Assembly: GCA_021300475.1 (NCBI GenBank)
Contig: JAJTDO010000011.1
Location: forward strand, 1-58,601
DNA length: 58,601 bases
Direction: 5' to 3'
Source of the DNA: Burkholderiales bacterium
Lineage (GTDB): Bacteria; Pseudomonadota; Gammaproteobacteria; Burkholderiales; Burkholderiaceae_B
In this document: positions 1 through 58,601 of the stretch, one piece after another
How positions within the stretch are numbered: position 1 is the first letter of the stretch
How the letters are laid out: every line of letters begins with the position of its first letter
The notes under the pieces: model-generated
The model's database searches: none
Told to the model about the DNA's origin: nothing
What the model saw: only the letters and a program-made list of their open reading frames with translations
Translations under genes and position numbers: made by a program

Positions 1-7
1 GAAAAAC

Positions 8-89
8 TTTCTCTGCTAAAAACGCATCTAAATACTTGATTTATTTGCTGTTTTGCTGCTTCGTTTTTTACGTCGCTGCAGCAGAGAAA
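8..89. repeat. 9-bp inverted repeat in leader before first gene
   Basis: TTTCTCTGC at 8-16 is the exact reverse complement of GCAGAGAAA at 81-89, with an AT-rich stretch between. It could form a long-range stem in an RNA that begins left of the window. The region 1-158 holds no convincing gene; a 41-codon frame starting at 97 overlaps the next gene out of frame and does not look like protein. Function unknown. Confidence 0.3.
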
Positions 90-158
90 CGAGATTATGC
101 ACATCGTTTTTGAACGTGTCAAACTGATGACAGTAAAAATGACTGAAAAAAGGCATGA

Positions 159-890
159 ATGGACCTCATCAAGCTACTTAGAAGCCAAGGTTTTGGCAGT
201 AGAAACGAAGTTAAATACCTGATCGAAAATGAGTTTGTTAGGATCAATGGTGAACTCGAAAAAGACTGGAAAAAAAGTTTCAAAAATCCGTTCGGAATTG
301 AGATTTCAGTGGACGAAGAGGTTTTTGTGACCCAAGAACATTTGTATATCGTGATGAATAAACCCGCCGACTACGAAACATCCCACAAACCAAAGCATCA
401 TTTATCTGTATTTGAGCTTCTGCCAGAGCGTTTTTTGAGACGCAATGTGCAGGCAGTGGGTCGTCTGGACGTGGATACGACTGGCTTGTTGCTCTTTAGT
501 GACGACGGCCAGTTCATTCATCAGGTGTCATCGGGAAACAAACGCTGCGTCAAAACCTATGAAGTAGGTGCAAAGCACCCCACTACATCCGCTTTTTTCG
601 AACATCTGCTGAACGGCGTGCTGCTTCACGATGACAACGAGACGGTCGCGGCGCTTTCTTGCCACTCCGTTGATGAATGTCGTTTCTCCATGCAAATTGA
701 CAGCGGCAAGTACCATCAGGTCAAGCGGATGGTGGCTGCAGCAAGCAACCGCGTTGAAACCTTGCACAGAACTGCGATAGGCCAGTTTCTTCTTCCTGCA
801 GAACTTGAAGCAGGCCAATGGCGCTATTTGAATGAGACAGAGGTGCAGGCATGCTTGTCCAAAGCAGAGAGCCAGACTCGGACAGAATGA
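159..890 (+). CDS. rsuA: RsuA/RluB-family rRNA pseudouridine synthase
   Basis: A cytoplasmic enzyme of 243 aa that isomerises a uridine in rRNA; the RsuA subgroup acts on position 516 of 16S rRNA. An S4 RNA-binding domain occupies about residues 1-45. The signature GRLDVDTTGL is at 101-110, with the catalytic Asp at 104. The ATG at 159 follows an AAAGG ribosome-binding site with short spacing. An overlapping ATG at 155 is in another frame. RsuA and the close paralogues RluB, RluE and RluF share this architecture, so the family is certain. The exact target uridine is inferred from length and the short C-terminal part. Confidence 0.85.
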   Translation: MDLIKLLRSQGFGSRNEVKYLIENEFVRINGELEKDWKKSFKNPFGIEISVDEEVFVTQEHLYIVMNKPADYETSHKPKHHLSVFELLPERFLRRNVQAVGRLDVDTTGLLLFSDDGQFIHQVSSGNKRCVKTYEVGAKHPTTSAFFEHLLNGVLLHDDNETVAALSCHSVDECRFSMQIDSGKYHQVKRMVAAASNRVETLHRTAIGQFLLPAELEAGQWRYLNETEVQACLSKAESQTRTE

Positions 891-1007
891 GTCCTCCAGA
901 AAAAAACTTGAAAATTCTAGATTGATTATCGGAAAAACAAGACGATAGAGAGACTTTTGGGATATAGTTTCGGGTTTGTTAATTTGCCGCTTCACCGAAA
1001 GGAAACG

Positions 1008-1568
1008 ATGAAAATCGCTATGGAATTGCGCGCTGGCAATGTAATCATGGTGGGTAAAGAACCCATGGTTGTCCAGAAGTCTGAATATAACAAGTCTGGC
1101 CGCAATGCAGCCGTTGTTAAAATGAAAATGAAGAACCTGCTCTCTGGTGCGGGCATGGAGTCTGTTTTCAAAGCTGACGAGAAATTTGAAGTTTTGGTGT
1201 TGGAACGCAAAGAGGTTACTTATTCCTATTTTGCAGACCCCATGTATGTATTCATGGATGGTGAATACAATCAGTATGAAGTGGAAGCAGAAATGATGGG
1301 CGACGCCCTGAACTATCTGGACGAAGCCATGCCTTGTGAGGTTGTTTTTTATGATGGTAAGGCCCTGTCTGTTGAGATGCCCACAAGCGTTGTCAGGGAA
1401 GTGGCCTACACTGAACCTGCGGTTCGCGGCGACACTTCTGGCAAAGTAATGAAGCCAGCGCGCATCAAGCCAACCAACTATGAAATACCTGTACCAGCCT
1501 TCGTTGAAATTGGTGACAAGATTGAAATTGACACCCGTACCAACGAATACAAGGCTCGCGTGAAGTAA
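1008..1568 (+). CDS. efp: translation elongation factor P (Arg32 type)
   Basis: EF-P binds ribosomes stalled at polyproline stretches, between the P and E sites, and promotes peptide-bond formation. The start at 1008 ([10 protein letters not shown]) follows GAAAGGA and gives 186 aa, the usual length; an in-frame upstream codon at 957 would add a non-conserved extension. The loop NKSGRNAAV places Arg at position 32, the residue rhamnosylated by EarP in beta- and some gammaproteobacteria, instead of the lysine modified by EpmA. The modifying enzyme gene lies directly downstream, after a terminator. Three domains (KOW-like N-terminus plus two OB folds) are consistent with the sequence. Confidence 0.97.
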
Positions 1569-1596
1569 TTTTTTTCGCATTCAGGTGTGCGACACG

Positions 1597-1627
1597 GAAA
1601 AGCGAACCATGAACGGTTCGCTTTTTT
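1597..1627 (+). terminator. intrinsic terminator after efp
   Basis: AGCGAACC at 1601-1608 pairs with GGTTCGCT at 1615-1622 around a six-base loop, and a T run follows. An A run precedes the stem, so it may work in both directions. It lies between efp and earP, so the abundant efp message should mostly stop here and earP would be read at a lower level. Confidence 0.85.
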
Positions 1628-1648
1628 CTTTTAAGGGGCAAACAGCTC

Positions 1649-2716
1649 ATGAATCGAAAAATCACCCTGCTTTGTAAAATTGTGGACAACTTGGGCGATG
1701 CTGGGGTGAGCCTAAGATTTGCGCGACATTGGGTGACGCGATTCAACCTGGATGAAATACACATCTGGACCGACGATATAAAACCATTTGTTTGGCTTAT
1801 ATATGGTGAACCTAAAGCAGATGATGCATTTGCCACTCAGGAACTGAGTCTTTATGGGGGGCGACTACAGATTCGAGAGGGTCTACATCCAGACACATGC
1901 TCAGACTGGGGTGATGTAGTTATTGAAGCTTTTGGTTCACCGGTGCCGGATGAGTGGAAATCAGTGCTGAGCCAACGGACACCCCAACCTGTCTGGGTGA
2001 ATCTTGAGTACTTGAGCGCGGAAAGTTGGGTTGAGGAATTTCATGGAAAAACATCGGTTGATCCTGCAACGGGATGGAAGCAGTTGTTTTTCTTTCCTGG
2101 ATTTACGGAACATACCGGCGGTCTTTTGGGTAATGAAATCGACTTTCAGAGCCCTCCTCTGCCCGCCGAGAAATTGGTTTCAAACAAGATTTTTGTATTT
2201 TGTTACGACAATGCCCCTTTAAAGGCGCTGTTGGCACAGGCGTGCAACTTAGGATTTGAGACAAACATAGCGACAAAGTCGCTTCGTGAAGAATGGCTGG
2301 ACTCGGGTGCCAAAAAGTTTGACTTTGTGCCTCAATTGGACTTTGACGTGGCGCTTCTGGAATTTCGATTGCTGTTTGTCAGGGGGGAGGACTCGTTTGT
2401 CCGTGCCCAACTGTCAGGACTGCCTCTAGTTTGGCAGATATACCCGACCGAAGATGGTGCTCACTGGAAGAAGTTAACGGCATTTTTCGACAAATATACG
2501 GAAGCGCTAGGGTACGAAGCAAAACGGGCGCTGTGGGAATTATGGTGTTTTTGGAATGGGGGTACTCCTGCTCAAGAACAAAACCATGCTCAATTGAGCA
2601 ATCTGATGCATTTTGAGGCTGAGTTGATTGAAAATGCTCAGACATGGAGACTTAAAGTAATGAAAAACTGCAAGTTAATCGAGCGCTTGGAGGCTTTTTT
2701 ACCTCCAAGTGGCTGA
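1649..2716 (+). CDS. earP: EF-P arginine-32 rhamnosyltransferase
   Basis: Transfers rhamnose from dTDP-rhamnose to Arg32 of EF-P, activating it for polyproline rescue. The protein is an inverting GT-B glycosyltransferase of 355 aa (DUF2331). Asp13 and Asp17 in the N-terminal KIVDNLGDAG motif match the family's essential aspartates. The RGEDS motif begins at residue 245 and belongs to the dTDP-rhamnose-binding region. The start has an AAGGGG site. It sits directly behind efp, the classic pairing, but a terminator separates the two. A hairpin (2686-2693 with 2702-2709) overlaps the 3' end of the gene; there is no T run after it, so termination is uncertain. Confidence 0.96.
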   Translation: MNRKITLLCKIVDNLGDAGVSLRFARHWVTRFNLDEIHIWTDDIKPFVWLIYGEPKADDAFATQELSLYGGRLQIREGLHPDTCSDWGDVVIEAFGSPVPDEWKSVLSQRTPQPVWVNLEYLSAESWVEEFHGKTSVDPATGWKQLFFFPGFTEHTGGLLGNEIDFQSPPLPAEKLVSNKIFVFCYDNAPLKALLAQACNLGFETNIATKSLREEWLDSGAKKFDFVPQLDFDVALLEFRLLFVRGEDSFVRAQLSGLPLVWQIYPTEDGAHWKKLTAFFDKYTEALGYEAKRALWELWCFWNGGTPAQEQNHAQLSNLMHFEAELIENAQTWRLKVMKNCKLIERLEAFLPPSG

Positions 2717-2731
2717 TTAAATTGGGATAGT

Positions 2732-3937
2732 TTACTCCGAGCGTCTTAAATGAATACCTTTTAGGTATTCGCCTTCTGGAAAGGCCAAATCGATTGGGTG
2801 GTCCAGGCCCGCCGACAGGTTTGAAATCACTTGCATGTTGATGTTGGCATCAGCTCCAGCACCAGCCACCACTTTACGGAACAAATCTGTGGAAACTGCG
2901 CCAGAGCAGGAAAATGTGAGTAAATCGCCACCGGGATTCAATAGCTGCATTCCCAGAATATTGATGTCTTTGTAAGCGCGGCAAGCGCGTTCAACGCTGG
3001 CTGCGTTCGGCGCAAATTTCGGTGGATCCAGAATAATAAGGTCGAATGTTTCACCATTGGCACGACAGGCTCTTAATTGCTTGAACACATCGGCCTCAAT
3101 CCACTCGCTTTGATGTACATCCAAGCCGTTGAGTTTTGCATTTTCCAACCCCAAGGCCAGTGCTGAAGCACTCGAATCGACGGAAACCACACGCTTGGCA
3201 CCCGCTTTCAGGGCGCTGAGCGAAAAACCACCGGTGTAAGAGAAGCAGTTCAGGACACTTCCGCGGGCCAACTGCTTGACCAACGCACGATTTTCCCGTT
3301 GATCAACATAAAATCCGGTTTTATGCCCTTCAACAATATCAACTTTGTAATGAATTTGATTTTCAACAATTGAAATTGTGCTGGTTTCTTCAAGCGCTGC
3401 CTTTGCTTGCGGCGTCAGTGGTCCACAACTGACTTTCAGCCCTTCGAGGGCGAGAGAATCGCTGTCGGTGCGCTCATAAATTTTCTTCAGTCCGGTGTGT
3501 GCGATAAGTTCCTGAATGATTGTGGATTTCAGAGTCAGTGCGCCTGCACTGTTGAACTGGACGACAAGCCAGTCAGCATAGCGATCGCAAATAACGCCAG
3601 GAAGACCATCTGCTTCACCGTGCAGCAGGCGCAAGGCATCGCTGCGCTTGGCAATGGACTCACGCTTTTTTAGGGCGCGGTGGATTTTCTCTCCAATCAA
3701 GGCAGCATCGACAGGACGGTCTTCGTCAAAGGACCAGACGCGGGCGCGAATTTGTGAGCCGGGACTGAATGCTGCCCATCCGAGGAAATTTTGATCAGCT
3801 GACAGCAAGGCAACAAATTGCCCTGCTTTCACGGTGCCTGTGACTTTACCGACAGCGCCGGAGAAGACCCAAGGATGGCGGCGCAATAAAGATTTTTCTT
3901 TGCCAGGTTTTAAGACGATGGCGGACGTTTGATTCAT
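2732..3937 (-). CDS. rlmI: RlmI-like 23S rRNA cytosine-C5 methyltransferase
   Basis: A SAM-dependent class I methyltransferase of 401 aa. An N-terminal PUA domain (about residues 1-75) precedes a Rossmann methyltransferase domain. The SAM motif NCFSYTGGFS is near residue 228, and DLIILDPPKF near 298 is followed by LTFSCSG with the candidate catalytic Cys. This architecture is that of RlmI (YccW), which makes m5C1962 in E. coli 23S rRNA. The related RlmK part of RlmKL is less likely because the PUA domain is present. It converges on earP with 15 bp between stop codons. The target base is inferred from the family. Confidence 0.87.
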   Translation of the reverse strand: MNQTSAIVLKPGKEKSLLRRHPWVFSGAVGKVTGTVKAGQFVALLSADQNFLGWAAFSPGSQIRARVWSFDEDRPVDAALIGEKIHRALKKRESIAKRSDALRLLHGEADGLPGVICDRYADWLVVQFNSAGALTLKSTIIQELIAHTGLKKIYERTDSDSLALEGLKVSCGPLTPQAKAALEETSTISIVENQIHYKVDIVEGHKTGFYVDQRENRALVKQLARGSVLNCFSYTGGFSLSALKAGAKRVVSVDSSASALALGLENAKLNGLDVHQSEWIEADVFKQLRACRANGETFDLIILDPPKFAPNAASVERACRAYKDINILGMQLLNPGGDLLTFSCSGAVSTDLFRKVVAGAGADANINMQVISNLSAGLDHPIDLAFPEGEYLKGIHLRRSE

Positions 3938-3972
3938 GAGAGCTAAGCTTTTCGATTTGATTGAAAAAATTG

Positions 3973-4929
3973 TTACGTAATGCGCTTTTTGGCTCGGGGA
4001 TGAGCCTTGTCGTAAACAGTGCTGAGATGTTGGAAATCCAGTGCAGTATAAACCTGAGTGGAGGCAATGGATGCATGACCCAACAATTCTTGAACGGCAC
4101 GAAGGTCGCCGCTGGATTGTAAAAGGTGGGAAGCAAAGGAGTGGCGCAGCATGTGGGGATGAACGTGACGTTCAAGACCAGATTGGTTTGCAAGCGCAGC
4201 TATCAGGCGTTGGGCGGCTCGAGCAGACAGACGCCCACCTTTTGCACCAATAAAAACAGCAGTTTCGTTGAGGTCTGGGACCATGGATGAGCGAATTTTC
4301 AACCAATCGGACAGACGCTCGGCCGCGACCCGGGTCAGGGGCACGATGCGGGGCTTACCGCCCTTGCCCACCAGAGCAATTTCGCCCGAGGACCAATTCA
4401 ACCACCCACCAAGACAAGGCGCTTCGGAAAACCGAACCTCAAAAGCCGCTTGGGAAATATCCAGCCCCAATGCTTCTGAGAGTCGAAGTCCACCGCCGTA
4501 CAACAGTTCGCTGAGGGCAAGGCTGAGCACCCTGATGTGAATTTTGTCTGATTCAGAGGGATCTATTGGCACCGAAACATCCAGCAATTGCGACGTTTGA
4601 TCGGGGGACAACGCCTTGGGTAAATGTTTGGGGCGCTTGGGTGTTTTGATACCCACCATCGGATGCTCGGAAATCTCGCCCTGTTCAAGCAGGAACTTGA
4701 AAAATCCACGCCAGGTTGAGGCAATTCTGGCCAGCGTGGCCGGTGAAAGACCGCTGGCGTGCAATTGTGACAGGCGATGCCGGATTTTGAGTGCTGCCGA
4801 CTCACCAGCACCTGAAAAAATCTCATTTGAATCAATTAACTGGAGATCTTGCCTAGCTGCCTTCAAGGTATTGGGGGCGTGCCTTTTCTCGCAAGTCAGC
4901 CGATTAAGATAGGCTTCAAGCTTATTCAC
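3973..4929 (-). CDS. xerC: tyrosine recombinase XerC
   Basis: Acts with XerD at the dif site to resolve chromosome dimers before division. The protein has 318 aa, with a SAM-like N-terminal DNA-binding domain (about 1-95) and a catalytic domain holding every active-site residue: Arg149, Lys189, His259 and Arg262 in HMLRH, His285 in LLGH, and nucleophile Tyr294. The start overlaps the end of the DUF484 gene by 4 bp. The order dapF-DUF484-xerC is conserved in many proteobacteria, which supports XerC over XerD or an integrase. No phage or integron genes are nearby. Confidence 0.94.
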   Translation of the reverse strand: MNKLEAYLNRLTCEKRHAPNTLKAARQDLQLIDSNEIFSGAGESAALKIRHRLSQLHASGLSPATLARIASTWRGFFKFLLEQGEISEHPMVGIKTPKRPKHLPKALSPDQTSQLLDVSVPIDPSESDKIHIRVLSLALSELLYGGGLRLSEALGLDISQAAFEVRFSEAPCLGGWLNWSSGEIALVGKGGKPRIVPLTRVAAERLSDWLKIRSSMVPDLNETAVFIGAKGGRLSARAAQRLIAALANQSGLERHVHPHMLRHSFASHLLQSSGDLRAVQELLGHASIASTQVYTALDFQHLSTVYDKAHPRAKKRIT

Positions 4930-5591
4930 GGGGTGAGTCTGGATAGACTCGCGCTGGCAATTTCGGAGATGTTCATTAAAAAATCAACGCCTGCATCTGC
5001 ACTGAATCTGCCAGGGTCAGACGAACCAAGCACCAGAACACCAAAGGCCGTGGGGGAGAAACCCACCCGGAGCGGAATCAAAGCCACTGAACTGGCATGT
5101 GCTGGTCGCCCACGCAACCATGTATCAAGGTGAATATTGGCCGAAGGGCCACAGTAAGGCATTTTCAAGCCATCAATGGTTTTTCTGTCTGCCGAGGCTA
5201 CATCCAACAGATAGCTTTCGTGGATATTTGCCTTTTCAATGGGCCACAAACGCAGACACACCAGAGGAATGGCAAATAAGCGGGCCAACTCTTCTTCGAT
5301 GATTGCAGGGATGGCGTTTGGATTTTTTTCCTTTAAAAGCGTGCGTTGCCAAGCCTGCAGCTTTTGTATGATGGCCTGGTTCTCTGTGGCTGCATGGCCC
5401 ATTTCCATTATTTTTGTTTCTAGCAATTTCTGCTTGTCGCGCAGTACCTGCAATTGGCGCTCATGCAGTGAGAAGGTTTTGCCCGTTGTGGGATCAGGTA
5501 AACGAAGTTGCCCCAATACGCCGGGATAGTGCGTGAAAAAATCTGGGTGTATTCGCAGAAAATCGATGATCTGGTCAGCGCTCAAGGTCAC
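4926..5591 (-). CDS. DUF484 family protein (GAF-like)
   Basis: A 221-aa protein of the DUF484 family. The N-terminus (QIIDFLRIHPDFF) is the hallmark of the family, followed by a predicted coiled-coil around residues 35-75 and a GAF-like C-terminal domain. It overlaps dapF upstream and xerC downstream by 4 bp each, so the three are translationally coupled. The molecular function is not established. Its constant position before xerC suggests a link with recombination or division, but that is inference only. Confidence 0.85.
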   Translation of the reverse strand: MTLSADQIIDFLRIHPDFFTHYPGVLGQLRLPDPTTGKTFSLHERQLQVLRDKQKLLETKIMEMGHAATENQAIIQKLQAWQRTLLKEKNPNAIPAIIEEELARLFAIPLVCLRLWPIEKANIHESYLLDVASADRKTIDGLKMPYCGPSANIHLDTWLRGRPAHASSVALIPLRVGFSPTAFGVLVLGSSDPGRFSADAGVDFLMNISEIASASLSRLTP

Positions 5592-6457
5592 AGTAGAAAC
5601 TCCCCATGAAAAACGGTTTCGGCAGGTCCGGTCATGAAAACCGGCATGCCTTCACCGCCCCACTCAATGGTCAGCAACCCACCTCGTTTTTGAATATTGA
5701 CTTCGGGATTGAACAGACCTCTTCTCATACCGGTGACAGCAGCCGCACACGCGCCTGTTCCGCAGGCAAGGGTTTCACCCGCCCCACGCTCCCACACCCT
5801 TAAACCGGCTTGATCTCTTTCCACCACCTGCAAAAACCCCACGTTCACTTTTTGAGAGAATCGGGGATGTACTTCGAGCCAACGACCCAGCACGGCAATC
5901 GGCGCAACAGCAAGACGCTCCGACAAAATGACCGCATGCGGGTTGCCCATGGAGACCACTGAGAATTCTGCATGGGTCTGCTTCAGCCCCAAAGAGGCAG
6001 GCAATTCGATTTCATAAACGGTGGCGTCACCCTCTTGGCGGGTGTTCAGGCCTGTTGAGTCAAAGTGAACACTGCCCTCAGAAAACTGGGGGGGGCCCAT
6101 ATTGACACGTACCCGGCCTGGACCCAGCAACTCAGGCGAAATGACGCCGGCTCTGGTTTCCACCGAGATAATATGTTTTTCAGTTAGCCCTGTTTCAAAT
6201 ACGAATTGCGCAAAACACCGTGCACCGTTCCCACACTGTTCGACTTCGTTACCGTCCTGATTGAATATTCGATAGCGAAAGTCGTTTTGAGTATCTTCAG
6301 GCGGTTCAACAACCAGAACTTGGTCGGCGCCAATACCGAAGTGTCGGTTTGCCAAACGACGAATAAAGTCTGGCGTTAAGTCAAGCGCTTGTCTGACGCC
6401 ATCAAGGACAACGAAATCGTTGCCGGCGCCGTGCATTTTGGTGAATTTAATGTTCAT
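5588..6457 (-). CDS. dapF: diaminopimelate epimerase
   Basis: Converts LL- to meso-diaminopimelate, the last-but-one step to lysine and the source of the peptidoglycan cross-linking residue. The protein has 289 aa and works without a cofactor through two cysteines, both present: Cys75 in EQCGNGARC and Cys232 in LACGTGAC. The ATG is followed by NIKFTKMHGAGNDF, the typical N-terminus. It overlaps DUF484 by 4 bp and starts 21 bp after the acyltransferase stop, so the five genes from 8298 to 3973 probably form one transcript. Confidence 0.97.
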   Translation of the reverse strand: MNIKFTKMHGAGNDFVVLDGVRQALDLTPDFIRRLANRHFGIGADQVLVVEPPEDTQNDFRYRIFNQDGNEVEQCGNGARCFAQFVFETGLTEKHIISVETRAGVISPELLGPGRVRVNMGPPQFSEGSVHFDSTGLNTRQEGDATVYEIELPASLGLKQTHAEFSVVSMGNPHAVILSERLAVAPIAVLGRWLEVHPRFSQKVNVGFLQVVERDQAGLRVWERGAGETLACGTGACAAAVTGMRRGLFNPEVNIQKRGGLLTIEWGGEGMPVFMTGPAETVFHGEFLL

Positions 6458-6478
6458 TTTTCTATTATGACGCTTTTT

Positions 6479-7414
6479 TCAATGGTGCTTCCCATAAAAT
6501 CCAGGTTCGCCCTGAGGACGGGTCTTGAAGCGTTTGTGAGTCCATAGATACTGGGAGGGGGCTTCCAACACCAAGGCTTCGATGGTCTGGTTAATTTGGG
6601 TGGTAGCCAAGGTGTCGTCTTCGGGAGGAAAGTTTTCCAAGGCGGGGCGAACCGACAAAACGTACTTGCCACCGAAAATACCCTTTCGCTTCCAGAAGGT
6701 GGGGCAAGGTACCACTGTTGCGCCGGTAAGACGCGCCAAACGTGCGACAGCGGTGACTGTGGCGGCCTTGACACCGAAGAACGGTACAAACACTGCATCT
6801 TTTTCGCCAAAATCCATGTCGGGCAGGTAATACAAAGGCTTTCCTGACTTCAGGTTCTTGATGATTCCCCTGACGCCTTCTTGCCGGGAGAGTAACACTG
6901 GCTCACCAATTCTTGCCCTTCCTGTCTTCAGCAGGTTGTTTAATATGGGGTTCTTTTGATTTGAGTACATGGTGACCATACTCAATTCACTGCATAAGCG
7001 AGTCCAACCTGCATCCAACCCCAAAAAGTGGGGAGCCAGAATAATGACTGGCTTTACAGTGCGTTTTTCGTCTGACGATGTCGCGAGATTTTGGTGGGCA
7101 AGTGCCTGCAAACGATCCAAACCTTGAATCTCTATGCGCTTGGCCAAGTCTGGGGCACCGGCCTGCCACAACCAAGCTCGGTCGAGAAACGTGCGGACAT
7201 AAATGAACATGTGCTGAAAGCCATTCACATAGCGCCAGAGAAGTCCTCGATCGGGAAAACAAAGCTTCAAATTGGTTAAAAGAACAAAACGACGCTCAGC
7301 ACCGAAAATCCAGACGGCACAAGCGACCATCAAGGCAACTGCCGTTGCAAAAACGTCAAAGACAAAAACAGGTCTTCTGCCAAACCACATCCAGACAGCA
7401 ACGAAACTTTTCAT
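6479..7414 (-). CDS. LpxL/HtrB-family acyltransferase (second of pair)
   Basis: Probably adds a secondary acyl chain to the lipid A precursor at the inner membrane. The protein is 311 aa, with an N-terminal membrane anchor around residues 15-40. The HX4D catalytic motif runs from His129 to Asp134. It overlaps the preceding acyltransferase by 4 bp, and the two are paralogues, as in other Burkholderiales where a pair of lpxL/lpxM-like genes precedes dapF. Which acyl chain or position each enzyme handles cannot be told from sequence, so no symbol is given. Confidence 0.85.
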   Translation of the reverse strand: MKSFVAVWMWFGRRPVFVFDVFATAVALMVACAVWIFGAERRFVLLTNLKLCFPDRGLLWRYVNGFQHMFIYVRTFLDRAWLWQAGAPDLAKRIEIQGLDRLQALAHQNLATSSDEKRTVKPVIILAPHFLGLDAGWTRLCSELSMVTMYSNQKNPILNNLLKTGRARIGEPVLLSRQEGVRGIIKNLKSGKPLYYLPDMDFGEKDAVFVPFFGVKAATVTAVARLARLTGATVVPCPTFWKRKGIFGGKYVLSVRPALENFPPEDDTLATTQINQTIEALVLEAPSQYLWTHKRFKTRPQGEPGFYGKHH

Positions 7415-8298
7415 GCCGGGGTGTCCTTTTCAAGCGCATTCTCCGGCAGCAATACGCCGGCAGGAACTTTGTAGCGATCATAGGACCAGTAATATTGCTC
7501 CGGATACATCATTACAACCCGTTCGATTTCCCGGTTCAAAAAAGCGGTCGCTTCCTCGGTGGACTCCGGCAGGGAGGCGCTCACATCAATAAACCGCAAA
7601 CGCCAACCGCGCCCCCAAGGCAAGCGGGCGGCAACAGCCATGACAACCACAGCGTTGGACTGTTTTTGGAGCTTTGCGGGCAACACCATGGTGTAGGCGG
7701 GTCTGCCCCAGGACGGCACCCAGACACCTTCACCGTTAGAGGGCACCTGATCAGGCAAGATGCCCACAGCCTGGTTACGTTTAAGTGCCTTCATGAGTTT
7801 GCGAACTCCGGAAAGGTCGGTCGGAGCAAGCTCCAGATTTTGTCGTCCGCGGTGATTCTCAATCATTGTTTGCATTGCAGGATTTCTGTTGGGGCGATAT
7901 AAAACAGTGATATGAAGACGCAGTGCGAGTGCTTGGGCAGCCACTTCAAAACAGCCCATATGGGGCGTCAAAAACAGGATGGGACGATTTTCCAGGTGGT
8001 GCTTTTCAATAACATGCCAATCGTCGCAAAACACTTTTTTGGCAGCACACCGCTGTGAAGACCGAAACCACACGTAGGGCAGTTCGAGCAACCCTTTACC
8101 AGTCTCACCAATGGATTTACGAAGAATTCGGTGGAACTCCGGGTGTTGGGCGCCTATGGCCTGAGTCAGCATTTCTTTAAATAAACGGCGGTAACTCACC
8201 GATGTGCAGTAAGCAAACCAACCGAGCAGCCACCCGAAACCATGTAGTACAACGAGGGGCAACTGGCTGACAATTTTTGAGAGCGTAATTAGGTTCAT
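7411..8298 (-). CDS. LpxL/HtrB-family acyltransferase (first of pair)
   Basis: A lysophospholipid/lipid A acyltransferase of 295 aa. An N-terminal hydrophobic segment (about 10-32) anchors it to the inner membrane, and the HX4E motif is His113 to Glu118 in TPHMGCFE. It is the first gene of the run that continues through the second acyltransferase, dapF, DUF484 and xerC. It is transcribed away from metK, and the 228 bp between them must hold both promoters. It is likely a lauroyl- or myristoyl-type transferase; the donor is not predictable here. Confidence 0.86.
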   Translation of the reverse strand: MNLITLSKIVSQLPLVVLHGFGWLLGWFAYCTSVSYRRLFKEMLTQAIGAQHPEFHRILRKSIGETGKGLLELPYVWFRSSQRCAAKKVFCDDWHVIEKHHLENRPILFLTPHMGCFEVAAQALALRLHITVLYRPNRNPAMQTMIENHRGRQNLELAPTDLSGVRKLMKALKRNQAVGILPDQVPSNGEGVWVPSWGRPAYTMVLPAKLQKQSNAVVVMAVAARLPWGRGWRLRFIDVSASLPESTEEATAFLNREIERVVMMYPEQYYWSYDRYKVPAGVLLPENALEKDTPA

Positions 8299-8380
8299 AG
8301 GGATTGATTGTAAGGCTGTTGATGCGAAAACGCGCCTAGTTAGCGGTCTCGAAAATGTAACGAAACGCTGACAAGTCGTT

Positions 8381-8518
8381 TATAATCCACAACGACGCTG
8401 AGTTAAAAAGACAACTTGCGGGGCGTCGATAAACATGTCCGCTAAAGCGTCGCCGAAACAGCGCAGTGCCGGCCTCGCAACAATCAACATGGCCGGCAGA
8501 TTCGCCGGCGTTTTGGAG
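8381..8518 (+). promoter_or_regulatory. structured metK leader with alternative hairpins
   Basis: A TATAAT -10 box is at 8381-8386, with a weak -35. In the expected transcript, CGACGC at 8393-8398 can pair with GCGTCG at 8423-8428 or, as a 7-bp stem, with AGCGTCG at 8446-8452. Downstream, TGCCGGCC (8467-8474) pairs with GGCCGGCA (8491-8498). The 3' strand of that stem could instead pair with GCCGGC at 8504-8509, just before TTTT and the GGAG ribosome-binding site (8515-8518). These mutually exclusive stems suggest a regulated leader. It matches no SAM riboswitch class I can recognise, and the ligand is unknown. Confidence 0.45.
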
Positions 8519-8526
8519 CACACACC

Positions 8527-9687
8527 ATGAGCAGTCAATATTTTTTTACTTCAGAGTCCGTTTCCGAAGGCCATCCGGACAAAGTAGCGGATCAAGTCTC
8601 CGATTCCATCCTCGACGCAATTCTTGAACAAGACCCGACCGCCAGAGTTGCGGCTGAAACGCTTTGCAACACCGGATTGGTTGTTTTAGCCGGCGAAATC
8701 ACAACCACCGCCAATGTGGACTACATCAAGGTGGCTCGCGACACCATCAAGCGTATCGGCTATGACAACACCGATTACGGTATTGACTACAAGGGTTGCG
8801 CGGTCATGGTTTGTTATGACAAGCAAAGCCCTGATATTGCACAAGGCGTGGACAAGGCGCACGACGACAATTTGGACCAAGGTGCCGGTGACCAAGGACT
8901 CATGTTCGGCTATGCCTGTAATGAGACCCCCGAGCTCATGCCCCTGCCTATCCACCTCTCCCACCGCTTGGTGGAGCGCCAGAGTCAATTGCGCAAGGAT
9001 GGCCGTCTACCTTGGCTACGTCCGGACGCCAAATCTCAGGTGACCATTAAATATGTCGATGGAAAGCCTTACTGCATTGATACGGTTGTTCTCTCCACCC
9101 AACACGCACCGGAAATTGAGTTGAGCATGTTGCGCGAGGCGGTGATTGAAGATGTGATCAAACCGGTGCTGCCTTCGGAACTCATCAAAGGCAACATTAA
9201 CTTTCTGGTGAATCCGACAGGGCGCTTCGTGATTGGCGGACCTCAAGGTGACTGTGGCCTGACCGGACGAAAGATTATCGTGGACACTTACGGCGGCGCA
9301 GCACCCCACGGTGGCGGTGCGTTTTCAGGCAAAGACCCATCGAAAGTGGACCGTTCAGCCGCTTACGCAGGTCGTTATGTGGCCAAAAACATTGTTGCAG
9401 CCGGTTTGGCGGATAAATGCTTGGTGCAGGTGAGTTACGCAATTGGTGTGGCTCGCCCTACTTCCATCATGGTGAACACGTTTGGAACCGGTACCATTTC
9501 AGATGCTGCGATCACAGAACTGATCAATGCACACTTTGACCTGCGACCAAAAGGCATTGTGAAGATGTTGGACCTGCTGCGCCCCATTTATGCAAAGACA
9601 GCCTCTTACGGTCACTTTGGCAGAAATGAGCCTGAATTTACATGGGAAAGAACGGACAAGGCCGCCATTTTGAAAGCCTCTGTTTAA
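8527..9687 (+). CDS. metK: S-adenosylmethionine synthetase
   Basis: Makes S-adenosylmethionine from methionine and ATP. The protein has 386 aa, the normal length, with the N-terminal [11 protein letters not shown] signature, the central [12 protein letters not shown] motif and the [15 protein letters not shown] motif that binds the triphosphate. The ATG at 8527 follows GGAG with good spacing. It lies upstream of the riboswitch-controlled ahcY unit, so the two halves of the methylation cycle are adjacent but separately controlled. The leader contains alternative hairpins. Confidence 0.98.
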
Positions 9688-9727
9688 GACGATTTGCATT
9701 ATTTATAGCTTAAGTTGCAGTTGCCCT

Positions 9728-9756
9728 TTGGCAACTGCTCAAATCGTTGTTAGAAT
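9728..9756 (+). promoter_or_regulatory. ahcY promoter
   Basis: TTGGCA at 9728-9733, a 17-bp spacer and TAGAAT at 9751-9756 make a good sigma-70 promoter. Transcription would start near 9763, just before the SAH riboswitch. A hairpin (GCAGTTGCC with GGCAACTGC, about 9716-9738) overlaps the -35 box. It could be the end of the metK transcript, although no T run follows. Confidence 0.75.
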
Positions 9757-9766
9757 GTTGCCTGGG

Positions 9767-9866
9767 TTGAGGAGCGTTGCGACAACATTTGTTTGCCAGG
9801 CTTAACCCGGTCTCTAAGATTCATCCGTCCGGATGCGTTTCAGGACTGCTTCAACGGCGCTCACGT
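9767..9866 (+). ncRNA. SAH riboswitch
   Basis: The leader matches the S-adenosylhomocysteine riboswitch of beta- and gammaproteobacteria. GAGGAGCGTTGCGACAA opens the aptamer at 9769, GCCAGGCTT is at 9795-9803, and CAACGGCGCTCACG closes it at 9852-9865. The P1 stem pairs GAGC (9772-9775) with GCTC (9859-9862), and CGTTG with CAACG. This class activates expression when SAH accumulates, which fits control of SAH hydrolase. A variable stem-loop (TCCGTCCGGA) lies inside. The ahcY ribosome-binding site follows about 25 nt later. Confidence 0.93.
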
Positions 9867-9901
9867 CTCTTTTTTATTCATTTTGAAGAAAGGAGGGCGT
9901 G

Positions 9902-11329
9902 ATGAGCGCCATTCTAAAACCCCTGACAGCTCAGGGAACACCCGACTACCACGTTGCAGACCTTAACCTCGCCGATTGGGGCCGCAAGGAAATTGCAATT
10001 GCTGAAACCGAGATGCCTGGCCTGATGGCCATTCGCGAGGAATTCGCCTCAAAGCAGCCTCTCAAAGGCGCCAGAGTGACCGGCTCCCTTCACATGACTA
10101 TTCAAACCGCAGTGTTGATTGAAACATTGACGGCTCTGGGTGCCGAAGTGCGTTGGGCATCTTGCAATATCTATTCAACCCAAGACCATGCCGCTGCGGC
10201 CATCGCCGTCGGCGGAACGCCTGTTTTCGCTTACAAGGGCGAGACGCTGGTTGAATACTGGGACTACACCCACCGTATTTTTGAATGGGCCGATGGCGGC
10301 CTGACAAACATGATTCTTGACGACGGCGGCGATGCAACCTTGCTGCTGCACCTGGGCACACAGGCGGAGAAAGACCAAAGCGTTCTTTCAAACCCCACCA
10401 GTGAAGAGGAAGAAATTCTTTATGCAAGCATCAAGGCGAAACTGGCCGTGGACCCGAAATGGTATTCAACGCGGTTGGTTGCGGTGCGCGGCGTTACGGA
10501 AGAAACCACAACCGGCGTGAAGCGTCTCTACACAATGGCAGAAAAAGGCTCACTGGCCTTCCCCGCCATCAACGTCAATGATTCTGTTACCAAGTCGAAG
10601 TTTGACAACCTCTATGGTTGCAGAGAGTCCTTGGTTGATGCGGTGAAACGCGCAACTGACGTGATGATTGCCGGAAAAGTGGCCGTGGTTGCTGGTTACG
10701 GCGATGTGGGCAAGGGTTCTGCCCAAGCGTTGCGTGCCTTGTCAGCCCAAGTGTGGGTTACAGAGGCTGACCCTATTTGCGCATTGCAGGCAGCCATGGA
10801 AGGTTACCGCGTTGTGACCATGGAATATGCGGCCGACAAAGCTGACATTTTCGTGACCGCCACAGGTAACCGCGATGTCATTAACTACAGCCATATGTCC
10901 AAAATGAAAGACCAGGCGATCGTTTGTAACATTGGTCACTTTGACAACGAAATTGATGTTGCCTCATTGAAAGACTGCCGTTGGGATGAGATCAAGCCGC
11001 AAGTTGATCATGTCATTTTCCCGGATGGAAAGCGCATTATTTTGCTGGCGCGCGGTCGTTTGGTGAATCTGGGCTGTGGAACAGGACACCCCAGCTACGT
11101 CATGAGTTCAAGCTTCGCCAATCAGGTGCTGGCGCAAATTGAATTGTGGTGCAACCACGCCAAGTATCCAGTGGGTGTTTATGTTCTGCCCAAGCATCTG
11201 GATGAGAAAGTGGCGCGCCTGCAATTGAGCAAGTTGGGCGCACAACTGACAGAGCTGAGTTCTGACCAAGCTGCCTACATTGGCGTGAAAGTTGAAGGCC
11301 CTTACAAGCCAGAGACCTACCGCTACTAA
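9902..11329 (+). CDS. ahcY: S-adenosylhomocysteine hydrolase
   Basis: Splits SAH into adenosine and homocysteine, removing the product inhibitor of methyltransferases. The protein is 475 aa. The NAD-binding Rossmann motif [14 protein letters not shown] and the substrate motif [14 protein letters not shown] are present, and the C-terminus KPETYRY is typical. AGGAGG at 9891-9896 favours the ATG at 9902 over the GTG three bases upstream. It is under an SAH riboswitch and is followed 2 bp later by tlyA and then metF, so all three probably respond to SAH. Confidence 0.98.
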
Positions 11330-11331
11330 GT

Positions 11332-12126
11332 ATGAGACTAGATGCGGCCTTGGTTGCCAGAGGTTTATGCGGATCACGAACAGGAGCGCAGAAAGCCATT
11401 CAGCAAGGCCGTGTCGAAATCATAAAACTGCCGGATCCTGACCGTCGAACGATAGAAAAACCTTCGTTCGAGGTCAGCGAGTGTGACCAAATTTTCCTGA
11501 TTGTCAGTGAAGCAGACCGATTTGTTTCCCGGGGTGCGCTTAAACTAATCGGAGCGCTACAGGAAACGGGATTGTCTCCATTGGACCTGACTTGTCTGGA
11601 TGTGGGCCAGTCGACCGGAGGATTCACTGATGTACTTTTGCAGCAAGGTGCGACTCGCGTTCTCGGCTTGGAAGTTGGTAGCGATCAACTTCACCCCAGC
11701 CTAAGAACCCACGCGAAAACCTTGTGTCTTGAGGGAGTCAATGCCCGGGACTGCGCTAGGGCAGATCTTTTGGATCAAATTGCCAAAACTGGAAAAACTG
11801 CGGAGCACTGGTGTCCTGCAGCGGGTTTTGACCTCATAGTAATGGATGTGTCGTTCATCTCTTTGCTAAAGGTAAGTGCCAATTTGCGACAATTCATGCA
11901 TCCGCAAGGACAGGGTCTGTGGCTGGTCAAACCTCAGTTTGAAGTTGGCAAGAGCATGATTGGCAAGGGCGGCTTGGTGAAACCAGAGGCCTTGGGCGCC
12001 GATTTTGAGAAAACAATCGTCAGCGGACTACATGCTCAAAACTATGTAGTTAAACGCTTTTTTTCATCCCCCATTACTGGTGGAGATGGTAACCAAGAAT
12101 TTTTTGTCTGGGTCTGCCCAGCGTGA
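11332..12126 (+). CDS. tlyA: TlyA-family rRNA methyltransferase
   Basis: A protein of 264 aa with an S4 RNA-binding domain (about 1-60) and an FtsJ-like SAM-dependent 2'-O-methyltransferase domain. TlyA proteins methylate cytidines of 16S and 23S rRNA; the haemolysin label sometimes used is historical. The SAM motif CLDVGQSTGGFTD and the catalytic tetrad residues in SRGALKL, VMDVSF and LVKPQFE are visible. It is tightly coupled to ahcY (2-bp gap) and overlaps the metF start by one base. Placing a methyltransferase behind SAH hydrolase in one riboswitch-controlled unit makes metabolic sense. Confidence 0.88.
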   Translation: MRLDAALVARGLCGSRTGAQKAIQQGRVEIIKLPDPDRRTIEKPSFEVSECDQIFLIVSEADRFVSRGALKLIGALQETGLSPLDLTCLDVGQSTGGFTDVLLQQGATRVLGLEVGSDQLHPSLRTHAKTLCLEGVNARDCARADLLDQIAKTGKTAEHWCPAAGFDLIVMDVSFISLLKVSANLRQFMHPQGQGLWLVKPQFEVGKSMIGKGGLVKPEALGADFEKTIVSGLHAQNYVVKRFFSSPITGGDGNQEFFVWVCPA

Positions 12127-12801
12127 TGAACATGGAAATCAGCTTTGAATTTTTTCCGCCAAAGACGGAAGAAGGCGAACAAAAACTATTGATGGCCCGC
12201 CAGCAACTCGCGGTTACCAACCCGCATTTTTTCTCGGTCACTTATGGTGCAGGAGGAACAACCCAATCCGGCACGCTAAAAACGGTGAGTGGTATTTTGG
12301 CCGACGGATTTGATGCGGCCCCTCATTTGTCTTGTATTGGCGCCAGCAAGGACAGCATAAGGCAAGTGCTGTCCGAATTCAGAGCGGCGAACGTCAAAAG
12401 AATTGTGGCGCTCCGCGGAGACCTGCCCTCGGGCATGGTGGAAATCGGAGAGTTTCGCTACGCCAGCGAGTTGGTGGAATTCATCAGAACTGAAACCGGA
12501 CGGGAATTCTGGTTGGAAGTGGCTAATACAGATTCCTATTTTGCCGGGCATCATGCCAATTACGAACTTTACACAGTTGGCCAGATTTTCTGACGCCTGT
12601 GGTACGGAGATACCCCGGTGGGTACGCAACACGCTCCAAAGCTTTGGTGATGACATCGACTCCATCAGGGAGTTCGGGCACCAAGTGGTGATGGAATTGT
12701 GCGACCGACTACAGCAAGAGGAGGTTCCCGGCTTCCATTTCTATACGATGAACAATGCCGGGCCCAGTTTGCGTTTGCTCAAAGACCTGAAATTGGTTTG
12801 A
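12126..12801 (+). pseudogene. metF: 5,10-methylenetetrahydrofolate reductase with internal deletion and frameshift
   Basis: MetF makes 5-methyltetrahydrofolate for methionine synthesis. Residues 1-133 (12126-12524) match the N-terminal half, with FEFFPPKTEEG and ALRGDLPSG. The C-terminal half resumes one frame later at 12532 (IPILPGIMPITNF) and runs to the normal end at 12801. About 50-56 conserved codons between WLEVA and IPILPG are missing, including the AGA..AITQ.FF block that contributes to the flavin and substrate site. Read from the start, the frame stops at 12593 after 155 residues. The remaining length (676 bp) means the deletion is 3n+2 bases. It is either a true lesion or an assembly error, because both ends are otherwise well conserved. 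Confidence 0.9.
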
Positions 12802-12808
12802 GCCAGTC

Positions 12809-13372
12809 TTAAAATGCGTGAACAGTACTTTCGGTGACAATGTAGTTCATGGGGATGTCGAAGGACTCGGGCTGATAAAGTGGCAATTCGAGCACATCGT
12901 AGGCAATGCCAATGCTGATGACAGTTTTTGGCAAGTCTGGGAGGGTTTTGTCAAACCACCCTCCCCCGTACCCAAGACGGTAACCCGAACGCGAAAACCC
13001 CACACATGGAATCAGAAGCGCATCGGGCAGAACCTCAACCCCTTGTGCTGGAACGGGAATTCCATAACTGCCGGCTTGCATTTCTTCGCCTGATTTCCAA
13101 GAAAAAAACTGCAATTTTCCAATTGAGCTGCAAACAGGCAGAGCCAATTGATATTTTTCTTCATAATCTGGGTAATACTTTCTAATATTTGGCTCGTCTC
13201 TTATGGGACAATAAACTGCAAGATATTTAATAGAATGTTCACCCAATAGTTTTAAGAGCCTGTTGTTCAAGCGTTGATCCATTTCCTGAGCCACAGCGGC
13301 AGGAATGGAGCTTCGCACTTGTAGCAGTCGTTTTCTTTCGGTCGTTTTTAGTTTGTCCACAACACGGATCAT
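12809..13372 (-). CDS. 5-formyltetrahydrofolate cyclo-ligase
   Basis: Converts 5-formyltetrahydrofolate to methenyltetrahydrofolate using ATP (YgfA/MTHFS family). The ATG at 13372 gives 187 aa, close to family length. A GTG at 13417 would add a non-conserved extension that overlaps the transglycosylase. The C-terminal GYRLGYGGGWFDKTL motif, which binds ATP and folate, is clear. It converges on metF with a 7-bp gap, so two folate enzymes adjoin. Its start codon lies 2 bp from that of the divergent transglycosylase gene, so its promoter must lie inside that gene, or one start is wrong. Confidence 0.88.
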   Translation of the reverse strand: MIRVVDKLKTTERKRLLQVRSSIPAAVAQEMDQRLNNRLLKLLGEHSIKYLAVYCPIRDEPNIRKYYPDYEEKYQLALPVCSSIGKLQFFSWKSGEEMQAGSYGIPVPAQGVEVLPDALLIPCVGFSRSGYRLGYGGGWFDKTLPDLPKTVISIGIAYDVLELPLYQPESFDIPMNYIVTESTVHAF

Positions 13373-13374
13373 TG

Positions 13375-15420
13375 ATGTCACAACAGCTTGGAATTCTACA
13401 ACCGTCCGCGTTTTCACTACGAAAAATTGTCGTAGGAATTATTGTGTCAGCCAGCACGGCGTTTCACACCCTTGCGGTGCACGCAGCAACCCCGGACGAA
13501 TGGGTATTGCAGGCGAGGGATGCATTCAGGGTGGCCGACACGCAAGGCTTCGAAAAAGCCGCTTCGCAAATACCCACAGACCACGCAATGTTCGCGTACC
13601 TGGAATTTTGGCGCTATAAATTAAAGCAACCTGACAGCAAAAGTACTGAAGGCATTGAAAAAGAGGCTGAACTTGAATATCTCTTGAACAAATATGTGGG
13701 TACCTGGCCCGCAGAACAGTTCCGACGCGATTTTTTACTCGCACTGGCGAAGCGTGCTGATTGGCCGAAATTCAATGCACAAGCTTCCCAATTACTGCAA
13801 AAAGACGACTTGGGTACCCAGTGTCTGGAAACAATGCGGGATGATGCAGCCGGTAAGGACGTACTGGCAACCAGTCAAGGATATTTGCAGTACACCAAGG
13901 AACTTCCTGAGGGCTGCATTTTGTTGGGTGAGCGGTTGTACCAGGCGGGGAAACTGACGCACAAAGACATCATGCAACGCGTACTGGTGTTGGTGGAGAA
14001 CGGTAGCAACCCGCACGCAACACGGGTGTATTCCTACTTGAACAACAACGGCGGCAAAGAAAAAGGTACGGATCCGAAAGCACTGGAAATCGCTTTGGAG
14101 AAACCGGCAAAGTACCTCAAGGACTTGCCCGCGAAGGCATCGCAGGGAAAGCTTGAACTGGCTGTGGTGGCAATTTCCAGACTGAGCCGTTCGGAGCCCG
14201 AAGAAGCCGCCGACTGGTTGGAAAAATTGGCGCCTCGTCTGGATGCAGATCACCAGAGTTGGGCGTGGGCACAGATTGGACTGTTTTCAGCCAGGAAGTG
14301 GCATGTAAATGCCAGCAAGTGGTTTGGTAATGGGCAGCCTGATCAGCGCAGCAAAGACGCCCATGAGTGGTTTGTGCGCAGCCACTTGATGAACAAAAAC
14401 TGGGTTGAGGTTAAAAAAGCCATTGAGGCAATGCCAACCAGTGTTCAGTCCGACGCGGCATGGCGCTATTGGCTCGCCAAAGCCATGCAAAACACGGGCA
14501 ATACGGTGGGTGCGAAAAGTATTTACACCTCATTGATCAGTCCGTTTAGTTTTTACGGGCAATTGGCCACTGAAGAGGTTGGGCAAAGCGTCAAATTGCC
14601 GCCACTACCTGCCCAAGCCATTACGGTGGCTGAATTGACCCAGGCACAGCAAAACCCTGGTTTTCAACGTGCGGCCATTTGGTACCGCCTTGGCCAACGC
14701 ACCGAAGGTTTCAGGGAATTCAACTTCACCCTGACAGGCATGAACGACAGGCAATTGCTGGCCAGCGCAGTGTGGGCGCAGCAGAACGACCTGCCTGACC
14801 GGGCAATTGCTGCGGCAGACAGAACCACCAACCTGCACGACGTTCGCCTTCGTTACCTCACACCATTCAAAGAAAGTCTCCAGAACAATGCCAACCTTGC
14901 CGGATTGGAACTGGCTTGGGTTTATGGACTGATTCGTCAGGAGTCCAGATTCATTCAGGCGGCGAAATCGGTGGTGGGCGCCTCGGGCTTGATGCAACTG
15001 ATGCCGGCCACGGCAAAAATGGTTGCCAAAAAAATCGGCATGGAAGGCTATGAAGCCAACAAGGTGAACGACCTTGACACCAACCTGCGTTTGGGGACAA
15101 GTTATCTGAAAATGCTTTCAGATCAGCTCGATAGCTCTTTGGTCATGGCCACCGCCGGCTACAATGCAGGCCCCGGGAGACCAAGAAACTGGCGGACAAA
15201 GATCTCTTTCCCTTCGCTGGAAGGTGAAATTTTTGCGGAAGTCATCCCATTTACGGAAACACGCGACTACGTTAAAAAAGTATCAAGCAATACAGTAGCT
15301 TACGCAAATTTGCTGGAAGGAAAACCGCAATCTCTGAAGCAAAGGCTGGGGTCCATCGCAATGCAGTCCGCAACGACACTGACGGTTGAAAATGAGATCA
15401 TTCAGCAAACCCCCAATTAA
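13375..15420 (+). CDS. slt: soluble lytic murein transglycosylase (Slt70-like)
   Basis: Cleaves the glycan strands of peptidoglycan, leaving anhydromuramic ends, in the periplasm. The product is about 681 aa: an N-terminal signal peptide (hydrophobic stretch ending near VHA-ATPDE), a long alpha-helical superhelical domain, and a C-terminal SLT domain. The catalytic Glu is residue 523 in LIRQESRF, followed by GLMQLMPATA and the NAGPGRPRNW motif. The ATG at 13375 lacks a strong ribosome-binding site; the codon before it is TTG. It is divergent from and almost touching the folate gene. Confidence 0.92.
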   Translation: MSQQLGILQPSAFSLRKIVVGIIVSASTAFHTLAVHAATPDEWVLQARDAFRVADTQGFEKAASQIPTDHAMFAYLEFWRYKLKQPDSKSTEGIEKEAELEYLLNKYVGTWPAEQFRRDFLLALAKRADWPKFNAQASQLLQKDDLGTQCLETMRDDAAGKDVLATSQGYLQYTKELPEGCILLGERLYQAGKLTHKDIMQRVLVLVENGSNPHATRVYSYLNNNGGKEKGTDPKALEIALEKPAKYLKDLPAKASQGKLELAVVAISRLSRSEPEEAADWLEKLAPRLDADHQSWAWAQIGLFSARKWHVNASKWFGNGQPDQRSKDAHEWFVRSHLMNKNWVEVKKAIEAMPTSVQSDAAWRYWLAKAMQNTGNTVGAKSIYTSLISPFSFYGQLATEEVGQSVKLPPLPAQAITVAELTQAQQNPGFQRAAIWYRLGQRTEGFREFNFTLTGMNDRQLLASAVWAQQNDLPDRAIAAADRTTNLHDVRLRYLTPFKESLQNNANLAGLELAWVYGLIRQESRFIQAAKSVVGASGLMQLMPATAKMVAKKIGMEGYEANKVNDLDTNLRLGTSYLKMLSDQLDSSLVMATAGYNAGPGRPRNWRTKISFPSLEGEIFAEVIPFTETRDYVKKVSSNTVAYANLLEGKPQSLKQRLGSIAMQSATTLTVENEIIQQTPN

Positions 15421-15447
15421 TCGCTATCAACATTGCACGAAAACACT

Positions 15448-16410
15448 ATGACCTACAACAACATACTTATCATCGGCGGTTCAGGCTTTATCGGCACGGC
15501 TTTGGCGACTCGACTGGCCAATCAGGGCAGGCATGTCATTGTGCCGACCCGGCGGGTAAAAAACGCTCAAACCCTTTTGATGGTTCCGCAAGTTGAGGTT
15601 GTTGAAGCCGACATCAATGATGACAAGCAGCTAAGAAAGCTTATTGCCCGCTCTGATGCCGTCATTAATCTGGTGGGCATTCTTCAAGGCGGACTGGGTA
15701 ACCCTTACGGCAAGAGGTTTGCCCAAGCCCATGTGGAACTGCCACAGAGAATTGTTAAGCACATGAAGGCGATGGGTGTTGGCCGACTTCTGCACATGAG
15801 CGCCCTGGGGGTGACTGGCTCACAAAACAGCCCGAGCATGTATCTGAGATCAAAGACGGATGGTGAACGCGTGGTCAGAGGCAGTTTTCTGAATTGGACC
15901 ATCTACCGCCCTTCCGTGGTGTTTGGCGCAGGCGACTCTTTCCTGAATCTGTTTGCAAAACTGGCCAAAGTGGCTCCTTTTCTGCCCCTGGCCGGTGCGG
16001 ACGTCAAGTTTCAACCGGTGTATGTGGAAGACGTGGCCCAAGGCATGATCAACACCTTGGACAACCCAAACTCGGAAGAAAAAACCTATGAAATGACGGG
16101 CCCCAAGGTCTATACCCTGCGCAATCTGGTTGAGATTGCCGCCAGTTACAGCGGTAATCCGCGTCCCATCATTGGACTGCCTGGTCCACTGGCCTATTTG
16201 CAGGCGTTGGCAATGGAGTTGGTCCCTGGCGAACCCCTGATGAGCCGCGACAACCTGAACTCCATGAAACTGGACAATGTGGGCAGCGCCCCCCTGTCAC
16301 CAGACCTTAAGCTTGAACCCACCGCTCTCGAGCCGATTGCAGCGGAATATCTCTGTCCGGCCAATGCAATTACGCCCTTGGACAGGTTTCGCAGCAAGGC
16401 TCACCGTTAA
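15448..16410 (+). CDS. NDUFA9-like NAD(P)-binding short-chain dehydrogenase family protein
   Basis: A 320-aa extended SDR-fold protein with the N-terminal dinucleotide-binding motif IGGSGFIG. The ATG at 15448 puts that motif at the usual distance from the start; a TTG at 15433 is the alternative. It belongs to the atypical SDR group annotated as complex I NDUFA9 subunit family, resembling the eukaryotic complex I accessory subunit that binds NADPH. The bacterial role is not established and no complex I genes are near. It starts 27 bp after the transglycosylase gene and may be cotranscribed with it. Confidence 0.8.
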   Translation: MTYNNILIIGGSGFIGTALATRLANQGRHVIVPTRRVKNAQTLLMVPQVEVVEADINDDKQLRKLIARSDAVINLVGILQGGLGNPYGKRFAQAHVELPQRIVKHMKAMGVGRLLHMSALGVTGSQNSPSMYLRSKTDGERVVRGSFLNWTIYRPSVVFGAGDSFLNLFAKLAKVAPFLPLAGADVKFQPVYVEDVAQGMINTLDNPNSEEKTYEMTGPKVYTLRNLVEIAASYSGNPRPIIGLPGPLAYLQALAMELVPGEPLMSRDNLNSMKLDNVGSAPLSPDLKLEPTALEPIAAEYLCPANAITPLDRFRSKAHR

Positions 16411-16433
16411 ATCGTTTCCATAAAGATATTCAA

Positions 16434-17630
16434 ATGAAATCAGCAGCTTCCCATGTCATGGCTACCTACGCCCGCCAATCCGTGGCTTTTGACCACGGCC
16501 AGGGCGCTTGGCTGTGGGACACCACAGGAAAAAAATATCTGGATGCCCTGTCGGGCATCGCAGTCAGCGGACTGGGGCACAACCACCCGGTGTTGGTGGC
16601 CGCCATTGCGCGGCAAGCCGCCAAAGTGATCCACACCTCCAATCTTTTCCAGATTCCCGAGCAGGAAAGTCTCGCCCAACGCCTTTGCGAACTATCGGGC
16701 TTGCAGGAAGTGTTTTTCTGCAATTCAGGCGCTGAAGCCAATGAAGCAGCCATTAAATTGGCCAAGTATCTGGGCGGCAAGAACGGAAATGAGAACCCGG
16801 ACATTATCGTGATGGAACGTGCCTGGCACGGTCGCACCATTGCAACGTTAGCAGCAACAGACAGCCCGAAAGCCAAGGCTGGTTTTGGCGATCTACCCGG
16901 CGGATTTGTGCGTGTGCCCTACCGTGATCTGACGGCGATCGAACATGTTGCACAGACCAATGACAAGGTAAATGCGGTTCTGCTGGAGGTTCTGCAAGGC
17001 GAAGGCGGCGTGAACATGGCCGAGGCACAATATTTGCAAGGCCTGCGTGCACTGTGCGATGCCAAAGGCTGGCTGTTGATGATAGACGAGGTTCAAAGCG
17101 GTATTGGACGTACAGGCAAGTGGTTTGGTTACCAACACGCTGGCATCACCCCGGATGTTGTCACACTGGCAAAAGGGTTAGGCTCGGGCGTTCCGATCGG
17201 GGCATGCATGGTCGGCGGAAAAGCCGCTGGCGTTATGGGCCCGGGCAGCCATGGCACCACCTTTGGTGGCGGACCGCTTGTTTCTGTTGCTGCGCTCACC
17301 ACGCTGGATGTGATGCGGGACGAAAAACTTCTGGAAAATGCACATAACGTTGGTGCCTACATTCGCGCCTGCATTACGCGCGAATTGTCTGGTGTTGCGG
17401 GCGTCAGGGAAGTCAGAGGCCAAGGCCTGATGATAGGCATTGAATTGCTTCGCCCGTGCGGTGTTCTGGTGGCTCGTGCGCTGGAAAAAGGCTTGATTCT
17501 GAATGTCACCCGGGACAACGTGATTCGGCTGCTGCCCCCCTTGGTCATGACGCAATCGGATGCTGATGCGCTGGTGGAAATTCTCGCGCCACTCATCAAG
17601 GAGTTTCTGACTGAGCCCGTGTCAGCGTAG
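16434..17630 (+). CDS. argD: acetylornithine aminotransferase
   Basis: A pyridoxal-phosphate enzyme of arginine synthesis that exchanges amino groups between glutamate and N-acetylornithine; family members may also act in lysine synthesis. It is 398 aa. The FCNSGAEANEAAIKLAK motif binds the cofactor phosphate, IDEVQSGIGRTG carries the conserved Asp, and the Schiff-base lysine is Lys247 in TLAKGLGSGVP. It is followed by argF and argG on the same strand with gaps of 49 and 64 bp, so this is an arginine cluster. Confidence 0.93.
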   Translation: MKSAASHVMATYARQSVAFDHGQGAWLWDTTGKKYLDALSGIAVSGLGHNHPVLVAAIARQAAKVIHTSNLFQIPEQESLAQRLCELSGLQEVFFCNSGAEANEAAIKLAKYLGGKNGNENPDIIVMERAWHGRTIATLAATDSPKAKAGFGDLPGGFVRVPYRDLTAIEHVAQTNDKVNAVLLEVLQGEGGVNMAEAQYLQGLRALCDAKGWLLMIDEVQSGIGRTGKWFGYQHAGITPDVVTLAKGLGSGVPIGACMVGGKAAGVMGPGSHGTTFGGGPLVSVAALTTLDVMRDEKLLENAHNVGAYIRACITRELSGVAGVREVRGQGLMIGIELLRPCGVLVARALEKGLILNVTRDNVIRLLPPLVMTQSDADALVEILAPLIKEFLTEPVSA

Positions 17631-17679
17631 AATCTAGCTTTAGAAAAAAAGCAGCGGTTGTTTTAAGGCTGCGACAGCG

Positions 17680-18594
17680 ATGATGACCTTGAATCACTTC
17701 TTACAATTCAGCGACCTCAACAGAGAAGAGTTTGACTATCTGGTAGCGCGTACCGTGGACATTAAAGCCCGGTTCAAGCGCTATGAGCCGTACTATCCGC
17801 TACAGGACAGAACGCTGGTCATGATCTTCGAAAAGCAGTCCACACGCACCCGTTTGAGCTTCGAGGCGGGCATGCATCAACTCGGCGGTTCTGCCATTTA
17901 CCTCAACACCCGGGACTCCCAACTGGGCAGAGGCGAACCCGTAGAAGATGCGGCTCAGGTCATATCGCGGATGTGCGACATTGTCATGATCAGAACCTAC
18001 GAACAAAGCATCATAGATCGCTTCGCCGCAAACTCTCGCGTACCGGTCATCAACGGCCTGACAAATGAATATCACCCATGCCAGATCTTGGCAGACATCA
18101 TCACCTTCATTGAGCACCGCGGCCCCATTCAAGGGAAAACGGTTGCTTGGGTGGGCGACAGCAACAACGTTTGCAACACCTGGCTGCAGGCGGCGGAACT
18201 GCTTGATTTCAAACTGAATGTCTCCACCCCTCCCGGCTATGAAATCGAGAGCGAACGGGCACAGGCGGCTCACCAACACCTTGAGGTGTTTGCAGACCCG
18301 ATGGAAGCTTGCCGCAACGCTCACTTGGTGACCACAGATGTGTGGACCAGCATGGGTTTTGAGGCGGAAAATGAGGCGCGCCTAAAGGCGTTTGCCGATT
18401 GGCAAGTTGACTCGGACATGATGTCTGTTGCGGATCAAAAAGCTGTGTTCATGCATTGTTTGCCTGCGCACAGGGGTGAAGAGGTGGCTGCTGATGTAAT
18501 TGACGGCCCTCAAAGTGTGGTTTGGGATGAAGCAGAAAACCGGTTGCACACACAAAAAGCCTTGATGGAGTACTTGCTTTGCGGCAGGGTGTGA
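17680..18594 (+). CDS. argF: ornithine carbamoyltransferase
   Basis: Forms citrulline from ornithine and carbamoyl phosphate. The product is 304 aa. The carbamoyl-phosphate motif STRTR is at residues 54-58, HPCQILAD follows in the middle, and FMHCLPAHRGEEV near the C-terminus binds ornithine. The first two codons are both ATG, so the start may be 17680 or 17683; no strong ribosome-binding site separates them. It sits between argD and argG. Confidence 0.96.
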   Translation: MMTLNHFLQFSDLNREEFDYLVARTVDIKARFKRYEPYYPLQDRTLVMIFEKQSTRTRLSFEAGMHQLGGSAIYLNTRDSQLGRGEPVEDAAQVISRMCDIVMIRTYEQSIIDRFAANSRVPVINGLTNEYHPCQILADIITFIEHRGPIQGKTVAWVGDSNNVCNTWLQAAELLDFKLNVSTPPGYEIESERAQAAHQHLEVFADPMEACRNAHLVTTDVWTSMGFEAENEARLKAFADWQVDSDMMSVADQKAVFMHCLPAHRGEEVAADVIDGPQSVVWDEAENRLHTQKALMEYLLCGRV

Positions 18595-18658
18595 GCCACT
18601 CTGAACACAACGTTTCAGTAGTACAATTCGAGCTTCTACGAAATCACAGACCTGCAAC

Positions 18659-19888
18659 ATGAGCGACATCAACAAGGTAGTGCTTGCCTATTCCGGCGGC
18701 TTGGACACATCCGTTATTTTGAAATGGCTTCAAGACACCTACCACTGCGAAGTGGTTACATTCACAGCCGACCTCGGACAAGGTGAAGAACTTGAACCTG
18801 CCCGTGCAAAAGCACTGAAGTTCGGCATCAAGCCTGAAAACATCTTTATTGAAGATCTGCGTGAAGAATTTGTCCGCGATTTCGTTTTCCCCATGTTTCG
18901 CTGCAACACCATTTACGAGGGTGAATACCTGCTCGGTACATCGATCGCCCGACCACTGATTGCCAAGCGTCAAATTGAAATTGCCAATGCCACCGCTGCA
19001 GACGCGGTTTCACATGGCGCTACAGGCAAGGGCAATGACCAAGTCAGATTTGAATTGGGTTACTACGCACTGAAACCCGACGTCAAAGTCATCGCCCCCT
19101 GGCGCGAGTGGGATTTGTTGTCACGCGAAAAACTGTTGGCCTACGCTGAAGACGCCGGTATTCCGGTGGACATGAAGCACCTTAATGGTGGCGCGCCCTA
19201 CTCCATGGACGCCAACCTGCTGCATATCAGCTTTGAAGGTCGCCATCTGGAAAATCCTTCGGCCGAGGCAGAAGAAAGCATGTGGCGCTGGACAGTTTCG
19301 CCGGAAGCCGCGCCCGACGAAGCCCAGTACATCACGCTGGAATACGAACGTGGCGACATCGTTGCCATTGACGACAAAAAACTCAGCCCAGCCGAAGTGC
19401 TGACTGAGTTGAACCGATTGGGTGGCAAGCATGGCATTGGTCGCCTTGATTTGGTGGAAAACCGCTTTGTCGGCATGAAATCCCGCGGTTGTTATGAAAC
19501 ACCAGGCGGCACCATCATGATGAAGGGTCACCGCGCCATTGAATCCATTACGCTGGACAGGGAAGTCGCGCATCTGAAAGATGACTTGATGCCCCGCTAT
19601 GCAAGCCTGATTTACAACGGCTACTGGTGGGCACCCGAGCGCAAGGCGCTGCAGGTTCTGATTGACCACACACAGATGGGGGTCAATGGCTGGGTTCGCC
19701 TGAAATTGTACAAAGGCAACGTGATTGTGGTGGCCAGAGATTCCAAAAACACGCTGTTCGACCAGAATATTGCAACCTTTGACGATGACGGTGGGGCCTA
19801 CAATCAGGCCGATGCCGGTGGCTTTATCAAGCTCAATGCCTTGCGCATGAGAATTGCAGCCAACGCCGCCAAGAAGCGCGGCTCATAA
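18659..19888 (+). CDS. argG: argininosuccinate synthase
   Basis: Condenses citrulline and aspartate using ATP in the arginine pathway. It is 409 aa, of the shorter bacterial form. The ATP pyrophosphatase loop AYSGGLDTS is at residues 10-18, and [14 protein letters not shown] carries substrate-binding residues. It is the last gene of the argD-argF-argG group and is followed 23 bp later by ppnP. Confidence 0.97.
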
Positions 19889-19911
19889 ACTACCCATTGA
19901 GAGATAAAAAC

Positions 19912-20223
19912 ATGAGTCAATTCGACAACGTCAGTGTTGTGAAAAAAGCCAACGTATATTTTGACGGCAAGTGCGTCAGCCACACCGTTATTCTTGAAGG
20001 TGGCGTGCGGAAATCGGTTGGGGTAATTTTGCCGTCCAAACTGACCTTCAACACGGGTGCACCGGAAATCATGGAAATTCTGGATGGTACCTGCAAGGTA
20101 AAACTGGCGGGCGAAACCGACACCAAAACATATGGCGCCGGCCAGCAGTTCTCAGTTCCTGCCAACAGCTCTTTCGACATCGAAGCGTTGGACAACGTGC
20201 ATTATGTTTGCCACTTTGGCTGA
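19912..20223 (+). CDS. ppnP: pyrimidine/purine nucleoside phosphorylase (PpnP)
   Basis: A small cupin-fold enzyme (formerly UPF0345/DUF1255, YaiE) that splits a range of nucleosides with phosphate. The ATG at 19912 ([20 protein letters not shown]) gives 103 aa, close to the 94 aa of the E. coli protein. The motif [19 protein letters not shown] and the terminal DYVCHFG-like NVHYVCHFG are typical. It may be cotranscribed with argG. Confidence 0.88.
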
Positions 20224-20238
20224 CAAATTCAAACTGCT

Positions 20239-21276
20239 TTAAACCAGTAGAGGTTCAGGCTCCAGATTCACTGCGAACTGGAGCCTTACTTTTTCAATCA
20301 CCAGCTCAACGAGTGCCTTCAAATTGTCTGCTGTGGCGTCACCTTGGTTTATAAGAACCAAAGCCTGTTTTTCAGACACTGCAGCGCCCCCTACCGCCTG
20401 CCCCTTCAAACCGGCCTGCTCAATCAGCCAAGCCGCGGCCAGTTTCACCCTGCCATCTGGTTGGGGATAGGACACCACATCAGGCCAGTTGATTTTAATT
20501 TGCTCAAATACTGTTTGATCAATGATGGGGTTCTTGAAAAAGCTGCCTGCGTTACCCGTGATGCAGGGGTCGGGTAACTTTTGAGTGCGAATGCTCACAA
20601 CAGCATTAAATACAGTGCGCGGTGTCGGGGCTGCAATGGCGTGCTCAACGAAGTATTTTTGTATATCGGCATATTGAGTGACGGGCACCCACACCTTGGG
20701 TAATTTGAAAACCACTGCGGTAATCACCGCCTTGCCGGCCAAATGATGTTTAAAAACGCTGTCGCGATAGGCAAACCTGCACTCCTCGTTGCTCAATGAA
20801 CGGAATGCAAATATTTCCAGATCCAGAATGCGGACTTCGTGAATTCGCTGACTGACCTCCAGACCGTAGGCTCCGATGTTTTGAATGGGGCAAGCCCCCA
20901 CGGAGCCGGGAATCAGAGCCAGATTTTCAAGCCCTGGCTTGCCCTGAGACAGGGTGTATTCAACAAAATCGTGCCAGTTTTCGCCCGCTGCCACTTCTAC
21001 ATAATGGAATTGTGCATCGTCTTCCACCCACTGAATGCCACGCAGGGCAAGGTGAATAATGGTGCCGGGAAAATCTTGCGTAAAGACCGTATTGCTGCCC
21101 TCACCCAGAAAAAGCAAAGGCGCACGCTGTTGGCGTTGAGACACCAATGCGTCTCTTAATTCATTTTCGGAATGAACCGACACCCACCGACGTGTTTTAG
21201 CCTTCAGCCCGAAGCTGTGACGGTTTTGTAAACTGTAGTCGTGGCAAATATCTGGCATCATCTTGGTTATATTCAA
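20239..21276 (-). CDS. murB: UDP-N-acetylenolpyruvoylglucosamine reductase
   Basis: A FAD enzyme that reduces the enolpyruvyl group to form UDP-N-acetylmuramic acid in the cytoplasm. At 345 aa it is the E. coli-like type I form. The FAD-binding LGEGSNTVF and IPGSVGACPIQNIGAYG motifs are present, and GNAGSFFKNP contains the catalytic Ser. Convergent with ppnP, it is divergent from yajQ with a 73-bp shared upstream region. Confidence 0.95.
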   Translation of the reverse strand: MNITKMMPDICHDYSLQNRHSFGLKAKTRRWVSVHSENELRDALVSQRQQRAPLLFLGEGSNTVFTQDFPGTIIHLALRGIQWVEDDAQFHYVEVAAGENWHDFVEYTLSQGKPGLENLALIPGSVGACPIQNIGAYGLEVSQRIHEVRILDLEIFAFRSLSNEECRFAYRDSVFKHHLAGKAVITAVVFKLPKVWVPVTQYADIQKYFVEHAIAAPTPRTVFNAVVSIRTQKLPDPCITGNAGSFFKNPIIDQTVFEQIKINWPDVVSYPQPDGRVKLAAAWLIEQAGLKGQAVGGAAVSEKQALVLINQGDATADNLKALVELVIEKVRLQFAVNLEPEPLLV

Positions 21277-21349
21277 TCTAGCCCTCTATTGTAGTGCGCC
21301 TGCCATTACATGAAGTGCGGTATTACCTGATTCAGGAGCAAAAAACACC

Positions 21350-21835
21350 ATGCCATCGTTTGACGTTGTATGTAAGCCAGATTTGGTTGAACTGCGAAAT
21401 GCCGTGGAACAAGCGAACAAAGAAATTGCAACGCGTTTTGATTTCAAGGGATCCGATTCCCGTGTTGAGCAAAAAGAAAAAGAACTGATTGTTTTCGCGG
21501 ACGACGACTTTAAACTTGGCCAGGTCAAAGACATTGTGCTGACCAAGTGCGCAAAACGAAATCTTGATGTCAGATACCTTGATTTTGGGAAAACCGAAAA
21601 ACTTTCCGGCGACAAACTAAAGCAAACCGTGACGGTCAAGAACGGCATTGAGCAGGAATTGGCAAAAAAAATCGTCAAAGCCATTAAAGACAGCAAAATG
21701 AAGGTGCAAGCTAGCATACAAGGCGACACGGTTCGTATTCAGGGCGCGAAACGGGACGACCTGCAAAATGCAATCGCGTTGCTGAAAAAAGATGTGTCCG
21801 ACGCCCCTCTGAGCTACGAAAACTTTCGAGATTAA
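21350..21835 (+). CDS. yajQ: YajQ-family nucleotide/cyclic-di-GMP-binding protein
   Basis: A 161-aa protein of the YajQ family, with two tandem ferredoxin-like alpha/beta domains. The N-terminus [19 protein letters not shown] and the C-terminus [11 protein letters not shown] are family hallmarks. Members in Xanthomonas bind cyclic di-GMP and influence transcription; the function here is inferred by homology only. AGGAG at 21334-21338 precedes the ATG. It heads a same-strand group yajQ, UreE-like gene, pepN, fbp with gaps of 38, 18 and 13 bp. Confidence 0.93.
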
Positions 21836-21873
21836 GCCTGTTCGGCAAAGCCCCTACCCGTATTGGAAACCAG

Positions 21874-22515
21874 ATGTCACACGACCACCACCCTCATAAC
21901 CACGACCATGACCCTCATAACCACGACCATGACCACGCACATGGCGACTGTGGGCACGATCACTCCCACAGCGAATCAGATATTGTTTACACAAGAATTG
22001 TGGCTAACCACATCAAAATTGCTGGTATTTTGTTAAAAGACGCCCCGACACTGGAACTGACCTACGCCCAGCGTCAAGCGCCACCCCATGAAGTGAAACT
22101 GTCCAACGGAAAACAAGCATTTCTTCATCTCGACGAAAGCCTGCAAGCCGGCGACCGCTTGGTGGCGGAAGTCAACCGTTGGGCGACCGTCACGCCTGCA
22201 GTGGAAGAACTGCTCAAGCTTTCGGGCTCGACCGACGCGCAAATGAAAGCCTGCATCAAACTTGGGCAACTGGGGCAACCCATGATGGCAGCCGACGACC
22301 ACCTGTATGTTTTGGATAGCGATGCGACCCGGCGCGTTGTAGCGCAGATGGAATTGCGCATTGATGTGGTACGTGAGGCATTTACGCCAGTAGAAGCGGA
22401 CCGCCGGCGTGTTCACACCTGTAACGACCCATCACACAATCACGGGCATGCACACGATCACAACCATGACCACCACGGTCACGGTCACGCGCACCCCCAT
22501 TCCCACGATCAGTAA
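21874..22515 (+). CDS. orphan UreE-like protein with histidine-rich tails at both ends
   Basis: The product is 213 aa. A central part (about 36-178) resembles the urease metallochaperone UreE: LELTYAQRQ, the HLDESLQAGDRL segment, then a ferredoxin-like half with KLGQLGQPMMAADDHLYVL. Residues 1-32 hold 14 His, and the last 35 residues hold 14 more, so it should bind nickel, cobalt, copper or zinc strongly. The metal-site block AYHLGNRH of classical UreE is not conserved; the segment aligned to it has no His. No urease, hydrogenase or metal-transport gene is nearby. It is probably a metal-binding or storage protein; the partner enzyme is unknown. Confidence 0.65.
   Translation: MSHDHHPHNHDHDPHNHDHDHAHGDCGHDHSHSESDIVYTRIVANHIKIAGILLKDAPTLELTYAQRQAPPHEVKLSNGKQAFLHLDESLQAGDRLVAEVNRWATVTPAVEELLKLSGSTDAQMKACIKLGQLGQPMMAADDHLYVLDSDATRRVVAQMELRIDVVREAFTPVEADRRRVHTCNDPSHNHGHAHDHNHDHHGHGHAHPHSHDQ
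21891..21932 (+). repeat. 21-bp perfect tandem repeat in His-rich coding region
   Basis: Two identical 21-bp units (21891-21911 and 21912-21932) each encode PHNHDHD. The unit length is a multiple of three, so copy number can change without a frameshift, altering the number of metal-binding histidines. Confidence 0.9.
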
Positions 22516-22533
22516 AGCCACCGGAGCAGCACC

Positions 22534-25239
22534 ATGCGTAACCCTGAACAATCGGTCACGATTCGCCGCAGCGAATACACGCCTCCTAGCCATTGGGTGG
22601 ACAATGTTCGCTTGAACTTCCAGCTTGACCCCTCTGAAACGGTGGTTGAAGCAGAGTTGGACTTCAGGCGCCGTGAGGCCGGCAGTCTGGACACCTGGTT
22701 TCTAGCCGGGGAAGACTTGAAGCTGGATTGTCTGGAAATTGATGGTGTTGCGTTGGGCTCGGCAGACTACCGCGTGTGTGAGCGGGGCATGACGATTTTA
22801 AAAACGCCAGATCAGGGTTGCTTGAAAACCCGGGTTCGAATTACACCCAAACTCAATACCCGTCTTGAGGGTCTGTACGTCTCGAACGGAAATTTTTTCA
22901 CGCAATGTGAGGCAGAGGGCTTTCGTCGCATCACCTATTTTCCTGACCGCCCAGACGTCATGTCGAGCTACAAAGTCAGGCTGACTGCCGATGCGAAGGC
23001 TTTCCCACTTTTGCTTAGCAATGGAAACTTGATCGGGCAAAGTGAGTTGGCCGATGGCCAACATGAAGCACTTTGGGAAGACCCTTTCCCAAAGTCCTGT
23101 TATTTGTTTGCGTTGGTGGCGGGACAGCTTGTGTGTCAGGAAGAAACCATCGTCAGGAAAAGTGGAAAACCAGCCTTGCTCCAGGTTTACGTAGAGGAAG
23201 GCAATCTCGACAAAACCGACCACGCAATGCAATCGCTGATCAAGTCAATTCGTTGGGATGAAGAGAGATTCGGGCTGGAATTGGATCTGGACCGCTTCAT
23301 GATTGTCGCTGTGAGCGACTTCAACATGGGCGCCATGGAAAACAAGGGTCTGAATATTTTCAACACGAAATTTGTACTGGCGAACCCGAAAGTAGCCACC
23401 GATGTGGACTATGACAACATTGAAAGCGTCGTGGCACACGAATATTTCCACAACTGGACGGGCAACCGGGTCACTTGCCGCAGTTGGTTTGAACTTAGCC
23501 TCAAAGAGGGTTTGACGGTATTTCGGGATCAGGAATTTTCTGCTGACATGATGGCGACCGGCTTGACAGGGGCTCAGGCAGACTCCGCCCGAGCCATCAA
23601 GCGAATTGAAGATGTGCGCGTACTAAGGGCCGCTCAATTTCCAGAGGATGCCGGGCCCATGTCACATCCGATTCGTCCGGAAAGTTATGTGGAAATCAAC
23701 AATTTCTACACGGTGACAGTGTATGAAAAAGGCGCTGAAGTCGTGAGAATGCAGCAAAACTTGCTGGGGGTAGCCGGTTTTCGACGTGGCATGGACATTT
23801 ATTTCCAAAGGCATGACGGGCAGGCAGTCACCTGTGATGATTTTGTAAATGCCATGGAAACCGCGCTACAGGAGCAGCAGCCAGACGCCGATTTGGTGCA
23901 ATTCAGAAGGTGGTACAGCCAATCCGGAACGCCGGTTGTAACGGTTGCCAGCCACTTTGACGCAGCGGAACAGACCTACACGCTGACACTGGCTCAGTCT
24001 TGCCCACCCACCCCAGGACAAGCCCCCAAAGCCCCCTTCCACATTCCGTTTGCACTGGGCTTGCTCAACGACAAAGGGCAGGAAATAGACCTCTGCCTAA
24101 AAGGGGGCGACACAGCAAACAGCGTGAAAACTGTGGTTCTGAACCTGACCGAACCACAGCAGTCGTTTGTTTTTGAAAAAGTGACCGCACAACCCACGCC
24201 ATCCCTGCTCAGGGGGTTTTCCGCTCCAGTCATTGTAAAATCGACGCTGACCGCCGAAGATGACGCCTTCCTGCTCAGACATGACAACGACGGTTTCAAC
24301 CGCTGGGAAGCCTCACAGCGACTCTACACGCGTTGTATTTTAACCATTGCCTCAAACCCAGAACTTGCCAACACAAACCTGGACGAAACACTGGTCAGGG
24401 CGGTTGAGGGAGTGTTGAAGCAGCAGACCTTGTCTTCAGGCTATAAGGCACTGTTGCTGACGCTGCCTTCTGAGGCTACGCTGGCTGAAAGCACCGAGGG
24501 CTGCGTTGATCCATTGGCCATACACCATGCGAAAAATGCCGTCAGGCAAAAACTGGCTCTACAGTTCAAGGACTTGGTGCAGCAGTTGGCACAAGACAAC
24601 ACCTGCAGCGGCCCCTATCAGGCCACACAAAGCGAAATAGGCAAGCGCAGTTTGCGCAACCTGATGCTCAGTTGGCTGTGCGATTGCGGTGATTTCCGTG
24701 AGGCCAGCGCCCAATTCGAATCTGCCAACAACATGACAGACCGGTTCGCCAGCCTCGGCGCCTTGGTTCACAGCAATGCGCCTGGACACAAGCAGCAACT
24801 GCACACTTTTGAACAAGCGTGGAAAACAGAAGCGCTGGTGATGGACAAATGGTTCATGACCCAAGCCATGAGACCCTCCACGACAGAAGCACCCACTTTG
24901 GCAGATGTAAAACAATTGATGAACCATCCGGGGTTCTCAATGCGCAACCCCAACAAGGTGCGCTCCTTGATCAGTGCCTTCTGCCACAACAACCCAAGCG
25001 GCTTTCATGCGGAAGATGCCTCAGGTTATGAGTTCTGGGCAGACCAGGTACTGCAACTCAATGTCATCAACCCCCAGGTGGCCTCGCGTCTGGCTCGCGC
25101 CATGGACCGTTGGAGCAGATTCGGAACGGTCAGACAACAGCAAATGCTGGCGGCGCTGAATCGCGTCGCAGCCCATGCAGATTTATCGCCCGATGTCAGG
25201 GAAGTGGTGGACAAAGCCCTGTCCTCAGGCACGATTTAA
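22534..25239 (+). CDS. pepN: aminopeptidase N
   Basis: A zinc M1-family aminopeptidase of 901 aa that trims N-terminal residues of cytosolic peptides. The GAMEN exopeptidase motif is at residues 266-270, and HEYFH with zinc ligands His302 and His306 plus Glu303 is followed by the third ligand in the [13 protein letters not shown] stretch. The C-terminal region is the DUF3458-type Ig-like and alpha-helical domain. The ATG at 22534 lies 18 bp after the UreE-like gene. Confidence 0.96.
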
Positions 25240-25252
25240 CAGTAAGGAACCC

Positions 25253-26233
25253 ATGAAAACACTTCAGACTACACTTGCAGATGCACAAAAAAACGGCTTG
25301 GACAGCGCTTTGACAGAGCTGATTCTGGCGCTGTCGGAAACCTGCAAAGCCATCTCGGCCAAGGTGGCGCGGGGCGCCATGGCAGGCGTTTTGGGCGCTG
25401 CCGGCACTGAAAATGTGCAAGGCGAGGACCAGAAAAAGCTCGACGTCATTACCAACGACATGCTGCTTGAAGACCTCGCCAAAACCGGCGTGGTGGCCGC
25501 GATGGCCTCGGAGGAACTGGATGAAATAAGCCCGGTTCCCGAAGCGGGCAATGCCCCTTATCTAGTGTTGTTCGATCCTTTGGACGGCTCCAGCAACATT
25601 GATGTCAATGTTTCCATCGGTACCATTTTTTCTGTACTAAAGCGTCCGGAAGGTGCGTTGTGCGAAGCCAGTTTTCTGCAAGCGGGTACCTCGCAGGTGG
25701 CAGCCGGTTACGTGGTTTATGGTCCGCAAACCCAATTGGTCATGACCACTGGCAGTGGTGTGCACGGCTTCACGCTTGACCCAGCCACGGGAATCTTCGT
25801 GCTGACCAACCCGAGCATGAAAATTTCCAGTCAAACCAAGGAATTCGCCATCAACATGTCGAATCGACGCCATTGGTATTCACCCATACAGCGTTACATC
25901 GAAGAATTGCTGGAGGGTAAAACCGGCAAGCGCGGCAAAGACTTCAACATGCGCTGGATTGCTTCCATGGTGGCCGACGTTCACCGAATTCTTAACAGGG
26001 GCGGTATTTTTATGTATCCGGCAGATGCCCGTGACCCCGACAAGCCCGGCAAACTGCGACTGATGTATGAAGCCAATCCGATGAGCTTTCTCGTAGAGCA
26101 AGCCGGCGGGGCCTCCACCAACGGACGCATGCGCATTATGGAAATAGCCCCGGAAAAGCTGCACCAACGCTGTGCAGTGGTGCTGGGGTCAGAGGAAGAA
26201 GTGAAATTGGTGACGGGTTACCACCAACAATAA
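25253..26233 (+). CDS. fbp: class I fructose-1,6-bisphosphatase
   Basis: Hydrolyses fructose 1,6-bisphosphate to fructose 6-phosphate, the committed gluconeogenic step. The start at 25253 ([10 protein letters not shown]) follows TAAGGA and gives 326 aa. Metal-binding residues are seen in SEELDE and in [10 protein letters not shown] at 108-117. The gene starts 13 bp after pepN and ends in a strong terminator. Retention of Fbp fits growth on organic acids, in line with the nearby MHS transporter, though that is inference. Confidence 0.96.
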
Positions 26234-26240
26234 GATTCAA

Positions 26241-26276
26241 CGCCTGAGGCGCGGCAACGCGCTCAGGCGATTTTTT
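26241..26276 (+). terminator. intrinsic terminator after fbp
   Basis: CGCCTGAG at 26241-26248 pairs with CTCAGGCG at 26262-26269, with extra inner pairs, and TTTTTT follows at 26271-26276. It closes the yajQ-to-fbp group. The minus-strand protease gene ends 4 bp beyond. Confidence 0.9.
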
Positions 26277-26279
26277 CAG

Positions 26280-27812
26280 TTAAAGGCGCCCTTCTGCCCT
26301 TCTGGCTTCCAAGACACGTTCCTGCAAATATTTTCGTCTCACATCAATCTGGCTTTGCAAATAAAAATCGCCAGTCGATTGGGCCTGGGCCAAATCAACC
26401 TGCTCCAGCGCCAAAGAAAATGCACCCTGCAATTCATAGGACTTGGACAAAGTCAGGTGCTGTTCTGCTCGTTTTCCCAAGGCAAACTGGGACTCTGCAA
26501 GCCGGTCGTAGAGCTCAACGTCCGAAGAATAAACCAGAAGATCATCGCGCAGCAATTTAACGGCTTTTGCGTGCTCGCCGGCTCTTTGCAGTGTGTCTAT
26601 GGCCAAGATACTAAAAGACGTTCGGCTTGGGTATTTGCTTCTTAAAACCACAGCAGCGTCTGCCAACTCCGCCATGGCCTGCCTGTTCTCGGGCAGTTGC
26701 AACCCACCCTTGCCCGCCTGCGCAATCAGCTTTTCAATTTGAACATCCAAAGCCAGACGCTCAATCAGAGGTTGGTCTGAACTCAGCATGGCTTTCAATT
26801 TTTTAACAGATGCTTCGGCCTTGCTCCAGTCCGCTTGCTTTACGTAAATGAGCGCACGACCATACTCAATGGCGGCTGGATTGTTCAAACCGACACCGGA
26901 GGCGTCCTGATTGAAAAAAATCAGCGTGGACTTCAAACCATCGATTGAATTGTCTCGCAACGCCCGCATTTTGGCGCGAATGAACTGAAAGTCGGAAGAG
27001 TCTGCCCGCATTCGGGTGCTTGATTTTCCAACCCGGTTTCGAATGTCTGTAATTCGTTCTGAGGTAACCGGGTGGGTTCTCAAATAGGCGGGGGCATTGC
27101 CCTCGTACAACCTCGAACCCTGTTGCAAGCGCTCGAAAAACGCCACCATGCCTTGCGGATCGAAACCGGAGGCCACCAGTGCCTGATAACCGACGCGGTC
27201 AGCCTCACGCTCCGCATCGCGTGAAAAACCCAACTGCTGGGCTGTTGCCAAGGTAGAACCAGCTGAAATCACACCCAAAGAAGCTTGACCGCCGCCACGT
27301 GATGCCAAAATTGCGAGCGCCATGGCAGCCATGGCCATCATGCTGGATTGTCTTCGTTTGGAAAAGGAGCGGGCGATGTGGCGTTGCGTTACGTGACCCA
27401 CCTCGTGGGCTAGCACGGATGCCAGCTCAGACTCGCTGCGCGCCGTAAAAATAAGGCCTGCATGCACACCAATAAAACCGCCTGGCAGTGCAAACGCATT
27501 CAAGGAGGGGTCGTTGACAAGGAAAAACTCAAAGTCGATACCGGAGGCTCCTGGGGAGTTGGCAACAACCTTGGCGCCGAGTTGCTTCAGGTATTCCACG
27601 GTTTCCCGGTCGTCGTACATGACGCCTGCATTACGGTAGGCGCGCATGACATACTCACCCAAGCGCCGCTCCATGACCGGCGATAGCTCCTCGGATTCCG
27701 AATCGCCCAGAGAAGGCAGGTTTTGCTGCGCGGCATTTTGCGCCTGTGTTTGAATGACGGGCATGCACAGACACAAAGCAAAAATTGAATGTTTGAGACG
27801 GCTCAATGCCAT
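26280..27812 (-). CDS. periplasmic M48 metalloprotease with TPR-like C-terminus (BepA-like)
   Basis: A protein of about 510 aa. A signal peptide (residues 1-24, ending near QTQAQ) directs it to the periplasm. The zinc motif HEVGH is at 136-140, with the third ligand in the EREADR-like DAEREADRVG segment. The C-terminal half is helical and TPR-like. BepA-type proteases control outer-membrane protein assembly and LptD quality. The ATG at 27812 abuts the AAAGG site, so a TTG at 27806 with better spacing is a real alternative; both keep the signal peptide. Confidence 0.88.
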   Translation of the reverse strand: MALSRLKHSIFALCLCMPVIQTQAQNAAQQNLPSLGDSESEELSPVMERRLGEYVMRAYRNAGVMYDDRETVEYLKQLGAKVVANSPGASGIDFEFFLVNDPSLNAFALPGGFIGVHAGLIFTARSESELASVLAHEVGHVTQRHIARSFSKRRQSSMMAMAAMALAILASRGGGQASLGVISAGSTLATAQQLGFSRDAEREADRVGYQALVASGFDPQGMVAFFERLQQGSRLYEGNAPAYLRTHPVTSERITDIRNRVGKSSTRMRADSSDFQFIRAKMRALRDNSIDGLKSTLIFFNQDASGVGLNNPAAIEYGRALIYVKQADWSKAEASVKKLKAMLSSDQPLIERLALDVQIEKLIAQAGKGGLQLPENRQAMAELADAAVVLRSKYPSRTSFSILAIDTLQRAGEHAKAVKLLRDDLLVYSSDVELYDRLAESQFALGKRAEQHLTLSKSYELQGAFSLALEQVDLAQAQSTGDFYLQSQIDVRRKYLQERVLEARRAEGRL

Positions 27813-27929
27813 CCTTTCAGAAAAGTAAGGGCTCCATCTTGCTATGATAACGCCGTAGAGCAATAGTTCCTAAACTTGGTGTTTTTTGATGTTCGTGCGC
27901 CACAAGTCAATTTTTTCGAGGATACCTTA

Positions 27930-28406
27930 ATGACAAATTCTTTGACTCATTTTGATGAGAGCGGTCAGGCGCACATGGTGGACGTTGGTTCAAAACAAGA
28001 GACTCACCGCGTGGCTGTTGCAACGGGCAGTATCTCAATGAAACCGGAAACGCTGGAACTGATACAACAAGGAACAGCTAAAAAAGGCGATGTTCTTGGC
28101 ATCGCCAGAATTGCCGCAATCCAGGGTGCTAAAAAAACAGCGGACCTGATTCCTCTGTGCCACCCGCTGGCACTTACAAAAGTGGCCGTTGAATTTGAAG
28201 TACAGGCTGATATTTGCACCGTGCACTGCTCCGCCACAGTGGAAACGCTGGGCAGAACGGGCGTTGAAATGGAAGCGCTGACTGCTGTACAAGTGGGCCT
28301 GCTAACCATTTACGACATGCTCAAGGCAGCAGACAAAGGCATGGTCATTACCAACGTACAACTCAACGAAAAAAAGGGTGGCAAGTCAGGTCACTGGCAA
28401 CGCTGA
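27930..28406 (+). CDS. moaC: cyclic pyranopterin monophosphate synthase
   Basis: Catalyses the second part of the first step of molybdenum cofactor synthesis, rearranging the MoaA product to cyclic pyranopterin monophosphate. The start at 27930 follows GAGGA and gives 158 aa, the standard size. Signature parts [19 protein letters not shown] and MLKAADKGM are present. No other moa genes are in the window. Confidence 0.96.
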
Positions 28407-28442
28407 TTTTTCACCGTTTTACGGCTCCAAGGCTTGTTGCTT

Positions 28443-29303
28443 TTAATCAGCGTCAGTGACTGGCCAGGCGCTGTAGAAAGCCCGGATAATTTCTTGCTGA
28501 ATCTGCACTTTCTGAGAGACAGGACTGGGAAAACGCACCACAAGGTCAACTTGGTCGTGGTCTATGGACTCAATGAGTACGCGAACCGAAGCATTGGGGA
28601 AATCCACATGCATTTGGTTGCCCTTGCGCTCAAACCAGGCTTGGGCCTCTTGGGTATAAGGCTGACACACCTGCAAAGCAGCCTCTTCCAATAAAAGTTG
28701 GGCCTTTGCAATGGGGTCTGACGATTTCAGGCAAATTCTCATGAACTGGAATCCGAAGGCACCAGACATGGAATGATTCACAACGGGGTGGGTCAGTAAA
28801 ATTGCATTAGGCATTTCAACAACCCGCGAGGTCATCAGCCCCATGGAACTGTATGACAACAGCTTGAATGTGAGGCTGTCCATATCAACCACGCGTCCTG
28901 TGTGCCCATTGATGTCGATGACATCACCAATGTTGAAGGGCTGCCCAACAGTGCGCAGCAACATTCCGAAAAAATTCATCCAGAACTCTTTGCTGATCAG
29001 CAAAAACGCCGCTGCAATTGCAGCCAACGAAAAGAGCGCGTGCCGAATTTCACCCAACCAAATAAAAATGAAGGTAAATGCAGTGATGCCCACCAACGTG
29101 TTGCGCGTTCCGACCAGCGCAACCAACAGTTCGGGGTCTCTGGGATTGTTGAATCGCCGACGGATCAGGCGCGCAATGACATGGTTTAAAAAAACGGCAA
29201 AAGAAATGATAAAAACCGAGAGCAGAACCTGAACCAGATCCGAATCTGTTCTCAGCCGAGCGGTTAAACGTGAAAGATCAGATAAGCTGAAAAGTTCAGA
29301 CAT
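28443..29303 (-). CDS. MscS-family small mechanosensitive channel
   Basis: A 286-aa inner-membrane channel expected to open on hypo-osmotic shock. Three hydrophobic segments (about residues 22-42, 65-85 and 88-108) precede the MscS core. After the pore helix, GQPFNIGDVIDINGHTGRVVDMD is the family signature of the beta domain. The ATG at 29303 (MSELFSLSDLSRL) is chosen; upstream codons give a non-conserved extension. It lies downstream of sucD on the same strand across 120 bp. Confidence 0.85.
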   Translation of the reverse strand: MSELFSLSDLSRLTARLRTDSDLVQVLLSVFIISFAVFLNHVIARLIRRRFNNPRDPELLVALVGTRNTLVGITAFTFIFIWLGEIRHALFSLAAIAAAFLLISKEFWMNFFGMLLRTVGQPFNIGDVIDINGHTGRVVDMDSLTFKLLSYSSMGLMTSRVVEMPNAILLTHPVVNHSMSGAFGFQFMRICLKSSDPIAKAQLLLEEAALQVCQPYTQEAQAWFERKGNQMHVDFPNASVRVLIESIDHDQVDLVVRFPSPVSQKVQIQQEIIRAFYSAWPVTDAD

Positions 29304-29423
29304 GGGCTTTGTGCCTGTGCGATCTTGAAAGTAAAAGGGGCAAACGAAAACGTTCACCCCCAGTTTAATGCTTTTTATGAGCCCTAGACTGCCGGGCACA
29401 TGTGCTGTTTTTACCGGGCACTG

Positions 29424-30311
29424 TTAGGCGCCAATGGCTTTCTTCAGCAAGCGACCCATTTCAGAAGGGTCTTTAGTGACTGTAATGCCGCAAGCCGCCA
29501 TGATTTCAAGCTTTTCTTGCGCTGTTCCCTTACCACCAGAAATAATTGCGCCGGCATGACCCATGCGCTTTCCTGGAGGAGCCGTGACACCCGCGATGAA
29601 GCCTACCAAGGGCTTCGTCATGTTGTCTTTGGCCCACAGGGCAGCGGCCTCTTCGTCAGAACCGCCGATTTCGCCAATCATCACCACCGCATCTGTTTCA
29701 GGATCATCATTGAACAGACGCAACACTTCGAGGTGCTTCAAGCCGTTGACTGGATCGCCACCAATGCCCACTGCAGAAGATTGACCCAGACCCAGTTCAG
29801 TCAATTGGCCAACAGCCTCATAAGTGAGCGTTCCGGAGCGTGAAACCACCCCGATGCGGCCCTTTTTATGAATGTGCCCAGGCATGATGCCAATCTTGAT
29901 TTCATCTGGCGTGATGAGCCCTGGACAGTTGGGGCCTACCAAAACAGTTTTGGAGTTCATTTTACGCATGCGGTCCTTGACTTCGATCATGTCGCGCACG
30001 GGGATGCCTTCCGTGATGCAAATGACCAGATCAAGGTGGGCTTCCACCGCTTCCAAAATTGCGGCAGCAGCACCGGCTGGCGGCACATAAATAACGGATG
30101 CTGTGGCGCCTGTTTGTGCTTTTGCGTCAGAAACGGATGCGTAAATCGGAATGCCTTCGAAGTTTTCACCCGCTTTTTTAGGGTTCACTCCGGCTACGAA
30201 ACAATTGGCACCATTGGCGTAATCGCGGCACATGCGCGTGTGAAACTGACCTGTTTTACCCGTGATGCCTTGGGTAATCACTTTGGTGTCTTTATTGATG
30301 AGAATAGACAT
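29424..30311 (-). CDS. sucD: succinyl-CoA synthetase, alpha subunit
   Basis: The alpha subunit of the TCA-cycle enzyme that interconverts succinyl-CoA and succinate with nucleotide triphosphate formation. It is 295 aa. The N-terminal CoA-binding fold contains TGKTGQFHT, and the phosphorylated histidine is in KRMGHAGAI, about residue 247. It follows sucC by 14 bp, so the two are cotranscribed. Confidence 0.98.
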
Positions 30312-30325
30312 AGGATATTCCTTTC

Positions 30326-31492
30326 TTATTTCCCTTGAGCCGCTGTAACCACTTTTTGAGCAGCTTCAGCCATGGAGTTCGCTGAGATAATGGGCAAACC
30401 GGACTCTGCAAGCAATTTCTTGCCCAGATCTTCGTTGGTTCCCTTCATGCGGACCACCAGAGGTACAGCCAAACCAACGGCTTTGGAGGCAGCAATAACC
30501 CCCTCTGCAATAACATCACAGCGCATGATGCCACCGAAGATATTAACCAGAATGGCTTTCAGGTTTGGGTTCTTCAACATGATTTTGAAGGCCTCGGTGA
30601 CCTTTTCGGCCGTTGCGCCGCCGCCCACATCCAGGAAGTTGGCGGGCTCGCCACCAAACAGCTTGATGGTGTCCATGGTGGCCATGGCCAAGCCCGCACC
30701 ATTTACCAAACAGCCGATGTTGCCATCAAGGGAAATATAAGAGAGGTCAAATTTTGACGCCTCAATTTCAGCCGGGTCTTCTTCGTCCAAGTCTCGCAAC
30801 TCGACGATTTCCGGATGGCGGTACAAGGCATTGGAATCAAAGTTCCATTTCGCATCAAGCGCAATAATATCGCCACTGCCAGTAAGGATCAGAGGGTTGA
30901 TTTCTGCCAGTGATGCATCGGTTTCCCAGAAAGCCTTGTACAAGCCTTGCAAGGCCAAGCGACATTTCACGACAGAGCCTTCTGGCACGCCGATTTTGCG
31001 CGCAAGGTCGTCTGCTTCAGCATCGGTCAAACCGACCGCTGGGTCAATGTAAGCCTTGTGAATCAGTTCAGGGGTGTGCTCAGCGACTTCTTCAATGTCC
31101 ATGCCGCCTTCGCTGGATGCCATGACGCACACTTGCTGTGTCACGCGGTCCACAACCAGACCCAAGTAGTATTCTTTCTTGATGTCTGCGCCCTCTTCAA
31201 CCAGCAGACGGCGAACTTTTTGTCCCTCTGGGCTGGTTTGGTGAGTAATTAATTGCATACCCAGAATTTCGCCTGCGATTTTTTTAACTTCATCCAGACT
31301 TTTTGCCAATTTCACGCCGCCGCCTTTACCGCGACCACCTGCGTGTATTTGAGCTTTGACGACCCAAACCGGGCCGCCGAGTTCTTGTGCTGCCTTGATC
31401 GCGTCATCGACAGAGAAACATGGCAGGCCACGGGGTACAACAACTCCGTATTTGCGCAAAATTTCCTTGCCTTGGTATTCGTGGATTTTCAT
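30326..31492 (-). CDS. sucC: succinyl-CoA synthetase, beta subunit (ADP-forming)
   Basis: The beta subunit, carrying the ATP-grasp domain that binds nucleotide. The ATG at 31492 ([16 protein letters not shown]) follows AGGAA and gives 388 aa, the same size as E. coli SucC. The [10 protein letters not shown] loop and the C-terminal [10 protein letters not shown] motif are diagnostic. It leads sucCD; the promoter should lie in the 350-bp interval upstream. Confidence 0.98.
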
Positions 31493-31842
31493 CTCTGGTT
31501 CCTCGGGCTTAAATTTGAATGAAGCCTTCAATGCTCGGGCGCCTGAATGGCGTCAAAGCATCAAGTGCGATTGAAAAATGGGAATGACGGAGGCGCAACA
31601 ATACCTGTTCGCAAAGTGGTGGGCACTTTGCAAGGGCAACTGCATTGCAGAAGAATTTTATTTTTGAAAACATCCCGTCCTGGTTTTTTTTAGCTTCAAC
31701 AGAGCAGTCGCTTCGACGCTCCTTTTATTCACACCAACAGAATGTCTATCTGTATGCGGTGAGTTTTAGGCAAAAACAGCGGAAAAGTGTAGCACAGCAA
31801 TACTTACACCACGCCTACGATCACTCGAAATTGGCACACTGA
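31493..31842. other. 350-bp intergenic region between recX and sucC
   Basis: No gene is visible. It must hold the sucCD promoter (minus strand). The best element I see is an extended -10 (TGCTACACT on the minus strand, box at 31786-31791), without a good -35. A perfect 8-bp inverted repeat GCAAAGTG/CACTTTGC with a 5-base spacer is at 31611-31631 and could be an operator. A GAGCGTCG/CGAC-GCTC hairpin near 31700-31720 is followed on the minus strand by an A-rich stretch. Confidence 0.4.
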
Positions 31843-32343
31843 TTAACTCTCTGTGTCACTTCTCAACAATTCGCACTGTTTCAAGGCTTTTTTCACGTCG
31901 TCTGGTGAAAAGCCGCGAGCCAATAGGGCTCTAAACCATTTGGCTTGATTTTCGGGGGAAAAAGTTTGATGGCGGGTGCGTTTATTGAGCCAGGAAAGCG
32001 CTCTTTGTTCATCGCTGACTTCAAGATCTTCAAACGCTTGTTGAATTTCAGGCGCTGCGACCTGATGCTGTTGAAGTTCAGCCTTGATTAAACGACTGCC
32101 GTAGGTGGCGGACCGTCTTCGAGCAAGACTGCTGGCAAAACGGGCGTTGCTTTGCCAATTGTTGCTGACCAACCAAGCAATGGCTTGGGCGATTTCTTCA
32201 GAGGAATAGCCCTCTTCACCCAAGCGGTGTCTTATTTCAAATTCACTGTATTCTCGGCGGGTCAGCCAGCGCAAAGCCCGCAAATGGGGCTTTGTTTTTT
32301 TCTTCTCGACTGACTTTTTTTCGGAGTCAGGCTGCTTTCGCAT
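31843..32343 (-). CDS. recX: regulatory protein RecX
   Basis: Binds RecA filaments and limits their growth and recombination activity. The product is 166 aa, built of helical three-helix repeats, with [15 protein letters not shown] at the start of the domain, as usual in the family. The first codons overlap the end of recA by 17 bp in another frame. Read-through from recA would give low, SOS-linked RecX, as in E. coli. Confidence 0.92.
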
Positions 32344-33451
32344 CGGGTTTTGGATCCGGCTTTACGTCGGACTTGGCTTCTGACTTCGCTTCGGCTTTGC
32401 TACTTGGTTTGGCTTCAACCGCGGGAGCATTCAAGAGCGCAACCCCCAGTTTTTCGCGGATACGATTTTCGATTTCACGGGCCATTTGCGGATGTTCACG
32501 CAAGAACTCACGTGCATTGTCGCGGCCTTGACCGATTCTTTCGCCAGAATAACTGTACCAAGCGCCTGATTTATCAACAATATTGTTCGCGCTACCCAAA
32601 TCGAGAATCTCGCCTTCACGGGAAATACCCTCACCATACAAAATGTCGAAATCTGCTTGCTTGAAAGGTGGGCACACCTTGTTCTTGACCACTTTGACCT
32701 TGGTTTCAGAACCAATAACCTCTTCACCCTTTTTAATGGAGCCGACACGACGAATATCCAGACGGACCGAAGCGTAAAACTTCAATGCATTACCGCCTGT
32801 TGTTGTTTCAGGGCTACCAAACATCACGCCGATTTTCATTCGAATTTGGTTAATGAAAATAACGGTGGAGTTGGTACGCTTGATGGAGGCTGTAAGTTTA
32901 CGCAGTGCCTGACTCATTAAGCGAGCCTGAAGACCGGGCAAGGAATCGCCCATTTCACCTTCAATTTCAGCGCGCGGTGTGAGCGCAGCCACGGAGTCGA
33001 TGACGATGAGATCAACAGACCCGGAGCGAACCAAGGCATCCACGATTTCCAGCGCTTGCTCACCGGTATCTGGCTGACTGATCAACAGGTTCGACAGGTC
33101 AACACCCAACTTTTGCGCGTAACCGACGTCCAATGCGTGCTCTGCATCAATGAAGGCGCAGGTGCCGCCCAAACTTTGCATTTCTGCAATTACTTGCAAG
33201 GTTAAAGTGGTTTTTCCTGAAGATTCAGGACCATAAATCTCAATGACACGCCCTCGGGGCAAACCGCCAACACCCAAGGCGACGTCGAGTGTTAAAGAGC
33301 CTGTGGAGACCACTTGCAGGTCTTGCTCCACCTCTTTTTCACCAAACCGCATGATTGAACCCTTGCCAAATTGTTTTTCAATTTGCGCCAATGCGGCAGC
33401 AAGGGCTTTGGCTTTTTCTGTTGAATTTGGCCGAACGCGGGAGTCATCCAT
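32327..33451 (-). CDS. recA: recombinase A
   Basis: Forms filaments on single-stranded DNA, carries out strand exchange and triggers LexA self-cleavage. The product is 374 aa. Walker A GPESSGKT is at residues 74-81, and [10 protein letters not shown] is Walker B. The last 30 residues are an Ala/Lys/Asp/Pro repeat-like tail ([14 protein letters not shown]...) instead of the acidic tail of E. coli. A perfect-type LexA box lies 66 bp before the start, and recX overlaps the 3' end. Confidence 0.98.
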
Positions 33452-33516
33452 GTGTGTGCACCTAATAAAATTTGAGCGAATTGTTGAACTGAGAAATCAT
33501 TATTGCACATATTTCA

Positions 33517-33532
33517 CTGTAATTCTATACAG
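33517..33532 (-). promoter_or_regulatory. LexA (SOS) box of recA
   Basis: CTGTAATTCTATACAG fits the proteobacterial SOS consensus CTGT-N8-ACAG exactly. On the minus strand a TTGGCT at its upstream edge could serve as the recA -35, so LexA binding would cover the promoter. Confidence 0.88.
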
Positions 33533-33556
33533 CCAAAAAGGATTACAACAGAAGAG

Positions 33557-34114
33557 TCACTCTGGGGGATAGTGCACTGGATCAGTGAGGCACTGCAACG
33601 CGCCTTCCAGTGCGTATTGTATGGTCATAGCCCGCACTTGGGCACGGTTTCCAGGCAGCAACAGTGTTTCGGAGCGCAGTACAACAGAATGCAAGGGAGC
33701 CTCCCCTGCTGTTGCCCAAGCGAAACACACCGTACCAACCGGTTTGTCCGACGTGGCACCGCCAGGACCTGCAATTCCGCTGACCGCCAGCGTGAGGCGG
33801 CAATACAGACGGGTCAGAGCACCTTGCACCACACTTCGCACAACCGGTTCGGAAACCGCACCATGCTCGCAAAGTATCTCGGCCGGCACACCGAGCAACT
33901 GCTGTTTCATTTCGTTGCTGTATGTCACCAGACCACCCACCAACCAAGCGCTTGAACCCGGAAGGTCTGTCAAGCAGTAGGCAATACCGCCACCGGTACA
34001 AGACTCCGCGGTTCCCAGGGTCCAACCCCGCTTGAGCAGTTCAAAAGAAAGCTTAAGAGCTGCCTGCTTGATGCCGGGTTGATACTCAAGCGGGAAAATC
34101 ATGGCGCTGTTCAT
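33557..34114 (-). CDS. pncC: nicotinamide-nucleotide amidase (CinA C-terminal family)
   Basis: Converts nicotinamide mononucleotide to nicotinate mononucleotide, salvaging the pyridine ring after NAD use. It is a 185-aa stand-alone CinA C-terminal domain with TAESCTGGGIAYCL, a VSGIAGPGG motif and KPVGTVCFAWA. The start overlaps the pgpA stop by 4 bp. It is the last gene of the long minus-strand run that begins at miaB. Confidence 0.9.
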   Translation of the reverse strand: MNSAMIFPLEYQPGIKQAALKLSFELLKRGWTLGTAESCTGGGIAYCLTDLPGSSAWLVGGLVTYSNEMKQQLLGVPAEILCEHGAVSEPVVRSVVQGALTRLYCRLTLAVSGIAGPGGATSDKPVGTVCFAWATAGEAPLHSVVLRSETLLLPGNRAQVRAMTIQYALEGALQCLTDPVHYPPE

Positions 34115-34875
34115 AAGGGTAGCCCCACCACACGGTAGTAGGCTGCAAAAATCAACAGGGTATAGAAAGCTGCCAACAGATCATCAAACATGACGCCAAA
34201 GCCGCTTTTCCACTTTGCATCGAAATGACGAATCGGTTGGGGCTTGGTGATATCGATGAGGCGGAACAGTAAAAACGCAGCCACCTGATCGGGCACTGTT
34301 TTTGGAACCATCCATAGCACCAGCCAAATGGCGATAATTTCATCCCAAACGATTGACCCGTGATCACTCACACCCAGATTTCTTCCGCAAATCTGGCAAG
34401 CCCAGCAACCGACAAAGAAACCGAGCAACAGCGTCATGGCCCACGTCTGATCATTCAGGTAGGGATTAATCGCAATAAACGAGACCCAACCAAACAGGGT
34501 TCCAAATGTGCCAGGAGCCACCCAGGGCAACCCGCTGCCAAAACCAAGCGCCAACACATGGGCTGGATTCGACAACATAAAACGCCAACTCGGGTGCTTT
34601 ATTTTTTTTGATTTTTCGCTTTTAAGAGGAGCGACCGGCTCTGGCGTTAGCAGCGATTCCACGGTGGAATCGATCACAGATAAATTCACAGGGTCTGGGA
34701 TGGGCTTGGCGTCAGCGCTTTCAAGCACAGCCGCTTCGACCTCTGACACCGGTGGCACCGACGCCGAACCGGCATCTAAAACTGGTTGTACATCGGTGGC
34801 CGCCTGCAAGTCTGGAGTCACCACTGGCAGCATAGGTTGCTCAGGCAGAGGCGTTGATTCAGTTGAAGTGCTCAT
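34111..34875 (-). CDS. pgpA: phosphatidylglycerophosphatase A with long N-terminal extension
   Basis: Removes phosphate from phosphatidylglycerophosphate to give phosphatidylglycerol in the inner membrane. The PgpA domain starts around residue 90 (NPAHVLALGFGSGLPWVAPGTFG) and contains the WDEIIAIW motif and DDLLAAFYT. The start at 34875 (MSTSTESTPLPEQP) gives 254 aa. The first 85 residues or so are Pro, Glu, Ser, Val and Ala rich, probably disordered, and absent from ordinary PgpA (about 160-170 aa). The first 17 bp overlap the end of thiL. Confidence 0.88.
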   Translation of the reverse strand: MSTSTESTPLPEQPMLPVVTPDLQAATDVQPVLDAGSASVPPVSEVEAAVLESADAKPIPDPVNLSVIDSTVESLLTPEPVAPLKSEKSKKIKHPSWRFMLSNPAHVLALGFGSGLPWVAPGTFGTLFGWVSFIAINPYLNDQTWAMTLLLGFFVGCWACQICGRNLGVSDHGSIVWDEIIAIWLVLWMVPKTVPDQVAAFLLFRLIDITKPQPIRHFDAKWKSGFGVMFDDLLAAFYTLLIFAAYYRVVGLPL

Positions 34876-35854
34876 AGGCCTTGCCTTCCAGATTGATCTG
34901 TTCACCATCAAGAGTTTCCAGGCTGATACCGCCCCCGGAAGTTATTCGACCTATTTTACTCAAGGGCACCCCCAAGGAATGTCCAATTTGTCTCAATTGC
35001 GGTTCATTTTCAACGGGCGCGGTGAAACACAGCTCATAGTCATCTCCGCCGTACAAGGCAAACCGCTGACGCAAGGCGGGTGGCAACGAAGACAGAACCG
35101 ATGCGTAGGGAATGGCGGACTCTTGCAATTGTGCCCCTAAATTACCGCTCAATTTCAAAATATGGCCCAGATCAGAGCGAAGCCCGTCTGAGACATCAAT
35201 ACAGGCGCGGGCCAGATGCCTCAAGCTGATGCCCAAGGCAATCCTGGGCTCCGGATATTCAAGACGCTGCTTGGCCAGATCCGCTGTTGCGGCGTCGAGT
35301 GCAGGCAAGGCCGTTGGATCAGACTGAAATGCCACACTGAGGGCTGCAGCACCCAAGTCACCACTGACCCAAATATCGTCACCGACCTGAGCGTTTTTTC
35401 TCATCAACATGGAAGAGACGCCCGGTACCTGCCCCAGTACGGTGACAGAAAGCGTAATACCGCCACCGCGGCGAGCCGAAGTGGTGTCTCCGCCGATCAG
35501 GGGGCAAGAAAACAGATCTGCCAGTCGGGTGAAGCCCGAAGAGAAATCAGCCAGCCAGGGATCCTCTACACTTGGTAGGGACAAGGCCAACAAACAAGCC
35601 ACCGGCTCAGCGCCACAGGCAGCAAGGTCAGACAAATTCACAGCCAAGGATTTGTGCCCGATGGCAAATGCAGGCGCATCAGAGAAAAAGTGCACGCCTT
35701 CAGAAAATGTATCGACGGAAGTCAGCAGGACGGCTCCAGGCGGCAAGGTTACAGCGGCGCAGTCGTCGCCTATGCCAACAGGCACCAGCGGATTGACCCG
35801 CTGGGCGCTGCGCAGTCCGAAGTAGCGATCAATTAGATCGAATTCCCCGGCCAT
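34859..35854 (-). CDS. thiL: thiamine-monophosphate kinase
   Basis: Phosphorylates thiamine monophosphate to thiamine diphosphate, the active cofactor. It is 331 aa, of the AIR-synthase/ThiL fold: GIGDDCAAV, TSVDTFSEGVHF, GGDTTSARRGG and ACIDVSDGL are the ATP/metal motifs. NusB precedes it by 6 bp and pgpA overlaps it, the order nusB-thiL-pgpA being widespread in proteobacteria. Confidence 0.95.
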   Translation of the reverse strand: MAGEFDLIDRYFGLRSAQRVNPLVPVGIGDDCAAVTLPPGAVLLTSVDTFSEGVHFFSDAPAFAIGHKSLAVNLSDLAACGAEPVACLLALSLPSVEDPWLADFSSGFTRLADLFSCPLIGGDTTSARRGGGITLSVTVLGQVPGVSSMLMRKNAQVGDDIWVSGDLGAAALSVAFQSDPTALPALDAATADLAKQRLEYPEPRIALGISLRHLARACIDVSDGLRSDLGHILKLSGNLGAQLQESAIPYASVLSSLPPALRQRFALYGGDDYELCFTAPVENEPQLRQIGHSLGVPLSKIGRITSGGGISLETLDGEQINLEGKAYEHFN

Positions 35855-35860
35855 TGGCTT

Positions 35861-36307
35861 TTACTGTCCGGTTTCCGTTGGTCTCAACTGCCCTGCCAAG
35901 CGGTCAAGTACGCCATTGACATACTTGAAACCATCGGTGCCGCCAAATGTTTTGGCCAGCTCGATGGCTTCATTAATGACGACTTTGTAGGGCACATCAA
36001 GGTGATGGCGTAATTCATGGGTGGCTGTCAGCAAAACAGCCTTTTCAACAGGACTGAGTTCTGCCCAAGTGCGGTCGAGATGAGGCTCTATGAGTTCCGA
36101 CAAGGGAACGACATCACGGACACTGCCATGAAGCAGGGAGTCAAACAAGGCCTTGTCTGCTTTGGCAAAGCCCGGCGCCTCTCGCAAATGGGCGTCGATG
36201 GCACCGGTGTCCACCGGGTTGAGCAGCCATTGATAGACACCCTGAAGGGCCAACTCCCGGGAGCGACGACGCGCGTTCCGGGTGTGCGGCTTGATGATTT
36301 CAGTCAT
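35861..36307 (-). CDS. nusB: transcription antitermination factor NusB
   Basis: Binds boxA RNA with NusE/S10 and supports antitermination on rRNA operons. It is a 148-aa all-helical protein: [20 protein letters not shown] at the N-terminus binds RNA and [28 protein letters not shown] at the C-terminus is the family signature. It overlaps ribH by 8 bp, the standard pairing. Confidence 0.96.
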
Positions 36308-36803
36308 CTTCGCCCTCGATGTGGATACTGGGCAGAAGTTCGTCCATTTCTATCATTAAACCAGCCATTTCAATGGCGGCCCGAGCGGCATCAGAGCCTT
36401 TTTCTTCAATGCGCTCAACGGCCTGTTCTTCAGTGAAGGTTGTAAGCACTGCATTGGCCACAGGAATGCCGAAATCAAGGGAAACGCGGGTAACACCGGC
36501 AGCACTTTCATTGCAGACCAGTTCAAAATGGTAGGTTCCGCCTTTGACAACCGCACCAAGCGCCACCAAAGCATCAAACTCGCCGGAGATGGCCAGGCGC
36601 TGCAGCGCCACGGGGATTTCCAGCGCTCCGGGAACGGACACATGAAAAATATCGTCTTCGTGAACGCCGTGAGCAATTAATGTGTCTTTGCAGGCTTTCC
36701 ACAAACCATCGGTGATTTGCGGGTTGAAGCGAGCCTGAACGACTGCGATGTGTAGCCCTGTACCGTCTAATGTTTCGGGTGCAATACCTGGAGTTTGGCT
36801 CAT
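36300..36803 (-). CDS. ribH: 6,7-dimethyl-8-ribityllumazine synthase
   Basis: Condenses the pyrimidine from GTP with 3,4-dihydroxy-2-butanone 4-phosphate, the penultimate step of riboflavin synthesis. The protein is 167 aa. [12 protein letters not shown], the [18 protein letters not shown] substrate loop and the C-terminal [22 protein letters not shown] segment are conserved. It overlaps ribBX by 4 bp and nusB by 8 bp. Confidence 0.97.
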
Positions 36804-37927
36804 TGTGTTTCCTTATTTACGTAACCTGCAACTTGCAGATCGAAGCCGGCCATGCTGGGCATTTTTCGGGGGTTGGCGAGAAGGCGCATCTTGCCCACAT
36901 TGAGCAGACGCAAAATTTGTGCACCTACGCCATAGGTGCGTAAATCCATTTTATTGTGAGGCACTTTGTTCAAATATTGATCACCGAGACGCTCGACTTC
37001 GTCGAGTGCCTTGAACTGGGCAAACGTACGTTCGGCCGTTTCATTGCAATTCAGCATCACCAAAACGCCCTGCTCTGACTGGGCAATGGCCTGCATTGCA
37101 GAAGGCACTGAAAAAGAGTGCGTTGTGAGGCTGGTTTCCAGAAAATCAATGACGGACAGAGGCTCATGCACCCGGACAAGGGTCTCTTTGGCGGGGTCGA
37201 TGTTGCCCTTAACCAATGCCAGATGTGCTGAACCAGTGGGTTTGTCACGCAAGGCCACCACATGGAAAGAACCAAATGCAGTGTTCAACACCCGCTCGTG
37301 AATTTTTTCAACCAAAGACTCATGCGCTGCCCGGTAGTGAATCAGGTCGGAAATTGTGCCCACTTTTAAATTGTGGATCTGGGCAAATTCCATGAGATCG
37401 GGCAGGCGAGCCATGGTGCCATCGTCTTTCATAATCTCGCAAATAACCGATGCGGGCGTGAGACCCGCCATGCCTGCCAAGTCACAACCCGCTTCAGTGT
37501 GCCCCGCGCGCATGAGCACGCCACCCGCCACCGCCGTCAAGGGAAAAACATGGCCAGGCTGCACGAGATCTTCGGCACGCGCACGCTTGGCAACAGCCGT
37601 TCGGATGGTGTGAGCCCTGTCCGCCGCTGAAATTCCTGTGGAAACGCCTTCGGCGGCTTCAATGGAGACTGTAAAGTTGGTACCGTGCGATGCGCCGTTC
37701 TTGCTGACCATGGGGCGCAAGCCCAACTGGTGGCAGCGGTCTTCGGTCAGCGTGAGGCAAATAAGGCCGCGGCCGAACTTGGCCATGAAGTTGATGGCAT
37801 CTGGCGTAACGAAATCAGCAGCCATCACCAGATCGCCTTCGTTTTCACGGTCTTCCTCATCAACGAGTATCACCATGCGACCCGAGCGCAACTCTTCTAC
37901 GATCTCCAAGGTTGAGCTTATCGTCAT
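36800..37927 (-). CDS. ribBX: 3,4-dihydroxy-2-butanone 4-phosphate synthase fused to degenerate GTP cyclohydrolase II domain
   Basis: The N-terminal RibB domain (about 1-203) makes 3,4-dihydroxy-2-butanone 4-phosphate from ribulose 5-phosphate; [10 protein letters not shown] at 23-32 and GHTEAGCDL hold the metal and substrate residues. The C-terminal 170 residues align with RibA but lack the zinc-binding CxxGDxFxSxxCDC motif; the aligned stretch reads [20 protein letters not shown]. It therefore cannot act as GTP cyclohydrolase II, and this is the RibBX type described in proteobacteria. A true ribA must be elsewhere. There is no room for an FMN riboswitch in the 39 bp upstream. Confidence 0.88.
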
Positions 37928-37966
37928 GCGGTCACCCTTGACCTTCCAAAATTGTTGTTCAGCCCT

Positions 37967-39571
37967 CTATTGTACTTGTCTAGGCCTGCTCACGGCAAAA
38001 GCTAAGGCCAAAACCAGCAAAGCAAAGAAGATTGGCGCAAAAAGACCCAGTCTTGCGTAGGGCGTGAGGCCTTTCATACCGACCAGATCTGCCTTTCCCA
38101 CCAGACGCGCGTGAGATTGCATGCTCATGACCCATTGACCGTTGGCATCAATGACGCCGGACACGCCAGTATTGGTGGCTCTGACCGTGGGTTTTCTGTG
38201 CTCTGCGGAGCGGACACGCGACATTTGGGCATGTTGCTCCAAGGCCCAGGACTGACCGAACCAGGCCAGATTGCTGACATTGAACAATACATTGGGCTCT
38301 GGGGTGGCAGATGACACCAAGGCTGCAAATTCATGACTAAACACATCTTCGTAACAGACGTTGGGCAGGATGTTCAGGCCCGACACCTGAAATGCGCTGG
38401 GTGCGCCCTGCCCCCGGTTAAAGTCGCCCATGGGCATGTTCATTAAATCGACGAACCAGCGAAAACCCAAAGGGATAAATTCTCCGAACGGTACAAGGTG
38501 CCGTTTGTCATAGCGGTCGCTGGGGTGGTCTGGTGCATTTGGAGATGTGACGGGCAGCGCAATGACGCTGTTGGTGTAAATATTGCCATCTTGCAAAGCG
38601 GCGCCCATGACCACCGGGGTTTGGTAGACAAAAGCCAAACCGGCAAAGGCATCACGCCAGGACTGGGGCGCCTCCTGCCAAAGCACTGGCAGCGCAGTTT
38701 CAGGAAACATCAACCAGTCGCCCGGTTTGGAATGCTCTCCGGCCAAACGGCCCAGATCCACCGTACTCAGAAAGTTTTCGGTAATGTGTTGAGGGTCAAA
38801 CTTCACGGTTTGAGACACGTTGGGCTGAATAATATGTACGCTGACCTGCCCTGCCTTCTCTGCCCCCCAAGACAAAGGGACCATTAATTGACCGGCGCCA
38901 GCAAAAAACGCAAGCGGCAGCATTAATATGAGCAAGCGCGCACGAACACCCGTAGTGGCGCGCAGACCAGACAGCAAACTTGCCAGACAAAAAGCAAAGA
39001 AACCCAGAGCAAAGCACAGACCGTAGTTGCCAATGAGCGGGTACCAACCCGAAAACGGCGTATCCAGCCAAGCCTCGCCTGAAGTGAGCCAAGGAAAACC
39101 TGTGAAAACCCAAGCTCTTGCATATTCAGACACCGCCCAGACCATGCCAAACAAAACTGCTTTGACAGTGACTGGCTCAAGTCGACCCTGCCAGCGTTGG
39201 TCTAACCTGCGCATGATAAAAAAGGCCATGGCTGGAAAAAGCGCCATGTAGGCTGCCAGCAAAGCCACCGCCAACACGGCAACGGCGGCCGGAACCTCTC
39301 CAAATTCATGAAGGCTGATGTACAACCAATGGATGCCAACGGAAAACTGCCCAAAACCATAGCAAAAACCAGCCTTGAAACCGATGGGAATTTTAGTTGG
39401 GGCGTTTATTTCTGAAGGCGCGCGCGCAATTGCGATGGCAAGCGCCAAACCCAGCGGCTGGAGGTAAACCCACGACAGTGGCGCGAACCCGAGACACCAG
39501 GAGGCGCCGAGCAAGAATAACAACCCGCCCCGAAAAAAAGGTGACTGCAACCACTGTTTCGAGAAACTCAT
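37967..39571 (-). CDS. lnt: apolipoprotein N-acyltransferase
   Basis: Adds the third acyl chain to the N-terminal cysteine of lipoproteins at the periplasmic face of the inner membrane. The start at 39571 gives 534 aa: about six N-terminal membrane segments, a nitrilase-like domain (about 230-500) and a last C-terminal segment. The catalytic Glu is in [10 protein letters not shown], the Lys in the [11 protein letters not shown] segment region, and the Cys in [12 protein letters not shown]. It starts 4 bp after corC. Confidence 0.94.
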
Positions 39572-39575
39572 TTTT

Positions 39576-40505
39576 TCAAGGATTGTCAGAAGGCGACCCG
39601 CCGTGACCCAAGGCCTCCTGCAGGAGACCTTTGTCTTCTTCAGGACTGGCGACAATGCGCTCCACTTTTAGCAGGTGCACTTGCCGGGCATCAGCCCTGA
39701 GCACTTCAAAGCGCATGGGCGACAACTCTATGGTTTCACCCCGACGAGGAACCCGGCCCAAATGGTCTGCCATCAAACCGCCCAGCGTGTTGGACTGTGA
39801 TGTGTCGAACTCACAACCAAAGGCCTCATTGAACTGCTCGATTTCAGTCAAGGCCTTCACGCGGAACACATTTTGGCTGGTGGCTGGATCAAACAATACG
39901 ATGTTGTCGCTTTCGTCATCGAAATCGTACTCATCTTCAATATCACCGACAATTTGTTCCAGCACATCCTCGATAGTAATCAACCCGGCTACATTGCCGT
40001 ACTCATCAACCACCACTGCCATGTGGTTGCGGTTGTCACGAAAATCGCGCAACAAGACATTCAAACGTTTGCTTTCGGGGATAAACACCACAGGGCGCAA
40101 CATGTCGCGCAAATCAAAATCAGGATTCAAGGAATGCTGCAGCAAATCTTTGGCCAGCAAAATTCCAATGACGTTGTCCCTGTGATTTTCAAACACGGGA
40201 AAGCGGGAATGGGTAGCGGCCACGGCGAAGGCGATGATGTCTGGAACGGGTTGCGAGATGTCTATCATGTCCGCCTGAGAACGCGGCACCATAATGACGC
40301 GGGCAGACAACTCTGACACCTGCATCACGCCTTCGATCATGGAAAGCGCGTCTGCATCGAGAAGATTTTTTTCATGCGCGTGGTGAAGAATTTCCTGCAA
40401 TTGCTCTCTGTCTTCGGGTTCGCGCAACAACAAAGAAGACAGCTTTTCCAACAAACTCTGGGAGCGTCGGTGAGGAAGGGCCTGCGAAGCAAGCGATTCA
40501 GACAT
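39576..40505 (-). CDS. corC: CorC/YbeX-family CBS-domain protein
   Basis: A cytoplasmic protein of 309 aa with two CBS domains (about 75-200) and a C-terminal CorC_HlyC domain. RVIMVPRSQADMIDIS marks the first CBS repeat. E. coli YbeX (CorC) was linked to magnesium/cobalt efflux and more recently to ribosome metabolism; the role here is inferred. It sits directly before lnt as in most proteobacteria, but the usual ybeZ and ybeY upstream are missing. Confidence 0.9.
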   Translation of the reverse strand: MSESLASQALPHRRSQSLLEKLSSLLLREPEDREQLQEILHHAHEKNLLDADALSMIEGVMQVSELSARVIMVPRSQADMIDISQPVPDIIAFAVAATHSRFPVFENHRDNVIGILLAKDLLQHSLNPDFDLRDMLRPVVFIPESKRLNVLLRDFRDNRNHMAVVVDEYGNVAGLITIEDVLEQIVGDIEDEYDFDDESDNIVLFDPATSQNVFRVKALTEIEQFNEAFGCEFDTSQSNTLGGLMADHLGRVPRRGETIELSPMRFEVLRADARQVHLLKVERIVASPEEDKGLLQEALGHGGSPSDNP

Positions 40506-40567
40506 ACGTTTGGGAATGCAATGACATTCCCCGAAGTGGCAACCCTACAAGCATACCAAAAAGCCTC

Positions 40568-41902
40568 TCAGGACGTAATCACTGCTTCCGCTCTTAAGGA
40601 ATGTGGCAGGGCCTCTATTATTTTCAAATCCACCAATTGACCGATCAACCGGGGGTGGCCGACAAAATTGACAACCCGATTGTTGTCAGTGCGGCCAGAC
40701 AGTTCAGTGACATCCTTCTTGGCATACCCCTGCACCAAAACCCGCTGAATACTGCCCACCATGGACTGGCTGATCTGCAAGGCATTTGCATCGATGGTTT
40801 TTTGCAGCCGTGCCAAACGCGCCAACTTGATGTCCGCGGGGGTGTCGTCTTTCAAGTCGGCAGCGGGGGTGCCGGGTCTCTGGCTGTAAACGAACGAAAA
40901 GGAGGTGTCGAAACCAACGTCCTCAATCACTTTCATCGTGGCTTCAAAGTCCGCCTCGGTCTCTCCGGGAAAGCCGACAATAAAATCTGAGGAAATGGAA
41001 ATGTCGGGGCGCACGGCACGCAATTTCCGAATAATGGATTTGTATTCCAGTGCTGTGTAGCCTCGCTTCATGGCGGCTAAAATGCGGTCTGAACCGGCCT
41101 GAACCGGCAAATGCAGGTGACTGACAAGTTTGGGCAATTTTTCGTAAGCCGCAATGAGGCGAGCGTTGAATTCTTTGGGGTGGGATGTGGTGTAGCGAAT
41201 CCGCTCGATACCGGGAATTTCAGAGACATACTCAAGCAAAAGGGCAAAGTCGGCTTTTTCTTCGCTGCCTTCCATGCGCCCCAAATAGGCATTTACATTC
41301 TGCCCCAACAAATTAACTTCCCGGACACCTTGGTCAGCCAAATCAGCCACTTCCACCAGAACATCCTCAAAGGGTCTGGAGACTTCTTCACCCCGGGTAT
41401 AGGGCACAACACAAAAACTGCAGTATTTGCTGCACCCTTCCATGATGGAAACATAGGCAGTGACGCCTTCCACCTTTGCAGGCGGCAGGTGGTCAAACTT
41501 TTCAATTTCCGGAAATGAAATGTCGACTTGAGCGCGGCCCTTGCGTCTGCGATTCGCAATCAACTCAGGCAAGCGGTGCAGTGTTTGCGGACCGAACACA
41601 ACATCAACATAAGGCGCCCTGCGAACAATGGCTGCCCCTTCCTGACTGGCCACGCACCCACCCACACCAATAATAAGGTCAGGTTTTGTCTTCTTCAGCA
41701 ACTTTGCGCGCCCAAGATCAGAGAAAACTTTTTCCTGGGCTTTTTCCCGAACCGAGCAGGTGTTGAACAAAATAACATCTGCGTCTTCCTGACTGTCTGT
41801 GCGAACCAAACCATCGGATTCACGAAGTACGTCCAACATTTTGTCGGAGTCGTATTCGTTCATTTGGCAACCAAAGGTTTTGATAAAGACTTTTTTAGAC
41901 AT
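40568..41902 (-). CDS. miaB: tRNA-2-methylthio-N6-isopentenyladenosine synthase
   Basis: A radical-SAM methylthiotransferase acting on position 37 of tRNAs reading UNN codons, after MiaA has added the isopentenyl group. The product is 444 aa. The auxiliary cluster cysteines are in [15 protein letters not shown] and VGGCVAS; the radical-SAM cluster is [17 protein letters not shown]-terminal TRAM domain binds RNA. miaA is also in the window (46427-47395), about 4.5 kb away on the same strand. Confidence 0.97.
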
Positions 41903-42127
41903 GCTCGGCTTTCACTGGTGTTGGCTGGGTTTGTGCAAACACGCCCTAGAACCCTCACCCTTGAGAACCACACCGAACTTTGCAATTGAAAAAATGCTCA
42001 GGCGAAGCGATTGCGGCGCGGGTTGCGTTATTAAACGGTGCACACTGCAAGCGTGTCATTGTACACAAGGGCATGCTTACTCTAAACTGGTTGCTCAATG
42101 GTTCATCTGATTCAGGCCACTTTTGCC

Positions 42128-42820
42128 ATGCCAAATTCCCCGTTTTCATTTTTGCGCTCTGCGCTGCAACTGGTCACCGACCCAAGCGCACAAGACAACG
42201 CTTTCAAACAAATGGATCAAGCCCTGAAATTCATCAGCACCGAGGTGCAGGCCAACCGACCCAACCCCTCCGACAACTTGCCCACAGCCGTAAAAAGCGG
42301 ATTGCTGAGCAGCGAAGAAAAGACACTGGTTGCCGGATTGATGCGGGTGAACCACGTGGGGGAAGTGTGTGCCCAAGCCCTCTATCAGGCGCAGGCGCAA
42401 GCAACAAACAACCCAGCCTTGAAAGAAGTTTTTATTGAGGCGGCAAAAGACGAGGCAGATCATCTGGCCTGGACGGGCCAACGACTTAGCGAACTCGGCG
42501 CCCAGCCAAGCGTGCTGAACCCTGTTTGGTATGCAGGCGCCTATGGGTTGGGCTGGGTTGCAGGCAAGATGGGGGATGCGACCAGCCTTGGTTTTCTGGC
42601 AGAAACGGAAAAGCAGGTGGAGGCACACCTAACCACGCACCTTAAAAAACTGCCGGCGCAAGACCACGCTTCACGCGCCATTGTTGAACAGATGCGCCTT
42701 GAGGAAGCAGGCCATGGACACCATGCGGCGCAATTGGGTGGCACCCCACCTGCGCTGCCTGTCCGTCTGGCCATGCGGTTCATGTCAAAAATAATGACCA
42801 CCGTTGCGCAGCGCATTTAA
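42128..42820 (+). CDS. coq7: 2-polyprenyl-3-methyl-6-methoxy-1,4-benzoquinol hydroxylase
   Basis: A di-iron monooxygenase that performs the last hydroxylation of ubiquinone synthesis. The ATG at 42128 gives 230 aa; one at 42098 adds ten non-conserved residues. Iron ligands are visible in MRVNHVGEVCAQALY, AAKDEADHL and the C-terminal RLEEAGHGHHA (the second EXXH). It is a member of the Coq7 family typical of betaproteobacteria, replacing UbiF. Confidence 0.93.
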   Translation: MPNSPFSFLRSALQLVTDPSAQDNAFKQMDQALKFISTEVQANRPNPSDNLPTAVKSGLLSSEEKTLVAGLMRVNHVGEVCAQALYQAQAQATNNPALKEVFIEAAKDEADHLAWTGQRLSELGAQPSVLNPVWYAGAYGLGWVAGKMGDATSLGFLAETEKQVEAHLTTHLKKLPAQDHASRAIVEQMRLEEAGHGHHAAQLGGTPPALPVRLAMRFMSKIMTTVAQRI

Positions 42821-42853
42821 ACAGGACGCGCAGACGCGAGTGAGGCACTGAAA

Positions 42854-43285
42854 TCAGTCAGCCAGATCGTCAATCAAATCAAGGCTGAATGTAATTTCTG
42901 CGGTGGACGCCAGCATTTTTGTAGCGGAGCAGTATTTATCATGCGACAGTTTGATGGCCCGCTCAACAAGATTTCGGGACAGAGACCTACCGCGAATCTT
43001 GAAATGCAAATTGATTTTAGTGAACACCTTGGGATCGGTTTCAGCGCGCTCCGCCGTCACTTCAACATCACACCCGCGAATGTCTTGGTTGCTTTTGCGC
43101 AAAATAAGCACGACGTCATAGGCCGTACAACCGCCAGTGCCCAGCAAAACCATTTCCATGGGGCGTGGCGCCAGATTCCGACCGCCACCTTCCGGCGCAC
43201 CATCCATATTCACCAAATGCCCGCTGCCAGTCTCGGCAACAAAGCTCATGCCCGGCGAACCATTCCATTTAACAACGCATTCCAT
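42854..43285 (-). CDS. OsmC-family protein
   Basis: A 143-aa member of the OsmC/Ohr superfamily (YhfA-like). Two cysteines in the expected positions (GTGGCTAYDV and SHDKYCSATKM) make it a possible thiol-dependent peroxidase, though the YhfA branch has no settled substrate. It is convergent with coq7; its promoter lies in the large upstream interval. Confidence 0.88.
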   Translation of the reverse strand: MECVVKWNGSPGMSFVAETGSGHLVNMDGAPEGGGRNLAPRPMEMVLLGTGGCTAYDVVLILRKSNQDIRGCDVEVTAERAETDPKVFTKINLHFKIRGRSLSRNLVERAIKLSHDKYCSATKMLASTAEITFSLDLIDDLAD

Positions 43286-43460
43286 CGAAGCTCCTATTGC
43301 TGCATCGCAACAAAAATAATATTTTCATAAAAAAAGACCGAGCATTTACTCTATAAATGAGAGTTACTGACTTATCAGTCACCAAAAAAACAATGCAACC
43401 TATTGATTCAAAAATTAAAAACAGAAAGCCTTAAAAAACAACAATGAAACCCCCACTTTC
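43286..43460. other. AT-rich non-coding stretch upstream of osmC
   Basis: This is the first part of the 680-bp interval between osmC and rplM. It is rich in A and T, with no reading frame of note. A TGACT-TATC-AGTCA inverted repeat lies near 43367-43381 and could be an operator for the minus-strand osmC gene. I see no clear promoter for osmC. Confidence 0.35.
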
Positions 43461-43489
43461 TTGCATTGCAGCAGCGATTTCAGTATATT
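43461..43489 (+). promoter_or_regulatory. promoter of candidate sRNA
   Basis: TTGCAT at 43461-43466, a 17-bp spacer and TATATT at 43484-43489 form a sigma-70-like promoter. Transcription would begin near 43496 and run to the terminator at 43743. Confidence 0.6.
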
Positions 43490-43495
43490 CAATCT

Positions 43496-43743
43496 ATCGA
43501 CAAGCGAGCAGTATAAAAGAGTTTAAAAAAGTACCGCGGCCTTTACGTAAGGCGGTACAACCGCCAACGTAAAAAGTTTTATAGTGAAAGCCCTAATGGT
43601 GCATTCAGATTACAAGCATTAACGTAGGTCATCAGTTACATGAAATTTCAAGGGTAGAGAGTCAGACTCTCCTCTTACAGTTGTCTCCTCCACCGTCCTC
43701 CTTTGGTGGATTAAACCCAAGCCTCACGGCTTGGGTTTTTTTT
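43496..43743 (+). ncRNA. candidate ~250-nt small RNA with anti-Shine-Dalgarno motifs
   Basis: The unit is bounded by a promoter and a strong terminator and has no credible reading frame (longest about 8 codons). Near the 5' end GTACCG (43531) and CGGTAC (43553) can pair, or GGCGGT can pair with ACCGCC just downstream; the two are exclusive. Hairpin 43657-43671 follows (GAGAG/CTCTC). Then come three CUCC-type motifs, one in the loop of a 6-bp hairpin (43689-43694 with 43705-43710; loop GTCCTCCTTT). That loop equals the 3' end anti-SD core of 16S rRNA. It recalls cuckoo/CcsR-type sRNAs that bind ribosome-binding sites, but homology is not shown. Confidence 0.55.
43714..43743 (+). terminator. 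intrinsic terminator of candidate sRNA
   Basis: AACCCAAGCC at 43714-43723 pairs with GGCTTGGGTT at 43728-43737 around TCAC, followed by eight T. It is a near-perfect terminator in front of the rplM promoter. Confidence 0.93.
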
Positions 43744-43758
43744 GCCTGAAAATAAGGC

Positions 43759-43786
43759 TTGATAGCCACCTTCATTTTGCTATACT
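43759..43786 (+). promoter_or_regulatory. rplM promoter
   Basis: TTGATA at 43759-43764, a 16-bp spacer and TATACT at 43781-43786, with an extended TGC before the -10, make a strong sigma-70 promoter. The start near 43793 gives a leader of about 173 nt for rplM-rpsI. Confidence 0.85.
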
Positions 43787-43893
43787 AGCGGGCTTTTCCG
43801 CTGCGGAGCGTCTGGGCTTCGCTTGCACTTGTTACCTTCAGTCGTGGTCAATGAACAGATCTTGTATCAGTTATGCATTGCGGCACATAAGAA

Positions 43894-43949
43894 GCGAACA
43901 AATCCAAGTGCCAGAGCAGTGGGTGTTCGCCAAACAGTTTTGGCTTTTT
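43894..43949 (+). promoter_or_regulatory. attenuator-like leader structure of rplM
   Basis: GCCAAA (43929-43934) pairs with TTTGGC (43939-43944), then TTTTT (43945-43949), an intrinsic terminator 16 nt before the rplM start. GCGAACA (43894-43900) can instead pair with TGTTCGC (43924-43930), whose last bases belong to the terminator stem. Such exclusive stems suggest feedback control of the operon by L13 or another ligand. It is inferred from sequence only. Confidence 0.55.
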
Positions 43950-43965
43950 ACAATAGGTAATTGAA

Positions 43966-44394
43966 ATGAAAACCTTTTCCGCAAAACCCCATGAGGTTCA
44001 GCGTGAGTGGTTTGTGATTGATGCAGAGGACAAGATCCTTGGTCGTGTAGCCAGCGAAGTTGCACACCGCCTGCGTGGAAAACACAAACCTGAATTCACT
44101 CCACACGTAGACACCGGCGACTTCATTGTTGTCGTAAACGCAGGAAAACTGCGCGTTACCGGTAACAAAGGTCTGCAAAAGAAATACTTCCGCCACTCTG
44201 GTTACCCAGGCGGCATTTTTGAAACCAACTTCGACAAGATGCAAGCCCGCTTTCCAGGCCGCGCATTGGAGAAGGCTGTGAAGGGCATGCTTCCCAAGGG
44301 TCCCTTGGGCTACGCCATGATCAAAAAACTGAAGGTCTATGCGGGCGAAACTCACCCACACACCGCCCAACAACCTAAACCGCTGAGCATCTGA
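43966..44394 (+). CDS. rplM: 50S ribosomal protein L13
   Basis: An essential early-assembly protein of the large subunit, 142 aa as in E. coli. [20 protein letters not shown] at the N-terminus, the [17 protein letters not shown] segment and the C-terminal [19 protein letters not shown] are typical. The ATG follows TAGGTA. It is cotranscribed with rpsI (7-bp gap) from a strong promoter with an attenuator-like leader. Confidence 0.98.
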
Positions 44395-44401
44395 GGTCGA
44401 T

Positions 44402-44800
44402 ATGATTGGTAACTACTACTATGGCACCGGCCGCCGCAAAAGCTCTGTGGCCCGCGTATTCATTAAAAGCGGAAGCGGTCAATTCACAGTCAATGGCAAG
44501 CCATTAAACGTGTTTTTTGCTCGCGAAACAGGCGTGATGATTGCTCGCCAACCTTTGGTTCTGACCAGCAACGAAGAAACTTTCGACATCATGGTGAACG
44601 TCAATGGTGGCGGCGAATCTGGTCAAGCGGGTGCAGTTCGCCACGGCTTGACACGCGCTTTGATCGATTATGACGCTGCCTTGAAGGCTGCCCTGTCTCA
44701 CGCTGGCTTCGTTACCCGCGATGCCCGTCTTCAGCAACTGCCAGCCAGCGTTCACAAAGAAACCAGCCACCTTCGGGTGGCTTTTTTTTCGACAGATTAA
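44402..44800 (+). CDS. rpsI: 30S ribosomal protein S9 with replaced C-terminal tail
   Basis: Residues 1-109 (to 44728, AGFVTRDAR) are an ordinary S9. The next 21 or so residues of the family, a basic segment of type VERKKVGLRKAR..QFSKR whose end contacts P-site tRNA, are missing. Instead the frame continues with 23 unrelated residues ([15 protein letters not shown]...) and passes through the operon terminator (44765-44789) before stopping at 44798-44800. This suggests a deletion of about 50 bp that removed the tail and stop codon. It is either a real lesion or an assembly error. Confidence 0.9.
44765..44789 (+). terminator. rplM-rpsI terminator, inside the altered rpsI frame
   Basis: AGCCACC (44765-44771) pairs with GGTGGCT (44776-44782) around a stable TTCG tetraloop, then eight T. 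In an intact operon it would lie after the rpsI stop. Here transcripts ending in this T run would have no in-frame stop codon. Confidence 0.95.
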
Positions 44801-44876
44801 AATACATGTCATCTGCAAGCACCAAGCTTGTCAGCCTCTGTTTTAACCTTTGAATCTGAATTTTCTGGAGCTAAAA

Positions 44877-45920
44877 ATGATACGCATTGGCATTGTGGGT
44901 GGTACCGGCTACACAGGGGTGGAATTGCTCCGCCTGCTATCGCAACATCCGCAAGCACAACTTCAGGTGATCACCTCTCGCAAAGAGGCTGGCATGCCTG
45001 TGGCCGACATGTATCCGTCCCTGCGCAAGAAAGTGAACATCGCATTTACGGAACCCGACACCCAAACATTGAAGCAATGCGACGTGGTTTTCTTCGCCAC
45101 CCCCCATGGCGTGGCAATGGCCCAAGCCCGTGAACTGCTGGACGCGGACGTAAAAGTCATCGATCTGGCGGCAGACTTCAGATTAAAAGACCCTGCTGAG
45201 TTCCAAAAATGGTATGCAATGGAACACACTTGCACCGACTTGCTCGCCGAAGCAGTCTACGGTCTGGCCGAGGTGAATCGCGAGGCGATTAAAAAAGCCA
45301 GGCTGATTGGTTTGGCAGGATGCTACCCGACTGCAGTGCAGTTGGGCCTGAAACCTCTGCTGACCTCTGGACAGGCCTTGATTGATGAAAGCAATATTAT
45401 TGCCGACTGCAAATCAGGCGTTTCAGGGGCTGGCAGAAAGGCGGAAGTTCACACCTTGATGGCTGAAGCGTCTGACAACTTTAAAGCCTATGGCGTTGGG
45501 GGTCACCGCCACCTGCCGGAAATCAAACAAGGACTGAACAACTTGTCTGGCCGGGAAACCGGGCTGATATTCGTACCCCACCTGACACCGATGATTCGCG
45601 GCATTCTGGCCACGCTGTATGTAAAAGTCCGACCTGAGGTACGCGACATGGATTTTCAAGCCCTCTATGAAAACCATTACGCCAATGAGCCTTTTGTGGA
45701 TGTGCTGCCCAAAGGCGGTTCACCAGAGACACGCAGCGTCAGAGCATCAAACATGGTGAGAATGGCTGTGCACAGACCACAAGGCGGCGACACGCTGGTG
45801 GTTCTGTCAGCCATAGACAACTTGGTGAAAGGTGCCTCGGGGCAGGCTGTTCAGGTCATGAACCTGATGTTTAACCTACCTGAAACGTTGGGCCTGGAAC
45901 AAGTGCCAATCCTGCCGTGA
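44877..45920 (+). CDS. argC: N-acetyl-gamma-glutamyl-phosphate reductase
   Basis: The NADPH-dependent third step of arginine synthesis. The start at 44877 ([14 protein letters not shown]) follows CTGGAG and gives 347 aa. The catalytic Cys is in [15 protein letters not shown], and [11 protein letters not shown] carries the active-site His. It follows the rplM-rpsI terminator and lies about 26 kb from the argDFG group. Confidence 0.97.
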
Positions 45921-46036
45921 AGCCGTATTAATCGTGCGCAGGCAACTTGGTACTTTCCCATGCTTGCGCATTCTTAATATCGGAGTAAAATCGTAGGGTA
46001 TTGCAAGATTTGAAATTTGGCGCCAGTGCCTTGATT

Positions 46037-46048
46037 GTATTGCAATAC
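46037..46048. promoter_or_regulatory. 12-bp palindrome upstream of erpA
   Basis: GTATTGCAATAC is a perfect palindrome ending 31 bp before the erpA start. A partial copy, GTATTGCAAG, begins at about 45998. It does not match the IscR consensus I know. It could be an operator for a dimeric regulator. Confidence 0.4.
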
Positions 46049-46079
46049 TGTCTTCAACCGAACTTGTAGAGATTCGAAC

Positions 46080-46430
46080 ATGAACGCTGTTACAGAAATG
46101 CCCGCACCCCTTGTTTTCACAGACTCAGCTGCTGCGAAAGTGAAAGACCTCATTACAGAAGAAGGCAATCCGGATCTGAAACTGCGCGTTTTCGTGCAGG
46201 GCGGCGGTTGCTCAGGTTTCCAGTATGGTTTCACGTTTGATGAAGCCGTCAATGAAGACGACTCAACCATGGTCAAGAATGGTGTGACCTTGCTGATTGA
46301 TGCCATGAGCTACCAGTATCTGGTTGGCGCAGAAATCGATTACAAAGAAGACATTAACGGTTCGCAGTTCGTTATCAAGAACCCCAACGCAACCACAACC
46401 TGCGGCTGCGGATCTTCCTTCTCAGCTTAA
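46080..46430 (+). CDS. erpA: iron-sulfur cluster insertion protein ErpA
   Basis: An A-type carrier that delivers [4Fe-4S] clusters to targets such as the isoprenoid enzymes IspG and IspH. The ATG at 46080 ([20 protein letters not shown]) gives 116 aa. The three ligands are Cys in [11 protein letters not shown] and both Cys of TTCGCGSSF near the end. Its stop codon overlaps that of convergent miaA. The neighbour argC-erpA order is common in Burkholderiales. Confidence 0.95.
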
Positions 46431-47395
46431 CTTTCTTCTGCCTGAATTGTTCGCTTGATGCGGTCGCAAATGTCTTGGCACTGCGCCAAGGCATTTGCGG
46501 CATATCCTGTCGAAAACGGATTTATTACCGTTCTTTCAGGCATGGAGCGCAGCCATGTCAGTTGTCTCTTTGCCAACTGCCGGGTGGCAAATACGCCCTG
46601 ATCTTTCAGTTGAGCCATTGAAATTTCGCCTTCAAGCATGCTCCAAACCTGACGGTAACCGACACATCGCATTGACGGCATGCTCGAATTCAGCACCCAT
46701 CTTTTTCGCAAGCCCTCAACCTCATCAACCAAGCCACCCAAGAGCATTTGAGCAAACCGGATTTCAATGCGCTGATGCAAATCACTGCGCGACTCCGGCT
46801 CAAGACTGAGCACCGCAACACTGCGGTCAGACTTTTTTTCACTAAAAAATGAAGACAATGGCTGGCCTGTGACCAAAAACACCTCCAGAGCACGTTGAAT
46901 GCGCTGCGTATCGTTGGGTGCCAAACGCTGGGCTGTGGGTGGGTCGATCTGGGCCAATTCTGCGTGCAAGGCTGGCCAGCCTTCCAATGCGGCGCGGTTT
47001 TCCAGCGATTTCCTGATGCTTGCATCTGCCGCAGGCAAATCATCCAAACCTTGGGTCAGCGCCTTGTAGTACATCATGGTACCGCCGACAAAAACAGGAA
47101 CTGCGCCCCTTTGTCTGATTTCTCGCATCAACTGACGCGAACTGCTCGCAAAGTCTGCCGCGCTGTAACTTTCATCAGGGTTTCTGATGTTAATAAGGTG
47201 ATGAGGTACCGCGGACAATTCCTCTGCGGTTGGCTTGGCAGTTCCTATGTCCATTTCCTTGTACACCAGAGCGGAATCGATGCTGATGATTTCAATGGGA
47301 CAAGCCTGCGCCAAGGACAAGGCCAGGGCAGTTTTACCGCTCGCTGTTGGCCCAAGTATCGCCAAGGCTTGCACTGGGTTGTCATTCAAGGACAT
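46427..47395 (-). CDS. miaA: tRNA dimethylallyltransferase
   Basis: Adds the isopentenyl group to A37 of tRNAs, making the substrate of MiaB. It is 322 aa. [16 protein letters not shown] is the phosphate-binding loop, [16 protein letters not shown] follows, and the C-terminal [15 protein letters not shown] is conserved. It lies 21 bp after mutL, the usual mutL-miaA order, so the two are cotranscribed. Confidence 0.97.
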
Positions 47396-47416
47396 GGTAC
47401 TTTCGCTGGATGAAGA

Positions 47417-49288
47417 TCATTGCCCGCGCATGAACCAAGCGTCCATTTCCCTCATGGAAAAATGGCGCCAAGTAGGGCGGCCATGGTTGCATTGGTCTGA
47501 GCGTTCAGTTTGTTCCATTTGACGCAACAGGGCGTTCATTTCGGGCAAACTGAGTTTGCGATTGGCGCGGACGGCGCGGTGGCAAGCCATACCGGCCAGC
47601 CATTCGTTGCGGCGAGACTGAAATGTGTGAGCCACACCGAACTGCGCCAGGTCTTCCAACCAGGATTGCAACAGACCGGCAAGATCGTGGTCTGCCAGCA
47701 ATGCAGGTATGGCGCGCACAGCCACCTCATTCATCGACAAAACACCGAGATCAAACCCCATTTGTGCCCACAAGCCAGCGGCCTCACTGACACCTTCAAT
47801 GAGTCGCGGATCCACGGGGACAACCAAGGGGACCAGCAGGCGCTGTGACTCAACCTGCGCCTTGCCGTCCCAGGCGGACTTCAGTTGTTCATACAAAATC
47901 CGCTCATGGGCGGCGTGCATGTCCACAATGACGACGCCATCGGCGCGCTGCGCCAAAATGTAAATACCGTGAAGCTGCACAATGGCCTGCCCGAGGTATT
48001 CACCAGATTCAGTTTTTGCCGGTACTTGGGTGATTTGAGGAAACGCAGCAGCAGACGACACGCCCGTCGGGGACTCAGAATATGACACGGGCGATGAGTA
48101 AGAAGTCGCCGGCGGATGGAGTGACGCATCTGCCTGATGCCCCAGCAGGTCTGGAATGGGCGCTTGAACCTCGCGCTGTGCCACTGGCGCAAACGCTGCG
48201 AGAAACTCGCCAATACCAGTGTCATGGGGCCTGCCTGTAACAGACCAAGCGGCCACAGGCTCAGAAAGTCTTTGGGTTTCAACAGGGGCCGCCCGGCTTG
48301 AAGACAACTGGGCGGTCAGCGACTTTCTGACAAAATCGTAAATACCCCGGGAGTCGCGAAAGCGCACCTCTGTTTTTGCAGGATGTACATTCACATCAAC
48401 AGCACGGTGGGGCAAGCTTAAAAACAGGGCATAAACAGGGTAGCGATCGCGGTGCAGAACGTCTTCATAGGCAGCGCGAACGGCATGCATCAGCAACTTA
48501 TCGCGAACAAACCGCCCGTTCACATACAAAAACTGTGCATCAGCCCGACCACGGGATTCAGAAGGCTCCCCCATCAAACCAAACAAACGCAGGTCACCGG
48601 CAGCAAGGTCGATCACACGACCGGTTTCCGCCACACCTGAGGGCAATAACTGCCCTACTCTTTGCAGCCAAGCCCCGGGTTGCAGGTGCTGTACAAGCTT
48701 TCCGTCTTTAAACAGCTGAAACCCGACGCCAGGGAAGGCCATGGCAACGCGGGTGAAAACATCACTGCAGTGGGCATGCTCGGTGTTCTCTGTTTTCAGA
48801 AACTTTCTTCGGGCAGGGGTGTTGAAGTAGAGGCTGCGCACATCAATGGTGGTACCCAGATTGCCGGCGGCAGGCTGCTGGGCCCACTGCCCTCCGGCGT
48901 TGCAAACCTGCCACGCGCTGCTTTGGGCTGCGGTGCGGCTGGTAACCGTCATTTGAGAGACCGCCGCAATTGAAGCCAATGCCTCGCCTCGAAAACCGAG
49001 GGTGCCAACAGACTCCAATTCATCAAGAGAAGCAATTTTGCTGGTGGCATGCCGAGTGACAGCAAGTATGAGTTGCTCATCGGCAATGCCTGCGCCATTG
49101 TCGGTAATGCAGATTCTTGAAGTGCCGCCTGCCTCCAAGCGAAGCACGATGTCGGTGGCGCCAGCGTCCAAGGCGTTTTCCAACAGCTCTTTGACCGCAG
49201 AGGCCGGCCGTTCAACCACCTCACCTGCGGCAATCTGGCTGACAAGTAAATCAGGAAGCGCCTGAATGGCGCGTGCGGTGGTGCCCAT
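47417..49288 (-). CDS. mutL: DNA mismatch repair protein MutL
   Basis: The matchmaker ATPase that links MutS to strand excision. It is 623 aa. The GHKL ATPase domain has IAAGEVVERPASAVKELLENALDAGA, ITDNGAGI and TLGFRGEALASI; a variable Pro/Ser-rich linker (about 345-435) joins it to the C-terminal dimerisation domain. No DQHAxxE(x)4E endonuclease motif is seen (DMHAAHERILYE is present), so it resembles the E. coli type partner of a dam/MutH or UvrD system, but I cannot be sure. The start is at 49288. Confidence 0.95.
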   Translation of the reverse strand: MGTTARAIQALPDLLVSQIAAGEVVERPASAVKELLENALDAGATDIVLRLEAGGTSRICITDNGAGIADEQLILAVTRHATSKIASLDELESVGTLGFRGEALASIAAVSQMTVTSRTAAQSSAWQVCNAGGQWAQQPAAGNLGTTIDVRSLYFNTPARRKFLKTENTEHAHCSDVFTRVAMAFPGVGFQLFKDGKLVQHLQPGAWLQRVGQLLPSGVAETGRVIDLAAGDLRLFGLMGEPSESRGRADAQFLYVNGRFVRDKLLMHAVRAAYEDVLHRDRYPVYALFLSLPHRAVDVNVHPAKTEVRFRDSRGIYDFVRKSLTAQLSSSRAAPVETQRLSEPVAAWSVTGRPHDTGIGEFLAAFAPVAQREVQAPIPDLLGHQADASLHPPATSYSSPVSYSESPTGVSSAAAFPQITQVPAKTESGEYLGQAIVQLHGIYILAQRADGVVIVDMHAAHERILYEQLKSAWDGKAQVESQRLLVPLVVPVDPRLIEGVSEAAGLWAQMGFDLGVLSMNEVAVRAIPALLADHDLAGLLQSWLEDLAQFGVAHTFQSRRNEWLAGMACHRAVRANRKLSLPEMNALLRQMEQTERSDQCNHGRPTWRHFSMREMDAWFMRGQ

Positions 49289-49293
49289 GCAAA

Positions 49294-49824
49294 TTAGCCT
49301 CTGGCGCTGCCAACCGTGAGCCGAAGCGTGACAATTTTGGCCAGATTCTTCAGTGTTTTTTTCATGAACCGACGGTAAACTACATTAAGGAACAGTTGCT
49401 CGAACACCAGCGCCTTGACCGACACGAAGGGTCCGTCTCGCAAGGTGAACGCGTAATTCCAGACAACAATGGTGGAGTCGCGGTCGGATAAAAATTCGAA
49501 ACTCGCGTCTGCAAACTCAGCCCAACCGACGATGGGCTGCGTGAAACCGCGCCCTCGGTAGCCCATTTTTCTTCCTGGAACCAGTTCGGTCAGAGTTTCC
49601 TCAATGACGGCACGGTCTGTGAAACGAATGGTTTGCATGGCACCGACCTGATTGAAAAGCCCACCGCCATTGACGGAACTGCTTTCAACTGCTGCAATAA
49701 GCGCATCTGTGTGAAGGAACTCTTCCGGCCGGAGGTTGATAAAAATATCAAAGCACGTTTTGGGATCAGCCGTAATGCGGTATTGTTCAGTGATAGTCAA
49801 AACATGTGCCACGCCGTACTCCAT
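49294..49824 (-). CDS. SRPBCC (START-like) family protein, function unknown
   Basis: A 176-aa protein with the pattern of the SRPBCC ligand-binding fold: ITADPKTCFDIFINLRPEEF at the start, alternating strands, and a long C-terminal helix. It starts immediately upstream of mutL in the same direction (5-bp gap), so it may be cotranscribed with mutL and miaA. No specific ligand can be named. Confidence 0.7.
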   Translation of the reverse strand: MEYGVAHVLTITEQYRITADPKTCFDIFINLRPEEFLHTDALIAAVESSSVNGGGLFNQVGAMQTIRFTDRAVIEETLTELVPGRKMGYRGRGFTQPIVGWAEFADASFEFLSDRDSTIVVWNYAFTLRDGPFVSVKALVFEQLFLNVVYRRFMKKTLKNLAKIVTLRLTVGSARG

Positions 49825-49853
49825 GAGTCATTTTGAAAGATTATAAGCCACCG

Positions 49854-51393
<1,540 letters not shown>

Positions 51394-51479
51394 CTATTAG
51401 TAGAACCATTTCAGACGATATTCTCCCCTGATCAGGCAATCTTTGGCAAAATGGGGCTATTGTATTAATGAAATGACAA

Positions 51480-52007
51480 ATGCAGACGCAAGCCGGCCAC
51501 CAAGCCACGGACATCAAACCCACCGCAGACACTGTGGACATTCACGAATTCAGACTCGCACTTGCTCAATTCGCCACCGGCATTACAGTAGTAACGGCTT
51601 GCGGCCCAGAGGGCAGAAGGGTTGGCGTCACTGCGAATTCATTCAACTCCGTGTCGCTGCATCCACCGCTTGTGCTGTGGTCGCTTGCAAACAAATCAAG
51701 CAGTCTGGGCACTTTCCAAGCCTGCACCCATTATGCCGTGAATATTTTAACGGCGGACCAGCAAGCATTGGCCACCCATTTTGCAACCCACATCGGTGAC
51801 AAATTCGAGGGCCTGGATTTCGACACGGGTTTAGGCGGTTGCGTGTTGCTCAAGGACTGTCTGGCCAGCTTTGAATGCATCAACCGCAGCCGGTACCAAG
51901 AGGGTGACCACACCATTTTGGTCGGGGAAGTCGTTAATTTCAAATATCAGTCTGGCGACCCTCTGGTTTACCACGCTCGGCAATACTTCAACGGTTTGAA
52001 GGCCTGA
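51480..52007 (+). CDS. flavin reductase family protein
   Basis: A 175-aa FMN-binding protein of the flavin reductase (HpaC-like) family: LAQFATGITVVTACG, GVTANSFNSVSLHPPLVLWSL and HFATHIGDKFEG are characteristic. Such enzymes give reduced flavin to a partner monooxygenase or act as flavoproteins on their own; no partner gene is adjacent. Convergent with the DMT transporter, overlapping by 20 bp. Confidence 0.85.
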   Translation: MQTQAGHQATDIKPTADTVDIHEFRLALAQFATGITVVTACGPEGRRVGVTANSFNSVSLHPPLVLWSLANKSSSLGTFQACTHYAVNILTADQQALATHFATHIGDKFEGLDFDTGLGGCVLLKDCLASFECINRSRYQEGDHTILVGEVVNFKYQSGDPLVYHARQYFNGLKA

Positions 52008-52917
52008 CCAGCAAAACGGTTCCCATGGCCGTCAAGATGAGGCAAAGCGCTGCGTAGTCTTGCCAGTGCGGGGTCTCTCCCAGCCAAAGCATGCCGGAAA
52101 ACACCCCCACCACAGGAATCAGCATGATGGAAATACTGGATGCCACCGGTGGCAGGCTTGCGGCCATGCCTATCCACAAAACGTGCGCGACCCCAATGAC
52201 CAACACTGCGTTGTAAACAATCGGCCACCACAATTTGAAATCGTGGGGCAAACCCAGATCCGCAGTCCACTCAATGTGCCATGCTGCAACCCCCATCACA
52301 AACAAGGTGATGCACATCATGGCGTGCGTGGCAGCCAAAGGATGCAAACCCGTGGGAAAACGACGGATCAGTGCCGTGCCCATCCCCCAACAAATAGCGG
52401 CAATCAACATATAAACAGCCCCCAATGGGCGCCCTGCAATTGATGACAACTCGCTGCCGAGCAAAAGAAAAATACCCCCCACGGCAAAGCCCACGCCGAT
52501 CCAGGCTCGAATGGAAATGCGCTGCCCCAAAAACAAACCGGACATGACCGCCCACACCGGCATGGTGTACCCCAGAATGGCCGCCCTGCCCGAACTCAGT
52601 TCAGCCACCGCCAAAACGCAGAACACATGCCAGCCCACCATATTGACCATGGCCAACAAAAACAGCTTGAGGCGCTGACCGGCGGGTACCTGCAGCGGAA
52701 TTTTCATCCAACGTGCAGCCATTTGCATCACGACCACACCGCCCAGCATGGACAGAAACCGAAAGCTCAGGGGTGGGTACTGGTTGATGGCGTATTTCAT
52801 GACAGGCCAATTGAATCCCCAAATAGCGGTAATGACCGCCAGCAACCTCCATTGCCGGACAGACAAGGGTGGTAAATACAGTTTCAAGGTACTAAATGGG
52901 GATAATGAAGATGACAT
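51988..52917 (-). CDS. EamA-family (DMT superfamily) transporter
   Basis: A 309-aa inner-membrane protein with about ten hydrophobic segments arranged as two EamA repeats (about 30-155 and 170-300). ITAIWGFNWPVMKYAI at the start of the first repeat and the second repeat's LGETPHWQDYAALCLILTAMG are typical. Substrate cannot be predicted; relatives export amino acids or other metabolites. Divergent from pyrF across 50 bp. Confidence 0.85.
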   Translation of the reverse strand: MSSSLSPFSTLKLYLPPLSVRQWRLLAVITAIWGFNWPVMKYAINQYPPLSFRFLSMLGGVVVMQMAARWMKIPLQVPAGQRLKLFLLAMVNMVGWHVFCVLAVAELSSGRAAILGYTMPVWAVMSGLFLGQRISIRAWIGVGFAVGGIFLLLGSELSSIAGRPLGAVYMLIAAICWGMGTALIRRFPTGLHPLAATHAMMCITLFVMGVAAWHIEWTADLGLPHDFKLWWPIVYNAVLVIGVAHVLWIGMAASLPPVASSISIMLIPVVGVFSGMLWLGETPHWQDYAALCLILTAMGTVLLVRPSNR

Positions 52918-52967
52918 GGCTGCAAACCTTTAAAATAGCGGAATAACGAGCTTTTACGGAACAAAAA

Positions 52968-53795
52968 ATGGGCAGCGCCAACTTCAGCGACCAACTTCAA
53001 CGTGCTTGGGATCTATCCAATTCGCAACTGTGCGTAGGATTAGACCCAGACCTCAGCCGGTTTCCTGCTGAATTTTCTCACACGCCGCAGGGTATTGAAG
53101 ACTTTTGCAAAGCAATGGTAGACGCAACAGCCCAACACGTTTGCGCATTCAAACCGCAAATCGCCTACTTTGCGGCACAAGGGGCGGAAAAGGCATTGGA
53201 AAATGTCATTGCCCACATCCGCAAGGTGGCCAAGCATGCGGTGATCGTGCTGGATGCAAAACGGGGGGACATTGGTGCCACCGCCAGACAGTACGCATCA
53301 GAAGCCTTTGAGCGCTTCGACGCAGACGCGCTCACCATCAACCCCTACATGGGCACAGACTCAATAGAGCCTTACTTTGACTTTCCAGACCGCGGCCTGT
53401 TCCTGCTTTGCAGAACCTCCAACCCCGGTGGCAGCGACTTGCAGTTCTTGGACGTTGCCCCCGGAGAAAAGCTGTACCAAAGGGTGGCGAAACTCGCTCA
53501 TGAGCGCTGGAATCCACACGGACAAACCGGTCTGGTGGTGGGAGCCACTTTCCCCGCAGAACTGGCAGCCGTCAGGAAAATTGTCGGTGACATGCCCTTG
53601 CTGGTGCCGGGCATTGGCGCGCAGGGCGGCGATATTGAAGCCACGGTGAAGGCCGGGCGCAACAGCAAGGGCTTGGGGTTGTTGATCAATTCATCAAGGG
53701 CCGTACTTTACGCAAGCCAGGAAAGTGATTACGCTGAATGCGCAGCAAGAGTTGCAGAAGAAACAAAACTGGCGATTGCAAAGTACAGTCGCTAG
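52968..53795 (+). CDS. pyrF: orotidine 5'-phosphate decarboxylase
   Basis: The last step of UMP synthesis. At 275 aa it is the longer form of the enzyme found in many betaproteobacteria and mycobacteria. The catalytic [12 protein letters not shown] motif holds the Lys-Asp pair; KPQIAYF and the C-terminal [10 protein letters not shown] phosphate-binding loop are present. The ATG at 52968 follows ACGGA. Confidence 0.95.
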
Positions 53796-53819
53796 AACAA
53801 AAAAGCTCGGGGAGAAGGC

Positions 53820-54512
53820 ATGCGCATTTTATTGGCGGAAGATGACAAGATTTTATCCGATGGTTTGTCACGCTCTTTAAGGCAGGCCGGTTATGCAGTC
53901 GACTGCATATTCGACGGTGCCTCTGCAGATGCTGCGGTGACGGCTCAAACCTATGATTTGTTGATTCTTGATCTGGGACTGCCAAAAATGACAGGACTGG
54001 AAGTTCTAAAACGCTTGCGTGCCCGCAACGCCAGGCTGCCTGTACTGATACTCACTGCTGCTGACAATGTAGAACAAAAGGTCAAGGGCCTGGACTTGGG
54101 TGCAGATGATTACATGGCCAAACCCTTTGATTTATCTGAACTTGAGGCGCGTGTGCGCGCACTCACCCGCCGTGGCGTGGGCGGAGGCTCCACACAATGG
54201 AAGCACGGGCCACTGACCTTTGACCAAGTGGGCCGCACCGCCTTCATCAATGAAGAAATGGTGGAATTGTCAGCCCGCGAGGTGGGGTTGCTAGAGGTGC
54301 TGATGCAACGGGTGGGCCGTTTGGTCAGCAAAGAACAATTGATGGATCACCTCTGCGAATGGGGCGAAGAGGTCAGCAACAACGCCATTGAGGTTTACAT
54401 CCACCGCCTGCGCAAAAAAATTGAAGTCGGCGGCGTGCGTATCGCCACTGTCAGGGGCCTGGGCTACAGCCTGGAAAAATTTGCTGAGCCCAAGGAACAG
54501 GCCAACCCTTGA
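53820..54512 (+). CDS. OmpR/TctD-type response regulator
   Basis: A DNA-binding response regulator of 230 aa. The receiver domain has acidic residues in AEDD, the phosphorylation site Asp51 in LLILDLGLP and Lys in MAKPFD. A winged-helix OmpR/PhoB domain fills about 125-225 (EVYIHRLRKKIEVGGVRI). GGAGAAGG precedes the ATG. It overlaps the sensor kinase by 4 bp. Together they resemble TctD/TctE, which control tricarboxylate uptake in other proteobacteria, but the target is not shown. Confidence 0.92.
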   Translation: MRILLAEDDKILSDGLSRSLRQAGYAVDCIFDGASADAAVTAQTYDLLILDLGLPKMTGLEVLKRLRARNARLPVLILTAADNVEQKVKGLDLGADDYMAKPFDLSELEARVRALTRRGVGGGSTQWKHGPLTFDQVGRTAFINEEMVELSAREVGLLEVLMQRVGRLVSKEQLMDHLCEWGEEVSNNAIEVYIHRLRKKIEVGGVRIATVRGLGYSLEKFAEPKEQANP

Positions 54513-55984
54513 AAACACTTTCGCAACTGTTTGAATTCAGTCGCAATCCACTGAGTTCCGGTAGCCCGACCCAACGCTCGCTGTTTGGTGAAATCCTTGA
54601 CTGGATGCTGGCCCCCTTGTTGCTGCTGTGGCCCATGAGCATGGGGCTCACCTACTTGGTGGCCATACAAATTGCCAACACACCATTTGATAAAGCCTTG
54701 GACGACAGCGTCACCATTTTGGCTCAACAGTTAAAAAGGCGGGAAGACACAGTCGAGTTGGTTCTGCCCATTTCTCCGAAAGAACTGCTCAGGGTGGATG
54801 AAACCGACTCCATCATTTATCAAGTGGTTAACCAGCATGGCGAAGTGATCGCAGGTGACGAATCAGGCCTGGGCTTGCCCGGCAGTGAAGACATCGTTCC
54901 CGGAGTCATGCATTTTCGATCTGACATTGTGGCGGGCAAAGATGTTCGTGTCGCCTACTTGTGGGTGGATGTGGGTAAAAACCGAGGCAACGACTTTGCC
55001 TTGATTCAGGTCGCAGAAACCTTGGAAAAGCGCAAGAAACTGGGCAATGAAATTGTAAAGGGCGTCATCATTCCGCAATTTCTGATTTTCCCTATCGCGG
55101 TTTTACTGGTCTGGTTTGGTCTTGCACGGGGTATTTCACCGTTAAATGCACTTCAGCAAACCATTCGGGAGCGAAAACCGGAAGACCTCAGCGCACTGGA
55201 AACCAAAGACACGCCGGAAGAACTGTTGCCGCTGATCAGCGCACTGAACGATCAACTTCAAAAACTTGAAGCCAGCCTTGCAACCCAGAAACGCTTCATT
55301 GCCGATGCCGCCCACCAACTAAAAACACCGCTGGCCGGCATGCGCATGCAGGCAGAAATGCTGATGCGTGAAAAAGACAAAGAACAGATTCAACTCAGTC
55401 TTGAGCAGCTCACACTGGGCTCTGAGCGCGCAACGCGTTTGGTGAATCAAATGCTGGCCATGGCACGGGCGGAATCACACGCCTTGTCTCAACACAGCAT
55501 TCTGAATCTGGTTGAAGTGGCAAAAAATGTAGTGACTGACTTCTACATGGATGCGCTGAGCAAAGAAATCGATTTGGGCTTTGAAGCCCCCGACCATGCC
55601 ATCTATATTCGCGGCCATGAAATCATGCTGGGCGAAATGATTAAAAATCTGGTAGACAACGCCATTCGCTACACCCCACTGAAAGGTACCATTACCGTTC
55701 GGGTGGACGACTCTTTGCAGCAAGAAGCCATTGTGGTTGAGGTTGAAGACACAGGCGGGGGCGTGCCCGAAAGCGAGCGCGCCATGGTGTTTGACCGTTT
55801 TTACCGGGTATTGGGAACCCAGGTTGATGGCTCGGGGCTCGGGCTTTCCATCGTCAAGGAAACGGCTACGCAACATGGTGCAACCGTTTCAATCCACAAC
55901 AATCCAAAAAGCACAAAGCCCGGTTTCCCGGGCTGTGTTTTCAGAGTTTCGTTTCCTCCCGCCCACCAACAGATGGACGTTTGA
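54509..55984 (+). CDS. TctE-like sensor histidine kinase
   Basis: A membrane sensor of 491 aa starting with TTG at 54509, overlapping the response regulator stop. Two hydrophobic segments (about 31-55 and 185-210) flank a periplasmic domain of about 130 residues of the 2CSK_N type. The phosphoacceptor His269 is in FIADAAHQLKTPLAG; LVDNAIRYTP, VEDTGGGVPE and DGSGLGLSIV are the N, G1 and G2 boxes. The TTG start is unusual but gives the only tight coupling to the regulator. A nearby transport gene suggests an organic acid signal. Confidence 0.9.
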   Translation: MKTLSQLFEFSRNPLSSGSPTQRSLFGEILDWMLAPLLLLWPMSMGLTYLVAIQIANTPFDKALDDSVTILAQQLKRREDTVELVLPISPKELLRVDETDSIIYQVVNQHGEVIAGDESGLGLPGSEDIVPGVMHFRSDIVAGKDVRVAYLWVDVGKNRGNDFALIQVAETLEKRKKLGNEIVKGVIIPQFLIFPIAVLLVWFGLARGISPLNALQQTIRERKPEDLSALETKDTPEELLPLISALNDQLQKLEASLATQKRFIADAAHQLKTPLAGMRMQAEMLMREKDKEQIQLSLEQLTLGSERATRLVNQMLAMARAESHALSQHSILNLVEVAKNVVTDFYMDALSKEIDLGFEAPDHAIYIRGHEIMLGEMIKNLVDNAIRYTPLKGTITVRVDDSLQQEAIVVEVEDTGGGVPESERAMVFDRFYRVLGTQVDGSGLGLSIVKETATQHGATVSIHNNPKSTKPGFPGCVFRVSFPPAHQQMDV

Positions 55985-56000
55985 ACGGGTCATTGATCAA

Positions 56001-56267
56001 TCAATGGCCCTCACCCTCTTTTTTCTTGCTAAACATATCTGACAGGCCCGGAATCCCTTCGTGCGCCAATGGATCCGGACCCTCGCTCTTTTTCTCAGCA
56101 GCCGGGGCAGCCGGGGCGGCGCCAGCGGGCGCGGCAGCAGCCGAAGCCGGGGAAGCGGCAGCAGCAGGTGCATCGGCAGGCTTGCCACACGCGCTCAGCA
56201 ACAAAGCAGCCAACAATGTGGCTGCGCTCAATCCGGTTTTTAAAACGCGGTTTTTAATAACTGACAT
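56001..56267 (-). CDS. small Ala/Pro-rich lipoprotein
   Basis: An 88-aa predicted lipoprotein. Signal sequence residues 8-25 end in the lipobox LLLSAC, with the acylated Cys at 27. The mature part is a low-complexity Ala/Pro/Ser stretch (30-58) and a charged tail ending MFSKKKEGEGH. It is convergent with the kinase gene (16-bp gap). Function unknown; the frame is supported by the clear lipobox. Confidence 0.7.
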   Translation of the reverse strand: MSVIKNRVLKTGLSAATLLAALLLSACGKPADAPAAAASPASAAAAPAGAAPAAPAAEKKSEGPDPLAHEGIPGLSDMFSKKKEGEGH

Positions 56268-56476
56268 GACGTCTCCTGTGACAAGGCTTTTAAGATGATG
56301 CGAACTCTAACGGGCATTCCTTAAGGCTGGCTTACAAACCAAAGAATTAAAAAAATTATCATTTCGTCAGAAATCAGTAAGCCTTTGCACCAATACTGCG
56401 CCCCATCGGTCCATGTTTTGTGGTGCCGAGCGCTTTATGCAAGCAACTAAATTAAACAATAACGCCAGGAGGAGAA

Positions 56477-58147
56477 ATGGCTGCAGCAATTCCCGCAAAC
56501 GGACAAGCGGCTCCCATGTCAAAAGAAGAACGCAAGGTAATTTTTGCGTCTTCATTGGGAACTGTATTTGAGTGGTATGACTTTTATTTGTACGGCTCTT
56601 TAGCCGCCATTATTTCTAAACAATTTTTCTCTGGCGTCAATGAAACAGCCGCCTTCATTTTTGCCTTGATGGCCTTCGCTGCCGGTTTTGCGGTTCGTCC
56701 GTTCGGCGCGTTGGTGTTTGGTCGCCTTGGCGACTTGATTGGTCGCAAGTATACGTTTTTGGTCACCATCTTGCTGATGGGTGCTTCAACGTTCATCGTC
56801 GGTATTTTGCCAAATTATGCAACCATCGGTATCGCAGCGCCTATCATTCTGATCGTGCTGCGACTGGTTCAAGGTCTGGCGCTGGGTGGTGAATATGGCG
56901 GCGCGGCCACTTATGTTGCCGAACATGCACCCATGGGCAAACGTGGCGCCTACACAGCATGGATTCAAACAACCGCAACACTGGGTCTGTTCATGTCCTT
57001 GCTCGTGATCTTGGGCACACGCCAGTATGTCGGCGAAGATGCGTTTGCCGATTGGGGCTGGCGCGTTCCTTTCCTGGTCTCTGTTCTGTTGCTCGCGATT
57101 TCCGTCTGGATCCGCATGCAACTGTCTGAGTCACCTGCCTTCAAGAAAATGAAAGCAGAAGGAAAGACTTCCAAGGCACCTCTTTCTGAAGCATTTGGTC
57201 AGTGGAAAAACCTGAAAGTCGTGATCTTGGCGCTGTTTGGTTTGGTTGCCGGTCAGGCTGTGGTTTGGTACACAGGTCAGTTTTACGCCCTGTTCTTCCT
57301 GACCCAGACACTGAAAGTAGACGGCGCGTTGGCCAACATCCTGATCGCAATCTCTTTGATTTTAGGAACTGGTTTCTTCGTGGTGTTTGGTGTGTTGTCC
57401 GACAAAATCGGTCGCAAGCCTATCATCATGGCGGGTCTGTTGCTGGCCGCATTGACCTACTTCCCAATCTTCAAAGCCATCACCCACTACGCAAACCCAG
57501 CGCTGGAAGCAGCCCTGAACAATGCACCAGTGAAGGTGGTTGCAGATCCAAACGCATGTTCATTTCAGTTTAACCCAGTGGGTACTGCCAAATTCACACG
57601 TTCATGTGACTTGGCCAAGGCATTTCTGGCGAGAAACTCTGTGAACTATGAGAACGTGGCTGCACCGGCAGGTTCTGTTGCGATGATCAAGGTGGGCGAG
57701 AAGGAAATTGTTGCGTACGAAGCCACTGGTTTACCAGCGGACGAAGCCAAAGCAAAATCAGCCGCTTTCAACAAGGAAATCACTGCTGCCATTCGTGAAG
57801 CCGGCTACCCAGCCAAGGCCGACTCAAATGCCATCAACAAGCCAATGGTTGTTGTGTTGCTGTTGATTTTGGTGATCTATGTAACCATGGTGTACGGCCC
57901 GATTGCAGCGATGTTGGTTGAGATGTTCCCAACCAAAATTCGTTACACATCCATGTCTTTGCCCTACCACATCGGTAACGGTTGGTTCGGCGGCTTCTTG
58001 CCTACAACATCGTTCGCGATGGTGGCTGCAAACGGCAACATCTACCACGGACTCTGGTACCCAATCGTTATTGCGCTGGGCACCTTTGTAATTGGTATGT
58101 TGTTTGTTAAAGAGACAAATCACATTGATATTTTTGCCAATGACTGA
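56477..58147 (+). CDS. MHS-family MFS transporter with large late loop
   Basis: A 556-aa inner-membrane transporter of the metabolite:H+ symporter family (ProP/KgtP/ShiA-like). SLGTVFEWYDFYLYGSLAA in TM1, RPFGALVFGRLGDLIGRK between TM2 and TM3 and RLVQGLALGGEYGGAA in TM4 are signatures. About 110 residues (about 340-450) between a late pair of membrane segments form an extra hydrophilic loop, containing two Cys, not found in ProP. AGGAGG at 56467-56472 gives strong translation. Likely substrates are organic acids or compatible solutes; the adjacent kinase pair may control it. Confidence 0.9.
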   Translation: MAAAIPANGQAAPMSKEERKVIFASSLGTVFEWYDFYLYGSLAAIISKQFFSGVNETAAFIFALMAFAAGFAVRPFGALVFGRLGDLIGRKYTFLVTILLMGASTFIVGILPNYATIGIAAPIILIVLRLVQGLALGGEYGGAATYVAEHAPMGKRGAYTAWIQTTATLGLFMSLLVILGTRQYVGEDAFADWGWRVPFLVSVLLLAISVWIRMQLSESPAFKKMKAEGKTSKAPLSEAFGQWKNLKVVILALFGLVAGQAVVWYTGQFYALFFLTQTLKVDGALANILIAISLILGTGFFVVFGVLSDKIGRKPIIMAGLLLAALTYFPIFKAITHYANPALEAALNNAPVKVVADPNACSFQFNPVGTAKFTRSCDLAKAFLARNSVNYENVAAPAGSVAMIKVGEKEIVAYEATGLPADEAKAKSAAFNKEITAAIREAGYPAKADSNAINKPMVVVLLLILVIYVTMVYGPIAAMLVEMFPTKIRYTSMSLPYHIGNGWFGGFLPTTSFAMVAANGNIYHGLWYPIVIALGTFVIGMLFVKETNHIDIFAND

Positions 58148-58195
58148 TGTGCTGCACTTCTGAATCATGTGAGTGATTCGGTGAGTGAGTGAAAG

Positions 58196-58220
58196 GCCCC
58201 CGATTCGTCGGGGGCTTTTT
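58196..58220 (+). terminator. intrinsic terminator after MHS transporter
   Basis: GCCCCCGA (58196-58203) pairs with TCGGGGGC (58208-58215) around a TTCG loop, then TTTTT. It is a strong terminator 50 bp after the stop codon. Confidence 0.95.
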
Positions 58221-58244
58221 ATTTTGGAGGTATGGATTGTTATT

Positions 58245-58297
58245 GGTGGTTTGGTGGTTTGGTGGTTTGGTGGTTTGGTGGTTTGGTGGTTTGGTGG
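58245..58297 (+). repeat. 8-bp tandem repeat (GGTGGTTT)6
   Basis: Six perfect copies of GGTGGTTT run from 58245 to 58292, followed by a partial GGTGG. A unit of 8 bp is prone to slippage and G-rich enough for unusual DNA structures. It lies in non-coding DNA between the terminator and the palindromic element; reading frames across it are artefacts. Confidence 0.95.
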
Positions 58298-58300
58298 GCA

Positions 58301-58474
58301 GTGCGGTGTTTTATTTCGTTGGGGGATGGAAACTCGCTTTTTCCGGCCTTCGCCCTGACAAGCTTTACGGAAAGTCCAATGGGACATTTCCGTCGCCGCA
58401 AAGGCGGCGGCGCTTGTTGCGGGGGCGCCCGGGCGAGCTTCCTGACTATCCCCCTACGAAACAAAATACCGCAC
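58301..58474. mobile_element. MITE-like 174-bp imperfect palindrome
   Basis: The ends are 27-bp inverted repeats (58301-58327 and 58448-58474) differing at three positions and starting GTGCGGT. Complementarity continues inward with small gaps (CTCGC and CAAGC blocks) to a central hairpin (ACGGAAA 58367-58373 with TTTCCGT 58387-58393). The whole could fold into one long stem, as in non-autonomous MITEs or large REP-like elements. No transposase frame is inside, and I see no clear target-site duplication. Confidence 0.6.
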
Positions 58475-58521
58475 ACCGAGAGATACACAGGTCTTTTTAA
58501 CACCAACAACAGTGTCTGAGA

Positions 58522-58565
58522 CTACGCGGGGAAAATAGCGCAGGCTGAAGCAATGCGCCGCGTAG
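58522..58565. repeat. 44-bp stem-loop at right edge
   Basis: CTACGCG (58522-58528) pairs with CGCGTAG (58559-58565), and inside GCGCA (58538-58542) pairs with TGCGC (58554-58558). No T run follows. It may be part of a structured RNA or another repeat that continues past the window; nothing else is identified between 58475 and the end. Confidence 0.4.
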
Positions 58566-58601
58566 AAAGCTTAGGGTCATCCAAGAAACATCGGGGGCTG
58601 T

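Follow-up and report, generated by a model that had tools for sequence, protein, structure and literature searches.

An RF02278-family small RNA gene with a candidate PhaR-type operator over its promoter in a Burkholderiales bacterium

Organization of the locus

The window analysed here, a stretch of 58,601 nucleotides from a Burkholderiales bacterium (GCA_021300475.1, contig JAJTDO010000011.1), contains a small RNA gene between a gene for an OsmC-like protein and rplM. The OsmC-like gene (42854–43285, − strand; Pfam PF02566, E 9.1e-18) is divergent from the sRNA, with coq7 of the COQ7 family (42098–42820, + strand; PF03232, E 3.4e-41) as the next upstream neighbour, and rplM, which encodes ribosomal protein L13 (43966–44394, + strand; PF00572, E 8.1e-46), lies downstream. 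A promoter-like site, TTGATA-16-TATACT (43759–43786, + strand), recognized by consensus match alone, is located between the sRNA terminator and rplM. Elsewhere in the window there is an SAH riboswitch (RF01057) at 9763–9869 on the + strand, with a score of 44.3 bits.

The sRNA promoter consists of TTGCAT (43461–43466) and TATATT (43484–43489) on the + strand, separated by 17 nt, just as an earlier sequence-only reading of this DNA had described it, and similar promoters are present in relatives. It is absent from a generic consensus scan because its −35 has three of the six consensus bases, and its support comes from conservation in relatives and from its resemblance to the mapped promoter of the S17 RNA of Bordetella pertussis. 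Transcription from a predicted start at the A at 43496 would yield an RNA of ∼248 nt. At its 3′ end is a strong Rho-independent terminator (43713–43743, + strand) with an 11-bp stem at 43713–43738 and a U-tract, which the earlier reading had also called.

Two sequences with anti-Shine-Dalgarno character precede the terminator. Site 1, the seed UUGUCUCC (43681–43688, + strand), is unpaired in the predicted fold, and its complementarity continues into the adjacent stem. Site 2 is the loop UCCUCCUU (43696–43703) of hairpin 1 (43689–43710, + strand), which has a 7-bp stem in the fold and displays the CCTCCTT motif in the way that had been proposed. The gene is thus self-contained as claimed, with promoter, terminator and single-stranded anti-Shine-Dalgarno display all in place. 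The last 63 nt (43681–43743, + strand), which correspond to a mature S17S-like double-hairpin sRNA, fold into the two hairpins and the unpaired UUGUCUCC end at −28.7 kcal/mol (z −6.14; none of 200 shuffles was as good), and the fold of 43495–43744 as a whole is likewise beyond chance (z −4.8).

Membership of the RF02278 family

Comparison with the Rfam covariance models places RF02278 (Betaproteobacteria toxic sRNA) at 43682–43744. The match spans the whole model (positions 1–64 of 64) and scores 72.1 bits, relative to a gathering cut-off of 50 bits, and the sRNA is clearly a member of this known family. The match includes one non-standard pair, in hairpin 1, and has the family layout of an unpaired CU-rich 5′ end, hairpin 1, and a terminator hairpin with U-tract. 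This result speaks against the earlier suggestion of a CcsR/cuckoo-type RNA, which we now consider extremely unlikely. The exposed CUCC motifs fit that type, but RF02278 explains the whole 3′ part, and no such model is found among the 12 Rfam matches up to E 5 (from a library that may hold none). RNAs of the CcsR/cuckoo family neighbour a small DUF1127-type gene, whereas the flanking genes here encode the OsmC-like protein and L13.

Matches to RF02278 at E ≤ 0.001 are present in 47 of 61 genomes (the window's own and its relatives), 40 of them above the cut-off. In a phylum sample of 249 genomes there are 20 with a match; the 12 that exceed the cut-off all belong to the window's order, its own genome among them. 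When 43461–43744 was used as a DNA query with blastn, 251 of 268 family genomes had matches; the only other member of the window's genus, a 66% complete genome, gave none. Among the matches listed, the window itself apart, all start at query position 201 (43661) or later, and the aligned part is the 3′ end alone, up to 84 nt; short conserved segments, the promoter for example, would escape a search of this kind.

A second and more diverged RF02278 copy is present in the window's genome (L002; G000:C32:41680–41746, − strand; 51.7 bits), with its hairpin stem rebuilt as UCUGCC/GGCAGA. Site 1 reads UGUCUCC or CGUCUCC in 23 correctly placed homologue rows, the row of L041 being left out. In the stem of hairpin 1, compared across 23 variants with the L002 sequence counted twice, pair 5 occurs as C-G, U-A or A-U and is the best-supported pair; the changes at pairs 3 and 4 rest solely on L002 and the weak match L290. 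Positions 2–28 of S17S, a 27-nt block, are reported to be 100% conserved (PMC11722255), but the window departs from this block in having ACCGTCC where relatives, including Bordetella, have ACCCTCC. The ACCGTCC form has no exact match among the genome contigs searched, from which the window's own genome was possibly left out.

Genomic neighbourhoods of the family

The genes next to the sRNA were compared at 151 distinct loci, counting the first copy per locus, leaving out the window, and taking loci with at least 260 nt of upstream DNA. The osmC gene is directly upstream in 73 and rplM directly downstream in 58, with both present in 55, and a further group of 67 loci has the end of coq7 no more than 450 nt upstream of the sRNA; eight loci have none of these neighbours. 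Cupriavidus, Ralstonia, Pandoraea, Burkholderia, Paraburkholderia and Limnobacter are among the rplM-type loci, and Bordetella, Achromobacter and Alcaligenes are among the coq7-type. The window unites the coq7-type and osmC-rplM-type neighbourhoods in one stretch. The osmC-rplM interval is therefore one of the usual homes of the RF02278 family and the location is not new, contrary to the earlier statement that no family member was known there.

The position of the sRNA, just upstream of rplM and on the same strand, raises the question of whether it regulates rplM-rpsI in cis, as a leader or attenuator, and is not a trans-acting RNA. We rejected this as extremely unlikely, since the strong terminator is followed by a separate promoter-like site before rplM, and many homologous loci lack rplM, including most of the 67 coq7-type loci, where it was not seen near the sRNA. 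Homologues are also reported to act in trans (PMC11722255, PMC5688073).

Relationship to S17 and the double-hairpin RNAs

By its sequence and neighbours, the window sRNA looks like an orthologue of Bordetella S17, within the double-hairpin RNA family of Burkholderia. In B. pertussis, S17 adjoins coq7 and is a 190-nt RNA, transcribed from the promoter TTGCAT-17-TACTAT, that RNase E shortens to 67 nt and that Hfq binds (PMC11722255). The two share the RF02278 core, the terminator, the coq7/osmC neighbourhood and a TTGCAT-17-TANNNT promoter in front of a long precursor. They differ in precursor length, 190 nt as opposed to ∼248 nt, and in that the window has osmC between coq7 and the sRNA, and rplM downstream. 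The earlier reading had anticipated an RNA of about 250 nt, and while a primary transcript of ∼248 nt is indeed predicted, analogy with S17 makes it more likely that the abundant RNA is the processed 3′ end of ∼63 nt.

In an E. coli reporter, S17S uses Site 1 pairing to repress a sigma-54 activator. Of the 91 genes whose expression rises in an S17 deletion, 70 carry complementarity to the RNA at or close to the ribosome-binding site (PMC11722255). The S17 promoter is active in vitro without BvgA, and a repressor has been postulated but not named (PMC11722255). Neither PhaR nor phasin occurs in the main text of that preprint.

The homologues in B. cenocepacia are double-hairpin RNAs with CU-rich stretches that are predicted to cover ribosome-binding sites (PMC5688073). 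Like the window sRNA, ncS03, ncS05, ncS27 and ncS62 belong to RF02278 and have two hairpins, CU-rich unpaired stretches and predicted targets at ribosome-binding sites, and ncS27 is processed; unlike it, ncS03, ncS05 and ncS62 are RNAs of 57–67 nt without a long leader (PMC5688073, PMC4603805). Levels of ncS03, ncS05 and ncS27 rise 8.0-, 6.9- and 4.3-fold in glucose medium, 2.9-, 3.5- and 9.7-fold in biofilm, and 2.6-, 3.9- and 3.9-fold on starvation, and the authors describe the cause of accumulation as 'yet unknown' (PMC5688073). The glucose induction is not specific, given that biofilm and starvation raise these RNAs 2.6- to 9.7-fold. Overexpression of NcS27 weakens growth on several substrates, and this RNA has been proposed to balance metabolic shutdown under nutrient deprivation (reviewed in PMC10987360). 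The NmsR RNAs of Neisseria are similar in having two unpaired CU-rich segments with complementarity to ribosome-binding sites (PMC5688073); the NmsRb model scores 30.4 bits on the window sRNA, under its cut-off of 52.

RF02278 takes its name from an ability to inhibit the growth of E. coli (PMC5688073), which suggests a toxic RNA in the toxin-antitoxin sense. We consider this very unlikely for the window sRNA. Overexpression of S17S left exponential growth of E. coli BL21 unimpaired, with a modest effect on entry into stationary phase (PMC11722255), and the presence of a match in 251 of the 268 genomes fits a regulator.

The 5′ part of the precursor (43496–43680, + strand) would presumably be removed by RNase E-type cleavage, as in S17, and is probably specific to the window's lineage, because the family matches listed begin at 43661 or later. 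Two strong and mutually exclusive stems can be drawn in it, 43531–43558 (−10.7 kcal/mol) and 43542–43573 (−15.2 kcal/mol), so the exclusive hairpins of the sequence-only reading do exist on paper. Their conservation finds no support, as the listed family matches do not cover them, and 43496–43640 folds weakly better than chance (z −2.36, with 5 of 200 shuffles as good). Conceivably, the 250-nt precursor is itself functional, with these hairpins as a switch or through a small ORF. In the full-length fold GACAA at the 5′ end pairs with the UUGUC of Site 1, so that the long form may be less active, and S17L is reported to be about 2-fold weaker as a repressor than S17S (PMC11722255). The mechanical ORF list has ORFs of 33–42 aa that overlap the sRNA region; the frame of an S17L-type ORF is, by reading, not open in the window, with a stop shortly upstream of the core. 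Given the modest z score, and since 43474–43660 is reached by none of the family matches listed, we regard a separate function of the precursor as improbable.

A putative PhaR-type operator over the sRNA promoter

PhbF (PhaR) of Herbaspirillum seropedicae has been footprinted on a region with the sequence TG[N]TGC[N]3GCAA (PMC3206438). The window has an exact match, TGCTGCAATGCAA (43461–43473, − strand), that covers the −35 of the sRNA promoter and that we regard as a putative PhaR/PhbF-type operator. It resembles the H. seropedicae regulon in the operator sequence and its placement near a promoter, and it differs in that the targets reported for that regulon are PHB metabolism genes, with no sRNA named among them (PMC3206438). 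The sRNA upstreams of relatives share a conserved dyad, TTGC-N3-GCA, starting at the −35.

For each of 159 distinct sRNA copies, the window's own included, we looked for the 13-mer in the preceding 254 nt. The best match is exact in 62 and differs at one position in 81, a total of 143 of 159, compared to 0.6% and 9.3%, respectively, in dinucleotide shuffles; in some of the 143 the best match is away from the −35, with five on the other strand and several more than 180 nt upstream. When promoters were chosen by −35/−10 likeness alone, TGC and GCA occupied the expected positions in 97 of 159, and the triplet between them took 14 different forms. At 45 loci where the upstreams of three genes could be compared, a 13-mer within one mismatch is present upstream of the sRNA in 34, of osmC in 18 and of rplM in none, and the corresponding numbers for the bare core TGC-N3-GCA are 33, 24 and 4. 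The sRNA boxes often have GCACAA where the consensus is GCANCA, and phasin promoters have half-sites of both kinds.

The operator pattern is loose, being short and degenerate, and TGNTGCNNNGCAA has 112 exact matches in the window's genome. The pattern read backwards has 19, a ratio that was not used because the reversed pattern differs in CpG make-up. In the stretches inspected (19 sites picked by middle triplet from 100 listed places), 16 of 22 matches fall inside mechanically predicted ORFs.

L002, the second sRNA copy in the window's genome, is preceded by a PhaR-type box, TGTTGCGGTGCGACA, whose core has one mismatch. Tandem sRNA copies 376–535 nt apart were observed at L041, L045, L053, L055, L056, L057, L061, L125 and L141, the last two being Pigmentiphaga, and at the seven tandem loci checked every copy has its own box 117–118 nt before the core.

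Phasin and PHB genes

The genome of the window encodes PhaR (PF07879, at G000:C106) together with PHB genes: PhaC_N twice, a phasin, and the PHB depolymerase phaZ. Upstream of phaZ (L233, G000:C43, ∼1519–1535) is the palindrome TTGTTGCGATGCAACA. We examined best-hit phasin loci from Pandoraea, Burkholderia, Cupriavidus, Ralstonia, Limnobacter, Bordetella, the window's genome and five other genomes, and the core TGC-N3-GCA is present in 11 of these 12, with an exact 13-mer in eight. The window genome's own phasin promoter has the core alone and not the exact 13-mer. The one locus without the core belongs to G205, a genome in which PhaR was not found. Six further, lower-scoring phasin-like loci of Cupriavidus and Ralstonia have the core in three cases.

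An RF02278-like sequence lies ∼400 nt downstream of a phasin gene in Cupriavidus sp. amp6 (region of L249; G538:C23:41983–42057, + strand). It scores 36.5 bits, below the cut-off, and has TGTCTCCTC and a terminator-like end.

Retention of the operator in genomes with and without PhaR

The PhaR domain PF07879 is present in 245 of the 268 family genomes. Comparison by hand shows that 242 genomes have both sRNA and PhaR, nine the sRNA alone, three PhaR alone, and 14 neither; three of the PhaR-negative genomes (G271, G283 and G284) were identified by elimination. Eight of the 14 double-negatives come from a genus with genomes of 0.7–0.8 Mb, so part of this class can be put down to reduced genomes and incomplete assembly.

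Among the nine genomes with the sRNA alone, the promoter is readable in eight, as G218 is cut at a contig edge. The dyad is lost in three of these eight, G205, G214 and G248, which represent three genera. G205 and G248 are both rated 100% complete, in nine contigs and one contig, and are the least fragmented. G248 has kept the sRNA and the TTGC of the −35 but not the GCA half, and the dyad is intact in its congeners G246, G249 and G250. In G205 the phasin promoter is also without boxes. The dyad is kept in the other five (G093, G124, G212, G271 and G284), which are 57–97% complete in 210–590 contigs, and the absence of PhaR is therefore less secure in these genomes. A PHB synthase match was found in the PhaR-negative genomes G093, G212 and G271, and in G205 also.

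A dyad with a −10 at promoter distance is present in 59 of 59 PhaR-positive genomes, as opposed to five of eight PhaR-negative genomes (Fisher p 0.0012, which is not a clean probability since the test ignores relatedness of the genomes). Two additional PhaR-positive genomes, G129 and G034, keep the dyad, giving 61 of 61 read, these being loci returned by the searches and not a random draw from the 242.

sRNA copies without the operator

The operator core is missing in 18 of the 159 sRNA upstreams: those of G205, G248, Oligella (one core mismatch), Aquabacterium, Cupriavidus (10), Ralstonia (1) and Burkholderia (3). The genomes of Oligella and Aquabacterium encode PhaR, as do all 12 tested of the 14 core-less Cupriavidus, Ralstonia and Burkholderia (L109 and L161 left out). 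Overall, PhaR was found in 49 of 50 genomes checked for it; the metagenome-assembled genome behind L105 has a box and no PhaR match. At L091, L094, L114 and L164 (three Ralstonia and one relative) there is a match near the core alone and not at the −35. Paralogues have an exact core near the −35 in seven of 21 read, from Burkholderia, Paraburkholderia (2), Ralstonia, Cupriavidus, Pandoraea and G026. In B. singularis the rplM-linked copy is without the dyad, and one of the two other copies read has it. In three Cupriavidus loci (L118, L127 and L148) a second common dyad-like sequence, TTTCGCAGTGCAAA, is found upstream of the sRNA −35.

These copies bear on a possible but rather unlikely alternative, that the RNA is an ordinary member of the RF02278/S17 type and that some regulator other than PhaR recognizes its −35 dyad. 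The shortness and degeneracy of the dyad, with its 112 matches in the genome, would allow this, as would the 14 Cupriavidus, Ralstonia and Burkholderia orthologues that lack it, with PhaR present in all 12 tested, and the fragmented PhaR-negative assemblies that keep it. Several observations point instead to PhaR: the same dyad occurs at phasin promoters and phaZ, it was footprinted for PhbF (PMC3206438), and it is absent from the PhaR-less G205, G214 and G248, with the phasin promoter of G205 affected as well. S17 follows the Bvg phase in B. pertussis, a dependence that is not explained by PhaR alone.

A model for PhaR control of the RF02278 sRNA

We think it likely that the window encodes a PhaR-repressed RF02278 sRNA that blocks the ribosome-binding sites of uptake and catabolism genes upon PHB accumulation. 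PhaR (PhbF), bound to the TTGC-N3-GCA dyad over the −35, would keep the sRNA gene off. As PHB accumulates, PhaR would move to the granules, and the sigma-70 promoter would then produce the ∼248-nt precursor. An RNase E-type cleavage near 43681 would release a stable double-hairpin RNA of ∼63 nt; the short form, of ∼60–70 nt, would begin at TTGTCTCC. Assisted by Hfq, the single-stranded UUGUCUCC end and the CCUCCUU loop of this RNA would pair with the ribosome-binding sites of mRNAs from transporter, catabolic and regulator genes and lower their translation, and the presumed purpose would be to turn down uptake and catabolism when carbon stores are full. Of this model, the present analysis provides the family membership, the synteny and the operator match, and shows that the operator is enriched upstream of the sRNA, recurs at phasin promoters and has been lost from some PhaR-less genomes; processing, Hfq, the targeting of ribosome-binding sites and the PhaR granule switch are taken from other species. 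A crude search of the window's genome for extended Site 1 targets with the pattern GGAGGAGACN{1,10}ATG gives no support for such targets, with one match, which opens a frame of two codons, versus two for a reversed-pattern control.

With slightly less assurance, we favour the broader proposal that the RF02278 sRNAs of Burkholderiales form the RNA arm of the PhaR regulon, being derepressed with the phasins and acting as a brake on carbon and amino-acid uptake and catabolism, and that PhaR is the missing repressor of the S17 promoter. Such wiring of PhaR to an sRNA is plausible because AniA (PhaR) negatively controls the sRNA MmgR in Sinorhizobium meliloti; MmgR, unlike the window sRNA, is alphaproteobacterial and lowers phasins (reviewed in PMC8401924). 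No model named MmgR is among the 12 Rfam matches of the window sRNA up to E 5.

The sRNA family and its location were already known, and the PhaR-like operator over the −35 is the new observation. We found no link of RF02278, S17 or NcS27 with PhaR or phasins in our searches of a collection of open-access papers, the 2012 toxic-RNA and 2019 NcS27 papers apart. The operator offers a named and testable candidate for what turns the RF02278 family on. If the proposal is true, carbon storage would be coupled to broad post-transcriptional regulation across a large group of bacteria from soil, water, plants and hosts. It would also bear on bioplastic producers such as Cupriavidus necator, of which a 2021 review says that the part played by riboregulation in making PHB 'remains undeciphered' (PMC8401924).

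The OsmC-like gene may share the regulon, as there is a second PhaR/PhbF-type box on the osmC side of the interval, TGCTGCATCGCAA (43298–43310, + strand), that is an exact match to TGNTGCNNNGCAA.
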